NCBI RefSeq assembly: GCF_010499245.1
Contig: NZ_JAAGOW010000001.1
Coordinates: 4,092,001-4,156,000 of the forward strand
From: Variovorax sp. WS11
Lineage (GTDB): Bacteria > Pseudomonadota > Gammaproteobacteria > Burkholderiales > Burkholderiaceae_C
Length of the DNA stretch: 64,000 nt
Direction: 5' to 3'
Made by a program: the position numbers and the translations under genes. Below, one piece after another: positions 1-64,000 of this stretch. The notes below the pieces were generated by a model, which saw nothing but the letters and a program-made list of their open reading frames with translations, was not told the origin of the DNA and ran no database searches. How positions within the stretch are numbered: position 1 is the first letter of the stretch; the number at the start of each line of letters is the position of its first letter.

Positions 1-2
1 AA

Positions 3-857
3 GGCAGCGCGACAACGCCCACCACCGGCGAGCGCCGCGCCTGGGGCCGCGTCCTTAGCACCCGCCAGAACATCCAGCAAAGCGGCACCGTCAGCCCGCA
101 AAGCGATGGCCGCCTGAGCGGCCTGCAGGCCGGCACCGACCTGTGGACCGACGCCCACTGGCGCGCCGGCGCCTACGTCGGCCAGCTCGACGGCGAGTTC
201 CAGGTCAAGGGTTTCGCCCGCGGCATCGCCAACCTGGCCGTCGGCAGCAACGACCTGCGCAGCCAGTACCTGGGCGGCTATGCCACCTATGGCATCGACA
301 ACGGCTTCTATCTCGACGCCGTGCTGCAACTGGGCCGCCACCGCTACGAGGTCAAGCCCCAGACCGCCCTGCGCACCAAGGGCAAGGCCAGCAGCCTGAG
401 TGCTTCGCTGGAGATCGGCCAGTCCTTCGCGCTTGGCGAAGGCTGGCAGATCGAGCCACAGGCGCAACTGGTGCACCAGGACGTCGAATTCGACGACGTC
501 CACCTCGCGGCCACGCGCATGCACCAGGAGAGCGACGTCAGCTGGCTCGCCCGCGTGGGCGTGCGCGTGAAGGGCGACATAAGCACGAGCGCAGGTCGGC
601 TGCAACCCTATGCGCGCGTGAACCTGTACCGTACCGGAGGTGGCGATGACGCCACGCGCTTCATCACCCCGGCTGCCATCACGACCATTGTCAGCAGCAA
701 CGGCAGCACCTCCGCCGAACTCGCCGCAGGCTTCACGCTGGGCCTGAGCGAATCGACCAGCCTCTACGGCGAGCTCGGCAAGCTGTGGGCAACAGGAGGC
801 GACACCCGCGTGAAGTCGCAGCTCAACGCCTCGGCGGGGCTGCGGGTGCGATGGTAG
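3..857 (+). CDS. Autotransporter outer-membrane beta-barrel domain protein, 5' truncated
   Basis: C-terminal part (about 284 codons) of a type V secretion autotransporter; the start lies before the window. The frame is open from base 3. The visible protein has the usual beta-domain features: a WGRV segment near the beginning, a GLQAGTDLW strand, an SQYLGGYATYGIDNGFYLDAV hairpin cut here by its many Gly and aromatic residues, alternating hydrophobic strands, and a terminal aromatic residue (LRVRW-stop), which is the signal for barrel insertion by the BAM complex. The passenger domain is not visible, so its activity cannot be stated. It lies just upstream of a mutarotase and hisF, where other histidine genes would be expected in relatives. 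Confidence 0.85.
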   Translation, partial: GSATTPTTGERRAWGRVLSTRQNIQQSGTVSPQSDGRLSGLQAGTDLWTDAHWRAGAYVGQLDGEFQVKGFARGIANLAVGSNDLRSQYLGGYATYGIDNGFYLDAVLQLGRHRYEVKPQTALRTKGKASSLSASLEIGQSFALGEGWQIEPQAQLVHQDVEFDDVHLAATRMHQESDVSWLARVGVRVKGDISTSAGRLQPYARVNLYRTGGGDDATRFITPAAITTIVSSNGSTSAELAAGFTLGLSESTSLYGELGKLWATGGDTRVKSQLNASAGLRVRW

Positions 858-946
858 GTTGAAGGCGCGCTTGACGCGCTTGACGCGCTCGATGCTGGCG
901 ACACTTCAGCATCCGTGGTGCCCCTCGGCGGTCGCACGCCAAAACC

Positions 947-958
947 TAGAATGGGGCC
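947..958 (+). promoter_or_regulatory. -10-like hexamer giving a very short leader for the mutarotase gene
   Basis: TAGAAT at 947-952 ends six bases before the ATG at 959, so transcription would begin at or next to the start codon. There is no usable Shine-Dalgarno sequence; a GGGG run lies only two bases from the ATG. No convincing -35 box is seen. Inferred from sequence only. Confidence 0.4.
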
Positions 959-1801
959 ATGTCTCTCCAAGAGCTCGATTTCCACGGCCAGCCCGCGCTG
1001 CGCCTCGCCCTGCCTGAGGGCGGCGCCTGCACCGTAGCGCTGCACGGCGCCCATGTGCTGTCCTGGACCACGGCGGATGGCACCGAGCGCCTGTACCTCA
1101 GCCCGGAAGCGCGTTTCGACGGCCAGAGCGCGATCCGCGGCGGCGTGCCCCTCTGCTGGCCCCAGTTCAACCAGCGCGGACCGCTGCCCAAGCACGGTTT
1201 CGTGCGCAACGTCGCCTGGCGAGCCGACCCGGCCGGCGCCGCCGGCAAGGCCGACACCCTGGTCCTCGCGCTGCACGACGACGAGGCCACGCGCGCGATC
1301 TGGCCGCATGCCTTCCACGCCAAGCTGGCGGTGACCCTGGCCCCGCATTCGCTGCGCATCGCGCTCACCATCGACAACACCGGCGGTGCGCCCTGGTCCT
1401 TCGCCGCCGCACTGCACAGCTACCTGCGCGTGGACGATATCGACCAGGCGACGCTCGAAGGCCTGCAGGGCGCCAACCGCTGGGACGCAGTGCGCGACGA
1501 CCGCCATGTCGACCTCGCGCCCGCGCTTCGCTTCGGCACCGAATTCGACAGCGTCTACGCGGCGCCGGCCCGCCCGCTGCACCTGGTGCAGCCTTCCGGC
1601 ACGCTCGAGATCGCGCAGAGCGCGAGCTGCACCGAAACGGTGGTCTGGAACCCCGGCCCCGAATTGAGCGCCCAGTTGGCGGACCTGCCCGACGACGGCT
1701 GGCGCCACATGCTCTGCGTCGAGGCCGCGCGCATCGACGAGCAGGTGCTGCTGGCGCCCGGCGGCAGCTGGCAAGGCTGGCAGCTGCTCACCGTCCTCTG
1801 A
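959..1801 (+). CDS. D-hexose-6-phosphate mutarotase (aldose 1-epimerase family)
   Basis: A 280-residue protein of the YeaD-type aldose 1-epimerase family, which interconverts the alpha and beta anomers of hexose 6-phosphates in the cytoplasm. The beta-sandwich family signatures are present: [18 protein letters not shown] near residue 50, [10 protein letters not shown] near residue 80 with the conserved His, VVWNPGP around residue 225 and the C-terminal CVEAAR segment that carries the catalytic Glu. Length is typical. The gene lies 23 bp upstream of hisF on the same strand, so the two could be co-transcribed, although there is no metabolic link. The start is the first ATG and has no good ribosome-binding site. 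Confidence 0.88.
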
Positions 1802-1824
1802 ACTCCTTCCCGAGCTGAACCCAC

Positions 1825-2604
<780 letters not shown>

Positions 2605-2621
2605 AACAAACATCCCCGACA

Positions 2622-3032
2622 ATGACCAAGATGAACTGGCTGGACGAAGTGAAGTGGGACGCGAACGGCCTGGTGCCGGTGATCGCGCAGGAACAGGGCA
2701 GCAAGGACGTGCTGATGTTCGCCTGGATGAACCGCGAGGCCCTGGAAAAGACGGCCGCGCTGGGCCGCGCCGTGTACTTCAGCCGCTCGCGCGGCAAACT
2801 CTGGTTCAAGGGCGAGGAGTCGGGCCATGTGCAGACCGTGCACCAGATCCGCATGGACTGCGACAACGACGTCCTGCTGCTCGAGGTCACGCAGACCGGC
2901 CACGAGCCCGGCATCGCCTGCCACACCGGCCGCCACAGCTGCTTCTTCAGCAAGTACGAGAACGGCCGGTGGACCGTGACCGAACCGGTCCTGAAGGACC
3001 CCGCAATGATCTACTCCGCCTCACCCCGATGA
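2622..3032 (+). CDS. hisI: Phosphoribosyl-AMP cyclohydrolase HisI
   Basis: 136-residue zinc enzyme that opens the purine ring of phosphoribosyl-AMP in histidine synthesis. Recognisable are [10 protein letters not shown] near residue 33, [10 protein letters not shown], the metal-binding [10 protein letters not shown] segment and the catalytic TGRHSCFF motif with its Cys and His. Start choice: ATG 2622 is the first in frame; a second ATG at 2631 (MNWLDEV) is equally plausible and would give 133 residues. The gene lies 17 bp after hisF, and its stop overlaps the hisE start (ATGA), so the two are translationally coupled. It is a stand-alone HisI, not fused to HisE as in enteric bacteria. Confidence 0.96.
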
Positions 3033-3478
3033 GCACCGCACGGCCAACCGAAGGTGCTCGCACCGCAGCCGAAGGCGAAGGTCGCCTTTTGAGCACTGAC
3101 GCCCCGCAACATCCGATGGAAGACGCACTGGCCCGCCTGGCCGCCGTGATCGAGAGCCGTCTGCCCGTCCACGGCGGCGATCCCGACAAGAGCTATGTCG
3201 CGCGCCTGCTGCACCGCGGCCCCGACGCCTTCCTCAAGAAGATCGGAGAGGAGGCCACCGAGGTGGTGATGGCCGCCAAGGACGCCGACCACGGCGGCGA
3301 ACGCACGAAAATAGTGAACGAAGTGGCCGATCTCTGGTTCCACAGCATGGTGGCCCTGGCCCACTACGGCTTCTCGCCGCGCGACGTGGTCGCCGAGCTG
3401 GAGCGGCGCGCAGGCACCAGCGGCATCGAGGAAAAGGCCCTGCGCAAGGCGCAGGACCGCGAAGTTTCCAACGATTGA
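3029..3478 (+). CDS. hisE: Phosphoribosyl-ATP pyrophosphatase HisE
   Basis: 149-residue all-helical pyrophosphatase that hydrolyses phosphoribosyl-ATP to phosphoribosyl-AMP, the step before HisI. The MazG-like core begins around residue 32 ([13 protein letters not shown]). It contains [15 protein letters not shown] and [16 protein letters not shown], whose acidic residues bind Mg2+. The first 30 or so residues, rich in Thr, Ala and Glu, are an N-terminal extension compared with the usual 105-120 residues. A later ATG (MEDALARL) could therefore be the start, but the ATGA overlap with hisI favours the longer form. Confidence 0.95.
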
Positions 3479-3506
3479 GTCCAACGACCGAGACTGAGAG
3501 GACGCC

Positions 3507-3896
3507 ATGCCCAACGACATCGTGACCGTCGAGCCCGATTCGTCGCTCAAGACCTGGGGCTGGATCAGTTACATCCTGCATCTGGTCGTCGCCGTAGGCG
3601 CCGTGCTGCCCGGTACGCAAGCCTCCATCGCACTGCTGCTGATCGCGCTGGTCATCGACCTGGTCAAGCGCGACGATGCCGCCGGCACCTGGCAGGCCTC
3701 GCATTTCAGCTGGCGCATCCGCTCGGTGCTGTGGGCCGGCCTGGCCTACATCCTGACCTCCTGGCTCTGGCTGCTGTTGCTGCTGCCCGGCTGGATCGCC
3801 TGGGCGCTGATTTCACTGTGGTTCCTCTATCGCATCGTCAAGGGGATGGTGCGCATGAATGCGGGCCGTTCCATGGAGCCTTCGAATGTCCTCTGA
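3507..3896 (+). CDS. DUF4870-type small integral membrane protein
   Basis: 129-residue predicted inner-membrane protein with three or four hydrophobic segments: about residues 17-34 (ISYILHLVVAVGAVLP), 40-52, 75-95 (leucine- and tryptophan-rich) and 97-110. The cytoplasmic-looking loop VKRDDAAGTWQASHFSWRIRS is the hallmark of the DUF4870 family. Function is unknown in this family. A GAGG ribosome-binding site precedes the ATG. It sits between hisE and an HIT gene and overlaps the latter by 11 bp, so it belongs to the same operon. Confidence 0.75.
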   Translation: MPNDIVTVEPDSSLKTWGWISYILHLVVAVGAVLPGTQASIALLLIALVIDLVKRDDAAGTWQASHFSWRIRSVLWAGLAYILTSWLWLLLLLPGWIAWALISLWFLYRIVKGMVRMNAGRSMEPSNVL

Positions 3897-4245
3897 TCCG
3901 AACTGCATCTTCTGCAAAATCGTTGCGGGCCAGATCCCCTCGCGCAAGGTCTACGAGGACGACGAGCTGTTCGGCTTCCACGACATCGCGCCCTGGGCGC
4001 CCGTGCACTTCATGCTGGTGCCCAAGTGCCACATTCCCTCGATGGCCCAGGTCACGCCGGAAGACTCGGCGCTGCTCGGCCGAATCATGACCCTGGCCCC
4101 CAAGCTGGCCCTCGAGCAGGGCTGCCGGCCCTATCCGCAGGGCGGCTACCGAATCGTTGTGAACACGGGCGCCGAGGGCGGGCAGGAGGTTCACCATCTC
4201 CATGTCCATGTCATGGGCGGACCCCGCCCCTGGCTCAAGGGTTGA
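3886..4245 (+). CDS. HIT family hydrolase (HinT-like)
   Basis: 119-residue histidine-triad protein of the HinT branch, which hydrolyses purine nucleoside phosphoramidates and aminoacyl-AMP. The triad HHLHVHV lies at residues 103-109, with His106 the likely nucleophile. N-terminal Cys7 and Cys10 (CIFC) are typical of the zinc-containing branch. FHDIAPWAPVHFMLVPK is the conserved strand region. The ATG lies inside the end of the preceding membrane-protein gene, implying coupling. Position between hisE and tatA is a conserved neighbourhood in Burkholderiales, to my knowledge. Confidence 0.93.
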   Translation: MSSDPNCIFCKIVAGQIPSRKVYEDDELFGFHDIAPWAPVHFMLVPKCHIPSMAQVTPEDSALLGRIMTLAPKLALEQGCRPYPQGGYRIVVNTGAEGGQEVHHLHVHVMGGPRPWLKG

Positions 4246-4312
4246 TATTCCGTTCTGCGCCGGAGGCCGCCTCTCGCGCCGACTAAAATCGAACATTCTT
4301 CAGGAGTAATCC

Positions 4313-4552
4313 ATGGGTTCACTTTCCATCTGGCACTGGCTGATCGTGCTGCTCGTCGTCGTGATGATTTTCGGCACCAAGAAGCTGCGCAACATGGGCT
4401 CCGACCTGGGCGGCGCCGTCAAGGGCTTCAAGGACGGCATGAAGGACGGCTCGACGCCCGAGACGCCCGCCACCCCCAATCCCCAGGTAAGCGCCAACGC
4501 CAGCAACGCCGACAAGTCGACCATCGACGTCGAAGCGCGCCAGAAGTCCTGA
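4313..4552 (+). CDS. tatA: Sec-independent protein translocase subunit TatA
   Basis: 79-residue subunit that forms the size-variable pore of the twin-arginine translocase for folded proteins. One N-terminal transmembrane helix (residues 5-20, [14 protein letters not shown]) is followed by the [14 protein letters not shown] hinge and an amphipathic helix ([14 protein letters not shown]). The tail is short and polar. A GGAG-type ribosome-binding site precedes the ATG. First gene of tatABC; tatB starts 13 bp downstream. A TAAAAT hexamer at 4284-4289 could be its -10 box, without a clear -35. Confidence 0.97.
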
Positions 4553-4565
4553 GCACGCTGCCTCC

Positions 4566-5024
4566 GTGATCGACCTCGGCATCTCGAAACTGGCGTTGAT
4601 CGGCGCCGTCGCGCTGATCGTGATTGGCCCCGAAAAGCTGCCGCGGGTGGCGCGCACCGTCGGCACGCTGCTGGGCAAGGCCCAGCGCTACGTGAACGAC
4701 GTCAAGGCCGAGGTCAATCGCTCGATGGACCTCGACGAATTGCGCAAGATGAAGGACACGGTCCAGGATGCCGCCCGTGACGTCGAGCACAGCATTCAGA
4801 CCGGCGCCAGCGAGTTCGAGAAGCAGTTCTCCGAAGTCGGCCAAACCAGCTCCGAGCTGACCGAGCCGACACCGAGCTACCCCGAGTACAAGCACCCCCG
4901 CAAGAAGTGGCGCCTGAAGCAGGGCGCCATGCCGCAGTGGTACAAGGCACGCAACGGCGTCCGCACTCGGGCGCTTTCGGGCGCAGCGCGCGTGGCCCGT
5001 TACCGCCCGCACAAGATCAACTGA
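4566..5024 (+). CDS. tatB: Sec-independent protein translocase subunit TatB
   Basis: 152-residue component of the Tat substrate receptor with TatC. N-terminal transmembrane helix ([20 protein letters not shown]) leads into the conserved [13 protein letters not shown] hinge that separates TatB from TatA, then a long amphipathic helix (about residues 30-90). The C-terminal 60 residues are basic and proline-rich, a variable tail. The start is GTG at 4566, the first possible start after tatA. A Tat client, the Rieske protein PetA, is encoded 4.6 kb downstream. Confidence 0.96.
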
Positions 5025-5088
5025 GAGCCGTCCGCTCGTTCCGGCCGCGCGCAGCGCGCCCCCCCAACTTCGCCCGCAGCGCCCCCAC

Positions 5089-5892
5089 ATGGCCGATTCC
5101 CCCGACAAGAATAAAGAAGACGAGCTGGCCGGCACCGAGCAGCCTTTCGTCGCGCACCTGATGGAGCTGCGCGACCGCCTGCTCTACTGCGTCTACGGGC
5201 TCGCGATCGCAGGCGTCCTGCTGGCGATCTGGCCCGGCCCGAGCGGCCTGATCGACCTGATCGCGGTGCCGATCCGCTCCCACATGCCGCCCGATGCCAA
5301 GCTGATCGCGGTGGGCGTGTTCTCGCCCTTCTTCGTGCCGCTGAAGGCGCTGATGATGGCGGCGGTGCTGCTGACCCTCCCCTGGCTCATGTATCAAGCC
5401 TGGATGTTCGTCGCGCCCGGCCTCTACAGCCACGAAAAGAAGTTCGCGCTGCCGCTCATCATCTTCGGCAGCTTCCTGGCCTATGCCGGCATCGCCTTCG
5501 TGCAGTTCTTCGTGCTCGACAAGATGTTCGGCTTCATCCAGAAATTCACGCCTGAGGCGGTGGCGGCCACGCCTGACATCGCGTCGTACGTCGAAGCCAT
5601 CTTGTCGCTCTATCTTGCGTTCGGCGTGGCTTTCCAGGTGCCGATCGTCGTGATGCTGCTCGTGCGCTTCGAAATGGTCACCATCGAGAAGCTGAAGAGC
5701 TTCCGCGGCTACTTCATCGTGCTGGCCTTCGTGGTGGCGGCGGTGCTCACGCCGCCCGACGTGGTCTCGCAGCTCGCGTTGGCGATCCCGATGTGTGTGC
5801 TCTATGAAGTCGGCATCGTCGCCGCGCGCTACTTCGTCAAGCACAGCAAGGCACCCGACGAAAGCGAAAGCGCCGACTCGCCGCAGCCCTGA
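5089..5892 (+). CDS. tatC: Sec-independent protein translocase subunit TatC
   Basis: 267-residue polytopic core of the Tat translocase, which binds twin-arginine signal peptides. Six transmembrane helices are discernible. Conserved sites include HLMELRDRLLY at residues 21-31 (cytoplasmic signal-peptide site), the first periplasmic loop, and LPWLMYQAWMFVAPGLYSHE with the conserved Glu of helix 3. The C-terminal tail is acidic and serine-rich (DESESADSP). Ends 10 bp from the convergent protease gene, closing the his-tat gene run. Confidence 0.97.
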   Translation: MADSPDKNKEDELAGTEQPFVAHLMELRDRLLYCVYGLAIAGVLLAIWPGPSGLIDLIAVPIRSHMPPDAKLIAVGVFSPFFVPLKALMMAAVLLTLPWLMYQAWMFVAPGLYSHEKKFALPLIIFGSFLAYAGIAFVQFFVLDKMFGFIQKFTPEAVAATPDIASYVEAILSLYLAFGVAFQVPIVVMLLVRFEMVTIEKLKSFRGYFIVLAFVVAAVLTPPDVVSQLALAIPMCVLYEVGIVAARYFVKHSKAPDESESADSPQP

Positions 5893-5902
5893 CCGGCGTC
5901 GA

Positions 5903-7060
5903 CTACTCGGTCTGCGGCGCGCGGCGCACCGGACTGCGGGGCCGAAGGCCCGGCGTGACGTCCAGCTCCATCTTGTCGCTGCCGCGTTGAAGCGCGAAGC
6001 GCGTGGCGCCGCCGGGCTTGAGCCCCGCGACCGCCGTCAGCAGCTCCTGCACGTTGCCGATCTGCTTCTCGCCGACGCCGGTGATCACGTCCCCGGGGCG
6101 GACGCCCGCCCGCGCGGCCGGGCCGTTCTGCAGCACGCCGGTGATGATCACGCCCTTGCGGGCCTTGACGCCGAAGGTCTCCGCCAGCTCCGGCGAGAGG
6201 TCGTTCGGCTCGACGCCGATCCAGCCGCGCGTGACCTTGCCCTCCTTGACGATGTCTTCCAGCACCTGCTTGGCGGTGGAGACCGGGATGGCGAAGCCGA
6301 TGCCCATGCTGCCGCCCGAGCGCGAGTAGATCGCGGTGTTGATGCCCTCGAGGTTGCCGTTCACGTCGATCAGCGCGCCGCCCGAGTTGCCGGGGTTGAT
6401 GGCGGCATCGGTCTGGATGAAGTTCTCGAAGGTGTTGATGCCCAGCTGGTTGCGCCCCAGCGCCGAGACGATGCCGCTGGTCACGGTCTGGCCGACGCCG
6501 AAGGGATTGCCGATGGCCAGCACCTGGTCGCCCACCTGCAGGTTGTCCGAGTTGCCCAGCACGACCACGGGCAGCTTGTCGAGCTCGATCTTGAGCACCG
6601 CGAGGTCGGTGTCGGGGTCGGTGCCGATCACCTTGCCGCGTGCGTGGCGGCTGTCGTTGAGCGTGACGTCGATCTCGTCGGCGCCCTCCACCACATGGTT
6701 GTTGGTGAGGATGTAGCCGTCGGCGCTCACGATCACGCCGCTGCCCAGCCCGATTTGCGGCTGGTCGCCCTGGTCGCCGAAGAAGAAGCGGAACCACGGG
6801 TCGTCGCTGCGCGGGCTGCGCCGCGCCGCCTTGCTGGTGTTGATGCTGACCACGGCCGGGGAGGCCTTCTTGGCAGCCGCGCTCAGGCTGCCGGGTGTCA
6901 TCGCCGAGGGGTTGGACGCCGGCGCCTCGATCACCGACACAACGCCGCCCAGCGATGTGGCGCGCCGGCCGATCCATTCGGGCTTGAGCGTGGCGACGAC
7001 GAAATAGGCCGCGAGCATCACGGTCACGGCTTGGGCGAACAGCAGCCAGGTGCGTTTCAT
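5903..7060 (-). CDS. HtrA/Do-type serine protease, membrane-anchored (DegS/DegQ-like)
   Basis: 385-residue periplasmic quality-control protease. An N-terminal hydrophobic segment (residues 5-24) is probably an uncleaved anchor. The trypsin-like domain carries the triad His122 (TNNHVV), Asp152 (DTDLAVL) and Ser226 (GNSGG). One PDZ domain follows at roughly residues 285-365 (GPAARAGVRPGDVI). A single PDZ plus an anchor resembles DegS, but the GS-rich activation loop is closer to DegQ-type enzymes, so I leave the symbol open. I chose ATG 7060 (MKRTWLLF) over an upstream in-frame ATG at 7126, because the extra residues would precede the anchor with a poor signal. Convergent to tatC. Confidence 0.92.
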   Translation of the reverse strand: MKRTWLLFAQAVTVMLAAYFVVATLKPEWIGRRATSLGGVVSVIEAPASNPSAMTPGSLSAAAKKASPAVVSINTSKAARRSPRSDDPWFRFFFGDQGDQPQIGLGSGVIVSADGYILTNNHVVEGADEIDVTLNDSRHARGKVIGTDPDTDLAVLKIELDKLPVVVLGNSDNLQVGDQVLAIGNPFGVGQTVTSGIVSALGRNQLGINTFENFIQTDAAINPGNSGGALIDVNGNLEGINTAIYSRSGGSMGIGFAIPVSTAKQVLEDIVKEGKVTRGWIGVEPNDLSPELAETFGVKARKGVIITGVLQNGPAARAGVRPGDVITGVGEKQIGNVQELLTAVAGLKPGGATRFALQRGSDKMELDVTPGLRPRSPVRRAPQTE

Positions 7061-7239
7061 GAAAAAGCAGGGAGGAGAAGGAGGGTTGCAGCGTTGCCGT
7101 GCAAAGCCGGCGTCGAGGAGTTGCATTGTCCCTCAAGGTCCGGGCCGTTCCGGTGCGCCTGCGCGCGGCGGGGCTATTCCGGCTCCTGTCCATCTAGGGG
7201 AAACCCTGACGATTGCGCGCCCCTGGCCGCGAGCGGGTC

Positions 7240-7251
7240 CACAATGGCGCG
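7240..7251 (+). promoter_or_regulatory. -10-like hexamer immediately before the NIF3 gene
   Basis: CACAAT at 7240-7245 ends six bases before ATG 7252, and no Shine-Dalgarno sequence is present. The arrangement matches that before the mutarotase gene and suggests a leaderless or near-leaderless transcript. The -35 region is not recognisable. Confidence 0.3.
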
Positions 7252-8028
7252 ATGAGCACCACCCGACACGAGCTGTTGCACGCCTTCGACCTGCTGCTCG
7301 CGCCCGAGCGCTTCAAGGACTACGGACCCAACGGCCTGCAGGTCGAGGGCCGCACCTCGGTGCGCAAGATCGTCTCCGGCGTGACCGCGAGCCGCGCGCT
7401 GATCGAGGCCGCCATCCATGCCGAAGCCGACGCGATCTTCGTCCACCACGGCCTGTTCTGGCGCGGCCAGGACGGCCGCGTGACCGGCTGGATGAAGCAG
7501 CGGCTGGGCCTGCTGCTCGGCGACGACGTGAGCCTGTTCGCCTACCACCTGCCGCTGGATGCCCATCCCGAGCTCGGCAACAACGCCCAGCTCGGGCTGA
7601 AGCTGGGCCTGGTCGCACACGCGGGCTCGACCGGCCGCTTCGGCGAGCAGGAGATCGGCTTCCTCGGCGCGCCCGGCAATGGCGAGAGCTTCGACCACGC
7701 CCGTGCGCTGGCCGCGCACGTGGAGCAGGCGCTGGGCAAGAAGATCACGCTGGTCGACGTGCCGAAGCCGCGGCCCATCCGCAACATCGCCTGGTGCACC
7801 GGCGGGGCGCAGGGCTACTTCGAGGCCGCGATCGCTGCCGGCGCGGACGCCTTCATCACCGGCGAGATCTCGGAGCCCCAGGCCCACTATGCGCGCGAGA
7901 TGGGCGTGGCTTTCCTGGCCTGCGGCCACCATGCGACCGAGCGCTACGGCGCGCCCGCGGTGGCAGATCATGTGGCCGCGCAGCTGGGCCTCGCGCATCA
8001 GTTCATCGACATCGACAACCCGGCGTGA
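7252..8028 (+). CDS. NIF3-like dinuclear metal centre protein (YbgI/DUF34 family)
   Basis: 258-residue member of the NIF3/YbgI family. These are hexameric proteins with a di-metal site; proposed roles include GTP cyclohydrolase I type 2-like chemistry, but the true reaction is unsettled. Signatures seen: DYGPNGLQVEG near residue 23, HHGLFW near residue 64 (metal-binding His pair), YHLPLDAHPELGNN near residue 98, the GGAQGYFEAAIAAGADAFITGE loop and the C-terminal GHHATERYG motif. Length fits bacterial orthologues lacking the inserted PII-like domain. Its stop overlaps the pdxA start (GTGA). Confidence 0.92.
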   Translation: MSTTRHELLHAFDLLLAPERFKDYGPNGLQVEGRTSVRKIVSGVTASRALIEAAIHAEADAIFVHHGLFWRGQDGRVTGWMKQRLGLLLGDDVSLFAYHLPLDAHPELGNNAQLGLKLGLVAHAGSTGRFGEQEIGFLGAPGNGESFDHARALAAHVEQALGKKITLVDVPKPRPIRNIAWCTGGAQGYFEAAIAAGADAFITGEISEPQAHYAREMGVAFLACGHHATERYGAPAVADHVAAQLGLAHQFIDIDNPA

Positions 8029-9071
8029 AGAGCCAGGCCCTCGCCATCACCCTGGGCGATCCCGCGGGCATCGGCCCCGAGATCATCGCGCGTGCCTTTC
8101 GCGACGCGCCCGAGCTCGCGCGGGGCTGCTTCGTGGCCGGCGACCTGGGGCTCGTGCGCCGGGCGGCGCAGGCGCTCGAGGCGCCGGGACGGCCCGCGCT
8201 GCCGGTCGCGCTGATCGAGGCGCCGGCCGAGGCGCTCGCCGTGCCGCCGCACTGCATTCCCGTTGTGCAGGTCGTGGCCCCACCCGGCGAGGCGATCGCG
8301 CCCGGTGCGATCAGTGCGGTCGCCGGCCGCATCGCCGGCGACTGCGTGGTCTGGGCGGCGCGCGCCGCCCTGCGCGGCGAAGTGGCGGGCATCGTGACCG
8401 CGCCGCTGCACAAGGAGGCGCTGGCGGCAGCCGGCTATCCCTTCCCCGGTCACACCGAGCTGCTGCAGGCCGAGGCCGCGGCCCACCTGGGCCGGCCGCT
8501 GGCGGACGTGCCGGTGCGCATGATGCTGGCCAACGACGAGCTGCGCACCGTGCTCGTGAGCATCCATATGTCCTTGCGTGCGGCGATCGAGGCCGTCAGC
8601 CTCGAGGGCGTGCTGCAGACACTGCGCATCACGCACGATTCGCTGTCGGCGCTGCTGGGGCGCGCGCCGAGGATCGGCGTCGCCGGCCTGAATCCGCATG
8701 CAGGGGAGGGCGGCCTGTTCGGCACGGAAGAGCGCGAGATCATCGCGCCGGCCATCGCGGCCGCGCGCGCGCAGGGCATCGACGCCGATGGACCGCATGC
8801 GCCCGACACCGTCTTCATGCGCGCCCGCGCCACCGCGCAGCGCGCCGGCGAATTCGACGTGGTCGTCGCGATGTACCACGACCAGGGCCTGATCCCCGTC
8901 AAGTACCTGGGCGTGGAGAAGGGCGTGAACGTGACGCTGGGCTTGCCGCTGGTGCGCACCAGCCCCGATCACGGCACCGCCTTCGACATCGCCGGCAGCG
9001 GGCGGGCCGACGCGTCCAGCCTGATCGAGGCGATCCGGATGGCGCGCGCGCTGGCGTTCAGGGGCGCTTGA
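8025..9071 (+). CDS. pdxA: 4-hydroxythreonine-4-phosphate dehydrogenase PdxA
   Basis: 348-residue NAD-dependent enzyme of pyridoxal phosphate synthesis that oxidises 4-phosphohydroxy-L-threonine. Typical motifs: [13 protein letters not shown] at residues 8-20, TAPLHKEAL, the three metal-ligand His regions ([29 protein letters not shown]), and the C-terminal [11 protein letters not shown]. The start is GTG at 8025 overlapping the NIF3 stop, which implies coupled translation; no ATG lies nearby. The last 14 bases overlap the end of the convergent mscL gene. Confidence 0.96.
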
Positions 9072-9486
9072 GGCTGTCGCGGATCTCGCGCAGCAGCACG
9101 ATGTCCTCGGGCGGCGCAGCCGGCGCGGGTGCTTCCTCCTGCGTCCTGCGCAGTTTGTTGATCTGCTTGACCATCATGAAGATGATGAAGGCGAGGATCA
9201 CGAAGTTGACCACGATGGTGATGAAGTTGCCGTAGGCCAGCACCGGCACGCCGGCCTTCTTGAGGTCTGCCAGGTTGTTTGCCACGTTCGGCGGTATCGT
9301 GCCCAGCACCACATAGAGGTTCGAGAAGTCGAGCCTGCCGAACACCAGGCCCACGATCGGCATGATGATGTCGGCGACGATCGAGTCGACGATCTTGCCG
9401 AAAGCGGCGCCGATGATCACGCCGACTGCCAGGTCGACCACGTTGCCCTTGACGGCGAACTCGCGAAATTCCTTAAGAAAACTCAT
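9058..9486 (-). CDS. mscL: Large-conductance mechanosensitive channel MscL
   Basis: 142-residue channel that opens under membrane tension during hypo-osmotic shock. N-terminal amphipathic helix ([32 protein letters not shown]) continues into TM1. A periplasmic loop follows, then TM2 ([20 protein letters not shown]) and the C-terminal charged bundle ([10 protein letters not shown]...LLREIRDSL). ATG 9486 is chosen because the protein then begins at the conserved [10 protein letters not shown]; an upstream in-frame ATG would add 22 unrelated residues. The 3' end overlaps pdxA by 14 bp on the other strand. Confidence 0.97.
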
Positions 9487-9566
9487 GAGGCCTACCTCGC
9501 GTGCTTGTTGTTGGTCCGGGTCAGTATAGAGGGGCGCGTGGCTCGCGGCCACGCCTCGCGCTCGCG

Positions 9567-9596
9567 TTGAATCGGCTTGTGACGCTCCGCTACAAT
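9567..9596 (+). promoter_or_regulatory. Sigma70-type promoter of petABC
   Basis: TTGAAT at 9567-9572 and TACAAT at 9591-9596 are separated by 18 bp, a fair match to the housekeeping consensus. Transcription would begin near 9603 and give a leader of about 40 bases containing GAGGA at 9633-9637, well placed for the petA ATG at 9643. No operator is evident. Confidence 0.6.
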
Positions 9597-9642
9597 CGCC
9601 GGCTGACCCCCAAGCCCCCAGCGAAGAAGATTGAGGACCCCC

Positions 9643-10257
9643 ATGAGTGACATCTCCGTCGGCCGCCAGCGGATCGACAGCAGCAAGCGGACGTGGTTGA
9701 TCGCATCAGGCTGTGCCGGCGCAGTGGGCGGAGTGGCCACCGCCATCCCGTTCGTCAGCACCTTCCAGCCTTCTGAAAAAGCCAAGGCCGCCGGCGCACC
9801 CGTCGAGGTGGACATCGGTGGTCTTCAGCCCGGCGAGAAGATGACCGTCGAATGGCGCGGCAAGCCGGTGTGGATCCTCAAGCGCTCGCCGGCCCAGGTC
9901 GCCGAACTGGCCAAGCTGGACGGCCAGCTCGCCGATCCGCAGTCCAAGCGCAACCCCGACGAGTTCACGCCCGAATACGCGCGCAATGGGGCGCGCTCGA
10001 TCAAGCCCGAGGTCCTGGTGGTCGTGGGCATCTGCACCCACCTCGGCTGCTCGCCCATCGACAAGCTCCAACCCGGCCCGCAGCCTTCGGTGCCCGACAA
10101 CTGGGAAGGCGGCTTCCTCTGCCCCTGCCACGGCTCGACCTTCGACCTGGCCGGCCGCGTCTTCAAGAACAAGCCCGCGCCCGACAACCTGCCGGTGCCC
10201 CCGCACATGTACCTCTCCGACACGCGCCTTCTGATCGGCGAAGACAAGAAGGCCTGA
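9643..10257 (+). CDS. petA: Ubiquinol-cytochrome c reductase iron-sulfur (Rieske) subunit
   Basis: 204-residue Rieske subunit of the cytochrome bc1 complex; its 2Fe-2S centre takes the first electron from ubiquinol at the Qo site. Ligands are Cys131, His133, Cys160 and His163 (CTHLGC and CPCHG), with Cys136-Cys162 as the expected disulfide. The N-terminal anchor (residues 18-40) follows SSKRTWLIA, a twin-arginine signal with Lys in place of the first Arg, so export by the TatABC encoded upstream is expected. The ATG has a GAGGA ribosome-binding site. petB follows after 14 bp. Confidence 0.97.
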
Positions 10258-10271
10258 GGAGCAAAAGGAAC

Positions 10272-11672
10272 ATGGCTGAATTCAAGGAAATCTCGCCCAA
10301 CGCCCCCGCCGGCGACAAGCTGCTGAACTGGGTCGACAACCGCTTCCCGCTGACCAAGCTCTGGAACGACCAGTGGGGCCAGTACTACGCGCCGAAGAAC
10401 TTCAACTTCTGGTACATCTTCGGCTCGCTGGCGATGCTGGTCCTCGTGATCCAGATCGTGACCGGCATCTTCCTCGTGATGCACTACAAGCCCGACGCGA
10501 CGCTGGCCTTCGCCTCGGTCGAGTACATCATGCGCGACGTGCCCTGGGGCTGGCTGATCCGCTACATGCACTCGACGGGGGCCTCGGCCTTCTTCATCGT
10601 GGTGTACCTGCACATGTTCCGCGGCCTGATCTACGGCAGCTACCGCAAGCCGCGCGAGCTGATCTGGATCTTCGGCTGCGCCATCTTCCTGTGCCTGATG
10701 GCCGAAGCCTTCATGGGCTATCTGCTGCCCTGGGGCCAGATGAGCTACTGGGGCGCGCAGGTGATCGTCAACCTGTTCTCCGCCATCCCCTTCGTCGGCC
10801 CCGACCTGGCGCTCTTGATCCGCGGCGACTACGTGGTGAGCGACGCCACGCTCAACCGCTTCTTCAGCTTCCACGTGATCGCGGTGCCGCTGGTGCTGCT
10901 CGGCCTGGTGGTCGCGCACCTGATCGCGCTGCACGAGGTGGGCTCGAACAACCCGGACGGCATCGAGATCAAGGCCAAGCGCGGCCCTGACGGCCATCCG
11001 CTGGACGGCATTCCTTCGCATCCCTACTACACGGTGCACGACATCTTCGGCGTGGTGGTGTTCCTCACCATCTTCTCGGCCGTGATCTTCTTCGCGCCCG
11101 AGGCCGGCGGCTACTTCCTGGAGTACAACAACTTCATCCCGGCCGATTCGCTGAAGACGCCGAACCACATCGCGCCGGTCTGGTACTTCACGCCCTACTA
11201 CTCGATGCTGCGCGCCATCACCAGCGAGATGATGTATGCGCTGATCGCCTGCGTGGTCGCGGGTGCTGCCTTCGGCGTCTGGAAGGCGCACCTCGCCGCG
11301 GTCTTCAAGGCCGTCATCGTGATCGTCGCCGTCGGCGTCGCCGCCATGATGCTGACGATCGACGCCAAGTTCTGGGGTGTGGTGGTGATGGGAGGCGCGG
11401 TCATCATCCTGTTCTTCCTGCCCTGGCTGGACCACAGCCCGGTGCGCTCGATCCGCTACCGCCCGACCTGGCACTGGTACCTGTACGGCCTGTTCGTCAT
11501 CAACTTCGTGGTCCTCGCCTACCTCGGCGTCCAGCCGCCCTCGCCGACCGGCGAGCGCGTGTCGCAGGTCGGTACGCTCTTCTATTTCGGTTTCTTCCTG
11601 CTGATGCCGTGGTGGAGCCGCCTCGGCGAATTCAAGCCGGTGCCCGAGCGCGTGACCTTCCACGCGCACTGA
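10272..11672 (+). CDS. petB: Ubiquinol-cytochrome c reductase cytochrome b subunit
   Basis: 466-residue eight-helix membrane subunit that holds haems bL and bH and forms the Qo and Qi quinone sites. The haem-ligand His pairs lie in helix B (MHSTGASAFFIVVYLHMFR) and helix D (FFSFHVIAVPLVLLGLVVAHLIALHE). The ef-loop motif reads PVWY (HIAPVWYFTPYY) in place of the PEWY of mitochondria; PVWY is known from beta- and gammaproteobacteria. An AAAGGA ribosome-binding site precedes the ATG. Central gene of petABC. Confidence 0.98.
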   Translation: MAEFKEISPNAPAGDKLLNWVDNRFPLTKLWNDQWGQYYAPKNFNFWYIFGSLAMLVLVIQIVTGIFLVMHYKPDATLAFASVEYIMRDVPWGWLIRYMHSTGASAFFIVVYLHMFRGLIYGSYRKPRELIWIFGCAIFLCLMAEAFMGYLLPWGQMSYWGAQVIVNLFSAIPFVGPDLALLIRGDYVVSDATLNRFFSFHVIAVPLVLLGLVVAHLIALHEVGSNNPDGIEIKAKRGPDGHPLDGIPSHPYYTVHDIFGVVVFLTIFSAVIFFAPEAGGYFLEYNNFIPADSLKTPNHIAPVWYFTPYYSMLRAITSEMMYALIACVVAGAAFGVWKAHLAAVFKAVIVIVAVGVAAMMLTIDAKFWGVVVMGGAVIILFFLPWLDHSPVRSIRYRPTWHWYLYGLFVINFVVLAYLGVQPPSPTGERVSQVGTLFYFGFFLLMPWWSRLGEFKPVPERVTFHAH

Positions 11673-11692
11673 GAGAGCCGGAGCACACAACA

Positions 11693-12448
11693 ATGAAGAA
11701 ACTGATCCTCACGTTGATCGCAGCGCTCGGCATCGTGGCCGGCACGCATGCCGCCGAGGGCGGCATCGCCTGGGACAAGGCGCCGAACAAGACCAACGAC
11801 CTGGCCGCCCTGCAAAACGGCGCCAAGCTGTTCGTCAACTACTGCCTCAATTGCCATTCGGCGGCGTTCATGCGCTACAACCGGCTGCAGGACATCGGCA
11901 TCACCGAGCAGCAGATCAAGGACAACCTGCTGTTCACGACCGACAAGGTCGGCGAGACCATGAAGGCCAACCTCGACCCGGCCCAGGCCAAGGCCTGGTT
12001 CGGCGGCGTCCCGCCCGACCTCACGCTGGTCGCGCGCTCGCGCGCCGGCCACGGCGGCACCGGGGCGGATTATCTGTACACCTACCTGCGCACCTTCTAC
12101 CGCGACGACACCAAGGCGACCGGTTGGAACAACCTGGTGTTCCCGAGCGTCGGCATGCCCCATGCGCTGTGGGAACTGCAGGGCGATCGCCGCCCGGTGT
12201 TCGACAAGGTCGAAGCCCACGGTCACGCGACCGAGGTCTTCAAGGGTTGGGAGCAGGTCTCGCCCGGCACCATGACGCCGCTTCAGTTCGATCAGGCCAT
12301 GGGCGACCTCGTGGCCTACCTGCAGTGGATGGCCGAGCCGGCGCAGAACACCCGCATCCGCGTCGGCGTCTGGGTCCTGCTGTTCCTGGTGTTGGCACTC
12401 GTCTTCGTGTGGCGTCTCAACGCCTCGTATTGGAAAGACGTGAAGTAA
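11693..12448 (+). CDS. petC: Cytochrome c1 of the bc1 complex
   Basis: 251-residue c-type cytochrome that passes electrons from the Rieske centre to soluble cytochrome c. It has a cleavable Sec signal peptide (residues 1-20, ending THA). The haem-binding site is CLNCH at residues 51-55, with a later Met ligand region (VGMPHALWEL). A single C-terminal anchor (VGVWVLLFLVLALVFVWRL) follows. It lies 20 bp after petB and ends before a strong terminator-like hairpin, so it is the last gene of the operon. Confidence 0.97.
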   Translation: MKKLILTLIAALGIVAGTHAAEGGIAWDKAPNKTNDLAALQNGAKLFVNYCLNCHSAAFMRYNRLQDIGITEQQIKDNLLFTTDKVGETMKANLDPAQAKAWFGGVPPDLTLVARSRAGHGGTGADYLYTYLRTFYRDDTKATGWNNLVFPSVGMPHALWELQGDRRPVFDKVEAHGHATEVFKGWEQVSPGTMTPLQFDQAMGDLVAYLQWMAEPAQNTRIRVGVWVLLFLVLALVFVWRLNASYWKDVK

Positions 12449-12490
12449 CGGACGGAACGCGGCCGGCCTTTGCCGGCGCGCGTCCTTGCG

Positions 12491-12530
12491 GAGTGGGTTG
12501 CCGAGAGCTACCCACTCTTTTTAGTTTTTA
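12491..12530 (+). terminator. Rho-independent terminator after petABC
   Basis: Perfect 8-bp stem GAGTGGGT (12491-12498) / ACCCACTC (12510-12517) with an 11-base loop, followed directly by TTTTT-AG-TTTTT. This is the clearest intrinsic terminator in the window. It lies between petC and the sspA ribosome-binding site (AGGAG at 12530-12534). sspA therefore either uses read-through or has its own promoter close by. Confidence 0.85.
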
Positions 12531-12543
12531 GGAGCCTTAAGCC

Positions 12544-13155
12544 ATGATGGTCTTGTATTCAGGAACGACCTGCCCCTTCTCCCATCGTTGCCGCTTCGTG
12601 CTGTTTGAAAAAGGCATGGACTTCGAGATTCGCGACGTCGATCTCTACAACAAGCCCGAGGACATCAGCGTGATGAACCCGTACGGCCAGGTGCCGATCC
12701 TGGTCGAGCGCGACCTGATCCTGTACGAGTCGAACATCATCAACGAGTACATCGACGAGCGCTTCCCGCATCCGCAACTGATGCCCGGCGACCCGGTCGA
12801 CCGCGCCCGCGTGCGCCTGTTCCTGCTCAACTTCGAGAAGGAACTGTTCGTGCACGTGTCCACGCTCGAGAACCGCAGCGCCAAGGGCAACGAGAAGGCG
12901 CTGGAAAAGGCCCGCTCGCACATCCGCGACCGCCTGACCCAGCTCGCGCCCGTGTTCCTCAAGAACAAATACATGCTTGGCGACAATTTCTCGATGCTGG
13001 ATGTCGCCATTGCGCCGCTGCTCTGGCGCCTGGATTACTATGGCATCGACCTGAGCAAGAACGCCGCCCCGCTCCTGAAGTACGCCGAGCGCATCTTCTC
13101 GCGCCCCGCCTACATCGAGGCGCTGACGCCTTCCGAAAAGGTCATGCGCAAGTAA
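12544..13155 (+). CDS. sspA: Stringent starvation protein A (glutathione S-transferase fold)
   Basis: 203-residue SspA-type protein. In E. coli, SspA binds RNA polymerase and affects stationary-phase and acid-stress transcription. The thioredoxin-like N-terminal domain carries TTCPFSHRCRFVLFEKGM and VNPYGQVPIL-like NPYGQVP with the cis-Pro. The helical C-terminal domain begins near residue 85 and includes MLGDNFSMLDVAIAPLLWRLD. Length is normal. The ATG has an AGGAG site seven bases upstream; a second Met follows at once. Partner sspB starts 27 bp downstream, the standard pairing. Confidence 0.93.
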   Translation: MMVLYSGTTCPFSHRCRFVLFEKGMDFEIRDVDLYNKPEDISVMNPYGQVPILVERDLILYESNIINEYIDERFPHPQLMPGDPVDRARVRLFLLNFEKELFVHVSTLENRSAKGNEKALEKARSHIRDRLTQLAPVFLKNKYMLGDNFSMLDVAIAPLLWRLDYYGIDLSKNAAPLLKYAERIFSRPAYIEALTPSEKVMRK

Positions 13156-13182
13156 ACGCCGAATGCTGCTGCTGCTTTTTTC

Positions 13183-13755
13183 ATGATCAATGCGCTGGAG
13201 TCCTCTTCGACCCGCCCCTACCTGATCCGGGCGCTTTACGAGTGGTGCACGGACAACGGCTTCACCCCCTACGTGGCGGTGCAGGTCGACGACACCGTGC
13301 AGGTGCCGCGCGAGTACGTGAAGAACGGCGAGATCGTGCTGAACATCAGCTTCGATGCGACCAGTTCGCTCAAGCTGGGCAACGACTTCATCGAGTTCAA
13401 GGCCCGCTTCGCCGGCACCGCGCGCGAGATCAGCGTGCCGGTGGGCCGCGTGATCGCGATCTATGCGCGCGAGAACGGCCAGGGCATGGCCTTTCCCGCG
13501 CCAGCGCCGAGCGCGACGTCGGCCGATGCGGGCAGCACCTCCGGCGGTGCGGCAGCGCCCGCGGCGCGCCTGCCGCTGCGTGATGCCTCCCGCGGCGCGG
13601 AAGCCGATCCCGGCAAAGTGGTGCACCTGATCAGCGGCGAAGGCGCGACGGAGGACAGCACGGCAACCACCGCGTCCACGCCGACCGACCCCGAGGATCC
13701 GCCCCGCCCGCCGGGCAGCGGCGGCTCGCGTCCTTCGCTCAAGCGCATCAAGTAG
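13183..13755 (+). CDS. sspB: ClpXP protease specificity-enhancing factor SspB
   Basis: 190-residue adaptor that delivers ssrA-tagged proteins to ClpXP. The folded substrate-binding domain covers about residues 8-110 (RPYLIRALYEWCTDNGFTPY, EIVLNISFDATSSLKLGNDFIEF, VPVGRVIAIYARENGQGMAF). A long flexible linker rich in Ala, Ser, Thr and Pro follows, ending in GSRPSLKRIK, the short basic module that docks on the ClpX zinc-binding domain. The linker is longer than in E. coli. Directly upstream of tRNA-Thr. Confidence 0.95.
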   Translation: MINALESSSTRPYLIRALYEWCTDNGFTPYVAVQVDDTVQVPREYVKNGEIVLNISFDATSSLKLGNDFIEFKARFAGTAREISVPVGRVIAIYARENGQGMAFPAPAPSATSADAGSTSGGAAAPAARLPLRDASRGAEADPGKVVHLISGEGATEDSTATTASTPTDPEDPPRPPGSGGSRPSLKRIK

Positions 13756-13815
13756 CCGCAGGAGCAGGGGAGCGGCGCGTGCAGGGGCGAAGTTAGAATC
13801 AACGCCCATTCCCGT

Positions 13816-13891
13816 GCCGCTTTAGCTCAGTTGGTAGAGCAACCGCCTTGTAAGCGGTAGGTCGTCAGTTCGATTCCGACAAGCGGCACCA
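13816..13891 (+). tRNA. tRNA-Thr (anticodon UGU)
   Basis: 76-base cloverleaf including an encoded CCA end (13889-13891). The acceptor stem GCCGCTT / AAGCGGC pairs perfectly. The D arm contains AGCTCAGTTGGTAGAGC, and the anticodon stem ACCGC / GCGGT encloses loop CTTGTAA with anticodon TGT at 13849-13851. The T arm contains GTTCGATTCC. A TAGAAT hexamer at 13794-13799 is a probable -10 box. No integrase or duplicated 3' end is seen nearby. Confidence 0.97.
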
Positions 13892-13954
13892 TCGAACATC
13901 TCCCCCATCTCGGCAAGGCGGCGCGCGACATCGGCGCGCTGGTAGCCTGTCGCC

Positions 13955-15175
13955 ATGGATTCCCTCATCGCCGCCTCCGCGCGCGCCCTCGCTGCCGGCG
14001 ACGCGCTCGGCGCCCTCAAGCGTGTCGCCCTGCGCGAGGACCCCCCGGCGCTGGCCCTGCGCGGCATTGCGATGGCCCAGCTCGGCGAGCATCCGAGAGC
14101 GCGCGAGCTCTTGCGGCGCGCCGCCCGCGGCTTCGGCGCCCACGAGGAACTGGCGCGCGCCCGTTGTCTCGTTGCCGAGGCCGAGGTGGCGCTGGCCATG
14201 CGCGACCTCGGCGGCTCGCCGCGCTCGCTGGCGGCCGCTGCGGCCACGCTCGAGGCACGCGGCGATCACGCCAACGCGCTGCAGGCACGGCTGATTGCGG
14301 CGCGCCGGCTGCTGCTGCTCGGTCGTCTCGACGAAGCCGCGGCTGCGTTGGCAGGCCTCGATGCGCGCGGCCTGCCGCCGTCGCTGGCGGCGGTGGCCGA
14401 GTTGAGCACGGCCGAGCTGGCGCTGCGCTCGCTGCGCACCGGCCCGGCCCAGGCGGCGCTCGCCCGCGCGCAGGAAGCGGCCGATCGCGCACGCGTGCCG
14501 GCGCTCCAGGCCGAGGTGGCGGAGGCGAGCGCGGTGCTCGATCGTCCTGCCGCGCGGCGCCTCTTCGCCGGCGGCGAGCAGGCGCTGCGCCTCGACGAGG
14601 TGGCCGCGCTCCTGGACTCCGGCGCGCTGGTGGTCGACGCCTGCCGGCGCGGCCTGGGTGCCGATGCCGAATGGCGGCTGCTGGCGCGGCGGCCAGTGCT
14701 GTTCGCGTTGGCGCGCGCGCTCGCCGAGGCGTGGCCCGGGGATGTGGATCGCGAAGCCTTGATTGCCTGCGCATTCCGCACCCAGTACCCCGACGAGACG
14801 CATCGGGCGCGCCTGCGGGTCGAAATCGGCCGCCTGCGCGCACTCGTCGGGACGCTCGCGCACATCGAGTCGACGCAGCGCGGCTTCGTCCTCAGGCCAC
14901 GCGACGAGCGCGCCGTCGTCGTGCTCGCGCCGCCCATCGACGGCGAGCAGGCTTCGCTGGTGGCGCTGCTCTCCGATGGCGCGGCCTGGTCGACTTCGGC
15001 CCTGGCCTTGGCCCTGGGGGCCAGCCAGCGCACCGTCCAGCGCGCGCTGGTCGAGCTCGAGTCGGAGGGGCGCGTGCGCTCCATCGGCCGGGCCCGGGCC
15101 CAGCGCTGGCTGGCCCCGCCGCTCGCCGGATTCACGACGATCTTGTTACTCCCTGCTGCGCTGCCGATTGAATAG
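13955..15175 (+). CDS. Winged-helix transcriptional regulator with TPR-like N-terminal region
   Basis: 406-residue probable DNA-binding regulator. Residues 1-200 are alanine- and leucine-rich helical repeats resembling TPRs. Around 245-310 a segment resembles an OmpR-type winged helix (ETHRARLRVEIGRLRALVG...RGFVLRP). Residues 330-395 form a second helix-turn-helix (STSALALALGASQRTVQRALVELESEGRV). No receiver or ligand domain is recognised. A TAGCCT hexamer ends six bases before the ATG, with no ribosome-binding site. The gene is 46 bp upstream of a beta-propeller gene and a DUF899 gene on the same strand, so it probably controls them. Function otherwise unknown. Confidence 0.65.
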   Translation: MDSLIAASARALAAGDALGALKRVALREDPPALALRGIAMAQLGEHPRARELLRRAARGFGAHEELARARCLVAEAEVALAMRDLGGSPRSLAAAAATLEARGDHANALQARLIAARRLLLLGRLDEAAAALAGLDARGLPPSLAAVAELSTAELALRSLRTGPAQAALARAQEAADRARVPALQAEVAEASAVLDRPAARRLFAGGEQALRLDEVAALLDSGALVVDACRRGLGADAEWRLLARRPVLFALARALAEAWPGDVDREALIACAFRTQYPDETHRARLRVEIGRLRALVGTLAHIESTQRGFVLRPRDERAVVVLAPPIDGEQASLVALLSDGAAWSTSALALALGASQRTVQRALVELESEGRVRSIGRARAQRWLAPPLAGFTTILLLPAALPIE

Positions 15176-15221
15176 AGTTGTCTCCAGGCGCCGATCCCGA
15201 GGCGCACCACAAGGAGCAGCG

Positions 15222-15917
15222 ATGAGCAGCAAGACAAGCAAGGGCAGACCCCAGGTCGCGGTGCATGCGGCCGAGATCGTCCGCGAGTACGGTCCCTTTC
15301 CCGGAGTCGACCAGGTGGCCGGCGTGACCCATGACGGCCAGCGCGTCTGGGCCGCCACCGGCGCGAGGCTGATCGCCTTCGACCCCGAAAGCGGCGAGCC
15401 CACGCGCACGCTGGCCTGCGCCGGCGACGCCGGCACCGCCTTCGACGGCAAGCACCTCTACCAGATCGCCGAGTCGCGCATCGACAAGATCGATCCGGCC
15501 ACCGGCGAAGTGGTGGCGTCGATCCCGGCGCCGGGCAGCGGGAGCGACTCGGGGCTCACCTGGGCCGAGGGCAGCCTGTGGGTGGGGCAGTACCGCGACC
15601 GCAAGATCCACCAGATCGACCCCACGACCGGTGCTGTGATTCGCACCATCGAGTCCAACCGCTTCGTCACAGGCGTGACCTGGGTCGATGGCGAGCTGTG
15701 GCATGGAACGTGGGAAGGAGACGAGAGCGACATCCGCCGCATCGACCCGGCCAGCGGCGCTGTGCTCGAGCGGCTGGAGATGCCGCGCGGCGCCGGCGTC
15801 AGCGGGCTCGAGTCCGACGGGGCCGATCTCTTCTATGCCGGCGGCGGCGCGAGCGGAAAGGTCCGCGCCGTGCGGCGCCCCAGAAGCGCATCGAACAACG
15901 ACAGGAGCCCGTCATGA
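15222..15917 (+). CDS. Beta-propeller protein (Vgb / glutamine cyclotransferase-like)
   Basis: 231-residue protein built of short repeated blades. Each blade has a pattern such as DGQRVWAATG, FDGKHLYQIAE, WAEGSLWVGQYRDRKIHQIDPTTG and WVDGELWHGTW, typical of Vgb/NHL-like or glutamine-cyclotransferase-like propellers. There is no signal peptide, so a cytoplasmic location is expected. Catalytic residues of a cyclotransferase cannot be assigned, and the true substrate is unknown. It has an AAGGAG ribosome-binding site. The stop overlaps the next start (ATGA), so expression is coupled to the DUF899 protein. Confidence 0.7.
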   Translation: MSSKTSKGRPQVAVHAAEIVREYGPFPGVDQVAGVTHDGQRVWAATGARLIAFDPESGEPTRTLACAGDAGTAFDGKHLYQIAESRIDKIDPATGEVVASIPAPGSGSDSGLTWAEGSLWVGQYRDRKIHQIDPTTGAVIRTIESNRFVTGVTWVDGELWHGTWEGDESDIRRIDPASGAVLERLEMPRGAGVSGLESDGADLFYAGGGASGKVRAVRRPRSASNNDRSPS

Positions 15918-16672
15918 ACACAGTGAACCATCCCGTCGTGTCGAAGGCGCAGTGGATTGCGCAGCGCAAGACCCTGCTGGCGCGCGAAAAAGAACTGACG
16001 CGCCTGCGCGATCAGATTGCGCGCGAACGCCGCGCGCTGCCGTGGGAGCGTGTCGAGGCGGACTACGTCTTCGAAGCCCCCGAGGGCCGGCGCACGCTGG
16101 CCGAGCTGTTCGGAGACCGCCGGCAGCTGCTGGTGCAGCACTTCATGCTCGCGCCGGGGTGGGAGCAGGGTTGTCCGAGCTGCTCGTTCATGGCCGACCA
16201 CGCCGACGGCATGAACGTGCACCTGGCGTATCGCGACGTCAGCTTCGTGGCCATGTCGCGCGCACCGCTGGCAGAGATCGAGCGCTTTCGCCGGCGCATG
16301 GGCTGGCAGTTCAAGTGGGTGTCCTCGCATGGCACCGACTTCAACCACGACTTCGGTGTCAGCTTCACGCCGGAGGAGGTGGCGCGGGGCAAGCTCCACT
16401 ACAACTACGGCGAGTGGCCGATGGCGTCGGAGGAGTGGCCCGGCATCAGCGTGTTCTACAAGGACGATGCGGGCGAAATCTTCCACACCTACTCGACCTA
16501 CGGGCGTGGCGTGGAAGTGATGATGGGCACCTACAACATGCTGGACCTCACGCCCAAGGGCCGCGACGAGGGCGACGGACCCTACAAGATGGATTGGGTG
16601 CGCCACCACGACCGCTACGAGCCGGAACCGGCGGCGAAGCCGGCCGCCCATTCGTGCTGCGTGCACGATTGA
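15914..16672 (+). CDS. DUF899 family thioredoxin-like protein
   Basis: 252-residue protein of the DUF899 family, which has a thioredoxin-like fold and no established reaction. An N-terminal charged helix (residues 10-45, rich in Arg, Lys and Glu) precedes the fold. The CxxC-type site lies in WEQGCPSCSFMAD, around residues 87-95. Conserved aromatic and His residues follow (SHGTDFNHDFGVSF, FHTYSTYGRG). A His-Cys-Cys cluster ends the protein (HSCCVHD), which may bind metal. Translationally coupled to the preceding propeller protein. Confidence 0.82.
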   Translation: MNTVNHPVVSKAQWIAQRKTLLAREKELTRLRDQIARERRALPWERVEADYVFEAPEGRRTLAELFGDRRQLLVQHFMLAPGWEQGCPSCSFMADHADGMNVHLAYRDVSFVAMSRAPLAEIERFRRRMGWQFKWVSSHGTDFNHDFGVSFTPEEVARGKLHYNYGEWPMASEEWPGISVFYKDDAGEIFHTYSTYGRGVEVMMGTYNMLDLTPKGRDEGDGPYKMDWVRHHDRYEPEPAAKPAAHSCCVHD

Positions 16673-16703
16673 CGGGCGCGCGGCCTGAGCCGGAGCACAT
16701 GTC

Positions 16704-17342
16704 GTGGCAAGCCTCTGGCCATGGCTGGCGGTCGCAGGAGCCGGCGCCCTCCACGGGCTGAATCCTGCCACCGGCTGGATGTGGGCTGCCGCCTGGGGCG
16801 TGCGTTCGCGCGATCGGGCGCAAGCGCTGCGGGCGCTGGTGCCCATCGCGCTCGGGCACGCCGCGTCGGTCGCGCTGGTGGCGGCCGCGGTGGCCTTCGG
16901 CCTGTCGATGGATCGCGTGGTGCTGCAAGCGGTGGCGGGCGGGCTTTTGATCGTCGCCGCGCTGCTTCACATGTCGGGCCACACACCCCAGCGGGCGCGC
17001 GCGCCGGCGGGACATGCGGGACTGGCGCTCTGGTCCTTCATGATGTCCACCGCGCACGGTGCCGGCTTGATGCTGGTGCCGGCGCTGATCCCGCTCTGCC
17101 TGGGCGACGCGTCGGCCGGGGAGGTCGGCGCAGCGGGTTCGCTGGCCCTGGCGTTCGCGGCCGTCGGCGTCCACACCGCGGCGATGCTCGCTGTCACCGG
17201 CGTGATCGCCACCGGGATTTGCCGCGGCTTTCTCAGGCGGTCATGGCGGGTGTGCCCGGATCCTGTCGCAAAGGCCGCTTTCCCATTGCCCGAACCGCGT
17301 GCAGCACGGGAAGTGCCGCGAGCGCCGCAGTCAGATGCTTGA
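16704..17342 (+). CDS. Integral membrane protein of unknown function
   Basis: 212-residue predicted inner-membrane protein with about five hydrophobic helices (near residues 5-28, 45-65, 72-90, 105-130 and 142-170). HGLNPATGWMWA at the N-terminus, GHAASVALVAAAVAF and MSTAHGAGLMLVP carry conserved-looking His residues, suggesting metal or ion handling; this is inference. The start is GTG at 16704; no in-frame ATG precedes it. The last 110 bp overlap the convergent CREST hydrolase gene, and those residues (after GFLRRSW) look non-conserved, so the overlap may reflect a lost stop. Follows the DUF899 gene by 31 bp. Confidence 0.6.
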   Translation: MASLWPWLAVAGAGALHGLNPATGWMWAAAWGVRSRDRAQALRALVPIALGHAASVALVAAAVAFGLSMDRVVLQAVAGGLLIVAALLHMSGHTPQRARAPAGHAGLALWSFMMSTAHGAGLMLVPALIPLCLGDASAGEVGAAGSLALAFAAVGVHTAAMLAVTGVIATGICRGFLRRSWRVCPDPVAKAAFPLPEPRAAREVPRAPQSDA

Positions 17343-18078
17343 GGGTGTGACCCGAGATCAGCGCGTGCGTCGCCTCGAAGATTGCGTGGTCCGAAAGCTC
17401 GAACAGCTTGGCCAGGCCGTAGAAGAAGATCACCCAACCGGGCTTGAACCCGATGCCGCTGCCCATCGGCTTGGCAAGCGCCAGCGCCAGGAGCAGCACC
17501 ATGCCGCCGAACTGGACCAACGCCCATGGCAGCACGTTGCCGGTCTCGTGAAAGACGCCCACCGCCAGCAAGCCGCCGGCCAAAGTGAACCAGGCCGCCG
17601 GCCAGCCGGCGCGCGTGCTCACCCGGTCGCAGACCGCAACGCCCACGATGCCGGCGAACGCGATGGCCATGCCGGCACGATCCGCGGCCAGCCGCAGGCT
17701 GTCGGGATGCAGGTGATAGAAGGCCGACCCGGCGGCGGTGAGGATCAGGCCCGCGAAGAACAGCCAGGCGCAATCGAGTGCGTTGTCGCTCGCCTGCCTT
17801 GTCGCCGCGGGCGGCGGCACAGTGTCCTGGGCGGCCTCCCGTGTCCGGTCCAGCCGGTACAGCTGGAGCAGGCCCCAGATGCCGATCGCCGCGAAGGCCA
17901 GATTGCTCAGCACGTCCATCGCGTTCGGCAGCCCGTACCAGGCACGGTCGTCGGCAAAGGGCGCGGCAGCCGGTTCAGGGGTGGGCAGATCAGGTCCGAC
18001 GAAGGCGGCCGCCAGCAGCAAGGCGAGCAGAACCAGCAGTGCCCATTCGCGATGCGAGAGCGACGGACGACGCAGCAT
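17233..18078 (-). CDS. CREST/ceramidase-superfamily membrane hydrolase
   Basis: 281-residue protein with seven predicted transmembrane helices. It belongs to the alkaline ceramidase (CREST) superfamily of membrane metal hydrolases: MDVLSNLAFAAIGIWGL near residue 54, GSAFYHLHPDSLRLAADRAGMAIAF cut by the Ser-His-Asp metal-site pattern, and the C-terminal SGHTLKHL with two metal His residues. In this superfamily these residues bind Zn2+. The substrate is unknown. I chose ATG 18078; a TTG at 18090 overlapping the upstream stop (TTGA) is an alternative. The C-terminal end overlaps the convergent membrane-protein gene. Confidence 0.75.
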   Translation of the reverse strand: MLRRPSLSHREWALLVLLALLLAAAFVGPDLPTPEPAAAPFADDRAWYGLPNAMDVLSNLAFAAIGIWGLLQLYRLDRTREAAQDTVPPPAATRQASDNALDCAWLFFAGLILTAAGSAFYHLHPDSLRLAADRAGMAIAFAGIVGVAVCDRVSTRAGWPAAWFTLAGGLLAVGVFHETGNVLPWALVQFGGMVLLLALALAKPMGSGIGFKPGWVIFFYGLAKLFELSDHAIFEATHALISGHTLKHLTAALAALPVLHAVRAMGKRPLRQDPGTPAMTA

Positions 18079-18086
18079 GGTGGAAC

Positions 18087-18935
18087 TCAAGCCGCCTTCG
18101 GCTCCGGGAGGATGGCCGTCAGGGCGAAGTCGACGAGATGGAGCCAGGTCGCCTCGAGGCCCATGATGTTGTGGTGGTCGGAGCCGGCGATGGTCTGCAC
18201 GCTGATGGGCGTCGGCCAGGCAGCGATGAGCTTCTGCGAGCGCTCCGGCAGCACGACATCGTCCTGCTCGGCCAGGAGGACCTGGGTTTTCGCCGCGACC
18301 TCCTTGCTGTGCGCCAGGGAGTTGAACTGGTGCCGCAGCAACAGGGAAAGCGGAACCAGCGGGAAGCGCCGCTTCGCCACCTCCAGCATCGAGTCGTAGG
18401 GCGTGACCAGCTGCAGGCTCGCGATCTCCTGTCGCGCCGCCAACTGGATGGCCACGCCCGTGCCCAGGCTCCGGCCGACGACGTGCAGGCGGGCGTGCGG
18501 GAGGGCTCGGCGCAAGTGATTGGCGAACTGGCTCGCGTCCTGCACGGAGGCGAGTTCGGAAGGGTGTCCCTCGGAGTCGGCCACCCCGCGATAGTTGATT
18601 GCGGCAAAGCCGAAGCCTTCCGGAAGCCAGTGCAGCGCCTGCGCCGTGGCGCGAACGTCCTCGCCGCGGCCCGCGAAGTAGATGAACAGGTCCTGCAGCG
18701 CCTCCTCGCCATGCGGGTGGTAGACGTACCCCCGGACCATCCCGCCCGGCACGGTGTGCGAGTACGTGGAGAAGTCGTCGGACAGGTGGACGACGGGGTG
18801 CTTGCGGGCGTTGAACAGGATGTGGCCTTGGCGTGCCGCCAGGAGGGCCCAGTAGGCCGCAATGCTGCCGATGGCAGCTGCCGAAGCCGATAGTGCAATG
18901 CGAGAGACTCTGGATGACAAGGTTCTGCTTCTCAA
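18087..18935 (-). CDS. Alpha/beta hydrolase, membrane-anchored
   Basis: 282-residue serine hydrolase. An N-terminal hydrophobic segment (about residues 12-33) would anchor it with the catalytic domain outside the cytoplasm. The fold shows an oxyanion region (FIYFAGRGEDV), the nucleophile elbow GRSLGTG with Ser near residue 154, LLAEQDDVVLP with the acidic residue, and SDHHNIM with the catalytic His. It resembles BEM46/YfhR-type hydrolases. The start is TTG at 18935, overlapping the dciA stop as TTGA; no better start is available upstream of the anchor. Confidence 0.75.
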   Translation of the reverse strand: MRSRTLSSRVSRIALSASAAAIGSIAAYWALLAARQGHILFNARKHPVVHLSDDFSTYSHTVPGGMVRGYVYHPHGEEALQDLFIYFAGRGEDVRATAQALHWLPEGFGFAAINYRGVADSEGHPSELASVQDASQFANHLRRALPHARLHVVGRSLGTGVAIQLAARQEIASLQLVTPYDSMLEVAKRRFPLVPLSLLLRHQFNSLAHSKEVAAKTQVLLAEQDDVVLPERSQKLIAAWPTPISVQTIAGSDHHNIMGLEATWLHLVDFALTAILPEPKAA

Positions 18936-19237
18936 TGGCGGGTGTGGACTTTCAGGCGCAGGGTCACGTCAGGCCACCCTCTGGACTTCAATCGCGCCTG
19001 CAGCGCAGGCACCAGCTGCCGCAGCTTGGCCGCCGCGGCGCTGCCCCGCACCAGCAGGCACCAGCTGTCCCCTTCCACCGGCCCGGCCTGGACCGCGGCG
19101 CGCATCTCGGGCGGGATCAGTTCCTGGATCGCCTGAAGCCGTTCGGAGGCGTCGCGCGCCCGCGCGATCAGGCTCGCCAGCGTGGGCGAATCCTCGGCAG
19201 CCTGCTGCAAGGTGACGGGGTGCAAACGACGGTTCAT
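18932..19237 (-). CDS. dciA: DciA-like DUF721 protein (replicative helicase loader)
   Basis: 101-residue DUF721 protein. DciA is the ancestral loader of the replicative helicase DnaB in bacteria lacking DnaC. The fold includes an N-terminal helix (TLASLIARARDASERLQAIQELIP) and the strands of the KH-like domain (DSWCLLVRGSAAAAKLRQLVPALQARLKSRG). The C-terminal tail is short. It is transcribed away from secA, an arrangement I recall from other Burkholderiales. 177 bp separate the two start codons. Confidence 0.8.
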   Translation of the reverse strand: MNRRLHPVTLQQAAEDSPTLASLIARARDASERLQAIQELIPPEMRAAVQAGPVEGDSWCLLVRGSAAAAKLRQLVPALQARLKSRGWPDVTLRLKVHTRH

Positions 19238-19414
19238 GACTAGGTAGTGGAAATGGCAACGCGGCTAAAATGCCCGGTTTGCCGGCATTCGTGCCGGCGG
19301 GGCGCGTGCCATTTGGCGTGTTGATTTTGCGCCAGGCGCGCCCACCTGCTTTCACTATCTTAGGAATTTCGGTCGCGGACCCGCATGCCATGGGGTCGCT
19401 GTCGACCCGCTCGC

Positions 19415-22198
<2,784 letters not shown>

Positions 22199-22220
22199 TA
22201 GCCGAACGGAAACCCCCGCC

Positions 22221-23450
22221 ATGCCCGTGAATCTTTCCGCTCCCGATCCCGCCGCGCTGCACGCGGTGCCCGGCGTTCGCATCGGCGTGGCCGAAGCGGG
22301 CGTGCGCAAGGCCAACCGCAAGGACCTGACGGTGGTGCTGATCGACGAGGGCGCCGCGGTCGGCGGCGTCTTCACGCAGAACCGCTTCTGCGCCGCGCCG
22401 GTGCAGGTCTGCCGCGAGCACCTGCAGAAGGACTTCGGCATCCGCGCGATGCTGATCAACACCGGCAACGCGAACGCCGGCACCGGCGAGGACGGGCTGG
22501 CACGCACGCGCGCCACCTGCATCGCGCTGGCCCGCAAGCTCAACGTGGCGCCGGAGCAGATCCTGCCCTTCTCGACCGGCGTGATCATGGAGCCGCTGCC
22601 CATCGACCGCATCGAGGCCGGCCTGCCGGCCGCGCTGGCCGATGCGCAACCCGCCCACTGGGCGCGTGCGGCCGAGGGCATCATGACCACCGACACCGTG
22701 CCCAAGGCTTTCAGCCGGCAGCTGCAGATCGGCGGAGCCACCGTCACCGTCACCGGCATCAGCAAGGGCGCCGGCATGATCCGGCCCAACATGGCGACCA
22801 TGCTGGGCTTCATGGCGACTGACGCGAAGATCGCGCCGGCCCTGATCCAGCCCTTGGCCAAGGCGCTGGCCGAGGCCTCCTTCAACCGCGTGACCATCGA
22901 CGGCGACACCTCGACCAACGACTCCTTCGTGGTGATCGCGACGCAGCAGGCCGCGCATGCCACCATCGACTCGCTGGACTCGGCCGAGGGCCGTGCGCTG
23001 GTCGAGGCGATGCAGGCGGTCGCGCGCCAGCTGGCCCAAGCCATCGTGCGCGACGGCGAGGGCGCGACCAAGTTCATCACCGTGCGCGTGGAGGGCGGCC
23101 GCGACGCTGCCGAATGCCGGCAGGTGGCCTATGCGGTCGCGCATTCGCCGCTGGTCAAGACGGCGTTCTACGCGAGCGACCCGAACCTCGGCCGCATCCT
23201 GGCGGCAGTCGGGTATGCCGGGATCTCCGACCTGGATCAGACGGGCATCGATCTCTACCTCGACGACGTGCATGTGGCCGTCAAGGGCGGGCGCAATCCG
23301 TCCTACCGCGAGGAAGATGGCCAGCGCGTGATGAAGCAGAGCGAGATCACCGTGCGCATCGCGCTCGGCCGCGGTGAAGCCGCCGACACCGTGTGGACCT
23401 GCGACCTGAGCCACGACTATGTGTCCATCAACGCCGACTACAGGTCATGA
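22221..23450 (+). CDS. argJ: Bifunctional ornithine acetyltransferase / N-acetylglutamate synthase ArgJ
   Basis: 409-residue enzyme of the cyclic arginine pathway that moves the acetyl group from N-acetylornithine to glutamate. It is made as a proprotein that cuts itself at the ATML motif: Ala192|Thr193 ([13 protein letters not shown]), giving alpha and beta chains with Thr193 as nucleophile. Oxyanion Thr-Gly residues lie in FSTGVIMEP. The C-terminus (ADYRS) is typical. The TGA overlaps the ATG of the next gene (ATGA). argH lies about 27 kb away in the window. Confidence 0.97.
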
Positions 23451-24316
23451 ATGAGAAGTTCGAAAAGTTGATCGAGCGTGCCGAGCAGTTGATCGGCCGC
23501 ATCGAATCCATCCTTCCCCAGCCGCTGTCCGCCCCCGCCGACTGGAACGCCTCGATTGCCTGGCGCTACCGCCGCCGCAGCTCGGGGCATGGCACGCTGG
23601 AGCCGGTGCGCCACTTGGCGCCCATGCCGCTCGATGCGCTGAAGGAAATCGACGTCCAGAAGGAAAAGATCGAGCGCAACACCCGCCAGTTCGTCGAGGG
23701 CAAGCCGGCCAACAACGTGCTGCTGACCGGTGCTCGCGGCACCGGCAAGTCTTCCCTGATCCGCGCCTGCCTGCACGCCTATGCACCGCAGGGGCTGCGA
23801 CTGATCGAGGTCGACAAGGCCGAGCTGACCGACCTGCCCGACATCGTCGAGGTGGTGTCGCAGCGGCCCGAGAAGTTCATCGTCTTCAGCGACGACTTGA
23901 GCTTCGACGAGGGCGAGCCGGGCTACAAGGCGCTCAAGTCCATCCTCGACGGCTCGGTGGCCGCGGCCACGCCCAACGTGCTGATCTATGCGACCAGCAA
24001 CCGGCGCCACCTGCTGCCCGAGTACATGAAGGACAACCTCAGCTACACCCACACCGAGGACGGCGAGGTTCATCCCGGCGAGGTGATCGAGGAGAAGATC
24101 TCTCTGTCGGAGCGCTTCGGCCTCTGGGTGAGCTTCTATCCCTTCAGCCAGAACGAGTACCTGGCGATCGTCGCGCAGTGGCTGTCTTCCTTCGGCGCCG
24201 ATGCCAAGACCATCGAAGGTGCGCGCGCCGAGGCGCTGGTCTGGGCGCTGGAGCGCGGCTCGCGCAGCGGCCGCGTGGCCTACCAGTTCGCGCGCGACTA
24301 CGCCGGGCGGCACTGA
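23447..24316 (+). CDS. DUF815 family AAA ATPase
   Basis: 289-residue ATPase of the DUF815 family. The Walker A is GARGTGKSS near residue 103; Walker B-like [10 protein letters not shown] follows, then a sensor-1 type Asn in [12 protein letters not shown]. The N-terminal 60 residues are a helical lead. The cellular role is not established. The start overlaps the argJ stop (ATGA), and mutT begins nine bases after the stop. The argJ-DUF815-mutT order is a recurring neighbourhood in Burkholderiales, to my knowledge. Confidence 0.85.
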
Positions 24317-24324
24317 GCACGGCC

Positions 24325-24750
24325 GTGGCGGACGCACGCAAGCACACCGAGGTGGCGGTCGGAATCCTGATCCGCGAGCAGGACGAGGCGCTGCTGCTGT
24401 CCACCCGCCCCGAAGGCAAGCCCTATGCCGGCTACTGGGAATTCCCGGGCGGCAAGATCGAGAGCGGCGAATCGATCGAGCAGGCGCTGCGGCGCGAACT
24501 GCACGAGGAGCTCGGCATCACCATCGATGCCGCCGAGGTCTGGAAGACCACCGAGCACGACTACCCGCACGCACTGGTGCGCCTGCACTGGTGCAAGGTG
24601 CGTGCGTGGCAAGGCGAGTTCGAGATGCGCGAGGGCCAGGCGATGCGCTGGCAACAACTGCCGCTGTCGGTGACGCCCGTGCTGCCGGGTGCGCTGCCGG
24701 TGCTCGACTGGCTGGCGCAGGAGCGCGGCCTGCCCGGGGCCGCCTACTGA
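24325..24750 (+). CDS. mutT: 8-oxo-dGTP diphosphatase MutT-like Nudix hydrolase
   Basis: 141-residue Nudix protein. The Nudix box GGKIESGES...[10 protein letters not shown] occupies about residues 42-64 and matches G-x5-E-x7-REUxEExGU. [16 protein letters not shown] near the C-terminus resembles the MutT base-recognition region, so sanitising of 8-oxo-dGTP is the likely job. GTG at 24325 is the first start after the DUF815 stop; the protein then begins [15 protein letters not shown]. The 3' end overlaps the convergent yacG gene by seven bases. Confidence 0.88.
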
Positions 24751-24959
24751 AGCTTGGGGTCGCCGAAGGCCTCGTCGTCGGGCGGGGCATCCGCCGGCAT
24801 GCGGAATTCCTCGGTGGCCCAGGCGCCGAGATCGATGCCCTTGCAGCGCGCGCTGCAGAAGGGGCGATAGGGGTTGCTCGGCCCGTAGACGCTGTCTTTG
24901 CCGCACGCAGGGCAGCGCACGATGCGCTCGCCGGCAGCCGTCTTCCTGCTCGTGCTCAT
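24744..24959 (-). CDS. yacG: DNA gyrase inhibitor / zinc-binding protein YacG
   Basis: 71-residue zinc protein; E. coli YacG binds GyrB and blocks DNA binding. Four Cys ligands are present: RCPACGK (Cys17 and Cys20) and [14 protein letters not shown] (Cys35 and Cys39), an unmistakable family signature. The acidic tail ([10 protein letters not shown]) is the gyrase-contact region in the E. coli protein. Lies eight bases downstream of zapD on the minus strand, the usual pairing. Confidence 0.95.
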
Positions 24960-24967
24960 CGAAACAC

Positions 24968-25723
24968 TCAGGCGCAGAGGGTGAGCTCGAAGGGCGTGTC
25001 CTCCGCGCTCTGGTGTAGCCGGTCGTCGGCCTCGTGCCGCATCAGCCGCACCGACACCATGAGCCGGTTGCCGCTGATCTCGGGGATGAGCCCCAGCCGC
25101 GGATCGATGCGCAGCCGCAGCAGCTGGAAGCTGCGGCCCTGCGGCAAGTTCTGCTGGAACTGGCCGTTCGTCGCGATCACCTTGTAGGGCACGTCGGTGT
25201 CGCGCAGCAGCTTCAGCAGCAGGTAGATCGATTCAGCCAGCGGCGCGAGCGTGGAGGACCAGCGTTCCAGATCGGCCCGGCGCTCGTGGGCCTGGCGGTG
25301 CTGCCAGGCGTAGTAGGCGGGCAGGTCGAACTCGCAGGTGCCGCCGGGAATGCTGGCGCGGCTGCGGATGCTCATGAGCCACTCGTTCTCGGTCAGCGCC
25401 TGGCCGGCCTTGCCGGCAATCGTGTTGAGCGTCGCGAAGTTGGTTTCGAGCTTGCCGACCACCTGGTCCAGCACGGCCTCGGAAATCGCGGGGTTGCCGC
25501 GATAGCTGTTGAAGACGTTCTTGTGCTTGTCGAGGTCGCGCATCACGTCGGCCTTCAGGTCGGCGCGTGCGGCCACGTCCATGATCTCGAAGATCGTCAC
25601 CAGCGCGTAGTGATGGGACAGGGCCGAGTCGGCAGGGACCAGTTCACCGAGGCGGCGGAACAGGTGCTCCAGCCGCAGGTAGGTCCGGATGCGCTCGTTG
25701 AAGGGGTATTCGTAGAGGATCAC
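24968..25723 (-). CDS. zapD: Cell division protein ZapD
   Basis: 251-residue FtsZ-associated protein (YacF) that cross-links FtsZ filaments in the Z ring. Helical N-terminal domain begins [21 protein letters not shown]. The beta-rich C-terminal domain includes [26 protein letters not shown] and [11 protein letters not shown]. Length is typical. The start is GTG at 25723, giving the conserved first residues; there is no alternative ATG. Followed by yacG. In many relatives coaE is directly upstream; here an SGNH/MBOAT pair separates them. Confidence 0.95.
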
Positions 25724-25760
25724 GTGTCTGTGGGTTTCCCGTCGCGGGATGATAAGCCTC

Positions 25761-26777
25761 TCACGGCGCCTTCGTCTGTGGGACGGGCAGCACTTCGCGC
25801 ACCACGCCCAGCATGTACTCGCCCAGCGCCAGCTGTCCGTGCATGGACAGGTGGGTGTCGTTCGAGAAATAGAAGTCCTGCATCTGGTGGCCCTTTTCGC
25901 GCGCGAAGGCGTAGAGGTCGGGCCCGAGCTTCGCCTCGCGGAAGCCGTGAACGAAGTCCTTCGAGAAGTCGGGTCTGAGGAAGACGGTGGTCTTGTTGGG
26001 GATCACCATCCACAGCTGCGGGATGGCCTGGTGCTGCGCGGCAAAGCCCTTGATCCGGTCCAGCGTGCCCGTGGTCAGCGGGCCGTTGCCCTCGTCGTCG
26101 ACGAAGACCGGCAGCTTGTTGCACTCGCGGTGGGAGAAGTACTTGCAGCCGTCCGGCAGCGGCCGGACCCAGGTGTTCTTGTTGAACAGGAGATCGACAG
26201 CCGAGTTCCTCGCGCGCCAGGAGTTGTAGTAGGCGGCCGGGCCGGTGTCGAAGCGCGCGCTCCAGTTCGGCAGGGCATCGGGGCCCGGAAGCTCGGCGGG
26301 CTTCACGAAAGGCTCGAGCTGGGATGAGAAGGGCTTGATGACCTTCTCGCAGGTCTGGCCACTCACCGTCCGCTCGTCGAGCAGGCGCTCTACGCTTTCG
26401 AAGATGATCAGCTTCCCCTTGAAGCCCGCGCGCTGGATCCACTGGTCGAAATCCTTGCACATCACCGTGCCGTACTGGCCCCAGTAGGTGGTGGCGACGC
26501 GGTAGCCGGCCTTCGCCAGCGAGGACTGCCAGTAGAGCGTCATCGAAAAACTGTCGCCGATGACCAGGATGTCAGCCTGGTCGACCGGCGCGGCCTTCAG
26601 GTAGGCGGGGGCGACCGTGGGGGCCGGCTTGGTCCAGCCGAAATCCTCTTCCGCCAGGTGGCCGATGCGGGTCAGGTCGCCATAGGGCGGGAGACTGGTG
26701 AGCGAGACGAGCCACATCACGAACACGGCCACGTAGCCGGTGACGAAGATGCGGAGCCAGACTTTTGCGAGCGTCAT
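25761..26777 (-). CDS. AlgX/AlgJ-like SGNH acetyltransferase-hydrolase domain protein
   Basis: 338-residue protein with an N-terminal membrane anchor or uncleaved signal (residues 8-30). A periplasmic SGNH-fold domain follows: block I is ILVIGDSFS with the nucleophile Ser near residue 78, and the C-terminal NDTHLSMHGQ supplies the Asp and His. This pattern is that of AlgJ/AlgX-type enzymes, which transfer O-acetyl groups in the periplasm with an MBOAT partner. The MBOAT gene lies eight bases upstream. ATG 26777 starts the protein just before the anchor. The glycan acceptor is unknown. Confidence 0.8.
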   Translation of the reverse strand: MTLAKVWLRIFVTGYVAVFVMWLVSLTSLPPYGDLTRIGHLAEEDFGWTKPAPTVAPAYLKAAPVDQADILVIGDSFSMTLYWQSSLAKAGYRVATTYWGQYGTVMCKDFDQWIQRAGFKGKLIIFESVERLLDERTVSGQTCEKVIKPFSSQLEPFVKPAELPGPDALPNWSARFDTGPAAYYNSWRARNSAVDLLFNKNTWVRPLPDGCKYFSHRECNKLPVFVDDEGNGPLTTGTLDRIKGFAAQHQAIPQLWMVIPNKTTVFLRPDFSKDFVHGFREAKLGPDLYAFAREKGHQMQDFYFSNDTHLSMHGQLALGEYMLGVVREVLPVPQTKAP

Positions 26778-26785
26778 GGCGGTTT

Positions 26786-28279
26786 TCAGAATTGGAAGTA
26801 CAGGAAGGGGCTGTAGCCGCCCAGCTTCGACACCGCCCAGGCGAACATCAGGAAGCTGCCGGCGGCAATCAGCACGGTCGAGCCCAGGGCCAGCACCCGG
26901 CTGCCGGCCACGGCCTGCGGATGGGGCACCCAGCGCTCGAGCGAGATGGTGGGCGGGAAGGCCAGGCAGATCAGCACGCCTATCAGCATCGTCCTGAAGA
27001 ACTCGGACTTGCGGTAGGGCACCAGGCCCATCTCGCTGAAGGCGGTGGGCGGCGCGCCGTGCAGGCCCAGCATGCCCTTGTAGACCGCCACCGCCGTGTG
27101 CATGCCGTCGGCGCGGAAGACCACCCAGGCAATCATCACGCAGAGGAAGGTGAGCAGCCAGCCGAACACGCGTGCGATGGGCCCCGCCGGAACGTTGCGC
27201 CGCACCTTGGCGTTCCAGAGGTGGTTGACCATCAGGTAGGCACCGTGCAGCGCGCCCCAGATCACGAAGGTCCAGGCCGCGCCGTGCCAGAGCCCGCCCA
27301 GCAGCATGGTGAGGAACAGGTTCAGGTAGCGCCTGGCCTCGCCCTTGCGGTTGCCGCCCAGCGGCACATAGAGGTAGTCGCGCAGGAAGGTCGACAGCGA
27401 GATGTGCCAGCGGCGCCAGAACTCGATGATGTTGGTCGACTTGTAGGGCGAGCGGAAGTTGAGCGGCAGCTGCACGCCCAGGCACATCGACAGGCCGACC
27501 GCCATGTCCGAATAGCCCGAGAAGTCGAAGTAGATCTGCAGCGTGTAGGCGAGCACGCCGAACCACGCCGTGTAGAGCGTGGGCGCGAGGCCGCTGTGCG
27601 CCCCGTTGAACATCAGGTCGGAGTACTGGCCCATCGGGTCGGCGATCAGCAGCTTCTTGGCCAGGCCGAAGCTGAAGATCGCCAGGCCCAGCGCCACCTT
27701 GCGCGGGTCGGCCTTGTAGGTCTCCGGGTTGGCGAACTGCGGCATCATCTGCGCGTGGTGCAGGACCGGGCCCGCGATCAGGTGCGGGAAGTAGGTGACG
27801 AAGAGCGCGTAATGCACGAAGCTGCGCTCATGCACCTTGCCCTGCCAGCAGTCGACCAGGAAGGCGATCTGCGTGAAGGTGTAGAAGGAAATCCCGATCG
27901 GCAGCGCGATGTGCAGCATCGGGATGGGCGAGAAGCCGCTCGCCGCCAGCCCCTCGTTGACGTTCGACACGAAGAAGTTCGCGTACTTGAAGACCGCCAG
28001 CACGCCGAGGTTGACCACCAGGGCGACGATCAGCAGGCGCTTGCGCTGGGCGTCGTCGCGGCCCGGCCCGGGCGTGAGGCGCAGGCCGAACCAGTAGTTG
28101 ATGCAGATCGAGGCGATCAGGAGCGGCATCGCCTTGACGCTCCACCAGCCGTAGAAGAAGAGCGAGGCGAGGGCCAGGAAGCCGGCCGCGGCGCGCGCGT
28201 TGCGTTGACCGATCAGGAAGAAGCCGAACAGGACGATCGGAAAAAAGACAAAGAGAAACGCGTGCGAATTGAAAAGCAT
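26786..28279 (-). CDS. MBOAT family O-acyltransferase (AlgI/PatA-like)
   Basis: 497-residue multi-pass membrane protein of the MBOAT family, which exports acetyl groups from the cytoplasm for periplasmic glycan O-acetylation. About 11 helices are visible. Family sites include FDFSGYSDMAVGLS near residue 240, RSPYKSTNIIEFWRRWHISLS cut by the conserved Trp-Arg-Arg-Trp-His, the LRDYLYVPLGGNRKG loop, and LWHGAAWTFVIWG with the catalytic His. ATG 28279 (MLFNSHAF) is the usual family start; an upstream ATG at 28297 would add six residues. Pairs with the SGNH gene immediately downstream. Confidence 0.92.
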   Translation of the reverse strand: MLFNSHAFLFVFFPIVLFGFFLIGQRNARAAAGFLALASLFFYGWWSVKAMPLLIASICINYWFGLRLTPGPGRDDAQRKRLLIVALVVNLGVLAVFKYANFFVSNVNEGLAASGFSPIPMLHIALPIGISFYTFTQIAFLVDCWQGKVHERSFVHYALFVTYFPHLIAGPVLHHAQMMPQFANPETYKADPRKVALGLAIFSFGLAKKLLIADPMGQYSDLMFNGAHSGLAPTLYTAWFGVLAYTLQIYFDFSGYSDMAVGLSMCLGVQLPLNFRSPYKSTNIIEFWRRWHISLSTFLRDYLYVPLGGNRKGEARRYLNLFLTMLLGGLWHGAAWTFVIWGALHGAYLMVNHLWNAKVRRNVPAGPIARVFGWLLTFLCVMIAWVVFRADGMHTAVAVYKGMLGLHGAPPTAFSEMGLVPYRKSEFFRTMLIGVLICLAFPPTISLERWVPHPQAVAGSRVLALGSTVLIAAGSFLMFAWAVSKLGGYSPFLYFQF

Positions 28280-28363
28280 CTCGGAGGGGGCGTGCACGCT
28301 GGCCTCGCGCGCCGCCTTCTTCTGTTCGGTGGGGGATCCGCCGCCGGGGCAGCAAACCCCGCA

Positions 28364-29002
28364 TTATCGCTGGGCAGCCGGGTGCCAGGACAGAGCGCGG
28401 ACTTCCAGCGCGAGTTCCTCGAGCGAGAGCGTTTCGTTGAAGATCACCGCGTCGGCGGCTGCGCGCCGCGCGCTGCGCTGCGCCTGCTGGGCGATGACGG
28501 CGCGCACCGCCTCGGGGGTCCAGCCCGAGCGGGCGATCACGCGCTGCAGCTGGGTCTCTTCGGTGGCGTCGACCACCAGCACGCGGTCGACCAGCGCGCG
28601 CCAGCGCCTCGATTCGACCAGCAGGGGCACGTCGAAGACGATCAGGCCCGGGCCGGCAGCGGCCGCCTGGGCCTCGCACTCGGCGCCGATCGCGGGGTGA
28701 AGAATGGCCTCGAGCCGCTGCTTGGCCGCGGGGTCGGCGAACGCCAGCGCACGCATCCGCGCGCGGTCCATGCTGCCGTCCGCAGCGACGACCGAGGGGC
28801 CGAAGGCGGCCGCGATCGCCGGCATCGCGGCGCCTTGCGGCTGGGTGATGGCGCGCGCGATGGCGTCGGTGTCGATCAGCGTGGCGCCGTCCGCGACCAG
28901 GATGGACGCGACCGTGCTCTTGCCGCTGCCGATGCCGCCGGTCAGGCCGATGCGCAGGCTCAGGACGTCAGTGCGCCCAGGGGAAAGGCGAAGGGGATCC
29001 AT
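28364..29002 (-). CDS. coaE: Dephospho-CoA kinase CoaE
   Basis: 212-residue P-loop kinase that performs the last step of coenzyme A synthesis. The P-loop is [12 protein letters not shown], near residue 19. DTDAIAR follows, with the base-binding Asp, then [13 protein letters not shown] and the LID region near [16 protein letters not shown]. The only in-frame ATG upstream of the P-loop is at 29002, which makes the gene overlap pilD by 43 bp and adds about 16 residues compared with E. coli CoaE. Conserved position after pilD. Confidence 0.95.
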
Positions 29003-29925
29003 TGCCGCACAGTATCGGGCCCGGCGACGAGGCACACGAGCCCGGCGCCCGCCAGGAAGGGGCCGAAGGAGATGGGAACGTCCTTGTGGGCCAGCTTGCC
29101 GATCAGCAGCAGCAGGCTGCCGAGGATGGCGCCCACCAGGGACGACACCAGCACGATGGCGATGAGGTAGTCGGCGCCCAGCCAGGCGCCCAACGCCGCC
29201 AGGAGCTTGAAGTCGCCATAGCCCATGCCCTCCTTGCCGGTGGCGAGGCGGTAAGCGTGGTAGACCAGCCACAGGCTCAGGTAGCCGAACACGGCGCCCC
29301 AGACCGCGGACGCCAGCGGCACGCGTGTCAGGCCCGCCGCCGCGCCGATGAGGCCCAGCCAGAGCAGGGCATAGTTGAGCGAGTCGGGCAGGTACTGCGT
29401 GTCCAGGTCGATCAGGAACTGGCAGACCAGGAGCGCGGCGAAGGCGGCCCACAGTGCCGCGGTCGGCGACAGTCCGTGGCGCCAGGCGCACAGCGCGAAC
29501 AGCGCCCCCATGACCAGTTCCACCAGCGGGTAGCGCGGGCTGATCGATGCCTTGCAGGCGCTGCAGCGTCCGCGCAGGAAGAGATAGCTGAGCACCGGCA
29601 CGTTTTCGTACCAGCGGATCGCGTGGCCGCAGTGTCCGCAGCGCGAGGCCGGACGCGCCAGGCTGAACGGGGGCAGGGCTTCGACCGCCTTGGCCGCTTC
29701 GCCGACGGCTGCCTCGAGCGGGGGGGGCGTGTTCGTCTTCGGGCCGAACACCAGGCTCCACAGCGAAGGCACGCCATCGACCCTCATTAGGTTGCCCACG
29801 GCCTCGCCCAGCCACTGCCGGTACATCATGATCGGCGTGCGGTAGATCACCACGTTGAGGAAACTGCCGACGAGCAGCCCCAGCACGCCGGCCAGCGCGG
29901 CGTCGACCCCCTGCGACGGCAGCAT
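28960..29925 (-). CDS. pilD: Prepilin peptidase / N-methyltransferase PilD
   Basis: 321-residue inner-membrane aspartyl protease that cleaves type IV prepilin leader peptides and methylates the new N-terminus. Two CxxC pairs (CGHC and CSAC) form the cytoplasmic zinc site of the bifunctional type. Catalytic Asp residues lie in [12 protein letters not shown] and in GYGDFKLL (the GxGD motif). Eight helices are expected. A proline-rich insertion in the first cytoplasmic loop ([14 protein letters not shown]) is longer than usual. Start overlaps the pilC stop by one base. Confidence 0.96.
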
Positions 29926-31148
29926 CAGACGACCTGGCCGAGCTTGAAGATGGGCAGGTACATCGAGACCACGATGCCGCCGATGATCACGCCGAGGAAC
30001 ACGATGATGATCGGCTCCATCAGGCTCGACAGGCCCGCGACCATGTCATCGACCTCCGACTCGTAGAAGTCGGCCGCCTTGCCCAGCATGTGGTCGATGG
30101 AACCGGACTCCTCGCCGATGGCGGTCATCTGCAGCACCATCGAGGGGAAGAGGTTGGCGTTGGTCATGGCCATGGTCAGGCTGGTGCCGGTCGAGACCTC
30201 CTGCTGGATCTTGACCGTGGCATCGCTGTACACCGTGTTGCCCGAGGCGCCGCCCACCGAGTCGAGCGCCTCGACCAGCGGCACGCCGGCGGCGAACATG
30301 GTGGCCAGCGTGCGGGTCCAGCGCGCGACGCACGACTTGTCGATCAGCGTGCCGAAGATCGGCACGCGCAGCAGCAGGCGGTCCATGAAGCGCTGGACCT
30401 TCTCGTTGCGCTTCCAGGCCTGGAAGAAGAAGTAGAGGCCGCCGCCGATCACGCCGAAAATCAGCCACCAGTAGGCGACAAAGAACTCGCTCAGGGCCAT
30501 GACGAAGAGCGTCGGCGCCGGCAGGTCGGCGCCGAAGGAGGTGAACACCTGCTTGAAGGCCGGGATCACGAAGATCATGATGATCGCCACCACCACGAAG
30601 GCCACCACCACCACCGAGGTCGGGTACATCAGCGCCGACTTGATCTTCGACTTGATGGCCTCCGTCTTCTCCATGTAGGTGGCCAGGCGGTCGAGCAGTT
30701 CTTCCAGGATACCCGCGGCCTCCCCGGCTTCCACCAGGTTGCAGTAGAGGCTGTCGAAGTACCTGGGGAACTTGCGGAAGGCGGAAGACAGCGAGGTGCC
30801 GGTCTCCACGTCGCTGCGGACGTCGTTGAGCAGCTTGGCCACGCTCGGGTTCGCGTTGCCGCGGCCCACGATGTCGAAAGCCTGCAGCAGTGGGACGCCC
30901 GCCTTCATCATGGTCGCCAGCTGGCGCGTGAAGATGGCGATGTCCTTGGGCTTGATGGCCTTGCCGGAGCGCATGCGCCGCTTCTTGATCTTCGAGGCCA
31001 GCACGCCCTGGCGCCGCAGCGCGGCCTGGACCTGGTTCTCTCCGGCGGCGCGGATCTCTCCGCGCACCACCTTGCCGTTGCGGTCCTTGCCTTCCCATTC
31101 GAAGACGAATTCCTTGAGCGTTGCCCGGGATGCTGCTGCCGTTGCCAT
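29925..31148 (-). CDS. pilC: Type IV pilus inner-membrane platform protein PilC
   Basis: 407-residue polytopic platform protein that couples the PilB and PilT motors to pilin assembly. It has the two-repeat T2SSF architecture: the first cytoplasmic domain ([23 protein letters not shown], near residue 70) and the second ([24 protein letters not shown], near residue 270), each followed by transmembrane helices. The C-terminus [28 protein letters not shown], quoted here in part, is the classic family ending. 15 bp downstream of pilB. Confidence 0.97.
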
Positions 31149-31163
31149 TCGATGTCCGCTTCT

Positions 31164-32897
31164 CTATTCGTTGGTGACCGCGAGCACTTCTTCGAGCGAA
31201 GTCAGGCCCTGCATGACCTTCCGGAGTCCGGACTGGCGCAGGGAGCGCACGCCCTCGGCTTCGGACTGCTTGGCGATATCGAGCGCGCTTCCGTCGCGCA
31301 GGATGATTTGCTGGATTTCCTCGGAGATCGGCATCACCTGGTAGATGCCGACGCGGCCCTTGTAGCCGCCGTTGCAGGCCGAGCAGCCGACGGGCTTGTA
31401 GGGCTTCCAGGTGCCGTCGATCTCGCGGTCCTTGAAGCCGGCTTCGAGCAGGGCTTCCCTGGGCACCTCGGTCGGCGCCTTGCACACGGTGCACAGGCGG
31501 CGCGCCAGCCGCTGCGCGGTGATCAGGATCACGCTGGAGGCGATGTTGAAGGGCGCGATGCCCATGTTGCGCATCCGAGTCAGCGTGGTCGGGGCGTCAT
31601 TGGTGTGCAGGGTGGAGAGCACCAGGTGGCCGGTCTGCGCGGCCTTGATCGAGATGTCGGCGGTTTCCAGGTCGCGGATTTCGCCGACCATGATGATGTC
31701 CGGATCCTGGCGCAGGAAGGCGCGCAGCGCGGTCGCGAAGGTCAGGCCTGCCTTGTCGTTGACGTTGACCTGGTTGACGCCGGGCAGGTTGATTTCGGAT
31801 GGATCCTCGGCCGTGGCGATGTTGACGCCCGGCTTGTTCAGCAGGTTCAGGCAGGTGTAGAGCGACACCGTCTTGCCCGAGCCCGTCGGCCCGGTGACCA
31901 GCACCATGCCGTAGGGGCGGCCGATGGCCTGCAGCAGCCGCTCCTTCTCGTCGGGGTCGTAGCCCAGGGCGTCGATGCCCAGGCGTGCGCTGCTCGGGTC
32001 GAGGATACGCACCACGATCTTCTCGCCGAACAGCGTGGGCAGGGTGCTGACGCGAAAGTCGATCACCCGGTCGGGGCCGATCTTGAGCTTCATGCGGCCG
32101 TCCTGCGGCACGCGCTTCTCGGAGATGTCCAGGCGCGAGATCACCTTGATGCGCGAGGCCAGCTTGTCCTTGATGACGGTGGGCGGCGCCGCGATCTCGC
32201 GCAGCTCGCCGTCGACCCGGAAGCGCACCCGGTACTGGTGCTCGTAGGGCTCGAAGTGGATGTCCGATGCGCGCATGCTGAAGGCGTCGAGCAGCATCTT
32301 GTGCAGGAAGCGGACGACCGGTGCGTCCTCGACCTCGGCGACCGCCGCTTCGCTCGCGTCGGCGCTTTCGGCGATCGAGGAGTCGTCGAACTCGAACTCG
32401 GCGCCGACGATGCTGTCGATGGTTTCGGCGGCACTGGCCGCCGCCGCCTCGATCATGCGGGAGAGCTTGTCGTACTCGGCGACGACCCAGTCCACGCCCA
32501 TTTGCGAGGCGAACTTTATTTTTTCCGCCGCCTGCTGATCGGAGGGGTCGGCTGTTGCAACAATGAGACGATTGTTCCGCTTGCTCAGCACCACGACCCG
32601 GTAGGCCTGGCACAACTTCGAGTCCAGCAGGTCCTTGGGCAGGCGCTGCTGATCGATTGCATCGAGGTCGAGCAGGGGGGCGCCGAAGGCGCTCGACAGG
32701 GTATGGGCGAGATCGGCCGCCGAGACGGCGCCGGTGCCGGTCAGCTCGGCAATAAAGCTGCTGCGCCCACTGAGCGACTTCTGGTAGATCTCCTCCGCGG
32801 TCTTCGCCGGCAGCTTGCCGGCGGAGATCAAGGCGCGCGCCAGGCCGGGCAGGGCGATGGACGAGCTTTCTTTGATGAGAGGTTCAGCGGCAGCCAT
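31164..32897 (-). CDS. pilB: Type IV pilus extension ATPase PilB
   Basis: 577-residue hexameric motor that powers pilus extension. The N-terminal MshEN-type domain covers about residues 15-150. The ATPase core shows the Walker A GPTGSGKTVSLY, an Asp box, Walker B (DIIMVGEIRDLETA) and the His box (TGHLVLSTLHTNDAP). The tetracysteine zinc site is formed by CTVC and CSAC on either side of a 30-residue loop. Length is typical. First gene of pilB-pilC-pilD-coaE; pilin and pilT genes are not in the window. Confidence 0.97.
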   Translation of the reverse strand: MAAAEPLIKESSSIALPGLARALISAGKLPAKTAEEIYQKSLSGRSSFIAELTGTGAVSAADLAHTLSSAFGAPLLDLDAIDQQRLPKDLLDSKLCQAYRVVVLSKRNNRLIVATADPSDQQAAEKIKFASQMGVDWVVAEYDKLSRMIEAAAASAAETIDSIVGAEFEFDDSSIAESADASEAAVAEVEDAPVVRFLHKMLLDAFSMRASDIHFEPYEHQYRVRFRVDGELREIAAPPTVIKDKLASRIKVISRLDISEKRVPQDGRMKLKIGPDRVIDFRVSTLPTLFGEKIVVRILDPSSARLGIDALGYDPDEKERLLQAIGRPYGMVLVTGPTGSGKTVSLYTCLNLLNKPGVNIATAEDPSEINLPGVNQVNVNDKAGLTFATALRAFLRQDPDIIMVGEIRDLETADISIKAAQTGHLVLSTLHTNDAPTTLTRMRNMGIAPFNIASSVILITAQRLARRLCTVCKAPTEVPREALLEAGFKDREIDGTWKPYKPVGCSACNGGYKGRVGIYQVMPISEEIQQIILRDGSALDIAKQSEAEGVRSLRQSGLRKVMQGLTSLEEVLAVTNE

Positions 32898-33051
32898 TCA
32901 GTGGAATGTAACAAGACGTGAAAAAGTGCGTCACGATCATCGCCGATCACCCAGGGGCTGTAAACCGCGCCGCCGGCCCAGGGTGCGGAGCATTTTGCAC
33001 TTGCAGCCGGAAAGACGCGTCGAAATGAATGCCTTCGGGTGAATGGCTCCT

Positions 33052-33074
33052 GCTGAAAATTCTCGACTTTCAGC
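33052..33074. repeat. Short hairpin downstream of the macroglobulin gene
   Basis: Perfect 7-bp stem GCTGAAA (33052-33058) / TTTCAGC (33068-33074) with a nine-base loop. It lies in the 251-bp gap between the end of the macroglobulin gene and the pilB start. No T-run follows on either strand, so an intrinsic terminator is doubtful. Confidence 0.35.
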
Positions 33075-33092
33075 GCTCGAAACGAGGCGCCA

Positions 33093-33106
33093 GTTTAGGC
33101 CTAAAC
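33093..33106. promoter_or_regulatory. 14-bp perfect palindrome GTTTAGGCCTAAAC
   Basis: Unbroken palindrome in the gap between pilB (minus; start 32897) and the stop of the macroglobulin gene (33149). A perfect 14-mer with an AT-rich half-site in DNA of this GC content looks like an operator. However, it lies about 200 bp upstream of the pilB start and downstream of the other gene. No regulator is assigned. Confidence 0.35.
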
Positions 33107-33148
33107 CGGGCTGCCGCTTCGTCGTTCGAGGCGAGTGCTCGCGCCCCG

Positions 33149-36100
33149 CTATCTGGCCGCCTGCACTTTCACACGCTCGTTCGGGAGTTCCCCGAACATC
33201 TCCGGCGCATACAAGGCCTCGACCCGGCTGGGCGGCAACGCGAACTCGCCCACGTTGTTCAACCGCACCGTGTACTCCATCTTGACCACGCCCTTGGGGA
33301 GGTACTCGTAGTAGCTGCGGAAGGCCTCGAAACTGCGCTCCTCGAAGGCCGGCCAGCCGGTGCCCGAGCGCTTCTCGCCCTGGGTCGCGATCTGCGAGTC
33401 GCGGCCCAGCCCGCTGCCCAGGATGGTGGCGCCGCCCGGGATCGGGTCGGTGATCGCGACCCAGGTCATGTCGGCGCTGGCATTGACCTCCAGGCTGACG
33501 CGCAGCACGTCGCCGCGCGTGTAGACGCCCTGGATCGCCTGCTCGACCGGCGTGACGGTCTTCTTGATCGCATACCCGGCCGCGAAAGGCGCCTTCAGCT
33601 GGACCGCCGCGATGGACTGCAGCGTGAGCCACGGCTTGCCACTGCCGCTCTGCGTGACCAGCAGCGTATCGCGTGCGGCCGGGGCCGCCGCCGGCCAGGG
33701 CAGGAACATGCTGTTGTTGCGCAGGTTGCCGGGTGCGGCGGGCGCGCCGAAGGCAGTGCGCTGGTTCGGCGCGCCGGCCGGGTCGCTGGCCTTGATGCGC
33801 TCGACCTTGCTCCAGTCCACCTGGGCCTTGGTGCCGCCCAGGTTGGCCGCGGTGACGCCTGCGACCGGTGCGCTCTCGAACTGCTTCGAGAACTTCTCGA
33901 GCGCCAGGCCGCCCCAGAGGTTGGCGGTGGTGGTGTGCCAGGCGCCGTTCTGCTGGCGGCCGATGAAGCCGACGGCGAGCCGGCCGATGTCGTCCTTCCA
34001 CGCCGGGTCGTCCAGCACGGTGAGCAGCAGGCGCGCGGTGTTGACGTCGCCATTGGCCATCAGCCACCACCAGTAGTCGTCGCGCTCGGTGCTGAAGATC
34101 AACTTGGTGCCCTGGTAGCTCAGGCGCGCCTTCAGCACGTTGTTCGCTTCCTCGAGCCGCTGCTGGCGCTGCGGCACGTCCGGCACGCGCTTGAGGATGT
34201 TGATCCAGTCGAGCACCGCGCCGGTCGGCCACTGGTTGGGCGCGATGGCGATGCTGCTGGTCATGCGGCCCTGCACCTTGCCGTAGCGCGAGAGCGCTTC
34301 CAGGGCCGCGAGCTTGCGCACGTCCAGGTCCTTGCGCGGGCTCCAGAACTCGCGCTGGATGCGGCCTTCGACGAAGGCGATCAGGCCCTGTTCCATCGGC
34401 GCCCGCGCCGCGTCGGGCAGGGCGAAGGCCGCATCGAGCGCGGCCGCCTCGTGGGTGGCCGCGAGCAGGTAGGCCGTCAGGATGTCGCTGCCGCGGTTGG
34501 CCTCGCCGTCGCGCGGCGGGAAGTAGCTGGCCAGGCCGTCGCCGTCCAGGTAGCTGGGCAACTGTGCGGCCACGGTCTGCCAGGCCTTGCCGTCGCGCAG
34601 GCCGATGGACTTGCTGGTCTTCTGTTCCAGGCAGGCGTAAGGGTAGGCGGCGAACCAGTCGCGAACCCCGGTCAGGCCCTCGGCCAGCCGCGGCTGCAGC
34701 GAGAGCCTGAGCCCGCCGCGGCCGGGCAGGGCGTCCGCCGGCGGCGCGACGTCGAGGGTGAAGGGGCCGTCCAACTGCACCAGCGTGGCCTGCTGCACCG
34801 TAAGCGGCACGGCCGGCACGATGCGCTGGCGCACCTTGAGCGCGTCGCGCGCGCCGCCGATCTGGTCCTTGGCCTCGATCTCCCACAGGAGGGCCTCGGC
34901 ACGCGTCTGCGCAAGCTGGGCCGGCGCGGTCACCATCCAGGCCAGCTCGCGGGCCGCGCCGGCCGGAACGTCGACTATCTGCGGTTCCAGCTTCAACAGC
35001 GTGGCGCGTGGTGCCGCCTCCACCTTCATGGCTTTCTGGGTGGTGTTGCGCAAGGTGATCTGGGCGCGGAACTGATCGTCCTCCCTCACCAGCGGCGGCA
35101 GGCCGCTGACGATCTGCAGATCTTGCGTGGCCTGGATCGAGGCCTGGCCGGTGCCGAACAGGCCCGTGCCGGCATCCGCCACCGCGACGATTTTGAAGGT
35201 GGTCAGCGCATCGTTGAGCGGCACCGTCACCGTCGCCTGGCCATTGGCGTCCAGCACCACGGCCGGATTCCACAACAGCAGCGTGTCGAGCAGCTCGCGT
35301 GTCTGGCCCTTGCCCCCGCCGCCGCCGGCCGGCACCGCCTTGCGGCCGTAGTGCCGGCGGCCCACGATCTCCATCTGCGCGGTGGAGGTGGAGACGCCCC
35401 AGCTGCGCCGCTGCAGCATGGCCTCGAGCAGCTTCCAGCTGTCGTTGGGCATCAGCTCCAGCAGGGCTTGGTCGACCGCCGCCAGCGCCACCTCGGCGCC
35501 CGCGGCGGGCTTGCCATCCGGCAGCTTGGCCGAGATCGTGACCAGCGCCTTGCCGCGCACCGGGTAGCTGGGCTTGTCGCTCGCCACCTTCACGTCGAGC
35601 TGGTGGGCCTGCGTGCCGACGCGGATCTCGGCCAGCCCGAGCCGGAAGGCCGGCTTGCTGAGGTCGACGAGCGCGGTCGGCGCCACGTACTCCTTGCCCT
35701 CGTACCAGAAGGCGGTCCACCATTCGCGCGGCGCCTTGAAGCCCCAGGTGAAGAAGCTGTACCACGGCACCTCGCGCAGCCGCCCGCGCAGCGCGAGCAC
35801 GCTCACGTACGCGTTGGGGCCCCATTCGGGCTTGACCTGCAGCGTGACCGTCGGGTCCTTGCCGTCCAGCCGCACGACCTGCGTCTCGATCACGCCCTCG
35901 CGCTCGACCGACACCAGCGCGGTCGCGAAGCGGAAGGGGCTGCGCACCTGGAAGCGGGCGGTCTCGCCGGGCTGGTAGTTCTTCTTCTCGGGCAAGACGT
36001 CGATGCGGTCGTGGTCCTCTCCGCCGAACCACAGCTCACCCTGCCGGGTGACGTAGACCGAGCTCGCGGCGCGGCTGTCGCGCCCATCCTTGTCGGTGGC

Positions 36101-39100
36101 GCTGGCGATCAGCTCGACCTGGCCGGACTCCTTGAGCTCGGCCTCGCACAGCAGCAGGCCGCGCGCATCGCTCTTGCCGCTGCAGACCGTGCCGATCTCC
36201 TTCACCTCGGTCTTGTTGTCGTAGGTGTAGAAGCCGCCCACCATGCGCTTGCGGCTGGTGGCGGTGATGCGCGCGATGGCGCGCACGTTGAGCGTCACGC
36301 CTTCCTGCGGCTTGCCGGCGAGGTCCAGGGCCAGGGCCTGGAACTTCAGCTTCTGGCCTGTCGAGACCCAGCCCTCGGTCTTGACGCCGGCGATCACGGC
36401 CGCGGGCCACAGCGCCTGCACGCTGCGCAGCGTCTGCACCTCGCCGTTGGGATCGGCGTAGGTGGCTTCGAGCAGCAGCTCGCGCGGCGTCGCCTTGGCC
36501 AGCGGGATCTTCTCGATGGTGAGCTTGCCCGCGCCGTCCTTGTCGAGCGTGAGCGGCAGCTTGTCGGCCACCACGCGCAGCTCCTGCGAGGCCGAATCCG
36601 CCTCCTCGGCGTCGGCCGCGGCCGTCCCGTCCTTGCGTGGCGGCGCGAAGCTGAAGCTGTCGAAGTCGGCGAAGGCGAGGCTCTTGGCCCGCACCGCCGC
36701 CGACACGCGCACCGGCAGGTGGACCGCGCCGCCGCCAGCCACGTAGTTGATCTGCACGTCGGTGGGCAGCGAGGTCGCGGCCACCAGCGGCTTCTTCTCG
36801 GCCGGCGCGATGCGGCCCTCGAGCACCGGCAGGCGGAATTCCTCGACGCGGAACTGGCCGGTGCCGTAGCTGCGCCGGCCGCCGTCCTCGCCATCGCCGG
36901 CGCTGGCGTCCTTGCCGTTGCGCAGCTCGACCTGGTAGAGGCCGAGCTTGGCTGCCGGCGGGATCGCGAAGGTGTTCTCGCCGCTCTGGCCGCCGGTCGC
37001 GGTCTTGCGCCATTGGAGCGGCTGGGTGTACTGCTGGCCGCTGCCCACGTGCGTCACGATCAGGGTGTCGGGCAGCGTCTTCGGCAGGCCGAAGCCTTCG
37101 CGGGTCTGGGTGCGGATCAGGTGCTTCATCGACACCGTCTCGCCGGCGCGCAGCAGCGTGCGGTCGAAGATGGTGTGGGCCACGCGGTCGGGCTCCGGCT
37201 CCAGGCTGGTGGGCACGTTGAAGCGCCAGGGCTCGATGCCGCGCTGCCAGTCGCTCCAGGTGAAGGCGAGGTCTTCCACGCCGGCCTCGTCCTTGGCGCG
37301 GGCGCTGACGAACCAGGCGTCGCTGCTGTAGTCCTCCTCGCTGGAGCAGCTCGGCGGGCTGGGCGGGATGCCCGCCAGCTGCACCAGCCCGCGCGCGTCG
37401 GTGGTGCCCGACGCGACCTCCTTGCCGTTGCAGTCCGAAACGCGCACAGCGGCATGGGCCACCACCTTGCCCTTGTCCAGCGTCGTGACCCAGGCGAGCG
37501 CGTTCTCGCGGCCCAGCTTGAAATGCACCGCCAGGTTGGTGGCCAGCGCCGTGGTGCGCACGTACATCGTGCGGCCGGCGCCGTAGCGCTCGTCCAGCAG
37601 CGTGTCGCCCAGCTTCTGCGAGGCGATCTCCAGCACGTGGAAGCCCGGCGTGAGCGGGATGCCGATCACCTCGAAGGGCCGGGGGTCGCCGCCTTCGGCC
37701 TGGGGCATGTCGAGGGTCTTCACGCCCGACTGACCGCCGAGCAGCGACACCATGCGGGTCTGGACGCTGTCGCGGTCGTCCTTGTCGATCACCTTGGGCA
37801 GCGCGCCCTTGACGTCGCGCGCCGCCTGCGTGCGCGAGAGGGTGTAGTTGCTGTCGTAGCGCCGCACCTTGCGGAACCAGGCGATGATTTCCGCGTCGGT
37901 CCGCGGATTCATGTCGCTGACCTTGCCAGGCGTCAGCGCCTGCACCTGCAGCGCCGGCTCGACGCGCCGCACCGTGACCGGCATCAGCGCCGTGCCGCCG
38001 GGCTCGGCCAGGCGCTCGATCACGCCGAAGGGCGAGGCCGCGAACTTGGCCAGCGGCGGCATGGCGCCGGTCGCGACCTTCAGCGGAAAGCTGTCGGGCG
38101 AGGCCAGGGCGCGGCCCGAAGCATCCTCGAACTTGGCCGGCAGCGTGATGGTGAAGGGCGTCTGCTCCGCGAAGGGCGGCGGGAAGCTCACCGAATCGAC
38201 CACCGCGTCCTCGTCCTTGGACGTGTTCTCGTCGTCGAACCTGGGCTTGAGAGTCTTGCCCCCGCCCTGCAGGGTGATCTGTGCCGCCAGCTTGCGCGCC
38301 ACCGGCGCGTTGAACTGCAGCACCATCGGCTTGAGCGGCAGGCAGGCCGACTGCGCGTTCTCGCGCTCGCAGCTGAAGGAGACCGCGAAGGGCTCGCGCA
38401 CCTCGAAGTTGAGGCGCCGCTCGACCGCATTGGCCACGCCGGAGGGCGTGGCCACGCCCTTGCCGTACACCAGCTGCAGACGCCCGCCCGGGCTCAGCCG
38501 GCGATTGCACTGCAGCGTGACGAAGCGCAGCGGCGCCTTCTCGGCTTCCTTGTCGCGGCCGAAGGCCTTGAGCAGGGCCTGGCGCTGCGCACCCTCGACC
38601 AGGCGCACCGGGATGCGCTCGCCCACGCCGTCGGCCTGGCACCAGATGTTGTCGCGCACGCTCTCCAGCGTGGCCGGGCCGTTGAGCTCCAGCATGAACT
38701 GCTGCTCTTCGTCGATCTTGCCGTAGCTGGGCTGCCAGTTGCGCACGAAGGGGCCGCCGCTCGAGAACTGGTAGCGCTCCGGCCCCGTCAGGTCCGCCCC
38801 CGAGGCCGACTTGAAGCCCGCGATCCGCGTGACCGTGCAGCGCACGCCCGGCGGCAGGTCGTTCTCGAAGTCCCAGACCCACTGCTTCTCGCCGGTCCAC
38901 CGGCCCGTGCCCTTGCCGGCCTGCGCGTCGCTGCAGCTGACGGCGAGCGGGGCGGGCGCCTTGGGGTCGCCGAAGTTGACGGCCGCCTGGTCGAACTTCG
39001 CGACCACTTGCCGGATCCGGGCCACCTCACCCTGCGGCGTGAGGCTGGCGATCTGCAGCGCATGGGCGCCGAGGCTGCAAAAAAGGGTCAGGGCGGCGAC

Positions 39101-39118
39101 TGCAAAGGTCCGCGTCAT
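33149..39118 (-). CDS. Alpha-2-macroglobulin family protein (YfaS-like, with thioester)
   Basis: 1989-residue periplasmic protease trap. The Sec signal peptide spans about residues 1-21 (MTRTFAVAALTLFCS...AHA). There is no lipobox, so unlike E. coli YfhM it is probably not a lipoprotein. MG and bait-region-like repeats fill residues 30-1250. GRRHYGRK, a Gly-rich linker and RELLDTLLLW near 1300 are family hallmarks. The thioester motif is CLEQ (YPYACLEQKTSKS) with Cys1496, so covalent capture of proteases should be possible. The usual partner pbpC (PBP1c) is absent on both sides. ATG 39118 is preferred to an upstream in-frame ATG at 39190, which would spoil the signal peptide. Confidence 0.93.
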   Translation of the reverse strand: MTRTFAVAALTLFCSLGAHALQIASLTPQGEVARIRQVVAKFDQAAVNFGDPKAPAPLAVSCSDAQAGKGTGRWTGEKQWVWDFENDLPPGVRCTVTRIAGFKSASGADLTGPERYQFSSGGPFVRNWQPSYGKIDEEQQFMLELNGPATLESVRDNIWCQADGVGERIPVRLVEGAQRQALLKAFGRDKEAEKAPLRFVTLQCNRRLSPGGRLQLVYGKGVATPSGVANAVERRLNFEVREPFAVSFSCERENAQSACLPLKPMVLQFNAPVARKLAAQITLQGGGKTLKPRFDDENTSKDEDAVVDSVSFPPPFAEQTPFTITLPAKFEDASGRALASPDSFPLKVATGAMPPLAKFAASPFGVIERLAEPGGTALMPVTVRRVEPALQVQALTPGKVSDMNPRTDAEIIAWFRKVRRYDSNYTLSRTQAARDVKGALPKVIDKDDRDSVQTRMVSLLGGQSGVKTLDMPQAEGGDPRPFEVIGIPLTPGFHVLEIASQKLGDTLLDERYGAGRTMYVRTTALATNLAVHFKLGRENALAWVTTLDKGKVVAHAAVRVSDCNGKEVASGTTDARGLVQLAGIPPSPPSCSSEEDYSSDAWFVSARAKDEAGVEDLAFTWSDWQRGIEPWRFNVPTSLEPEPDRVAHTIFDRTLLRAGETVSMKHLIRTQTREGFGLPKTLPDTLIVTHVGSGQQYTQPLQWRKTATGGQSGENTFAIPPAAKLGLYQVELRNGKDASAGDGEDGGRRSYGTGQFRVEEFRLPVLEGRIAPAEKKPLVAATSLPTDVQINYVAGGGAVHLPVRVSAAVRAKSLAFADFDSFSFAPPRKDGTAAADAEEADSASQELRVVADKLPLTLDKDGAGKLTIEKIPLAKATPRELLLEATYADPNGEVQTLRSVQALWPAAVIAGVKTEGWVSTGQKLKFQALALDLAGKPQEGVTLNVRAIARITATSRKRMVGGFYTYDNKTEVKEIGTVCSGKSDARGLLLCEAELKESGQVELIASATDKDGRDSRAASSVYVTRQGELWFGGEDHDRIDVLPEKKNYQPGETARFQVRSPFRFATALVSVEREGVIETQVVRLDGKDPTVTLQVKPEWGPNAYVSVLALRGRLREVPWYSFFTWGFKAPREWWTAFWYEGKEYVAPTALVDLSKPAFRLGLAEIRVGTQAHQLDVKVASDKPSYPVRGKALVTISAKLPDGKPAAGAEVALAAVDQALLELMPNDSWKLLEAMLQRRSWGVSTSTAQMEIVGRRHYGRKAVPAGGGGGKGQTRELLDTLLLWNPAVVLDANGQATVTVPLNDALTTFKIVAVADAGTGLFGTGQASIQATQDLQIVSGLPPLVREDDQFRAQITLRNTTQKAMKVEAAPRATLLKLEPQIVDVPAGAARELAWMVTAPAQLAQTRAEALLWEIEAKDQIGGARDALKVRQRIVPAVPLTVQQATLVQLDGPFTLDVAPPADALPGRGGLRLSLQPRLAEGLTGVRDWFAAYPYACLEQKTSKSIGLRDGKAWQTVAAQLPSYLDGDGLASYFPPRDGEANRGSDILTAYLLAATHEAAALDAAFALPDAARAPMEQGLIAFVEGRIQREFWSPRKDLDVRKLAALEALSRYGKVQGRMTSSIAIAPNQWPTGAVLDWINILKRVPDVPQRQQRLEEANNVLKARLSYQGTKLIFSTERDDYWWWLMANGDVNTARLLLTVLDDPAWKDDIGRLAVGFIGRQQNGAWHTTTANLWGGLALEKFSKQFESAPVAGVTAANLGGTKAQVDWSKVERIKASDPAGAPNQRTAFGAPAAPGNLRNNSMFLPWPAAAPAARDTLLVTQSGSGKPWLTLQSIAAVQLKAPFAAGYAIKKTVTPVEQAIQGVYTRGDVLRVSLEVNASADMTWVAITDPIPGGATILGSGLGRDSQIATQGEKRSGTGWPAFEERSFEAFRSYYEYLPKGVVKMEYTVRLNNVGEFALPPSRVEALYAPEMFGELPNERVKVQAAR

Positions 39119-39190
39119 TGTTCTCGTTTTCAAGGGCTTCTCCTTCGGGTGCGCAGGGTAGCGCAACTCTGGAGCGCCACAGGCGTCCAC

Positions 39191-39204
39191 TATGATCGAT
39201 CGAT
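39191..39204 (+). promoter_or_regulatory. -10-like hexamer directly before the GT4 gene
   Basis: TATGAT at 39191-39196 ends eight bases before ATG 39205, predicting a leaderless or near-leaderless mRNA. No Shine-Dalgarno sequence is present. It lies in the 86-bp divergent gap shared with the macroglobulin gene. No good -35 box is visible. Confidence 0.35.
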
Positions 39205-40446
39205 ATGAAACTGCTGTTCAGCCACCCCGCAGGCAACCAGAACGTGCGCGCCATGCTCGACGGGCTGGAGGCCGCCGGAATGCTCGCGCGTTTCACGACC
39301 ACCCTGGCGGTCGAGCCTGACAACATGGCCCTGAAACTGGTGCCCCAGGGCCTGAGCCGTGACCTGCTGCGGCGGCGCTTCAACATCCCGCGCGAGAAGA
39401 TCCTTCAGCACCCCTGGCGCGAGCTGGCGCGGGCCGTCTGCTCCCGGGCCGGCTGGAACTACTGGCTGCGCCACGAGCAGGGCTTCGCCTCCATCGACGG
39501 CGTGCTGCAGGACTTCGACCGCTTCAGCGCCCGCGCCCTGCCAAGGCTGCACCGGCGCCTCGGCCTCGGCGCCGTCTACACCTACGAGGACTCCGCGCTC
39601 GACACCTTCCGGGCCGCCAAGGACCTGGGCCTGAAATGCGTGTACGACCTGCCCATCTCGTACTGGGAGGTCGGCCGCAAGCTGATGGAAGAGGAGGTCC
39701 AGCGCCTGCCGGCCTGGGCCCATGCACTGGGCGGCGGCATGGCCGATTCGCCGGCCAAGCTGGAGCGCAAGGCGCGCGAGCTGGAGCTGGCCGACCTGGT
39801 GGTGGTGCCCAGCCGATTCGTGGCCGACTCCCTGCCCGCCTGGGCCGGGCAGAAGACCCGGGTGCTGTCGCCCTTCGGCTCGCCGTTGCCGCCGATCGCG
39901 CCCGCGCGCAAGGTGGTCGACCCCTCGAAGCCGCTGCGCGTGCTCTTCGTGGGCTCGATGGGGCAGCGCAAGGGCCTGGGCGACCTGTTCCAGGCCATGC
40001 ACCTGCTCAAGGGCGAGAACATCGAGCTGGTCGTGATGGGCTCGCTGTTGAACGAGCCTGCCTTCTACCGCGGCCAGTACGCCGACTTCACCCTCGAGAA
40101 GGGGCGCCCCCATGCCGAGGTGCTGGCCCTGATGCGCAGCTGCGACGTGTTCTGCCTGCCCTCGCTCTACGAAGGCCGCGCGCTGGTGATGCAGGAGGCG
40201 ATGAGCCAGGGCCTGCCGATCGTGATCACGCCCAACACCGGCGGCGACGACCTTGTGATCGAGGGCAAGACCGGCTTCCTGGTGCCGATCCGCTCGCCCG
40301 AGAAGATCGCCGAGAAGCTCGCCTGGTTCAACCAGAACCGGCAGGAACTCCCGGCCATGAGCGAGGCCGCCGTGCAGCATGCGGCCAGCTACACCTGGAA
40401 GAAGTACAGCGAGGTCGTGATCGACGCCATCCGCAAGCTGGCGTAG
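39205..40446 (+). CDS. Glycosyltransferase family 4 protein
   Basis: 413-residue GT-B fold glycosyltransferase. The N-terminal domain begins MKLLFSHPAGNQNVRAML. The C-terminal donor-binding domain starts near residue 245 (PLRVLFVGSMGQRKGLGDL). The E-x7-E motif of family 4 lies in LYEGRALVMQEAMSQGLP, followed by TPNTGGDDLVIEGKTGFLV. Retaining chemistry with a nucleotide-sugar donor is expected; the sugar and acceptor cannot be told. No signal peptide; a cytoplasmic, membrane-associated site is likely. The next gene, an OpgC-type acyltransferase, is 43 bp downstream. Confidence 0.9.
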   Translation: MKLLFSHPAGNQNVRAMLDGLEAAGMLARFTTTLAVEPDNMALKLVPQGLSRDLLRRRFNIPREKILQHPWRELARAVCSRAGWNYWLRHEQGFASIDGVLQDFDRFSARALPRLHRRLGLGAVYTYEDSALDTFRAAKDLGLKCVYDLPISYWEVGRKLMEEEVQRLPAWAHALGGGMADSPAKLERKARELELADLVVVPSRFVADSLPAWAGQKTRVLSPFGSPLPPIAPARKVVDPSKPLRVLFVGSMGQRKGLGDLFQAMHLLKGENIELVVMGSLLNEPAFYRGQYADFTLEKGRPHAEVLALMRSCDVFCLPSLYEGRALVMQEAMSQGLPIVITPNTGGDDLVIEGKTGFLVPIRSPEKIAEKLAWFNQNRQELPAMSEAAVQHAASYTWKKYSEVVIDAIRKLA

Positions 40447-40489
40447 CACCGAAAGCGGCCCCGCCGCATACGCCGGGTGCCGAGCCCCC

Positions 40490-41644
40490 ATGAAGCGCTA
40501 CTGGGAAATCGACGCACTGCGCGGGCTGATGCTCGTGCTGATGACCTTCACCCACCTGCCCACGCGGTTCACCGATCCGCTGGGGCAGCCCTTCGGCTTC
40601 GTCTCGGCAGCCGAAGGCTTCGTGCTGCTCTCGGCCTTCGTCGCCGGCCTGGTCTACACCCGCATCAGCGACAGCCGCGGCGTCGATGCGATGCGCCGTG
40701 CCTTCTGGCAGCGTGCGCTCAAGGTCTACCTGGCGCAGGCGGCGACGCTGCTGTTCCTCTTCACCATCATCACGCGGGTGGGGCTGCGCATCGATCAGCC
40801 GGCCGTGAAGAACCTGCTGTCCTTCTACCTCGCGCATCCGCTCGAGGGCTTCGGCTACTCGCTGCTGCTGGTGTACGAGCCGGCGCTGCTCGACATCCTG
40901 CCGATGTACATCTTCTTCATGCTGATGAGCCCCTGGGTGCTCGCCTTCGCGCTGCGCCACGGCTGGACCGGCGTGATGGCTGCCAGCGCGGCGCTGTGGG
41001 GGCTGGCCCAGTTCGGCTTCAGCGAATGGCTGTACGGGCTGGCGGTGCACCACCTGCACATGCCCGTGCCCTTCCGCGAGATGGGCGCCTTCAATGCCTT
41101 CGCCTGGCAGTTCCTGTGGTTCGCGGGGCTGTGGATGGGCGCCAGCCGGCATGCGCCCGATGCCGAGCCCTTCCGCTTTCCTACGTTGCTGGTGGCGCTG
41201 GCGGTGGGGGCTGCGCTCTACGGGCTCTGGTGGCGGCACCATGGCATCAATGGCCAGGCGCCCTTCGGCGGCGACGAGGAGATGAACCTGCTGTTCGACA
41301 AGTGGCAGCTCGGGCCGCTGCGCATCCTCAACCTGGTGGTGCTGGGCATCGTCACCGTGCGCTTCGGGCCGGCGCTCATGCGGCGCCTGCCGCGCCTGCA
41401 CGCGCTGGAGGCCATGGGCTCGGCCTCGCTGCCGGTGTTCTGCGCGCACCTGGTCGCGGTACTGCTGGTGCTGGCGTTCTACGGCGACAGCCAGACCGCG
41501 CGGCCCTGGTGGGGCGATCTGCTGCTGCTGGCCGTGGTGTTCGCGGGGCTCTATGGCGTGGCCCGGGTGGCGCTCTGGTGGGGCGAGCGGCGGCGCAGTC
41601 GGGACGGCTACCGCGACACCGGCGCGATTGACAGCTCGGTCTGA
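40490..41644 (+). CDS. OpgC domain membrane acyltransferase
   Basis: 384-residue membrane protein with about ten helices. It belongs to the OpgC/acyltransferase-3-like group that adds succinyl or other acyl groups to periplasmic glucans in E. coli. The N-terminal signature KRYWEIDALRGLMLVLMTFTHLP contains the conserved Asp-Arg and His; AAEGFVLLSAFVAGLVY follows. Whether this one succinylates osmoregulated glucans is inference. Its last 37 bases overlap the convergent SGNH gene. Probably in an operon with the GT4 gene upstream. Confidence 0.87.
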   Translation: MKRYWEIDALRGLMLVLMTFTHLPTRFTDPLGQPFGFVSAAEGFVLLSAFVAGLVYTRISDSRGVDAMRRAFWQRALKVYLAQAATLLFLFTIITRVGLRIDQPAVKNLLSFYLAHPLEGFGYSLLLVYEPALLDILPMYIFFMLMSPWVLAFALRHGWTGVMAASAALWGLAQFGFSEWLYGLAVHHLHMPVPFREMGAFNAFAWQFLWFAGLWMGASRHAPDAEPFRFPTLLVALAVGAALYGLWWRHHGINGQAPFGGDEEMNLLFDKWQLGPLRILNLVVLGIVTVRFGPALMRRLPRLHALEAMGSASLPVFCAHLVAVLLVLAFYGDSQTARPWWGDLLLLAVVFAGLYGVARVALWWGERRRSRDGYRDTGAIDSSV

Positions 41645-42384
41645 TCCACGGGCCGCGCCAGCTGCGCGCCGATGACCGAGCGCCACAGCCGATAGCCCTC
41701 GTCGTTGAGATGCAGTTGGTCGCCGCGGAACAGCTCGGGCCGCGCGCGCCCGTCCGTGCCCATCATGGGCGTGAAGACATCGATGTAGTCGCTGTTCGGC
41801 AGCCGCCGCAGATAGGCGGCAATGATGTCGTTGGTCTCGCGCATCCGCGGCAGCAGCTTCTCGCGCGAGGGGCTGGGCTTGATCGAGATGTAGCTGATGC
41901 GCGCCTCGGGCAGCTCGGCGCGCACGGTGTTGGCGAACTGCGCGAAGCTTTCCAGGATCTGGATCGGCGTGCGGCCCTCGGCCAGGTCGTTGTCGCCGGC
42001 GTAGACCAGGACATGGCGCGGCTTGTAGCGCAGCACCAGCTCGCGCGCGAAGAAGCTGCAGTCGGCCATGGTCGAGCCGCCGAAGCCGCGGTTGATGACC
42101 ACCGGCAGTTGCGGGAAGTCCTGCGCGAGGCGGGTCCAGAAGCGGATGGTGGAACTGCCGACGAAGACCACGCCGCCCTCGCTGGGCCACTGCTGCCGGT
42201 CGGCGGCATCGAAGGCCGAGAGCTCGCTGCGCCAGCGTGTCTGCGCTGCGAGGTAGGCGGGGGAGGGGGCGGCGTCGACCCCGACGGGTTCGGCCTGCGA
42301 AGCGCACGCCGCAATGAAGAGTGCGATCGGCAACAGGGTCCGGCGAGCCGCCCCGGAGGCGGGAGCAACGTTCATCACAAGCAT
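41608..42384 (-). CDS. SGNH/GDSL-type hydrolase, predicted lipoprotein
   Basis: 258-residue SGNH hydrolase. A lipobox IAAC at residues 24-27 after a short signal suggests a lipoprotein (Cys27). Block I is atypical, VVFVGSSTIRFW, with Ser in GSS; block II Gly lies in NRGFGGSTMAD; block III is YAGDNDLAEG with the Asn; block V is GDQLHLNDEGY with the Asp and His. This pattern fits GDSL esterases acting on acyl groups of sugars or lipids. ATG 42384 is used; ATG 42375 would also work. Convergent with, and overlapping, the OpgC-type gene. Confidence 0.85.
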   Translation of the reverse strand: MLVMNVAPASGAARRTLLPIALFIAACASQAEPVGVDAAPSPAYLAAQTRWRSELSAFDAADRQQWPSEGGVVFVGSSTIRFWTRLAQDFPQLPVVINRGFGGSTMADCSFFARELVLRYKPRHVLVYAGDNDLAEGRTPIQILESFAQFANTVRAELPEARISYISIKPSPSREKLLPRMRETNDIIAAYLRRLPNSDYIDVFTPMMGTDGRARPELFRGDQLHLNDEGYRLWRSVIGAQLARPVDQTELSIAPVSR

Positions 42385-42459
42385 GAAATTCGAGAGAAGA
42401 CCTTCGACCTCATCATGCGGTCGAGTCCCCGCCGATGCGTCGCAGGATGTTAACGGCCC

Positions 42460-43212
42460 TCAAAGGGTCTTCTCGATCAGCGCGCCCTTGAACAGCACCG
42501 GCCCGGTCGGCCCGCGCTCGCTGGGAACGCCGCCCTTGGGCTCGAGGCTGATGGCCAGCGCCGGCACCGAACGCACGTCGGCTTCCTGCGCAGTCAGCCT
42601 GAGCGCCGGGTCGCGGCCCAGCACGCCCAGCGAACGCGGCGCGCCGCCGGGCGGCAGCGCCCACAGCTGCAGCGACTTGTCCTCGCCCTCGCGGTAGCCG
42701 CCGACGCGCTGCAGCACCAGCTGGCGCTTCTTCGGGTCGAAAGTCACGAGCATCGAGGCCGCGGCCTGATCGTCCGACAGCACGGCCACATACTGCACGG
42801 CCGGCGCATTGCGCAGTTGCTCGCTCAGGTTGAGGCCGACGAAGGCGGCCACCACGGTAGCGAGTGCGCCGGCGGCTGCGGCGCTGCGCCACAGCGCGAG
42901 GCTGCGCAGCCAGCCGCCGCGCGCGGGCGTCTCGGGCGGCAGCGTGGTGCGCTGGCGTGCGATGGCTTCCTGCTCCTGCTCGGCGGCGATCAGGTTACGG
43001 ATGCGGGTCCACACGGCCGCATCCGGCACCACCGGCGACTGCAGCTCGGCCATGCTGGCGAGCCGGCTCTGCCAGACCAGCGCGGCGGCCCGCACCGGCG
43101 CCTGCTCGCGCGCCAGGACTTCGAAGCGCCTGCGCGCGCCGCCGCGCAGGGTGCCCAGCGCGTGGCTCGCGGCCAGCATCTCCAGCAGTTCGGGATGGGC
43201 GGAAAGATTCAT
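42460..43212 (-). CDS. RskA-like anti-sigma factor
   Basis: 250-residue single-pass membrane protein. The cytoplasmic N-terminal part (residues 1-100, NLSAHPELLEMLAASHALGTLRGGARRRFE) resembles the anti-sigma domain of RskA but lacks the HxxxCxxC zinc motif. One transmembrane helix lies near residues 108-128 (SAAAAGALATVVAAFVGL). The periplasmic RskA_C domain follows (YVAVLSDDQAAASMLVTF, LQLWALPPGGAPRSLGVL). It should hold the ECF sigma factor encoded 13 bp upstream. ATG 43212 is chosen because the protein then starts at the conserved NLSAHPE. Confidence 0.88.
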   Translation of the reverse strand: MNLSAHPELLEMLAASHALGTLRGGARRRFEVLAREQAPVRAAALVWQSRLASMAELQSPVVPDAAVWTRIRNLIAAEQEQEAIARQRTTLPPETPARGGWLRSLALWRSAAAAGALATVVAAFVGLNLSEQLRNAPAVQYVAVLSDDQAAASMLVTFDPKKRQLVLQRVGGYREGEDKSLQLWALPPGGAPRSLGVLGRDPALRLTAQEADVRSVPALAISLEPKGGVPSERGPTGPVLFKGALIEKTL

Positions 43213-43225
43213 TGCGAAGCTGCCT

Positions 43226-43801
43226 TCACGCCAACTGCTGCATGCAGATGCGCAGCTTGTCCAGCCCACGCCGGATCCAGGTCTTGACCGTGCCCAGCGG
43301 CAGCTTGAGCTGCTCGGCCAGCTCGCCGTGGCTGAGTTCGCGCAGGTAGGCCAGGCTCAGCACCTCGCGCTGCCGGCCCTCGAGCCGGCTCAGGCACTGG
43401 TGCAGGGCGCGGGCCTGCTCGCTGGCATCGGCGGTGTCCATCGGGTTCGCGGCATCGGACTCGAAGGTCTCGGCCATCAGTTCGTCGAATTCCTGGGTGA
43501 GCTGGGCGCGGTCGGCGGTCCGGCGCCGCAGGAAGTCCAGCGAGCGGCTGCGCACGATCAGCCCCAGCCAGGCCATCGGCGGGCTCAGCGTGCTGCGGTA
43601 GTCGCCGGCGACGCGCCAGATGGTGAGGAAGGATTCCTGCAGCACGTCCTCGGCCCATTCGCGCTGGCGCACCACCCGCATCGCCAGGCCGAAGAGCTTG
43701 GGCGAGGTGCGCTCGTAAAGCAGGCGCAGGGCGGTCTCGTCCCGGCGGCCGATGCGGTCGATCAGCGCCATCAGTTCGGCGTCGGGGCTGGCTTCGGGCA
43801 T
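43226..43801 (-). CDS. ECF RNA polymerase sigma factor (SigK-like)
   Basis: 191-residue ECF sigma factor. Region 2 spans about residues 20-90 (LRLLYERTSPKLFGLAMRVV, EDVLQESFLTIWR). Region 4 starts near residue 128 (QCLSRLEGRQREVLSLAYLRELSHGELAEQL, quoted in part, then PLGTVKTWIRRGLDKLR with the recognition helix). The partner is the RskA-like protein downstream. ATG 43801 (MPEASPDAE) is preferred; ATG 43819 is an alternative, and neither has a clear ribosome-binding site. An ECF-type promoter, probably autoregulatory, lies just upstream on the same strand. Confidence 0.92.
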   Translation of the reverse strand: MPEASPDAELMALIDRIGRRDETALRLLYERTSPKLFGLAMRVVRQREWAEDVLQESFLTIWRVAGDYRSTLSPPMAWLGLIVRSRSLDFLRRRTADRAQLTQEFDELMAETFESDAANPMDTADASEQARALHQCLSRLEGRQREVLSLAYLRELSHGELAEQLKLPLGTVKTWIRRGLDKLRICMQQLA

Positions 43802-43837
43802 GCGCGGATTGTGGAGCATCGGTCGTCACACAGGCGA

Positions 43838-43863
43838 TACGGCGCAAGGCGGCCGGCGGATTC
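43838..43863 (-). promoter_or_regulatory. Putative ECF promoter of the sigma factor gene (GAATC-N17-CGTA)
   Basis: Read on the minus strand, GAATC (43863-43859) and CGTA (43841-43838) are separated by exactly 17 bases. Transcription would begin near 43831, 12-30 bases before the sigma start codon depending on which ATG is used. The -35 and -10 words and the spacer match the promoter on the opposite strand, and both -35 elements are set in TGAATCCG. GAAYC...CGT is the general form of ECF-class promoters. Confidence 0.6.
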
Positions 43864-43880
43864 AGGCGCTGCCGATCGCT

Positions 43881-43906
43881 GAATCCGATCGCGCCCCCGC
43901 CGCGTA
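43881..43906 (+). promoter_or_regulatory. Putative ECF promoter of the DUF3455 gene (GAATC-N17-CGTA)
   Basis: GAATC at 43881-43885 and CGTA at 43903-43906 are separated by 17 bases, the mirror of the promoter before the sigma gene. A start near 43913 gives a leader of about 75 bases with AAGGAA at 43977-43982 as ribosome-binding site for the ATG at 43989. Confidence 0.6.
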
Positions 43907-43988
43907 CCGGGGATGGAGGCCGCCAGTCTGCGAACAACAGCGTCCGCCAAGCACCTCAGCATCCGAATCGACACGAAAGGAACAGACC

Positions 43989-44537
43989 ATGACCTTGCGC
44001 AACCTCGGCCTCCTCGCGGCCGCCGCCAGCCTCGCCGCCTGCTCCGGCATGGGCATGAACAAGCCCATGGCGTACTCCCAGGCCAGCCTCCCCGATGCCG
44101 TCAAGGTGCCCGCCGGCCACCGGGTCGCGATGGAGACGGTCGGCGCCGGCGACATCACCTACGAATGCCGCGCCAAGGCCAACGCCCCCGGGCAGCACGA
44201 ATGGGTCTTCGTCGGCCCCGACGCCCGCCTCATGGACCGCGGCGGCAAGCAGGTCGGCAAGTACTACGGCCCGCCGGCCACCTGGGAAAGCATGGACGGC
44301 TCCAAGCTCACGGGCACCCAGGTCGCGGTCGCGCCCAATGGCAGCGCCAACATCCCCTACCAGCTGGTGAAGGCCAACCCGGCCATGGGCAGCGGCGCGA
44401 TGCAGGGCGTGAGCTACATCCAGCGCGTGGCCACCCAGGGCGGGACGGCGCCGGCCATGGCCTGTGGCGCAGACTCGATGGGCCGGAAACAGGTGGTGAA
44501 GTACCAGGCCGACTACATTTTTTATCGAGCGATGTGA
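43989..44537 (+). CDS. DUF3455 domain lipoprotein
   Basis: 182-residue predicted lipoprotein: signal peptide with lipobox LAAC (Cys18) after a short hydrophobic stretch. The DUF3455 region follows (LPDAVKVPAGHRVAMETVGAGDITYEC, quoted in part; HEWVFVGPDARLMD; YYGPPATWESMDGSKLTG; GVSYIQRVATQGGTAP; MGRKQVVKYQADYIFYRA). Two Cys residues (TYECRA and MACGAD) could form a disulfide. The function is unknown. It faces an ECF sigma/anti-sigma pair with a matched promoter, so it is likely a regulon member, perhaps an envelope or oxidative stress protein. Confidence 0.88.
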   Translation: MTLRNLGLLAAAASLAACSGMGMNKPMAYSQASLPDAVKVPAGHRVAMETVGAGDITYECRAKANAPGQHEWVFVGPDARLMDRGGKQVGKYYGPPATWESMDGSKLTGTQVAVAPNGSANIPYQLVKANPAMGSGAMQGVSYIQRVATQGGTAPAMACGADSMGRKQVVKYQADYIFYRAM

Positions 44538-44601
44538 GCGGTCCTGCACGGCGGCGACGCAGTGCGTGGCCGTTGTGCAACAACTTGAAACATATACTGG
44601 G

Positions 44602-44618
44602 CGCTCCTCGTTGGAGCG
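44602..44618 (+). promoter_or_regulatory. Hairpin masking the ribosome-binding site of the next gene
   Basis: CGCTCC (44602-44607) pairs with GGAGCG (44613-44618) around a five-base loop, and the right arm contains the GGAG that would serve ATG 44622. A TATACT hexamer at 44593-44598 could be a -10 box; a start as late as 44605 would cut into the left arm, so the effect on translation is uncertain. Confidence 0.3.
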
Positions 44619-44621
44619 TCC

Positions 44622-45914
44622 ATGCAAGAGCCCGGAAGTCCCGCACCCCGCCCGTTCTGGCATCGCCTGAACACCTTCTTCGCCTTCCCTTTCCAGCTGC
44701 AGCCGCTCGGCTATGCGCTGCTGCTCGCGGGCGCCAGCCTGCTCATCCACCTGTTCTTCTTCCTGCCGCAAGCGCTGACGCTGCTGCTGGTCGAGCTGGG
44801 CATCGTGCTCGCGGCCAGCCGCTACGGCTTCAAGGTGATGGCGCTCGGCGCGCGCGGCATCGTGCGGGCCGCCGATTTTCCGCGCATGCTGGACGAGGAG
44901 TGGACGAACCTGCCCTGGAAGCTGTTCGCGCTGCTGGTGCTGCAGGGCATGGTGGGCGGCCTCATCGGCGCCTTGAATCCGGCACTCGGCTACATCGCGA
45001 TCTTCGTGCTCTCGTTCACGCTGCCGGCCACGACCATGGTCCTGGTGCAGTCGGGCAGCTTCTGGCAGGCGCTGAACCCGGGCCTGGTGTGGGAGACCCT
45101 GCGCGCCATCGGCTGGCCCTACGTGCTGCTGTGCCTCTTCCTGTTCCTGCTGAATTCCGGCGCGCAGCTGGCGCTGGTCATGCTGCTGCCCGTCTTCAAG
45201 GGCTGGATCGCGCTGCCGCTCTTCAATTTCGTGATGATCTATTTCGGCTGGGTCATGGCCAGCCTGCTGGGCTACGTGATGTACCAGAACCATGCGGCGC
45301 TCGGCATCGACCTGCTGCCCGGTGCCGGTGCCGACGAGCGTGCGATCGACACCCGAACCCCGGCCCAGATCGCGCAGCAGCAGACCGATGCGCTGGTGGC
45401 GCAGATGGTGACCGACGGCGACGTGGCCGGCGCGCTGGCGCTGGCCTACGAGGAGCAGCGCACCAAGCCGGACGACCTGGCCGCGCAGCGGCGCTACCAC
45501 CGCGTGCTGCTGCTGGCACCCGACAAGACGGCCACCCTGCTGGACCATGGGCGGCGGCTGATCGGCATGCTCGCCGCGCGCGATCTCCCGTCGGAGGCGC
45601 TGAAGGTCTACAAGGCCTGCGGCGAGAAGGACGCCGGCTTCGTGCTCGACGATCCCGCGACGACCATCGCGTTGGCACGCGCCGAGTGGCGCAACGGCGA
45701 GGCGAAAGCCGCGCTCGCGCTGCTGACCGGCTTCGACAAGCGCTTCCGCGGGCATGCGGCGATTCCGCAGGCCTACGAGTTGGCGGCGCGGGTGCTGGTG
45801 CAGGGGCTGGACCGGCGCGACATGGCGCGGCCGATCCTGAAGACGCTCGAACGGCGCTATCCGGACAGCGAGCAGACGCAGGAAGTGCGCTGGCTCATGC
45901 GCGAGGTGGTCTGA
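44622..45914 (+). CDS. Polytopic membrane protein with C-terminal TPR-like domain
   Basis: 430-residue protein. Residues 1-230 hold about five or six hydrophobic helices (LQPLGYALLLAGASLLIHLFFFLP, ALTLLLVELGIVLAASRYGF and others, quoted in part), an arrangement resembling DUF4013-like membrane proteins. Residues 255-425 form helical repeats of TPR type (DVAGALALAYEEQRTKPDDL, EALKVYKACGEKD, AKAALALLTGFDKRF, RPILKTLERRYPDSEQ). The function is unknown. It converges on a rhomboid gene that also carries a TPR-like tail. Confidence 0.65.
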   Translation: MQEPGSPAPRPFWHRLNTFFAFPFQLQPLGYALLLAGASLLIHLFFFLPQALTLLLVELGIVLAASRYGFKVMALGARGIVRAADFPRMLDEEWTNLPWKLFALLVLQGMVGGLIGALNPALGYIAIFVLSFTLPATTMVLVQSGSFWQALNPGLVWETLRAIGWPYVLLCLFLFLLNSGAQLALVMLLPVFKGWIALPLFNFVMIYFGWVMASLLGYVMYQNHAALGIDLLPGAGADERAIDTRTPAQIAQQQTDALVAQMVTDGDVAGALALAYEEQRTKPDDLAAQRRYHRVLLLAPDKTATLLDHGRRLIGMLAARDLPSEALKVYKACGEKDAGFVLDDPATTIALARAEWRNGEAKAALALLTGFDKRFRGHAAIPQAYELAARVLVQGLDRRDMARPILKTLERRYPDSEQTQEVRWLMREVV

Positions 45915-45939
45915 CTCCCTCTCCCAGGGGGAGAGGGAG
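45915..45939. repeat. Intergenic palindrome CTCCCTCTCCC / GGGAGAGGGAG
   Basis: Perfect 11-bp stem (45915-45925 with 45929-45939) and a three-base loop, beginning at the base after a stop codon and lying between two convergent genes. There is no T-tract, but such a stem could end transcripts or protect their 3' ends on both strands. Similar CCCTCTCC palindromes are, to my knowledge, dispersed in several beta- and gammaproteobacterial genomes; only one copy is seen here. Confidence 0.6.
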
Positions 45940-45964
45940 CAAGTCGGGAAGAGGACAAGGCCGC

Positions 45965-47431
45965 TCAGGCCTTCTGAAGCATTCGCGTCACCATGGCCTC
46001 GGGCGCCAGCCGCAGCAGGTGCGGCAGCCAGCCCAGCGCCTGGTCGCGCCGCCCGGCCTGCAGCAGGCCGTTGGCGCACAGCGCCACGGTCTCGGCCAGC
46101 TCCGGATGTTCCGGCGCCGTCTTCATCAGCGCCTGGCACAGGCGCTCCGCATCGGCGAACTGCTGCGCGCGCGTGAAGCGGCGCGCCAGCCGCGCCATGT
46201 CCTCGGGCCGCAGGCGCGCACCCGGCTTGGCGTGGTCGAGGTAGGTCTTGTAGCTCGCATGCTGCAGTTCCAGCGTGGCGGGGTCCTGCGGCCGGAGCTG
46301 GAAGATGCGGTGCGCTGCGCGATGGAAGTCTTCCCCGGCGGGCCAGAGCTTGGCGGTGTTGAACCAGGCGCGCAGCGTGTCCGCATCCCCGGGGCGCAGC
46401 TTCGCGGCGGCGCGCCACTGAGTGCAGGCCTGCTCGAACTTCATCTCGCCGGCCAGGCGCCGCGCCGCGGTCACATGCTGCTCGAATGGGTCCGGCGCCT
46501 TCTCGGCCGGCGCTTCGGGCAGGCGCAGCCGGCGCCACCGCATCGCGATCGCCATCAGCAGCGCGCCGGTCAACAGCCCGCCCAGGTGCGCCATGTAGGC
46601 GATGCCCTTGCCGCCGACGAGATGCTGCAGCAGTTCGTTGGCGATCCAGGCCGGCAGCAGGATCAGCGCCGGCGCGGTGACGTAGTTGAAGTAGAAGAAG
46701 AGCTGGTAGAAGAAGCGGATGCGCCGGAGGCGATACATCACCGCGTACATGCCCATCAGCGCCGACACCGCGCCCGAGGCGCCCAGCCCGTAGCCGCCCT
46801 GACCCGCATAGGCCCACGCCGCCAGCGCCGAGGCGCCGGCCGCGCCCAGCAGGTAGAAGCCCAGGTAGAGGCTGCGGCCCAGCGCCAGCTCGACCGAGAA
46901 GCCGAACAGGAAGAGGAAGAGCATGTTGCCCAGCAGGTGGCTGGTGCTGCCGTGCAAGAAGGCCGATGTGAGCCAAGTCCAGGGTTTGGATTCGGCGTCC
47001 GGGTTGTGGTCCTGCGCCCAGCGGGTGGTGAAGGGCGCCGGCAGCTGGGCCTCGTAGCGCTGCCGCTCGCGCTTCCAGTCCGCGTACTGAGCTTGGGCGG
47101 GCTTGATGATCTGGTCGGCGTGCAGCTTGCGCAGGAAGGCCTGCTCCTGCTGCAGGCCTTCGAGCAGCTCGCCGTAGCGCTCGCGCGCCAGCAGCCGCCG
47201 GGCCACAGTCGCGCGCGGCGAGCCGGTCTCCTGCAGCCAGGCCACGAAGGGCGGCAGCTCCAGCTTCGGCAGGCCGCTCTGAAGGTAGAACTGCGCGGCC
47301 CGCTCCTGCGCCGCGTCTTCCGCGCGCTGCGGTCCCCAGAAGACCAGCATGTTCACCAGGATGAGCAGCACCGTCACCCAGGGCGGGTTGCGCCAGCTCG
47401 GCCGGCTCTCGAGAGGGATTGCGTAGAACAC
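45965..47431 (-). CDS. Rhomboid family intramembrane serine protease with TPR-like C-terminal domain
   Basis: 488-residue protease. A first helix (residues 19-32) is followed by an unusually long soluble insertion (33-150) and then the six-helix rhomboid core: HGSTSHLLGN at 160-169 (His and Asn of the oxyanion site), GLGASGAVSALMG with nucleophile Ser219, and AHLGG with the general-base His282. Residues 310-485 are helical repeats resembling TPR. The start is GTG at 47431. It probably cleaves membrane proteins near the outer leaflet; the substrate is unknown. It lies 25 bp downstream of ugd on the same strand. Confidence 0.88.
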   Translation of the reverse strand: MFYAIPLESRPSWRNPPWVTVLLILVNMLVFWGPQRAEDAAQERAAQFYLQSGLPKLELPPFVAWLQETGSPRATVARRLLARERYGELLEGLQQEQAFLRKLHADQIIKPAQAQYADWKRERQRYEAQLPAPFTTRWAQDHNPDAESKPWTWLTSAFLHGSTSHLLGNMLFLFLFGFSVELALGRSLYLGFYLLGAAGASALAAWAYAGQGGYGLGASGAVSALMGMYAVMYRLRRIRFFYQLFFYFNYVTAPALILLPAWIANELLQHLVGGKGIAYMAHLGGLLTGALLMAIAMRWRRLRLPEAPAEKAPDPFEQHVTAARRLAGEMKFEQACTQWRAAAKLRPGDADTLRAWFNTAKLWPAGEDFHRAAHRIFQLRPQDPATLELQHASYKTYLDHAKPGARLRPEDMARLARRFTRAQQFADAERLCQALMKTAPEHPELAETVALCANGLLQAGRRDQALGWLPHLLRLAPEAMVTRMLQKA

Positions 47432-47456
47432 GCTGCCGGACGCTAAGGCAGCGTGC

Positions 47457-48830
47457 TCAGCGGCTGTTGCGCCCGATGCCCTGGTAGATGACGCCGGCTT
47501 CCTTCATCACGCCGGGCTCGTAGAGGTTGCGGCCGTCGAAGATCACCGGCGACTTCATCAGCGCCTTGAGCCGCTCCAGGTTGGGGCTGCGGTAGGCCTT
47601 CCACTCCGTGACAATGATCAGCGCGTCTGCGTCGGCCAGCACTTCCATCGGGTCCTTGGCCGAGGAGAAGCTGATGCGCTCCAGCAGCGCCGGCGCATCG
47701 GCGAAGTCCAGCTGCAGCACGCGCCGGGTCTCGTCGACCGCGATCGGGTCGTGCGCCACCACGCGCGCACCGGCACGCAGCAGCGCATCGAGCACCACTC
47801 GGCTCGGGGCCTCGCGCATGTCGTCGGTGTTGGGCTTGAAGGCCAAGCCCCACAGCGCGAAGCTGCGGTCGCTGAGGTCGGGGCCGAAGCGGTCGAGCAC
47901 CTTCTGCGTCAGCACGCGCTTCTGCTCGTCGTTGACCGCCTCGACCGACTCCAGCACCCGCAACGCCTGCCCGTTGTCGCGCGCGATGCGCGTGAGCGCC
48001 TGGATGTCCTTGGGGAAGCAGCTGCCGCCGTAGCCCGTGCCCGCGTAGAGAAAGCTGTAGCCGATGCGCGGGTCGGAGCCGATGCCCTGGCGCACCGCCT
48101 CGATGTCGGCGCCCACGCGGTCGGCCAGGTTGGCCAGCTCGTTCATGAAGCTGATGCGGGTGGCGAGCATCGCGTTGGCCGCGTACTTGGTGAACTCGGC
48201 GGAGCGCACGTCCATCACGCGGGTGCGCTCGTGGTTGCGGTTGAAGGGCGCGTAGAGCTTGCGCATCGCGGCCAGCGCCTCGCGGCCGTCCTCGTCGTCG
48301 CTGTAGCCGATGACGATGCGGTCGGGCCGCATGAAGTCCTCGATCGCCGCGCCTTCCTTGAGGAACTCGGGGTTGCTCACCACCGAGAAGCGCAGGTCGG
48401 AGCGGCCGCGCTTGTCGAGCTCTTCCTGGATCACGGCCGCAACCTTGTCGGCCGTGCCCACCGGCACCGTCGACTTGTCGACCACGACCTTGAAGCCGTT
48501 CATGTACTTGCCGATGTTGCGCGCCGCCGCCAGCACGTATTGCAGGTCGGCGCTGCCGTCCTCGTCGGGCGGGGTGCCTACGGCGATGAACTGCACGTCG
48601 CCGTGCGCCACCGAGGCCTCGATGTCGGTCGAGAAGGCGAGGCGCTTCGCCGCCATGTTCGACTCGACCAGATCGCCCAGGCCCGGCTCGTAGATCGGGA
48701 TGCCGCCCGCGTTGAGGGTGTCGATCTTGCGCGCATCGACGTCCACGCACAGCATGTTGTTGCCGATGTCGGCGAGACAGGCGCCGGTGACGAGCCCGAC
48801 ATAGCCGGTACCGATGATGGTGACGTTCAT
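47457..48830 (-). CDS. ugd: UDP-glucose 6-dehydrogenase
   Basis: 457-residue NAD-dependent enzyme that oxidises UDP-glucose twice to UDP-glucuronate. The Rossmann motif is [10 protein letters not shown] at residues 7-16. STVPVGTAD and [19 protein letters not shown] follow. The catalytic Cys271 sits in [10 protein letters not shown]. The C-terminal domain has [17 protein letters not shown]. Its product is the substrate of the decarboxylase encoded seven bases upstream, so the pair makes UDP-glucuronate and UDP-xylose for surface polysaccharide. Confidence 0.97.
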
Positions 48831-48837
48831 GCGTTGT

Positions 48838-49809
48838 TCAGTCTGCGGTGGTTTCGGACAGCGCCTTGTCGAAGTAGGCGATGGTCTTCTTCAGGCCTTC
48901 CTCGAGCTGGGTCTTCGGCGCCCAGCCGTCGAGCTCCTGCTGGGCCAGGGTGATGTCGGGGCGGCGCTGCTTGGGGTCGTCCGCCGGCAGCGGCATGCGC
49001 ATCAGCTGGCTCTTGGAGCCGGTCAGTTCGATCACCTTGTTGGCGAGCTCCAGCATCGAGAACTCGCCCGGGTTGCCGATGTTGATCGGGCCGGGCACCT
49101 CGTCGCCGGTACCCATCATGCGCAGCATCGCCTCCACCAGGTCGTCCACGTAGCAGAAGCTGCGCGTCTGCTGGCCGTCGCCGTAGATGGTGATGTCCTC
49201 GCCCTTGAGCGCCTGCACGATGAAGTTGGACACCACGCGCCCGTCGTTCATGTGCATGCGCGGACCGTAGGTGTTGAAGATGCGCACGACCTTGATGCGC
49301 AGCTTGTGCTGGCGGTAATAGTCGAAGAACAGCGTCTCGGCGCAGCGCTTGCCCTCGTCGTAGCAGCTGCGGATGCCGATCGGGTTGACGCGGCCCCAGT
49401 AGGCCTCGACCTGCGGATGGATCTCGGGGTCGCCGTAGACCTCGCTGGTGGAGGCCTGCAGGATCTTCGCGCGCACCCGCTTGGCCAGGCCCAGCATGTT
49501 GATGGCGCCATGCACGCTGGTCTTGGTGGTCTGCACCGGGTCGTGCTGGTAGTGGATGGGCGAGGCCGGGCAGGCCAGGTTGAAGATCTCGTCCACCTCC
49601 ACGTAGAGCGGGAAGGTCACGTCGTGCCGCATCAGCTCGAAGCGCGGGTGGCCCAGCAGGTGCTCGATGTTGCGCTTGGTGCCGGTGAAGAAGTTGTCCA
49701 CGCACAGGACGTCGTGGCCGTGCTCGATGAGCCGGTCGCACAGATGGCTGCCGAGGAAGCCGGCGCCGCCGGTGACCAGGACCTTCTTGGAAGCGTTGTA
49801 TTGCCGCAT
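48838..49809 (-). CDS. UDP-glucuronate decarboxylase (UDP-xylose synthase)
   Basis: 323-residue extended short-chain dehydrogenase/reductase. The cofactor loop is GGAGFLGS at residues 14-21. The catalytic triad is Ser/Thr of [10 protein letters not shown] (residues 119-128), Tyr150 and Lys154 (YDEGK). [21 protein letters not shown] and [16 protein letters not shown] are signatures of UDP-glucuronate decarboxylases (UXS type) rather than 4-epimerases. The product is UDP-xylose. It lies between ugd (seven bases) and a GT2 gene (nine bases), indicating one operon. Confidence 0.92.
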
Positions 49810-49818
49810 GTTGCGAGT

Positions 49819-50703
49819 TCACTCCATAGGGGGAATCGGGTGGGTGGTGGCCTTCAGTTCGGCCGGCGGGCGCTGCGCTGAGCGTTGCTCGTACATCTTC
49901 GCGTCGACCAGCATGCGGAACCACAGTGCCTGGAAGAACGCGAAGTAGAAGCCGGTGGTGCCATCCAGGAAGCCGAGCCGGAAGACGTAGCGGTAGACGA
50001 AATAGCTGAGCGAGCGCAGGCCGGTCGGCAGCTTGTAGTAGAGCTCCTTGATGAAGCGCGTGCGCTCGCGCGCGTCACCCATCAGCCGCGGCTGGAGCAC
50101 GTTGTCGGCGGCCATGCGCGGGCCCAGCTTCTCCTTGGCTTCGGCGTCGCTCCAGCGGTTGTGGCTGTTGATCCAGTCGGTGAGCCGCGCCGAGTTCTTG
50201 TCGTGCATGAAGCCCTGCAGGCGCCCCGGCGTGGCGCTGCTGATGAAGTGCTGGTCGTAGAGCCGCGCCTCGCAGCGCCCGGCGCCCGAGCGGAACAGCC
50301 GCAGGTGCCAGGGGTTGACGCCCGAGAAGCGCAGCATCTTGCCCATGAAGTAGTCGCGCCGGCGCAGCATGTAGGCGTCGAAGCGCGGCGTGCCGGCGAG
50401 CAGGGCGCGGATTTCGCCCACCGCCTGTTCGTCCAGCACCTCGTCGGCATCCAGGTGCAGCTGCCAGCCGTAGGCGGCCTCGACTTGCGAGATCGCCCAG
50501 TTGCGCTGGTCGCTGTAGTTGGAGAAGGGCCGCTGCACCACGGTGCAGCCCAGTTCCTCGAGGATGGCGACGGTGCTGTCGGACGAATGCGAGTCGACCG
50601 CGAAGACCTTGGGGCTCACCTTCTTCGCCTGCGACACGGTCTCCCGGATGATCGAGGCGGAATTGAAGGTCAGGATGACGACGACGCAGGGGGCTTTTTC
50701 CAT
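49819..50703 (-). CDS. Glycosyltransferase family 2 (WaaE/KdtX-like)
   Basis: 294-residue GT-A fold transferase. [17 protein letters not shown] starts the nucleotide-binding fold; [13 protein letters not shown] and [11 protein letters not shown] carry the acidic residues, including the metal-binding DAD. Similarity to WaaE-type lipopolysaccharide core glucosyltransferases is suggested by [12 protein letters not shown] and [12 protein letters not shown]. An amphipathic C-terminal segment ([18 protein letters not shown]) may bind the membrane. First gene of a minus-strand operon with the UDP-xylose pathway genes, so it may transfer a sugar to lipopolysaccharide or exopolysaccharide. Confidence 0.87.
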
Positions 50704-50849
50704 GGATTCGGGCGGCTGGGGTGCTTCGGCAACACAGGTTGCCGGGCACTTTGCTGCAATGCAATGCCAAACTTTAGCACTACAGTTTTACAACTGGCCA
50801 CAAAACTTACGGCGTAGAGCCCTGCCATAGGTCGTACCTGCTGGGGAAA

Positions 50850-50870
50850 GCGCTATTCAATCGATAGCGC
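50850..50870. repeat. Inverted repeat GCGCTAT / ATAGCGC downstream of argH
   Basis: Perfect 7-bp stem with a seven-base loop in the 224-bp gap between the GT2 start and the argH stop. On the argH strand the base run after the stem is short (CTTT), so termination is possible but weak. A second small stem, GGGGTAAACCCC, lies at 50907-50918. The rest of the gap shows nothing I recognise. Confidence 0.45.
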
Positions 50871-50927
50871 CTGAGCAAGAGCCGGAAAGGGTTTTAGCAG
50901 CTATTCGGGGTAAACCCCAAATATTTC

Positions 50928-52325
<1,398 letters not shown>

Positions 52326-52350
52326 GGGGTGAACCGGTTGGGAGGCAATA

Positions 52351-53439
52351 ATGGGTTTGCACCCGATTTGCTTGATGCGCAGCCCATCGATTTTATCGAC
52401 CACCCCCCAGGCGCCGTCCCCGGCACGGGCCCGCGCGCCGGCACGTGCCGGTGCCGCGCTCTTCGATGCCTGCCAGATCGGCGTGGTGCTGCGCACCGTG
52501 ATGTTCGTCGAGTCGGTGGTGGCGGTCGTCACGCTGTTCCAGGCGCCCACACCGGCCGAGTGGCTGATGCTGCTGGCCACCGTGACCGGCGGCGCCTTGC
52601 CGGCCACGCTGCTGTGGCTGCTCGCGGCCTGCTGGCTCAAGAAGCTGCTGGGCCGCCTGCCGCGCGCCGGGCAGTACGGCGCCGGCATCGTGCTGGGGGC
52701 GCTGTCCGCGCTTTATGGCTGCGGCCTGCTGCGGCTGACGGGCGTGCTTGCCAGCGCGCCCTGGATCGCGAGCGCCCTGGCCGGCGCGATGTTCGCGTCA
52801 CTGGTAATGGCCGCGCTGGTGCTGCGGGCGCGCGGCCAGACGCCGGCGGCCACGACGGCGCGGCTGGAAGAGCTGCAGTCGCGCATCCGCCCGCACTTTC
52901 TCTTCAACACGCTGAACAGCGCCATCGCGCTCGTGCGCGAGGAGCCGGCCAAGGCCGAGGCCATGCTGGAAGACCTGAGCGAGCTGTTCCGGCACGCCCT
53001 GGCCGATGCGGGCGAATCGGTCACCCTGGCCGACGAGATCGCGCTGGCCGAGCGCTACCTGGCGATCGAGCAGGTGCGCTTCGGCGACCGCCTGCGCATC
53101 CGCTGGGACATCGACCCCGCGGCCAACGGTGCGCGCCTGCCGCCCTTGCTGCTGCAGCCGCTGGTCGAGAACGCGGTCAAGCATGGCGTCGAGCCCAGCC
53201 CGGAGGGCGCGAAGATCCGCATCCGCACCGAGCGCCGCGGCAGCATGGCGGTGATCGAGGTGGTCAACAGCCTGCCGCCGCTGCGCTGGGCCGACGAGCC
53301 CCTGCCGCGCGGCCACGGCATCGCCCTGGCCAACGTGCGCGACCGGCTGCGCCTGCTGCACGATGTGCAGGCGCAGTTCAGCGCCGGCATGGACCAGAAG
53401 GCCTATCGCGTGCGCATCGCCATTCCTGTCGGAACTTGA
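52351..53439 (+). CDS. LytS/AlgZ-type sensor histidine kinase
   Basis: 362-residue membrane kinase of the His_kinase family (LytS, AlgZ). Four hydrophobic helices cover about residues 40-160. The phosphoacceptor lies in [11 protein letters not shown] (His182). The N box is [14 protein letters not shown] and the G box [13 protein letters not shown]. No extra sensor domain is seen, so membrane state or a partner may be the signal. The ATG at 52351 has an excellent GGAGG site six bases upstream. The response regulator gene follows after seven bases. Confidence 0.9.
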
Positions 53440-53446
53440 GGAGTCC

Positions 53447-54196
53447 ATGAATCTTCTGCGCACCCTGATCGTCGACGACGAAACGCTGGCCCGGTCGCGG
53501 CTGCGCACGCTGCTGGCCGAGTGCCACGCGCCGGGGGCCGAGGTGGTGGCCGAGGCCTCAAACGGCGCCGACGCCCAGGCGCAACTGCTCACGGCCGACC
53601 TCGACCTGGTGCTGCTCGACATCCACATGCCCGGCATCGACGGCATCGAGCTGGCGCGCAGCCTGCGCCAGCGCGCCGGTGCGCCGGCGGTGGTGTTCGT
53701 CACCGCCCACGCGGCCCATGCCGTGACGGCCTTCGAGCTCGAGGCGGTCGACTACCTGACCAAGCCGGTGCGGGCCGAGCGGCTGCAGCAGGCGTTGCAG
53801 AAGGCGGAGCGGTCGCTGCGGGAGCGGCGCGGCCCGATGACCGAGGTGCCGCAGGAGGTGCTGCTGATCCAGGATCGCGGCCGCACCGAGCGGGTGCTGC
53901 TGTCCGAGGTGGTCTATCTCAAGTCGGAGTTCAAGTACCTCACGGTGCGCACCGCGGCGCGCAGCCATATCTACGATGGGTCGCTGGCCGAGTTCGAGGA
54001 GCGCTATCCGGCACGCTTCGTGCGCGTGCACCGCAATGCGCTGGTGGCGCGCCAGGCGATCCGCGCGCTCGAGAAGTACGACGACGGCGAGGACGCCGAG
54101 GGCTGGGCCTTGCGGCTCGACGGCATTCCGGAGCCGGTGGTGGTGTCGCGCCGCCAGCTGGCGGCGGTGCGCGAGGTGCTCAAGGATCCGCGATGA
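53447..54196 (+). CDS. LytTR family response regulator (AlgR-like)
   Basis: 249-residue regulator. The receiver domain (residues 4-120) has the acidic pair Asp10-Asp11, phospho-acceptor Asp58 (LLDIHMPG), Thr/Ser of VTAHA and Lys of LTKPV. The LytTR DNA-binding domain covers about 140-245 (VVYLKSEFKYLTVRT, FVRVHRNALVARQAI). It pairs with the kinase upstream. GAGGAG precedes the ATG. The stop overlaps the start of an AI-2E family permease (ATGA), suggesting the permease is made together with the regulator. Confidence 0.93.
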   Translation: MNLLRTLIVDDETLARSRLRTLLAECHAPGAEVVAEASNGADAQAQLLTADLDLVLLDIHMPGIDGIELARSLRQRAGAPAVVFVTAHAAHAVTAFELEAVDYLTKPVRAERLQQALQKAERSLRERRGPMTEVPQEVLLIQDRGRTERVLLSEVVYLKSEFKYLTVRTAARSHIYDGSLAEFEERYPARFVRVHRNALVARQAIRALEKYDDGEDAEGWALRLDGIPEPVVVSRRQLAAVREVLKDPR

Positions 54197-55434
54197 ACGA
54201 CGGCGCTGAGCAGAACAAGGTCGAGCGGCCCCAGGCTCCTCCGGAGCCGGAGCCTGAGCCCGAGCCGAAGCCGAGGCAGGAGCCGACGCTGGAGCCGGAG
54301 CCGTCCGCCCCTGCGCCCGAGCCGGAGCGCGTGCTGCTGCAGATGCCGGTCGACGTGCGCAGCGCCGCGCTGGTCGTGCTCAGCGTGCTCGCGGTGGTGT
54401 TCACGCTGCATTGGGCCAAGGCCGTGTTCGTCCCGCTGATGCTGAGCCTGCTGCTGACCTACGCGCTCGAGCCGCTGGTCGGCCTGCTCGAGCGCTGGAG
54501 GATCTCCCGCTGGATCGGTGCTGCCGTGATCCTGCTCGGGCTCGGCGGTGGGGTCGGCTGGACTGGCTACTCGCTCTCCGGCAGCGCCACCGAGCTGCTC
54601 GATTCGCTGCCGGTCGCGGCGCAGAAGCTGCGCGTGGCGATGCGCAGCGGCAGCCGGGCAAGCGACCCCAGCGCGCTCGACACCGTGCAGAAGGCCGCCC
54701 AGCAGCTCGAGCAGGCGGCGGACGAGAACTCCGCCAGGGTGGCCTCGCGCCGCGGCGTGGCGCGCGTGGTCATCGAGCGGCCGCCCTTCAACGTGCGCGA
54801 CTACCTCGTGAGCGGCACGGTGGGCCTGATCGGCGCCATCGGGCAGCTCACGCTGGTGGCCTTCCTGACCTACTTCGCGCTCGGCTCGGGCGACACCTTC
54901 AGGCGCAAGCTGGTAAAGATCACGGGGCCTGGCCTGCAGAAGAAGAGGATCACGGTGAACGTGCTGGACGACATCACCAAGCAGATCGAGCGCTACCTGC
55001 TGGTGCAGATCCTCACCAGCGCGGTGGTCGGCGTCGCGACCGGCCTGGCCTTCTGGGCCATCGGCCTGGAAAACGCGGCCGTGTGGGGCATCCTCGCCGG
55101 GGTGACCAATCTCATCCCCTACATCGGCTCGGTGATCATGATGGCCGCCGCCGGCCTGGTGGCCTTCCTGCAGTTCAACAGCATTCAGTTGGCCCTGCTG
55201 GTCGGCGGTGCCTCGCTGCTGATCCACACCCTCGTGGGCAACCTGCTGGTGCCCTGGCTCACCAGCCGCACCAGCCGCATGAACCCGGTGGCCGTGTTCG
55301 TGGGCGTGATCTTCTGGGGCTGGCTCTGGGGCATCTGGGGGCTGCTCTTGGGCATCCCGATCATGATGGTCGTGAAGGCTGTCTGCGATCGGGTGGAGGA
55401 TCTGCAGCCGATTGGGGAACTGCTGGGCGACTAG
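54193..55434 (+). CDS. AI-2E family transporter
   Basis: 413-residue membrane protein of the AI-2E/PerM exporter family. It opens with a Glu/Pro/Lys-rich cytoplasmic stretch (PEPEPEPEPKPRQEP), a low-complexity feature not shared by most family members. About eight helices follow: LVVLSVLAVVFTLHWAKAVFVPL at residues 60-82, YLVSGTVGLIGAIGQLTLVAFLTYFAL near 210, and the C-terminal set with GILAGVTNLIPYIGS and GVIFWGWLWGIWGLLLGIPIM (quoted in part). The substrate is unknown; few members really carry AI-2. Coupled to the two-component genes by ATGA. Confidence 0.88.
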   Translation: MNDGAEQNKVERPQAPPEPEPEPEPKPRQEPTLEPEPSAPAPEPERVLLQMPVDVRSAALVVLSVLAVVFTLHWAKAVFVPLMLSLLLTYALEPLVGLLERWRISRWIGAAVILLGLGGGVGWTGYSLSGSATELLDSLPVAAQKLRVAMRSGSRASDPSALDTVQKAAQQLEQAADENSARVASRRGVARVVIERPPFNVRDYLVSGTVGLIGAIGQLTLVAFLTYFALGSGDTFRRKLVKITGPGLQKKRITVNVLDDITKQIERYLLVQILTSAVVGVATGLAFWAIGLENAAVWGILAGVTNLIPYIGSVIMMAAAGLVAFLQFNSIQLALLVGGASLLIHTLVGNLLVPWLTSRTSRMNPVAVFVGVIFWGWLWGIWGLLLGIPIMMVVKAVCDRVEDLQPIGELLGD

Positions 55435-55444
55435 GGTTCTCGCC

Positions 55445-55882
55445 TCAGGCGTCGATGTCGATCAGTGCCAACCCCGTCTCGCGGTTGCACGTCTTGCGCA
55501 GATAGCCTGGCGACTCGATCAGCAACACTTCGAGCGTCGGGCGCACAGTAGCCTGCAGCAAGTGGCCGCCGATCGTGCTGCCGTCGCGCCGCCCAAGGAC
55601 GGCATGGGCATGGACCTTCGGCGCATCGCCATCCAACGCGATATCGCCGTTGAGAGAGAGCACCTCGACTTGCTCTTTCACGGGTATTCGGTCGTAGTCC
55701 TTTCGCTCCCAATCGAAGTACCCGAGAACCGCGCCCTGCAACGCGCCGATCGCGCTGAAGCGGCTGGCCGACAACGCATGCTCTTTCGCGAACCGCTCGA
55801 GGATGGGGACGACGTCGTCGCCCTTTTCGAAGATGAGCGCAATGGTGCGCTCTGGGGCTTCATTGAGCATCTTGGCTTTCAT
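55445..55882 (-). CDS. PPC (DUF296) domain DNA-binding-like protein
   Basis: 145-residue protein of the PPC/DUF296 family, related to the AT-hook-linked domain of plants and to small stand-alone bacterial proteins of unknown role. Conserved sites: LERFAKEHALSASRFSAIGAL, GYFDWERKDY, VLSLNGDIAL, HAHAVLGRRDGSTIGGHLL with the metal-binding-like His residues, and PTLEVLLIE. ATG 55882 is supported by AGGAG eight bases upstream. Convergent with the permease gene, 10 bp away. Confidence 0.87.
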   Translation of the reverse strand: MKAKMLNEAPERTIALIFEKGDDVVPILERFAKEHALSASRFSAIGALQGAVLGYFDWERKDYDRIPVKEQVEVLSLNGDIALDGDAPKVHAHAVLGRRDGSTIGGHLLQATVRPTLEVLLIESPGYLRKTCNRETGLALIDIDA

Positions 55883-55938
55883 CGATCGATCTCCTGTGAG
55901 GCCATGGACCGGGCGGGTACGCCGAGTGCGCCCCGGTT

Positions 55939-56160
55939 TCATGTCAGGCCTTCAGGCTTGCTGTCCACCCGTTGTTCGTTGCTCGAACTGCGAGTTCCCT
56001 TCAAGTGAAGCTCCACGTCCGCGATGCGGCTTCCAACGGCCTTGACCGCTTCCCGGATCTGCTGGGGTGTTGCGTCGAATCGCTTGGCAAGATCTTCCAC
56101 CGCGCTGGCGGAACTGACGTCGATGCTTTCGGCTTGTGACGAGGCTTCATGCTGCGGCAT
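55939..56160 (-). CDS. DUF3606 domain small protein
   Basis: 73-residue soluble protein. The C-terminal 45 residues match DUF3606 (AVEDLAKRFDATPQQIREAVKAVGSRIADVELHL, quoted in part), a short helical domain of unknown function often seen in stress-related small proteins. ATG 56160 (MPQHEASSQ) has an AAAGGA ribosome-binding site; an earlier in-frame ATG at 56238 lacks similarity. Upstream of the PPC gene by 56 bp on the same strand. Confidence 0.8.
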   Translation of the reverse strand: MPQHEASSQAESIDVSSASAVEDLAKRFDATPQQIREAVKAVGSRIADVELHLKGTRSSSNEQRVDSKPEGLT

Positions 56161-56294
56161 ATGGGGGTCCTTTAAATGGGTCGGGCTGCTTGCCAAGCTA
56201 GGACACGGCATGGGAAACCATGTCGGCGCGAGGCGCAACCGGTGCAGCGAGAATTCCTACTTGAACCGGGGACGGCCATCGCAACCGGAAGAAT

Positions 56295-57620
56295 TCAATG
56301 GTCGTGATGCAGGTAGCTCGCCTGCCGCGGCAGCCGCCAGCTCACGACGAAGGCGATCGCCATCATCGCCGTGACGTACCAGAAGAAGGCCGACTCGTGC
56401 CCCATCGCCTTGAGCCCCAGCGCGACGTACTCGGCCGAGCCGCCGAAGATCGCATTGGCCACCGCATAGGCCAGGCCCACGCCGAGGGCGCGCACCTCGG
56501 GCGGGAACATCTCGGCCTTCACGATGCCGCTGATCGAGGTGTAGAAGCTCACGATCGCCAGCGCCAGGATGATGAGCGCGAAGGCCGCCACCGGGTTCGT
56601 CACGTGCTGCAGCGCCGTGAGGATGGGCACCGTCGAAAGAGCCCCCAGCGCACCGAACAGCAGCATGTTGTTGCGCCGGCCGATGCGGTCCGACAGCGCG
56701 CCGAAAACGGGCTGCAGGCACATGTAGACGAACAGGGCGCAGGTCATCACGTAGCTGGTGGTCTTGATCGGCAGCTTCACCGTGTTGACCAGGTACTTCT
56801 GCATGTAGGTCGTGAAGGTGTAGAAGATCAGCGAGCCGCCCGCTGTGAAGCCCAGCACCGTGAAGAAGGCCGCCTTGTGGTGGCGGAACAGCCCCGCGAG
56901 GGTGCCGGCCTCCTGGTTGCCGCGGCTCTCGGAGCTCGAGGTCTCGTGCAGCTGGCGGCGCAGCTGCATCGCCACCACGGCGGTGAGGGCACCGATCACG
57001 AAGGGGATGCGCCAGCCCCAGGCCTTGAGCTCGGCCTCGCTCAGCAGCTGCTCGAGGAGCACGATGACCAGCACCGCGAGCAGCTGGCCGCCGATCAGCG
57101 TGACGTACTGGAAGGAAGAGAAGAAACCACGCTGCCCCTTGAGCGCCACCTCGCTCATGTAGGTTGCGGTGGTGCCGTACTCGCCGCCCACCGAGAGGCC
57201 CTGGAACAGCCGCGCGACCAGCAGCAGCGCCGGCGCCCAGGCCCCGATGCTGTCGTAGGTCGGCAGGCAGGCGATGGCCAGCGAGCCGGCGCACATCATC
57301 GTGACCGAGATCACCATCGAGGTCTTGCGGCCCTTGCGGTCGGCGATGCGGCCGAACAGCCAGCCGCCGATCGGCCGCATCAGGAAGCCGGCCGCGAACA
57401 CGCCGGCGGTGTTCAGCAGCTGAACGGTGGGATCGGACTTGGGGAAGAAGGAGGAGGCGAAGTAGATCGCCGAGAAGGCGTAGACGTAGAAGTCGAACCA
57501 CTCGACCAGGTTGCCGGAGGAGGCGCCGACGATGGCGAAGATCCTGCGGCGTTTTTCTTCGGGGGTGTAGTGGGGTGTGGGCTGCTGGGGTAGGCCGGAA
57601 ACGGGCGTGACTGCACTCAT
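56295..57620 (-). CDS. MFS transporter, metabolite:H+ symporter family (KgtP/ShiA-like)
   Basis: 441-residue 12-helix permease of the metabolite:H+ symporter group, which takes up dicarboxylates, alpha-ketoglutarate, shikimate or proline betaine. Signatures: [19 protein letters not shown] near residue 33, [21 protein letters not shown] near residue 82 (MFS motif A), [20 protein letters not shown] near residue 136, and [11 protein letters not shown] in the second half. Substrate cannot be fixed from sequence. The neighbour upstream is an FMN alpha-hydroxy-acid dehydrogenase, so a hydroxy- or keto-acid is a fair guess. Confidence 0.9.
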
Positions 57621-57720
57621 GATGATCGGGTCTTGGAGTGTTGTTATGGCCCGATCGATTCTGTGCCGCAGCGCTCAATCACGCTGTCGGATGAGGACTT
57701 ACCCGCACCTCGACCCGGGT

Positions 57721-58878
57721 CTAGAAGGTGCCCGGCAGCAGGATGCTCGAATCCACCTCGTCGATCTGCGTGCGCCCGCAGAAGGCCATCGTGATGTCGA
57801 GTTCCTTCTGAATGATCTGCAGCGCCCGCGTCACCCCGGCCTCGCCGAAGGCGCCCAGCGCGTAGAGGAAGCTGCGCCCGATCAGCGTGCCGCGCGCGCC
57901 GAGCGCACGCGCCTTCAGCACGTCCTGGCCGCTGCGGATGCCGCCGTCCATCCAGACCTCGATCTCCGTGCCCACCGCCTCGGCGATCGCCGGCAGCGCC
58001 TCGATGGAGGAGGGCGCGCCGTCGAGCTGGCGGCCGCCGTGGTTCGACACGATCAGCGCATCGGCGCCGCTGGAAGCGGCCAGGCGCGCGTCTTCCACGT
58101 CCATGATGCCCTTGAGGATCAGCGGCCCGCCCCAGAGCTTCTTGATCCATTCCACATCGGCCCAGCTCAGCGCCGGATCGAACTGCTCGGCCGTCCAGGA
58201 GGACAGCGAGGACAGGTCCCCCACCCCCTTGGCATGGCCCACGATGTTGCCGAAGCTGCGCCGCTTCGTGCCCAGCATGCCCAGGCACCAGCGCGGCTTG
58301 GTCGCGAGGTTGATCAGGTTCTTCAGCGTGGGCTTGGGCGGCGCCGTTAGCCCGTTCTTGATGTCCTTGTGCCGCTGGCCCAGGATCTGCAGGTCCAGCG
58401 TGAGCTGCAGTGCCGAGACGTTGGCGGCCTTGGCGCGCTCGATCAGCCGCTCGATGAACTCGCGGTCGCGCATCACGTAGAGCTGGAACCAGAAGGGATG
58501 GCGGTCGGTGCTTTCAGCGATGTCTTCCAGCGAGCAGATGCTCATGGTCGACAGCGTGAAGGGAACGCCGAAGGCCTTGGCCGCTCGCGCGCCCAGGATC
58601 TCGCCGTCGGCGTGCTGCATGCCCGTGAGGCCGGTGGGCGCGATGGCCACCGGCATCGCGACTTCCTGGCCGATCATGGTGCTCCTCGTCGAGCGGCCTT
58701 CCATGTTGACGGCCACGCGCTGGCGCAGCTTGATCTTGTGGAAGTCGGCCTCGTTCGCGCGGTAGGTGCCCTCGGTCCAGGCGCCGGAGTCGGCGTAGTC
58801 GTAGAACATGCGCGGCACGCGCGACTGGGCGATCACTCGCAGGTCTTCGATGCAGGTGATCTGGGAAAGGTCGGGCAC
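57721..58878 (-). CDS. lldD: FMN-dependent alpha-hydroxy-acid dehydrogenase (L-lactate dehydrogenase-like)
   Basis: 385-residue (beta/alpha)8 flavoenzyme. Family sites: MFYDYADSGAWTEGTYRANE near residue 24 with the substrate Tyr, PTGLTGMQHADGE, the QLYVMRDR segment, ILKGIMDVEDARLA with the FMN-binding Lys, SNHGGRQLDGAPSSI with the catalytic His and substrate Arg, and DGGIRSGQDVLKARALGA. The start is GTG 58878: an AAGGAGA site lies just upstream and the protein begins VPDLSQI as in relatives; an in-frame ATG at 58962 adds an unrelated basic leader. L-lactate is the likely but unproved substrate. Confidence 0.87.
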   Translation of the reverse strand: MPDLSQITCIEDLRVIAQSRVPRMFYDYADSGAWTEGTYRANEADFHKIKLRQRVAVNMEGRSTRSTMIGQEVAMPVAIAPTGLTGMQHADGEILGARAAKAFGVPFTLSTMSICSLEDIAESTDRHPFWFQLYVMRDREFIERLIERAKAANVSALQLTLDLQILGQRHKDIKNGLTAPPKPTLKNLINLATKPRWCLGMLGTKRRSFGNIVGHAKGVGDLSSLSSWTAEQFDPALSWADVEWIKKLWGGPLILKGIMDVEDARLAASSGADALIVSNHGGRQLDGAPSSIEALPAIAEAVGTEIEVWMDGGIRSGQDVLKARALGARGTLIGRSFLYALGAFGEAGVTRALQIIQKELDITMAFCGRTQIDEVDSSILLPGTF

Positions 58879-59009
58879 TCGGGGTCTCCTTCTTTGGGGT
58901 GCGCTGGGTGCCCGATTATCGCGGCGCACCAAGTCGGCACGCCTGTTGCTTGCCTCCGGCACATGGACGGCGCGACGCGTCCTTCCCCACTTCCAACAGG
59001 AGCATGCGC

Positions 59010-59453
59010 ATGAATCGCAACGACGTCACCGAGAAGATCGTCACCGCCAAGGTGGCCAAGGGCATCCAGTGGGCCGAGGTCGCCGAGCAGGTCGGCCTCT
59101 CGAAGGAATGGACCACGGCCGCCTGCCTCGGCCAGATGACGCTCGACGAGAAGCAGGCCGCCATCGTCGGCGAGATCTTCGGCCTCACGGCCGAGGAGCA
59201 GAAGTGGCTGCAGGTGGTGCCCTACAAGGGCTCGCTGCCCTCGGCGGTGCCCACCGATCCGCTGATCTACCGCTGGTACGAGATCGTGAACGTCTACGGC
59301 ACCACCATCAAGGAGCTGATCCACGAGGAATTCGGCGACGGGATCATGAGCGCGATCGACTTCAGCATGGACATCCAGCGGCAGGCCGATCCGAAGGGCG
59401 ATCGGGTGAACGTGGTGCTGTCCGGGAAGTTCCTGCCCTACAAGACCTACTGA
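59010..59453 (+). CDS. cynS: Cyanate hydratase (cyanase)
   Basis: 147-residue decameric enzyme that converts cyanate and bicarbonate into ammonia and CO2. The N-terminal helical DNA-binding-like domain (residues 1-75) is followed by the active-site domain. Catalytic Arg88, Glu91 and Ser114 (YRWYEI and GIMSAIDF) correspond to Arg96, Glu99 and Ser122 of E. coli. ATG 59010 is chosen because AGGAG at 58998-59002 is well spaced for it; ATG 59004 is too close. No cynR, cynT or cyanate transporter gene is adjacent. Confidence 0.96.
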   Translation: MNRNDVTEKIVTAKVAKGIQWAEVAEQVGLSKEWTTAACLGQMTLDEKQAAIVGEIFGLTAEEQKWLQVVPYKGSLPSAVPTDPLIYRWYEIVNVYGTTIKELIHEEFGDGIMSAIDFSMDIQRQADPKGDRVNVVLSGKFLPYKTY

Positions 59454-59611
59454 ACCGGGCAGGGAGCGGCGCATAGGGTGCTCCCCGGTTTGACTCGGCG
59501 CAAGTCTTGCTATCCTGCCCCGGGGCTCCTTGGGGGCCTGCGGCGGGCCTCGACGGCAGAGGTGCAACGCGGCAGAAATTCTTAACAGCCGGATTGCTGG
59601 GGATGCGCACC

Positions 59612-60583
59612 ATGAAACTCGACAAGGCCCTCGTCCTCGCTCTCGCGGCCTGCGCCGCCACCCTCGCAGGCGCCGAGCCCGCCATCGTCTACGACATGGG
59701 CGGCAAGTTCGACAAGTCCTTCAACGAGGCGGCCTACCGCGGCGCCGAGATGTGGAAGAAGGAAAGCGGCAAGCCCTATCTCGACTTCGAGATCGCCAAC
59801 GAGGCACAGCGCGAGCAGGCCATGCGGCGCATGGCGGGACGCGGCGCCAACCCGGTGATCGGCATCGGCTTCTCGCAGGGCAGCAGCCTAGAGAAGGTGG
59901 CCAAGGAATTCCCCAAGCTCAACTTCGCGATCATCGATTCGGTGGTCAAGCTGCCCAATGTCGAATCGATCGTGTTCAAGGAGCACGAGGGCAGCTTCCT
60001 CGTCGGCATGATGGCGGCGCTGGCCAGCAAGAGCGGCAAGGTCGGCTTCGTGGGCGGGATGGACATCCCGCTGATCCGCAAGTTCCAGTGCGGCTACGAG
60101 CAGGGTGCGAAGTACGCCAACCCGAAGGTCGAGCTGAGCTCGGTCATGACCGGCACCACGCCCGCCGCCTGGAGCGACCCGACGCGCGGCAGCGAGCTGG
60201 CCAAGGCGCAGTTCGCCAAGGGCGTCGACGTGGTCTTCGCCGCCGCCGGCGGCACCGGCTCGGGCGTCTACCAGGCCGCCAAGGATGCGGGCAAGCTGGC
60301 CATCGGCGTCGACAGCAACCAGAACCACATGCAGCCCGGCACCATGCTGACCTCGATGGTCAAGCGCGTCGACGTGGCGGTGTACAACGCCGCGAAGAAG
60401 CCGACGCCTGGGGTCACCGCACTGGGCCTGAAGGAAGGCGGGGTCGACTACGCGCTGGACGAGCACAACGCCAAGCTCGTGAGCGCCGACATGAAAGCCA
60501 AGGTCGACGCCGCCAAGGCCGACATCATTGCCGGCAAGATCAAGGTGGTCGACTACATGGCCGACAACAGCTGCAAGCTTTGA
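59612..60583 (+). CDS. BMP family ABC transporter substrate-binding protein
   Basis: 323-residue Bmp/PnrA-type binding protein for nucleosides or purines. Signal peptide at residues 1-21 (ATLAGA|EP); a LAAC sequence at 11-14 leaves a lipoprotein possible. Mature domain sites: VYDMGGKFDKSFNEAAY, GIGFSQGSSLEKVAKEFP, KEHEGSFLVGMMAAL, GFVGGMDIPLIRKF and GVDSNQNHMQPGTMLTSMVKR. ATG 59612 is preferred over 59603 for the shorter, cleaner signal. It starts a four-gene importer with the ATPase and two permeases; the TGA overlaps the TTG of the ATPase gene. Confidence 0.92.
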   Translation: MKLDKALVLALAACAATLAGAEPAIVYDMGGKFDKSFNEAAYRGAEMWKKESGKPYLDFEIANEAQREQAMRRMAGRGANPVIGIGFSQGSSLEKVAKEFPKLNFAIIDSVVKLPNVESIVFKEHEGSFLVGMMAALASKSGKVGFVGGMDIPLIRKFQCGYEQGAKYANPKVELSSVMTGTTPAAWSDPTRGSELAKAQFAKGVDVVFAAAGGTGSGVYQAAKDAGKLAIGVDSNQNHMQPGTMLTSMVKRVDVAVYNAAKKPTPGVTALGLKEGGVDYALDEHNAKLVSADMKAKVDAAKADIIAGKIKVVDYMADNSCKL

Positions 60584-62130
60584 GCGAGAGGCCCGCGCCC
60601 GCGGTGCGCATGACGCGCATCGACAAGCGCTTCGGCGCGGTCCACGCCAACCGCGAAGTCACGCTGAACGTGCCGGCCGGCACCGTGCATGGCGTGGTGG
60701 GCGAGAACGGCGCCGGCAAGAGCACGCTGATGTCGATCCTCTACGGCTTCTACCAGGCCGACAGCGGCGAGATCGAGATCGAAGGCAAGCCCGTGCAGAT
60801 CCGCGGCTCGAACGACGCCATTGCCCTGGGCATCGGCATGGTGCACCAGCACTTCATGCTGGTCGAACCCTTTTCCGCACTCGACAACATCCTGCTCGGC
60901 GCCGAGCCGCACTGGCGGCTGCCGAGCGCCCGCGCGCAGGTGCGCACGCGCCTGGAGGCGCTGATGCAGGGCAGCGGCTTGCAGGTGCGGCTGGACCTGC
61001 CGGTCGAGCAGTTGCCGGTGGGGGAGCGGCAGCGGCTGGAGATCCTCAAGACGCTTTTTCGCGGCGCGCGCATCCTGATCCTCGACGAGCCGACCGCGGT
61101 GCTCACGCCGCAGGAGACCGAGCAGCTCTTCGACACGCTGCGCGCCCTGCGCGCGCGCGGCACCACGGTGCTGATGATCACGCACAAGCTCAAGGAGATC
61201 ATGGCGCTGTGCGACGCCGTGACGGTGATGCGCGCGGGCGCCGTGGTGCTGGACTGCGCCATCGCCGACACCAGCGTCGACGCGCTCGCGCAGGCCATGG
61301 TGGGGCGCCGTGTGCAGACGGGGCGGGTGGCCGGTGCCGCGCAGGCGGCGAGCGGAGCGCCGCTGCTCGATGCGCGCGGCCTGGGCTGGCGCGACGCGCA
61401 AGGCACGCCGCGGCTGGCCGATGTCTCGCTGCAGCTGCGCGCGGGCGAGATCGTCGGCATCGCGGGCGTCTCGGGCAACGGCCAGAGCGAGCTGCTGGAG
61501 GTGCTGTCGGGCATGCTGGTGCCGCAGGCCGGCACGCTGGCGCTGGGGGCGCAGACCTTCACACCGCAGCATTGGCTCGACCCCGAGGCCGCGCGCGAGG
61601 CCGGCCTTGCCCATGTGCCGGAAGACCGTCACCGGCGCGGCCTGGTGCTGCCCTTCGCGGCCTGGGAATCGGCCGTGCTCGGCTACCAGCGCCGGCCGCG
61701 CTACAACCGCCACGGCTGGATGCGGCACGCGGCCATGCAGGCCGACACCGCGCAGATGATGGACGAGTACGACGTGCGCCCGCGCAATGCGCGCCTCGGC
61801 AGCGCGAAGTTCTCAGGCGGCAACCAGCAGAAGCTGGTGCTGGCGCGCGAGGCCGCGCCCAAGCCGCGCGTGCTGCTGGTGGGCCAGCCGACGCGCGGGG
61901 TCGACATCGGTGCCATCGAGTTCATCCACGGCCGCCTGCGCGCCATGGCCGCTGGCGGCGGCGCCGTACTGGTCGTGTCCTCCGAGCTCGACGAGATCCT
62001 GGCCCTGGCCGACCGCGTGCTAGTGATGGCGGTTGGCCGCATCGTCGGCGAGCGCCCGGTCGCGCTGTGCGACGAGACCACGCTGGGCCGCCTGATGTGC
62101 GGCGCCGGGGACGAGGTCGCCGTGGAATGA
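60580..62130 (+). CDS. ABC transporter ATP-binding protein, two-domain (BMP/nucleoside importer)
   Basis: 516-residue protein of the NupO/YufO/MglA-like group with two ABC domains. Domain 1: Walker A GENGAGKST, Q-loop MVHQHF, signature LPVGERQRLEIL, Walker B ILILDEPTAVL. Domain 2 has a degenerate Walker A (GVSGNGQSELL), signature FSGGNQQKLVLARE, and GQPTRGVDIGA where the Walker B carboxylates are replaced; this is the usual asymmetric arrangement. The start is TTG 60580 overlapping the BMP stop; GTG 60604 or ATG 60610 are alternatives. Confidence 0.92.
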   Translation: MSERPAPAVRMTRIDKRFGAVHANREVTLNVPAGTVHGVVGENGAGKSTLMSILYGFYQADSGEIEIEGKPVQIRGSNDAIALGIGMVHQHFMLVEPFSALDNILLGAEPHWRLPSARAQVRTRLEALMQGSGLQVRLDLPVEQLPVGERQRLEILKTLFRGARILILDEPTAVLTPQETEQLFDTLRALRARGTTVLMITHKLKEIMALCDAVTVMRAGAVVLDCAIADTSVDALAQAMVGRRVQTGRVAGAAQAASGAPLLDARGLGWRDAQGTPRLADVSLQLRAGEIVGIAGVSGNGQSELLEVLSGMLVPQAGTLALGAQTFTPQHWLDPEAAREAGLAHVPEDRHRRGLVLPFAAWESAVLGYQRRPRYNRHGWMRHAAMQADTAQMMDEYDVRPRNARLGSAKFSGGNQQKLVLAREAAPKPRVLLVGQPTRGVDIGAIEFIHGRLRAMAAGGGAVLVVSSELDEILALADRVLVMAVGRIVGERPVALCDETTLGRLMCGAGDEVAVE

Positions 62131-62188
62131 GACGCCGCACCGCTCCCAAGTCGAATAGCACCGCAGCGCATGGCGCGGAGCTTGCCTG

Positions 62189-63328
62189 GTGAGCTCGTCC
62201 GCCGCCGAGCTGCCGCGCTGGATCGACCTCCTGGTCCTGCCGCTGGTCAACCTCGCGCTGGCCCTGCTGGCCTGCGGCATCGTGGTCGCCGTGGTCGGCT
62301 ACGACCCCTGGCAGGCGCTCGCGCTGCTGGTGGAGGGCGCCTTCGGCAGCCGCATGGGCCTGAGCTACACGCTGTATTACGCGACCACCTTCGTCTTCAC
62401 CGGCCTGGCGGTCGCGGTCGCCTTCCATGCGGGCCTCTTCAACATCGGCGGCGAAGGCCAGGCCATGATGGGCGGCCTGGGCACCGCGCTGGCGGCCCTG
62501 GCCTTCGACGAGTACCTGCCGGGCTGGGCCATGGTGCCGCTGATGATCGGCGCCGCCATGCTGTTCGGCATGGCCTGGGCCGCGGTGCCGGCGGCGCTGC
62601 AGGCCTGGCGCGGCAGCCACGTGGTGATCACCACCATCATGTTCAACTTCATCGCCTCGGCGCTCTTGGCCTACCTGCTGGTCGACGTGCTCAAGGAGCC
62701 CGGCAACATGACGGTGGAGAGCCGCGCCTTCGCGCCCTCGGCGCGCGTGCCCGGCATGCACGAGGCGCTCGCCGCCATCGGCATCGAGTGGCCGGCCTCG
62801 CCGCTCAACCTGAGCGTGCTGCTGGCGCTGGCCAGTGCCGTGGCGGTGTACCTGCTGCTGTGGCGCTCGCAGGCCGGCTACGCCATCCGCGCCGTCGGCC
62901 ATGCGCCGGAGGCGGCGCACTACGGCGGCATGCGGCCGCGGGTGCAGATCATGGTGTCGATGGCGCTGTCGGGGGCGCTGGCCGGGCTGGTGGGCATCAA
63001 CGAGATCGCGGGCGTGCACGGCCGGCTGCTGCTGGAGTACGTGGTGGGCGCGGGCTTCGCCGGCATCGCGGTCTCGCTGATCGGGCGCAACCACCCGGTG
63101 GGCATCGTGCTGGCGGCGCTGCTGTTCGGCGCGCTCTACCAGGGCGGCTCGGAGCTGGCCTTCGAGATCCCCGGCTTCAGCCGCGACATGGTGTTCACGC
63201 TGCAGGGGCTGATCGTGCTGTTCTCCGGTGCGCTGTCGCAGGTGGCCGCGCCGACGCTGGCGCGGCTGTGGCGCGCGACGCGCCGTGCGCCGCGCGCTGC
63301 TGCAGCGCAAGGGAGCAGCGATGGATGA
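62189..63328 (+). CDS. ABC transporter permease (BMP/nucleoside importer, first permease)
   Basis: 379-residue permease of the branched-chain/ribose-type (BPD_transp_2) family with about ten helices. Family motifs include AVAVAFHAGLFNIGGEGQ near residue 75 and GSHVVITTIMFNFIA near residue 148. GYAIRAVGHAPEAAHYGGM near 230 is the loop that contacts the ATPase. GAGFAGIAVSLIGRNHPVGI occurs near residue 289. The start is GTG 62189 with GGAG upstream. A 58-bp spacer separates it from the ATPase gene. The end overlaps the next permease start by eight bases. Confidence 0.93.
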   Translation: MSSSAAELPRWIDLLVLPLVNLALALLACGIVVAVVGYDPWQALALLVEGAFGSRMGLSYTLYYATTFVFTGLAVAVAFHAGLFNIGGEGQAMMGGLGTALAALAFDEYLPGWAMVPLMIGAAMLFGMAWAAVPAALQAWRGSHVVITTIMFNFIASALLAYLLVDVLKEPGNMTVESRAFAPSARVPGMHEALAAIGIEWPASPLNLSVLLALASAVAVYLLLWRSQAGYAIRAVGHAPEAAHYGGMRPRVQIMVSMALSGALAGLVGINEIAGVHGRLLLEYVVGAGFAGIAVSLIGRNHPVGIVLAALLFGALYQGGSELAFEIPGFSRDMVFTLQGLIVLFSGALSQVAAPTLARLWRATRRAPRAAAAQGSSDG

Positions 63329-64000
63329 AGTCGCGCTCGGCACGCTGCTCGCCTCGACCCTGCGCGTGGCGACGCCGCTGATCCTGTGCGCGCTGGCCGG
63401 CACGCTGGCCGAGCGCTCGGGCGTGATCGATCTCGGCCTCGAAGGCAAGATGCTTTCCTGCGCCTTCGCCGCCGGCAGCGTCGCCGCGCTGAGCGGCTCG
63501 CTGGCGCTGGCCCTGGCGGTGTCGCTCCTCGTCGGCGTGGCGCTGTCGCTGCTGCAGGGCTTCGGCTGCGTGACCCATCGCGGCGACCAGGTCGTGATGG
63601 GCATGGCCATCACGATGACGGCCGCGGGCCTGACGGTAGTGCTGGGCATCGCCTGGTTCCAGCAGGGCGGCCAGACGCCCCCGCTGCCCGACATGGCGAT
63701 CCGCGCCGTGGGGCGACGCCGGCGAGGCGAGCCTGCTCGCCGTCGGTGCGCTGCTGAGGTTCGGAAGCGGGTGCTGGTGCCCTGGCCATCGCCCTGGTGC
63801 CGGCCGTGTGGTGGCTGCTGTTCCGCACGCGCTTCGGCCTGCGCCTGCGCGCCACCGGCGAGAACCCGGCCATGGTCGATGCGGCGGGCGTCTCCATCAC
63901 CGCGCTGCGCTATCGCGCGCTGATGCTGAACGGCGTGCTGTGCTCGCTGGCCGGCAGCTACCTGGTGCTGGCGCAGAATCCTGCATTCATGCCGCACATG
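63321..64000 (+). pseudogene. ABC transporter permease (second permease), frameshifted as sequenced and cut by the window end
   Basis: Second permease of the BMP importer. Residues 1-130 read normally (GTLLASTLRVATPLILCALAGTLAERSG, quoted in part; IDLGLEGKMLSCAFAA; THRGDQVVMGMAITM). After PPLPDMAI near 63700 similarity moves to the next frame (WGDAGEASLLAVGALL, 63709-63756). It then moves again by about 63785, where IALVPAVWWLLFRTRFGLRLR and ATGENPAMVDAAGVS resume and stay open to 64000. At least two, probably three, single-base changes within 80 bp explain this. Read errors are as likely as a true pseudogene, and the conserved flanks argue for the former. Confidence 0.7.

Follow-up and report, generated by a model that had tools for sequence, protein, structure and literature searches.

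Two genes face away from each other in the window, the stretch of 64,000 nucleotides of Variovorax sp. WS11 DNA analysed here, and the gap of 169 bp between them holds two copies of GAATC-N17-CGTA. The question raised by this locus is whether one ECF sigma factor acts on both genes through these two copies. The genome around the window has 8.49 Mb, and the loci most similar to this one are from Variovorax. The features concerned are as follows.

42460 to 43212, minus strand: anti-sigma factor gene with an RskA_C domain, 250 amino acids (PF10099, E 5.1e-23)
43226 to 43819, minus strand: SigK-like ECF sigma factor gene, 197 amino acids (domain match and alignment)
43838 to 43863, minus strand: predicted sigma-directed promoter, GAATC at 43863-43859, 17 bases at 43858-43842 and CGTA at 43841-43838
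43881 to 43906, plus strand: predicted DUF3455-directed promoter, GAATC at 43881-43885, 17 bases at 43886-43902 and CGTA at 43903-43906
43989 to 44537, plus strand: DUF3455 gene for a putative lipoprotein, 182 amino acids (PF11937, E 1.9e-34)

With a probability of roughly 0.86, our data indicate that the gap carries back-to-back promoters of one SigK-like ECF sigma factor, which belongs to an autoregulated SigK/RskA-like module with DUF3455 as its output. The sigma gene stands first and the anti-sigma gene, which adjoins it, follows on the same strand. The sigma factor was assigned to the ECF class by PF04542 (Sigma70_r2) at residues 34-101 and PF08281 (Sigma70_r4_2) at residues 137-189 of a protein of 197 amino acids, and the anti-sigma factor to the RskA type by its PF10099 match. 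The DUF3455 protein matches PF11937 at 119.8 bits, above the gathering cut-off of 25, and by eye it has a lipobox-like LAAC at residues 15-18. In an alignment of 17 DUF3455 sequences, Cys18, Cys60 and Cys159 are invariant wherever the column is present. For the sigma mRNA, the leader predicted at 43819-43838 has about 12 bases and no clear ribosome-binding site; the real start codon of the sigma gene may be some later ATG.

The coordinates that the earlier note gave for both sites, with their equal spacers of 17 bases, are right to the base, and both -35 words lie within TGAATCCG of the window sequence, as it had claimed. Its proposed search string, TGAATCCG-N14-CGTA, is one base short; N15 is needed, and both sites match with it. 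The two sites point apart, and each is plausibly spaced from its gene. The words are short, with nine fixed bases, so a coincidence had to be weighed. On both strands of the 8.49-Mb genome there are 15 copies of GAATC-N17-CGTA and five of the pattern read backwards. A gap of 169 bp would then hold about 0.0003 sites; two are observed, and the sites are conserved across genera at fixed spacing. Chance, held to be unlikely when the sites were first described, thus has a practically negligible probability.

Conservation in the same gap of relatives had been proposed as a check, and it was examined in 81 ECF loci, the window and the best 80 of 122 ECF relatives, with spacers from 8 to 27 scored in the 220 bp upstream. 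Among these related loci, which are not 81 independent trials, the exact sigma-directed site is found in 72 of 81. In the sigma direction 72 sites have a spacer of 17 and six a spacer of 9, with no others, and in the opposite direction 25 sites have a spacer of 17 and one a spacer of 18. Seven of the nine loci without the exact sigma-directed site have NNATCC-N16-CGTA, and two (L059 and L072) have neither form. DUF3455 is the near divergent neighbour, less than 400 bp from the ECF gene, in 17 of the same 81 loci. All 17 carry both sites with 17-base spacers, so the predicted conservation was borne out, whereas the opposite site with this spacer occurs in only 8 of the 64 other loci.

Several of these eight sites precede genes for other exported proteins. 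A DUF4331-like gene replaces DUF3455 opposite the sigma gene in L045, a cytochrome c gene takes this place in L054, and cytochrome c-like genes (by eye) do so in L069, L076, L077 and L078. In L007 DUF3455 was not found and the site precedes the next gene, and in L014 there is no nearby gene in that direction. The opposite site is absent when the ECF gene has a housekeeping neighbour such as ppnP. Many Variovorax loci (L011-L013, L015, L017, L020-L022, L024-L026 and others) have a conserved small membrane protein gene (MKQIAIV...) opposite the ECF gene, and these loci have no opposite promoter motif.

The GAATC words could also be read as the halves of a palindrome, CGGATTCAG-N13-CTGAATCCG, that serves a repressor or activator as its operator, with CGTA incidental. 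The arms in the window form a perfect 9-base inverted repeat (by eye), and distances of 10-18 bases between the -35 words are common among close relatives. Across the 17 DUF3455-divergent loci, however, the two -35 words are 10, 12, 14, 15, 17, 18, 37 or 55 bases apart, while the distance from GAATC to CGTA is constant at 17. The unit that has been kept is therefore an oriented promoter and not one palindrome, and the operator was rejected on this ground. The sigma-directed site also stands alone in at least 47 of the 72 loci that have it (72 minus the 25 with an opposite site; window and best 80 of 122), and the solitary motif occurs upstream of distant fasciclin genes. Together these observations make an operator very improbable.

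The reading as two promoters of one sigma factor ties the DUF3455 family to that factor, and this tie, which the earlier note had claimed, was followed through the genus. In a survey of PF11937, 61 of 81 genomes had the domain. The 70 match rows reduce to 67 loci, since one locus is shared in each of two pairs of rows and a fragment at a contig end was left out. At 55 of the 67 loci DUF3455 adjoins an ECF gene, recognised by tblastn at E 3e-27 or better. The link is supported and wider than first claimed, and comprises three ECF pairings, each with its own matched promoter. The first pairs DUF3455 with a divergent orthologue of the window's ECF gene, and 18 of 20 loci have GAATC-N17-CGTA (17 of the 19 among L100-L126, and L164); L104 and L123 lack the exact site beside this orthologue. 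In the second, DUF3455 is followed in the same direction by another ECF gene (about 38% identical) and an anti-sigma gene, and CATCC-N17-GTAG is found in 28 of 30 loci. The third consists of a more distant DUF3455 gene and, divergent from it, a third ECF gene (about 42% identical), with CATCC-N16-CGTT in 4 of 5 loci. GAATC-N17-CGTA occurs in none of the 35 loci of the second and third pairings. ATCC-N16 is common to all three promoters and the flanking letters differ, so that the promoter varies together with the ECF partner. Three pairings with their own promoter words at equal spacing form a natural set for finding the ECF residues that select a promoter. A domain of unknown function also becomes a probable regulon member, with a promoter open to testing and a regulator of a known kind. 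A fourth arrangement, in which ECF gene, anti-sigma gene and DUF3455 follow each other in the same direction, was seen in other genera of the family (L227, L231 and L233).

Beyond the genus, a generic form, G[AC]ATCC-N16-[CGT]GT, which was written from the genus loci, was applied to 260 bp upstream of DUF3455 in the family, class and phylum, using the best-scoring matches listed. The count leaves out L208, which is cut, and L209, a second DUF3455 gene of the window's genome with no site and no nearby ECF gene. The form is present in 33 of 43 loci of the same class and in 0 of 10 loci of another class of the phylum, probably Alphaproteobacteria, among the best-scoring matches listed. Spacers of 12 to 20 other than 16 gave at most 5 of the 43 loci, the reversed sequence gave none, and the opposite strand gave 8, several of which are divergent sigma promoters. 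Random 260-bp windows of the same loci contained the form in 6.2% of cases. An ECF gene lies within flanks of about 1.5 kb in 24 of the 43 loci, and the form is present in 21 of these and in 12 of the 19 without a visible ECF gene, so most of the failures (7 of 10) are at loci without one. The second DUF3455 gene of the window's genome lies outside the window (G000:C5:575572-575949; L163, L209). It is distant, with 37% identity, and neither a visible ECF gene nor a promoter of the kind described here is nearby.

The sites might instead be real ECF promoters that serve chiefly another ECF sigma factor, in which case the motif would not define the regulon of the window's sigma. Loci that lack this sigma bear on the question. 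Seven loci with the DUF3455 of the first pairing have no adjoining ECF gene and no close orthologue of the sigma in the genome (E 1e-60); in nine genomes without a close orthologue the best ECF hits are at 3e-33 to 1e-15. A homologue of the GDSL-lipase gene that flanks the module in the window adjoins DUF3455 in six of the seven, and judged by gene order these loci look as if the sigma/anti-sigma pair had been lost. The exact motif is kept in three of them (L114, L115 and L126), and in the other four the -35 word is altered and the spacing unchanged (CAATCC in L101, L103 and L117; TGATCC in L113). The exact site thus precedes DUF3455 in 18 of 20 loci with the sigma and in 3 of 7 without it, and Fisher's test gives 0.02, a value that overstates independence because the loci are related. 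Since the motif is intact in some genomes without the sigma, another sigma factor may read it or the loss may be recent, and these three sites speak against a strict one-to-one match of sigma and motif. Among the loci fetched, the weaker ECF genes of these genomes have no exact GAATC-N17-CGTA upstream.

Fasciclin genes gave a second comparison. Thirty fasciclin loci were found among the 26 genomes of the genus that were searched, and the motif precedes the gene at 16 of 17 loci in genomes with the window's ECF gene and at 3 of 13 in genomes without it. Two of these 13 loci are two domains of one gene, so that the latter figure corresponds to 3 of 12 genes, and two further fasciclin genes of genomes without the sigma fall outside the count. 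Fisher's test on 16 of 17 against 3 of 12 gives 0.0002, again with independence overstated by the relatedness of the loci. All sites have a spacer of 17, although spacers of 15 to 19 were allowed, and several of the proteins concerned begin with a lipobox-like stretch (by eye). When four further genomes and the window's own were scanned, sites outside called genes preceded fasciclin genes among others. The suggestion that the motif could serve to define a regulon is supported by the fasciclin loci of sigma-bearing genomes. Fasciclin genes are absent from the window's own genome, and this part of the regulon therefore rests on relatives.

The intact motif at 3 of 7 DUF3455 loci and 3 of 13 fasciclin loci without a close sigma orthologue would suit another ECF factor, and so would a GAATCC-N16-CGTA site between a ChrR-type ECF locus and a FAD oxidoreductase gene in one relative (L266). 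Autoregulation is the usual pattern for ECF genes, however, and the site lies directly before the window-type sigma gene in 72 of the 81 loci (window and best 80 of 122). The fasciclin sites track the presence of this sigma, and where it is missing the -35 word of the DUF3455 promoter has changed at 4 of 7 loci with the 16-base spacing kept. We therefore regard control mainly by another ECF factor as unlikely. GAATCC-N16-CGT(A) was seen before a FAD oxidoreductase-like gene in L266, where the gene is divergent from the ChrR-type ECF locus, and in L326, near another ECF gene; these sites possibly mark an overlap of two ECF regulons.

Control of further genes by the window's sigma was examined in the scan of the whole genome that had been proposed. 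The 15 sites include genic ones, and those kept lie outside called genes and at most 200 bp before a gene. They precede genes for the ECF factor, DUF3455, DUF4331, a SnoaL-like protein, a LysR-type protein (by eye), a DUF4148-like protein and one membrane protein. Among these genes only those for the ECF factor and DUF3455 count as well supported, and DUF4331 and the DUF4148-like gene rank as candidates. The DUF4331 gene has the motif in the window's genome (C5:67189; L099, L311) and in two relatives, and of 9 DUF4331 loci in sigma-bearing genomes, including one truncated by a contig end, 3 have a site, which weakly supports its membership of the regulon. The motif upstream of a small exported DUF4148-like protein gene was seen in the window's own genome (L091, C3:322828) and in a relative (L189, genome G063).

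This kind of system is already known. The best PDB match of the window's sigma is SigK of Mycobacterium tuberculosis (4nqw, E 9.8e-23), and in that alignment Cys142 and Cys192 correspond to Cys133 and Cys183 of SigK, a numbering that follows our own reading of the offset of the crystallised construct. Both cysteines are kept in 81 of 81 orthologues (window and best 80 of 122) and in 55 of 55 ECF factors of the three DUF3455 pairings. The NCBIfam SigK model NF007228 gave 129.3 bits, below its curated cut-off of 226, and the protein is therefore called SigK-like and not SigK. PMC7509140 describes an mpt83-sigK-rskA cassette in Actinobacteria and Yersinia, with a SigK site before mpt83, and a SigK that in M. 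tuberculosis controls its own expression from the Rv0449c promoter. It also gives the two cysteines of SigK a role and describes the signal of SigK-RskA as still unknown. In PMC7509140 and PMC10540498 the cassette is also placed in Yersinia enterocolitica, and according to the latter source the SigK regulon is small and includes the FAS1 proteins MPB70 and MPB83.

The window's module resembles mycobacterial SigK-RskA in its ECF factor with two conserved cysteines, the adjoining RskA-type anti-sigma gene, the predicted autoregulation and a small predicted regulon that includes an exported lipoprotein, and relatives of the window's genome add putative fasciclin-domain targets. Unlike in the mpt83-sigK-rskA cassette, the gene order is divergent and the lipoprotein beside the sigma gene has a DUF3455 domain in place of fasciclin, and this neighbour is what sets the module apart. 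The promoter, GAATCC-N16-CGTA, may be a further difference. The sigma also resembles the groups ECF18/ECF19, which are named in PMC7509140, in SigK-like sequence, cysteines and RskA_C anti-sigma factor. RpoE of Rhodobacter (2q1z) is its second PDB match, and the RpoE-ChrR or ECF11 type is similarly an autoregulated ECF system with divergent targets, but the window has an RskA-like anti-sigma factor where that type has a ChrR-type cupin protein. Through the three ECF-DUF3455 pairings, a genus of Gram-negative soil bacteria is connected with the SigK-RskA-fasciclin system.

We infer that transcription proceeds from both sites and that it is the window's sigma that reads them. The membrane anti-sigma factor of RskA type would bind and restrain the sigma at rest, and an envelope signal, possibly redox because both SigK cysteines are kept, would free it. 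The freed sigma would then raise its own operon through the minus-strand site, which would make the sigma/anti-sigma operon autoregulated, and expression of the DUF3455 lipoprotein through the plus-strand site. A few more exported proteins would follow, including fasciclin proteins like MPT70/MPT83 in relatives that have such genes. DUF3455 is very likely an output of this signalling system, and it would take the position that the fasciclin lipoprotein MPT83 has in the mpt83-sigK-rskA cassette.

The predicted structure of the DUF3455 protein is beta-rich, with a mean pLDDT of 75 and residues 1-27 below 50, and indicates a beta barrel with middling confidence. Foldseek matched this model to nothing in the PDB at E 0.001 or better, and phmmer with the sequence found no PDB relative below E 0.35. 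The best VIA-align rows are Diels-Alderases of the AbyU/PloI4 type (Z 10.1, rmsd 3.8, 119 residues aligned), and dirigent proteins are listed at Z 8.1; the fasciclin fold is not among the rows listed, which decides nothing. Diels-Alderase and dirigent barrels bind small hydrophobic molecules, and the model suggests that DUF3455 may likewise be a ligand-binding barrel. Cys60 and Cys159 could form a disulfide, given that both are invariant. A more far-reaching and rather doubtful conjecture is that DUF3455 is a secreted, disulfide-bearing barrel that serves as a working part of SigK/RskA-like envelope sensors beyond being their output. It would have been recruited with at least three ECF factors, its promoter shifting with each sigma, and a feedback loop might arise if it bound an oxidised or hydrophobic ligand and signalled this to the anti-sigma factor.

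The open-licence literature searched yielded no account of DUF3455 as a recurrent ECF partner with partner-dependent promoters, no link between DUF4331 and a sigma factor, and no fasciclin gene with an anti-sigma factor and promoter in Proteobacteria. The link between DUF3455 and ECF factors may already have been published elsewhere, work on ECF classification being one possible place. According to PMC7725335, two DUF3455 genes of Delftia on soybean roots rose about 20-fold from day 2 to day 7, which suggests that a condition for induction may be at hand.
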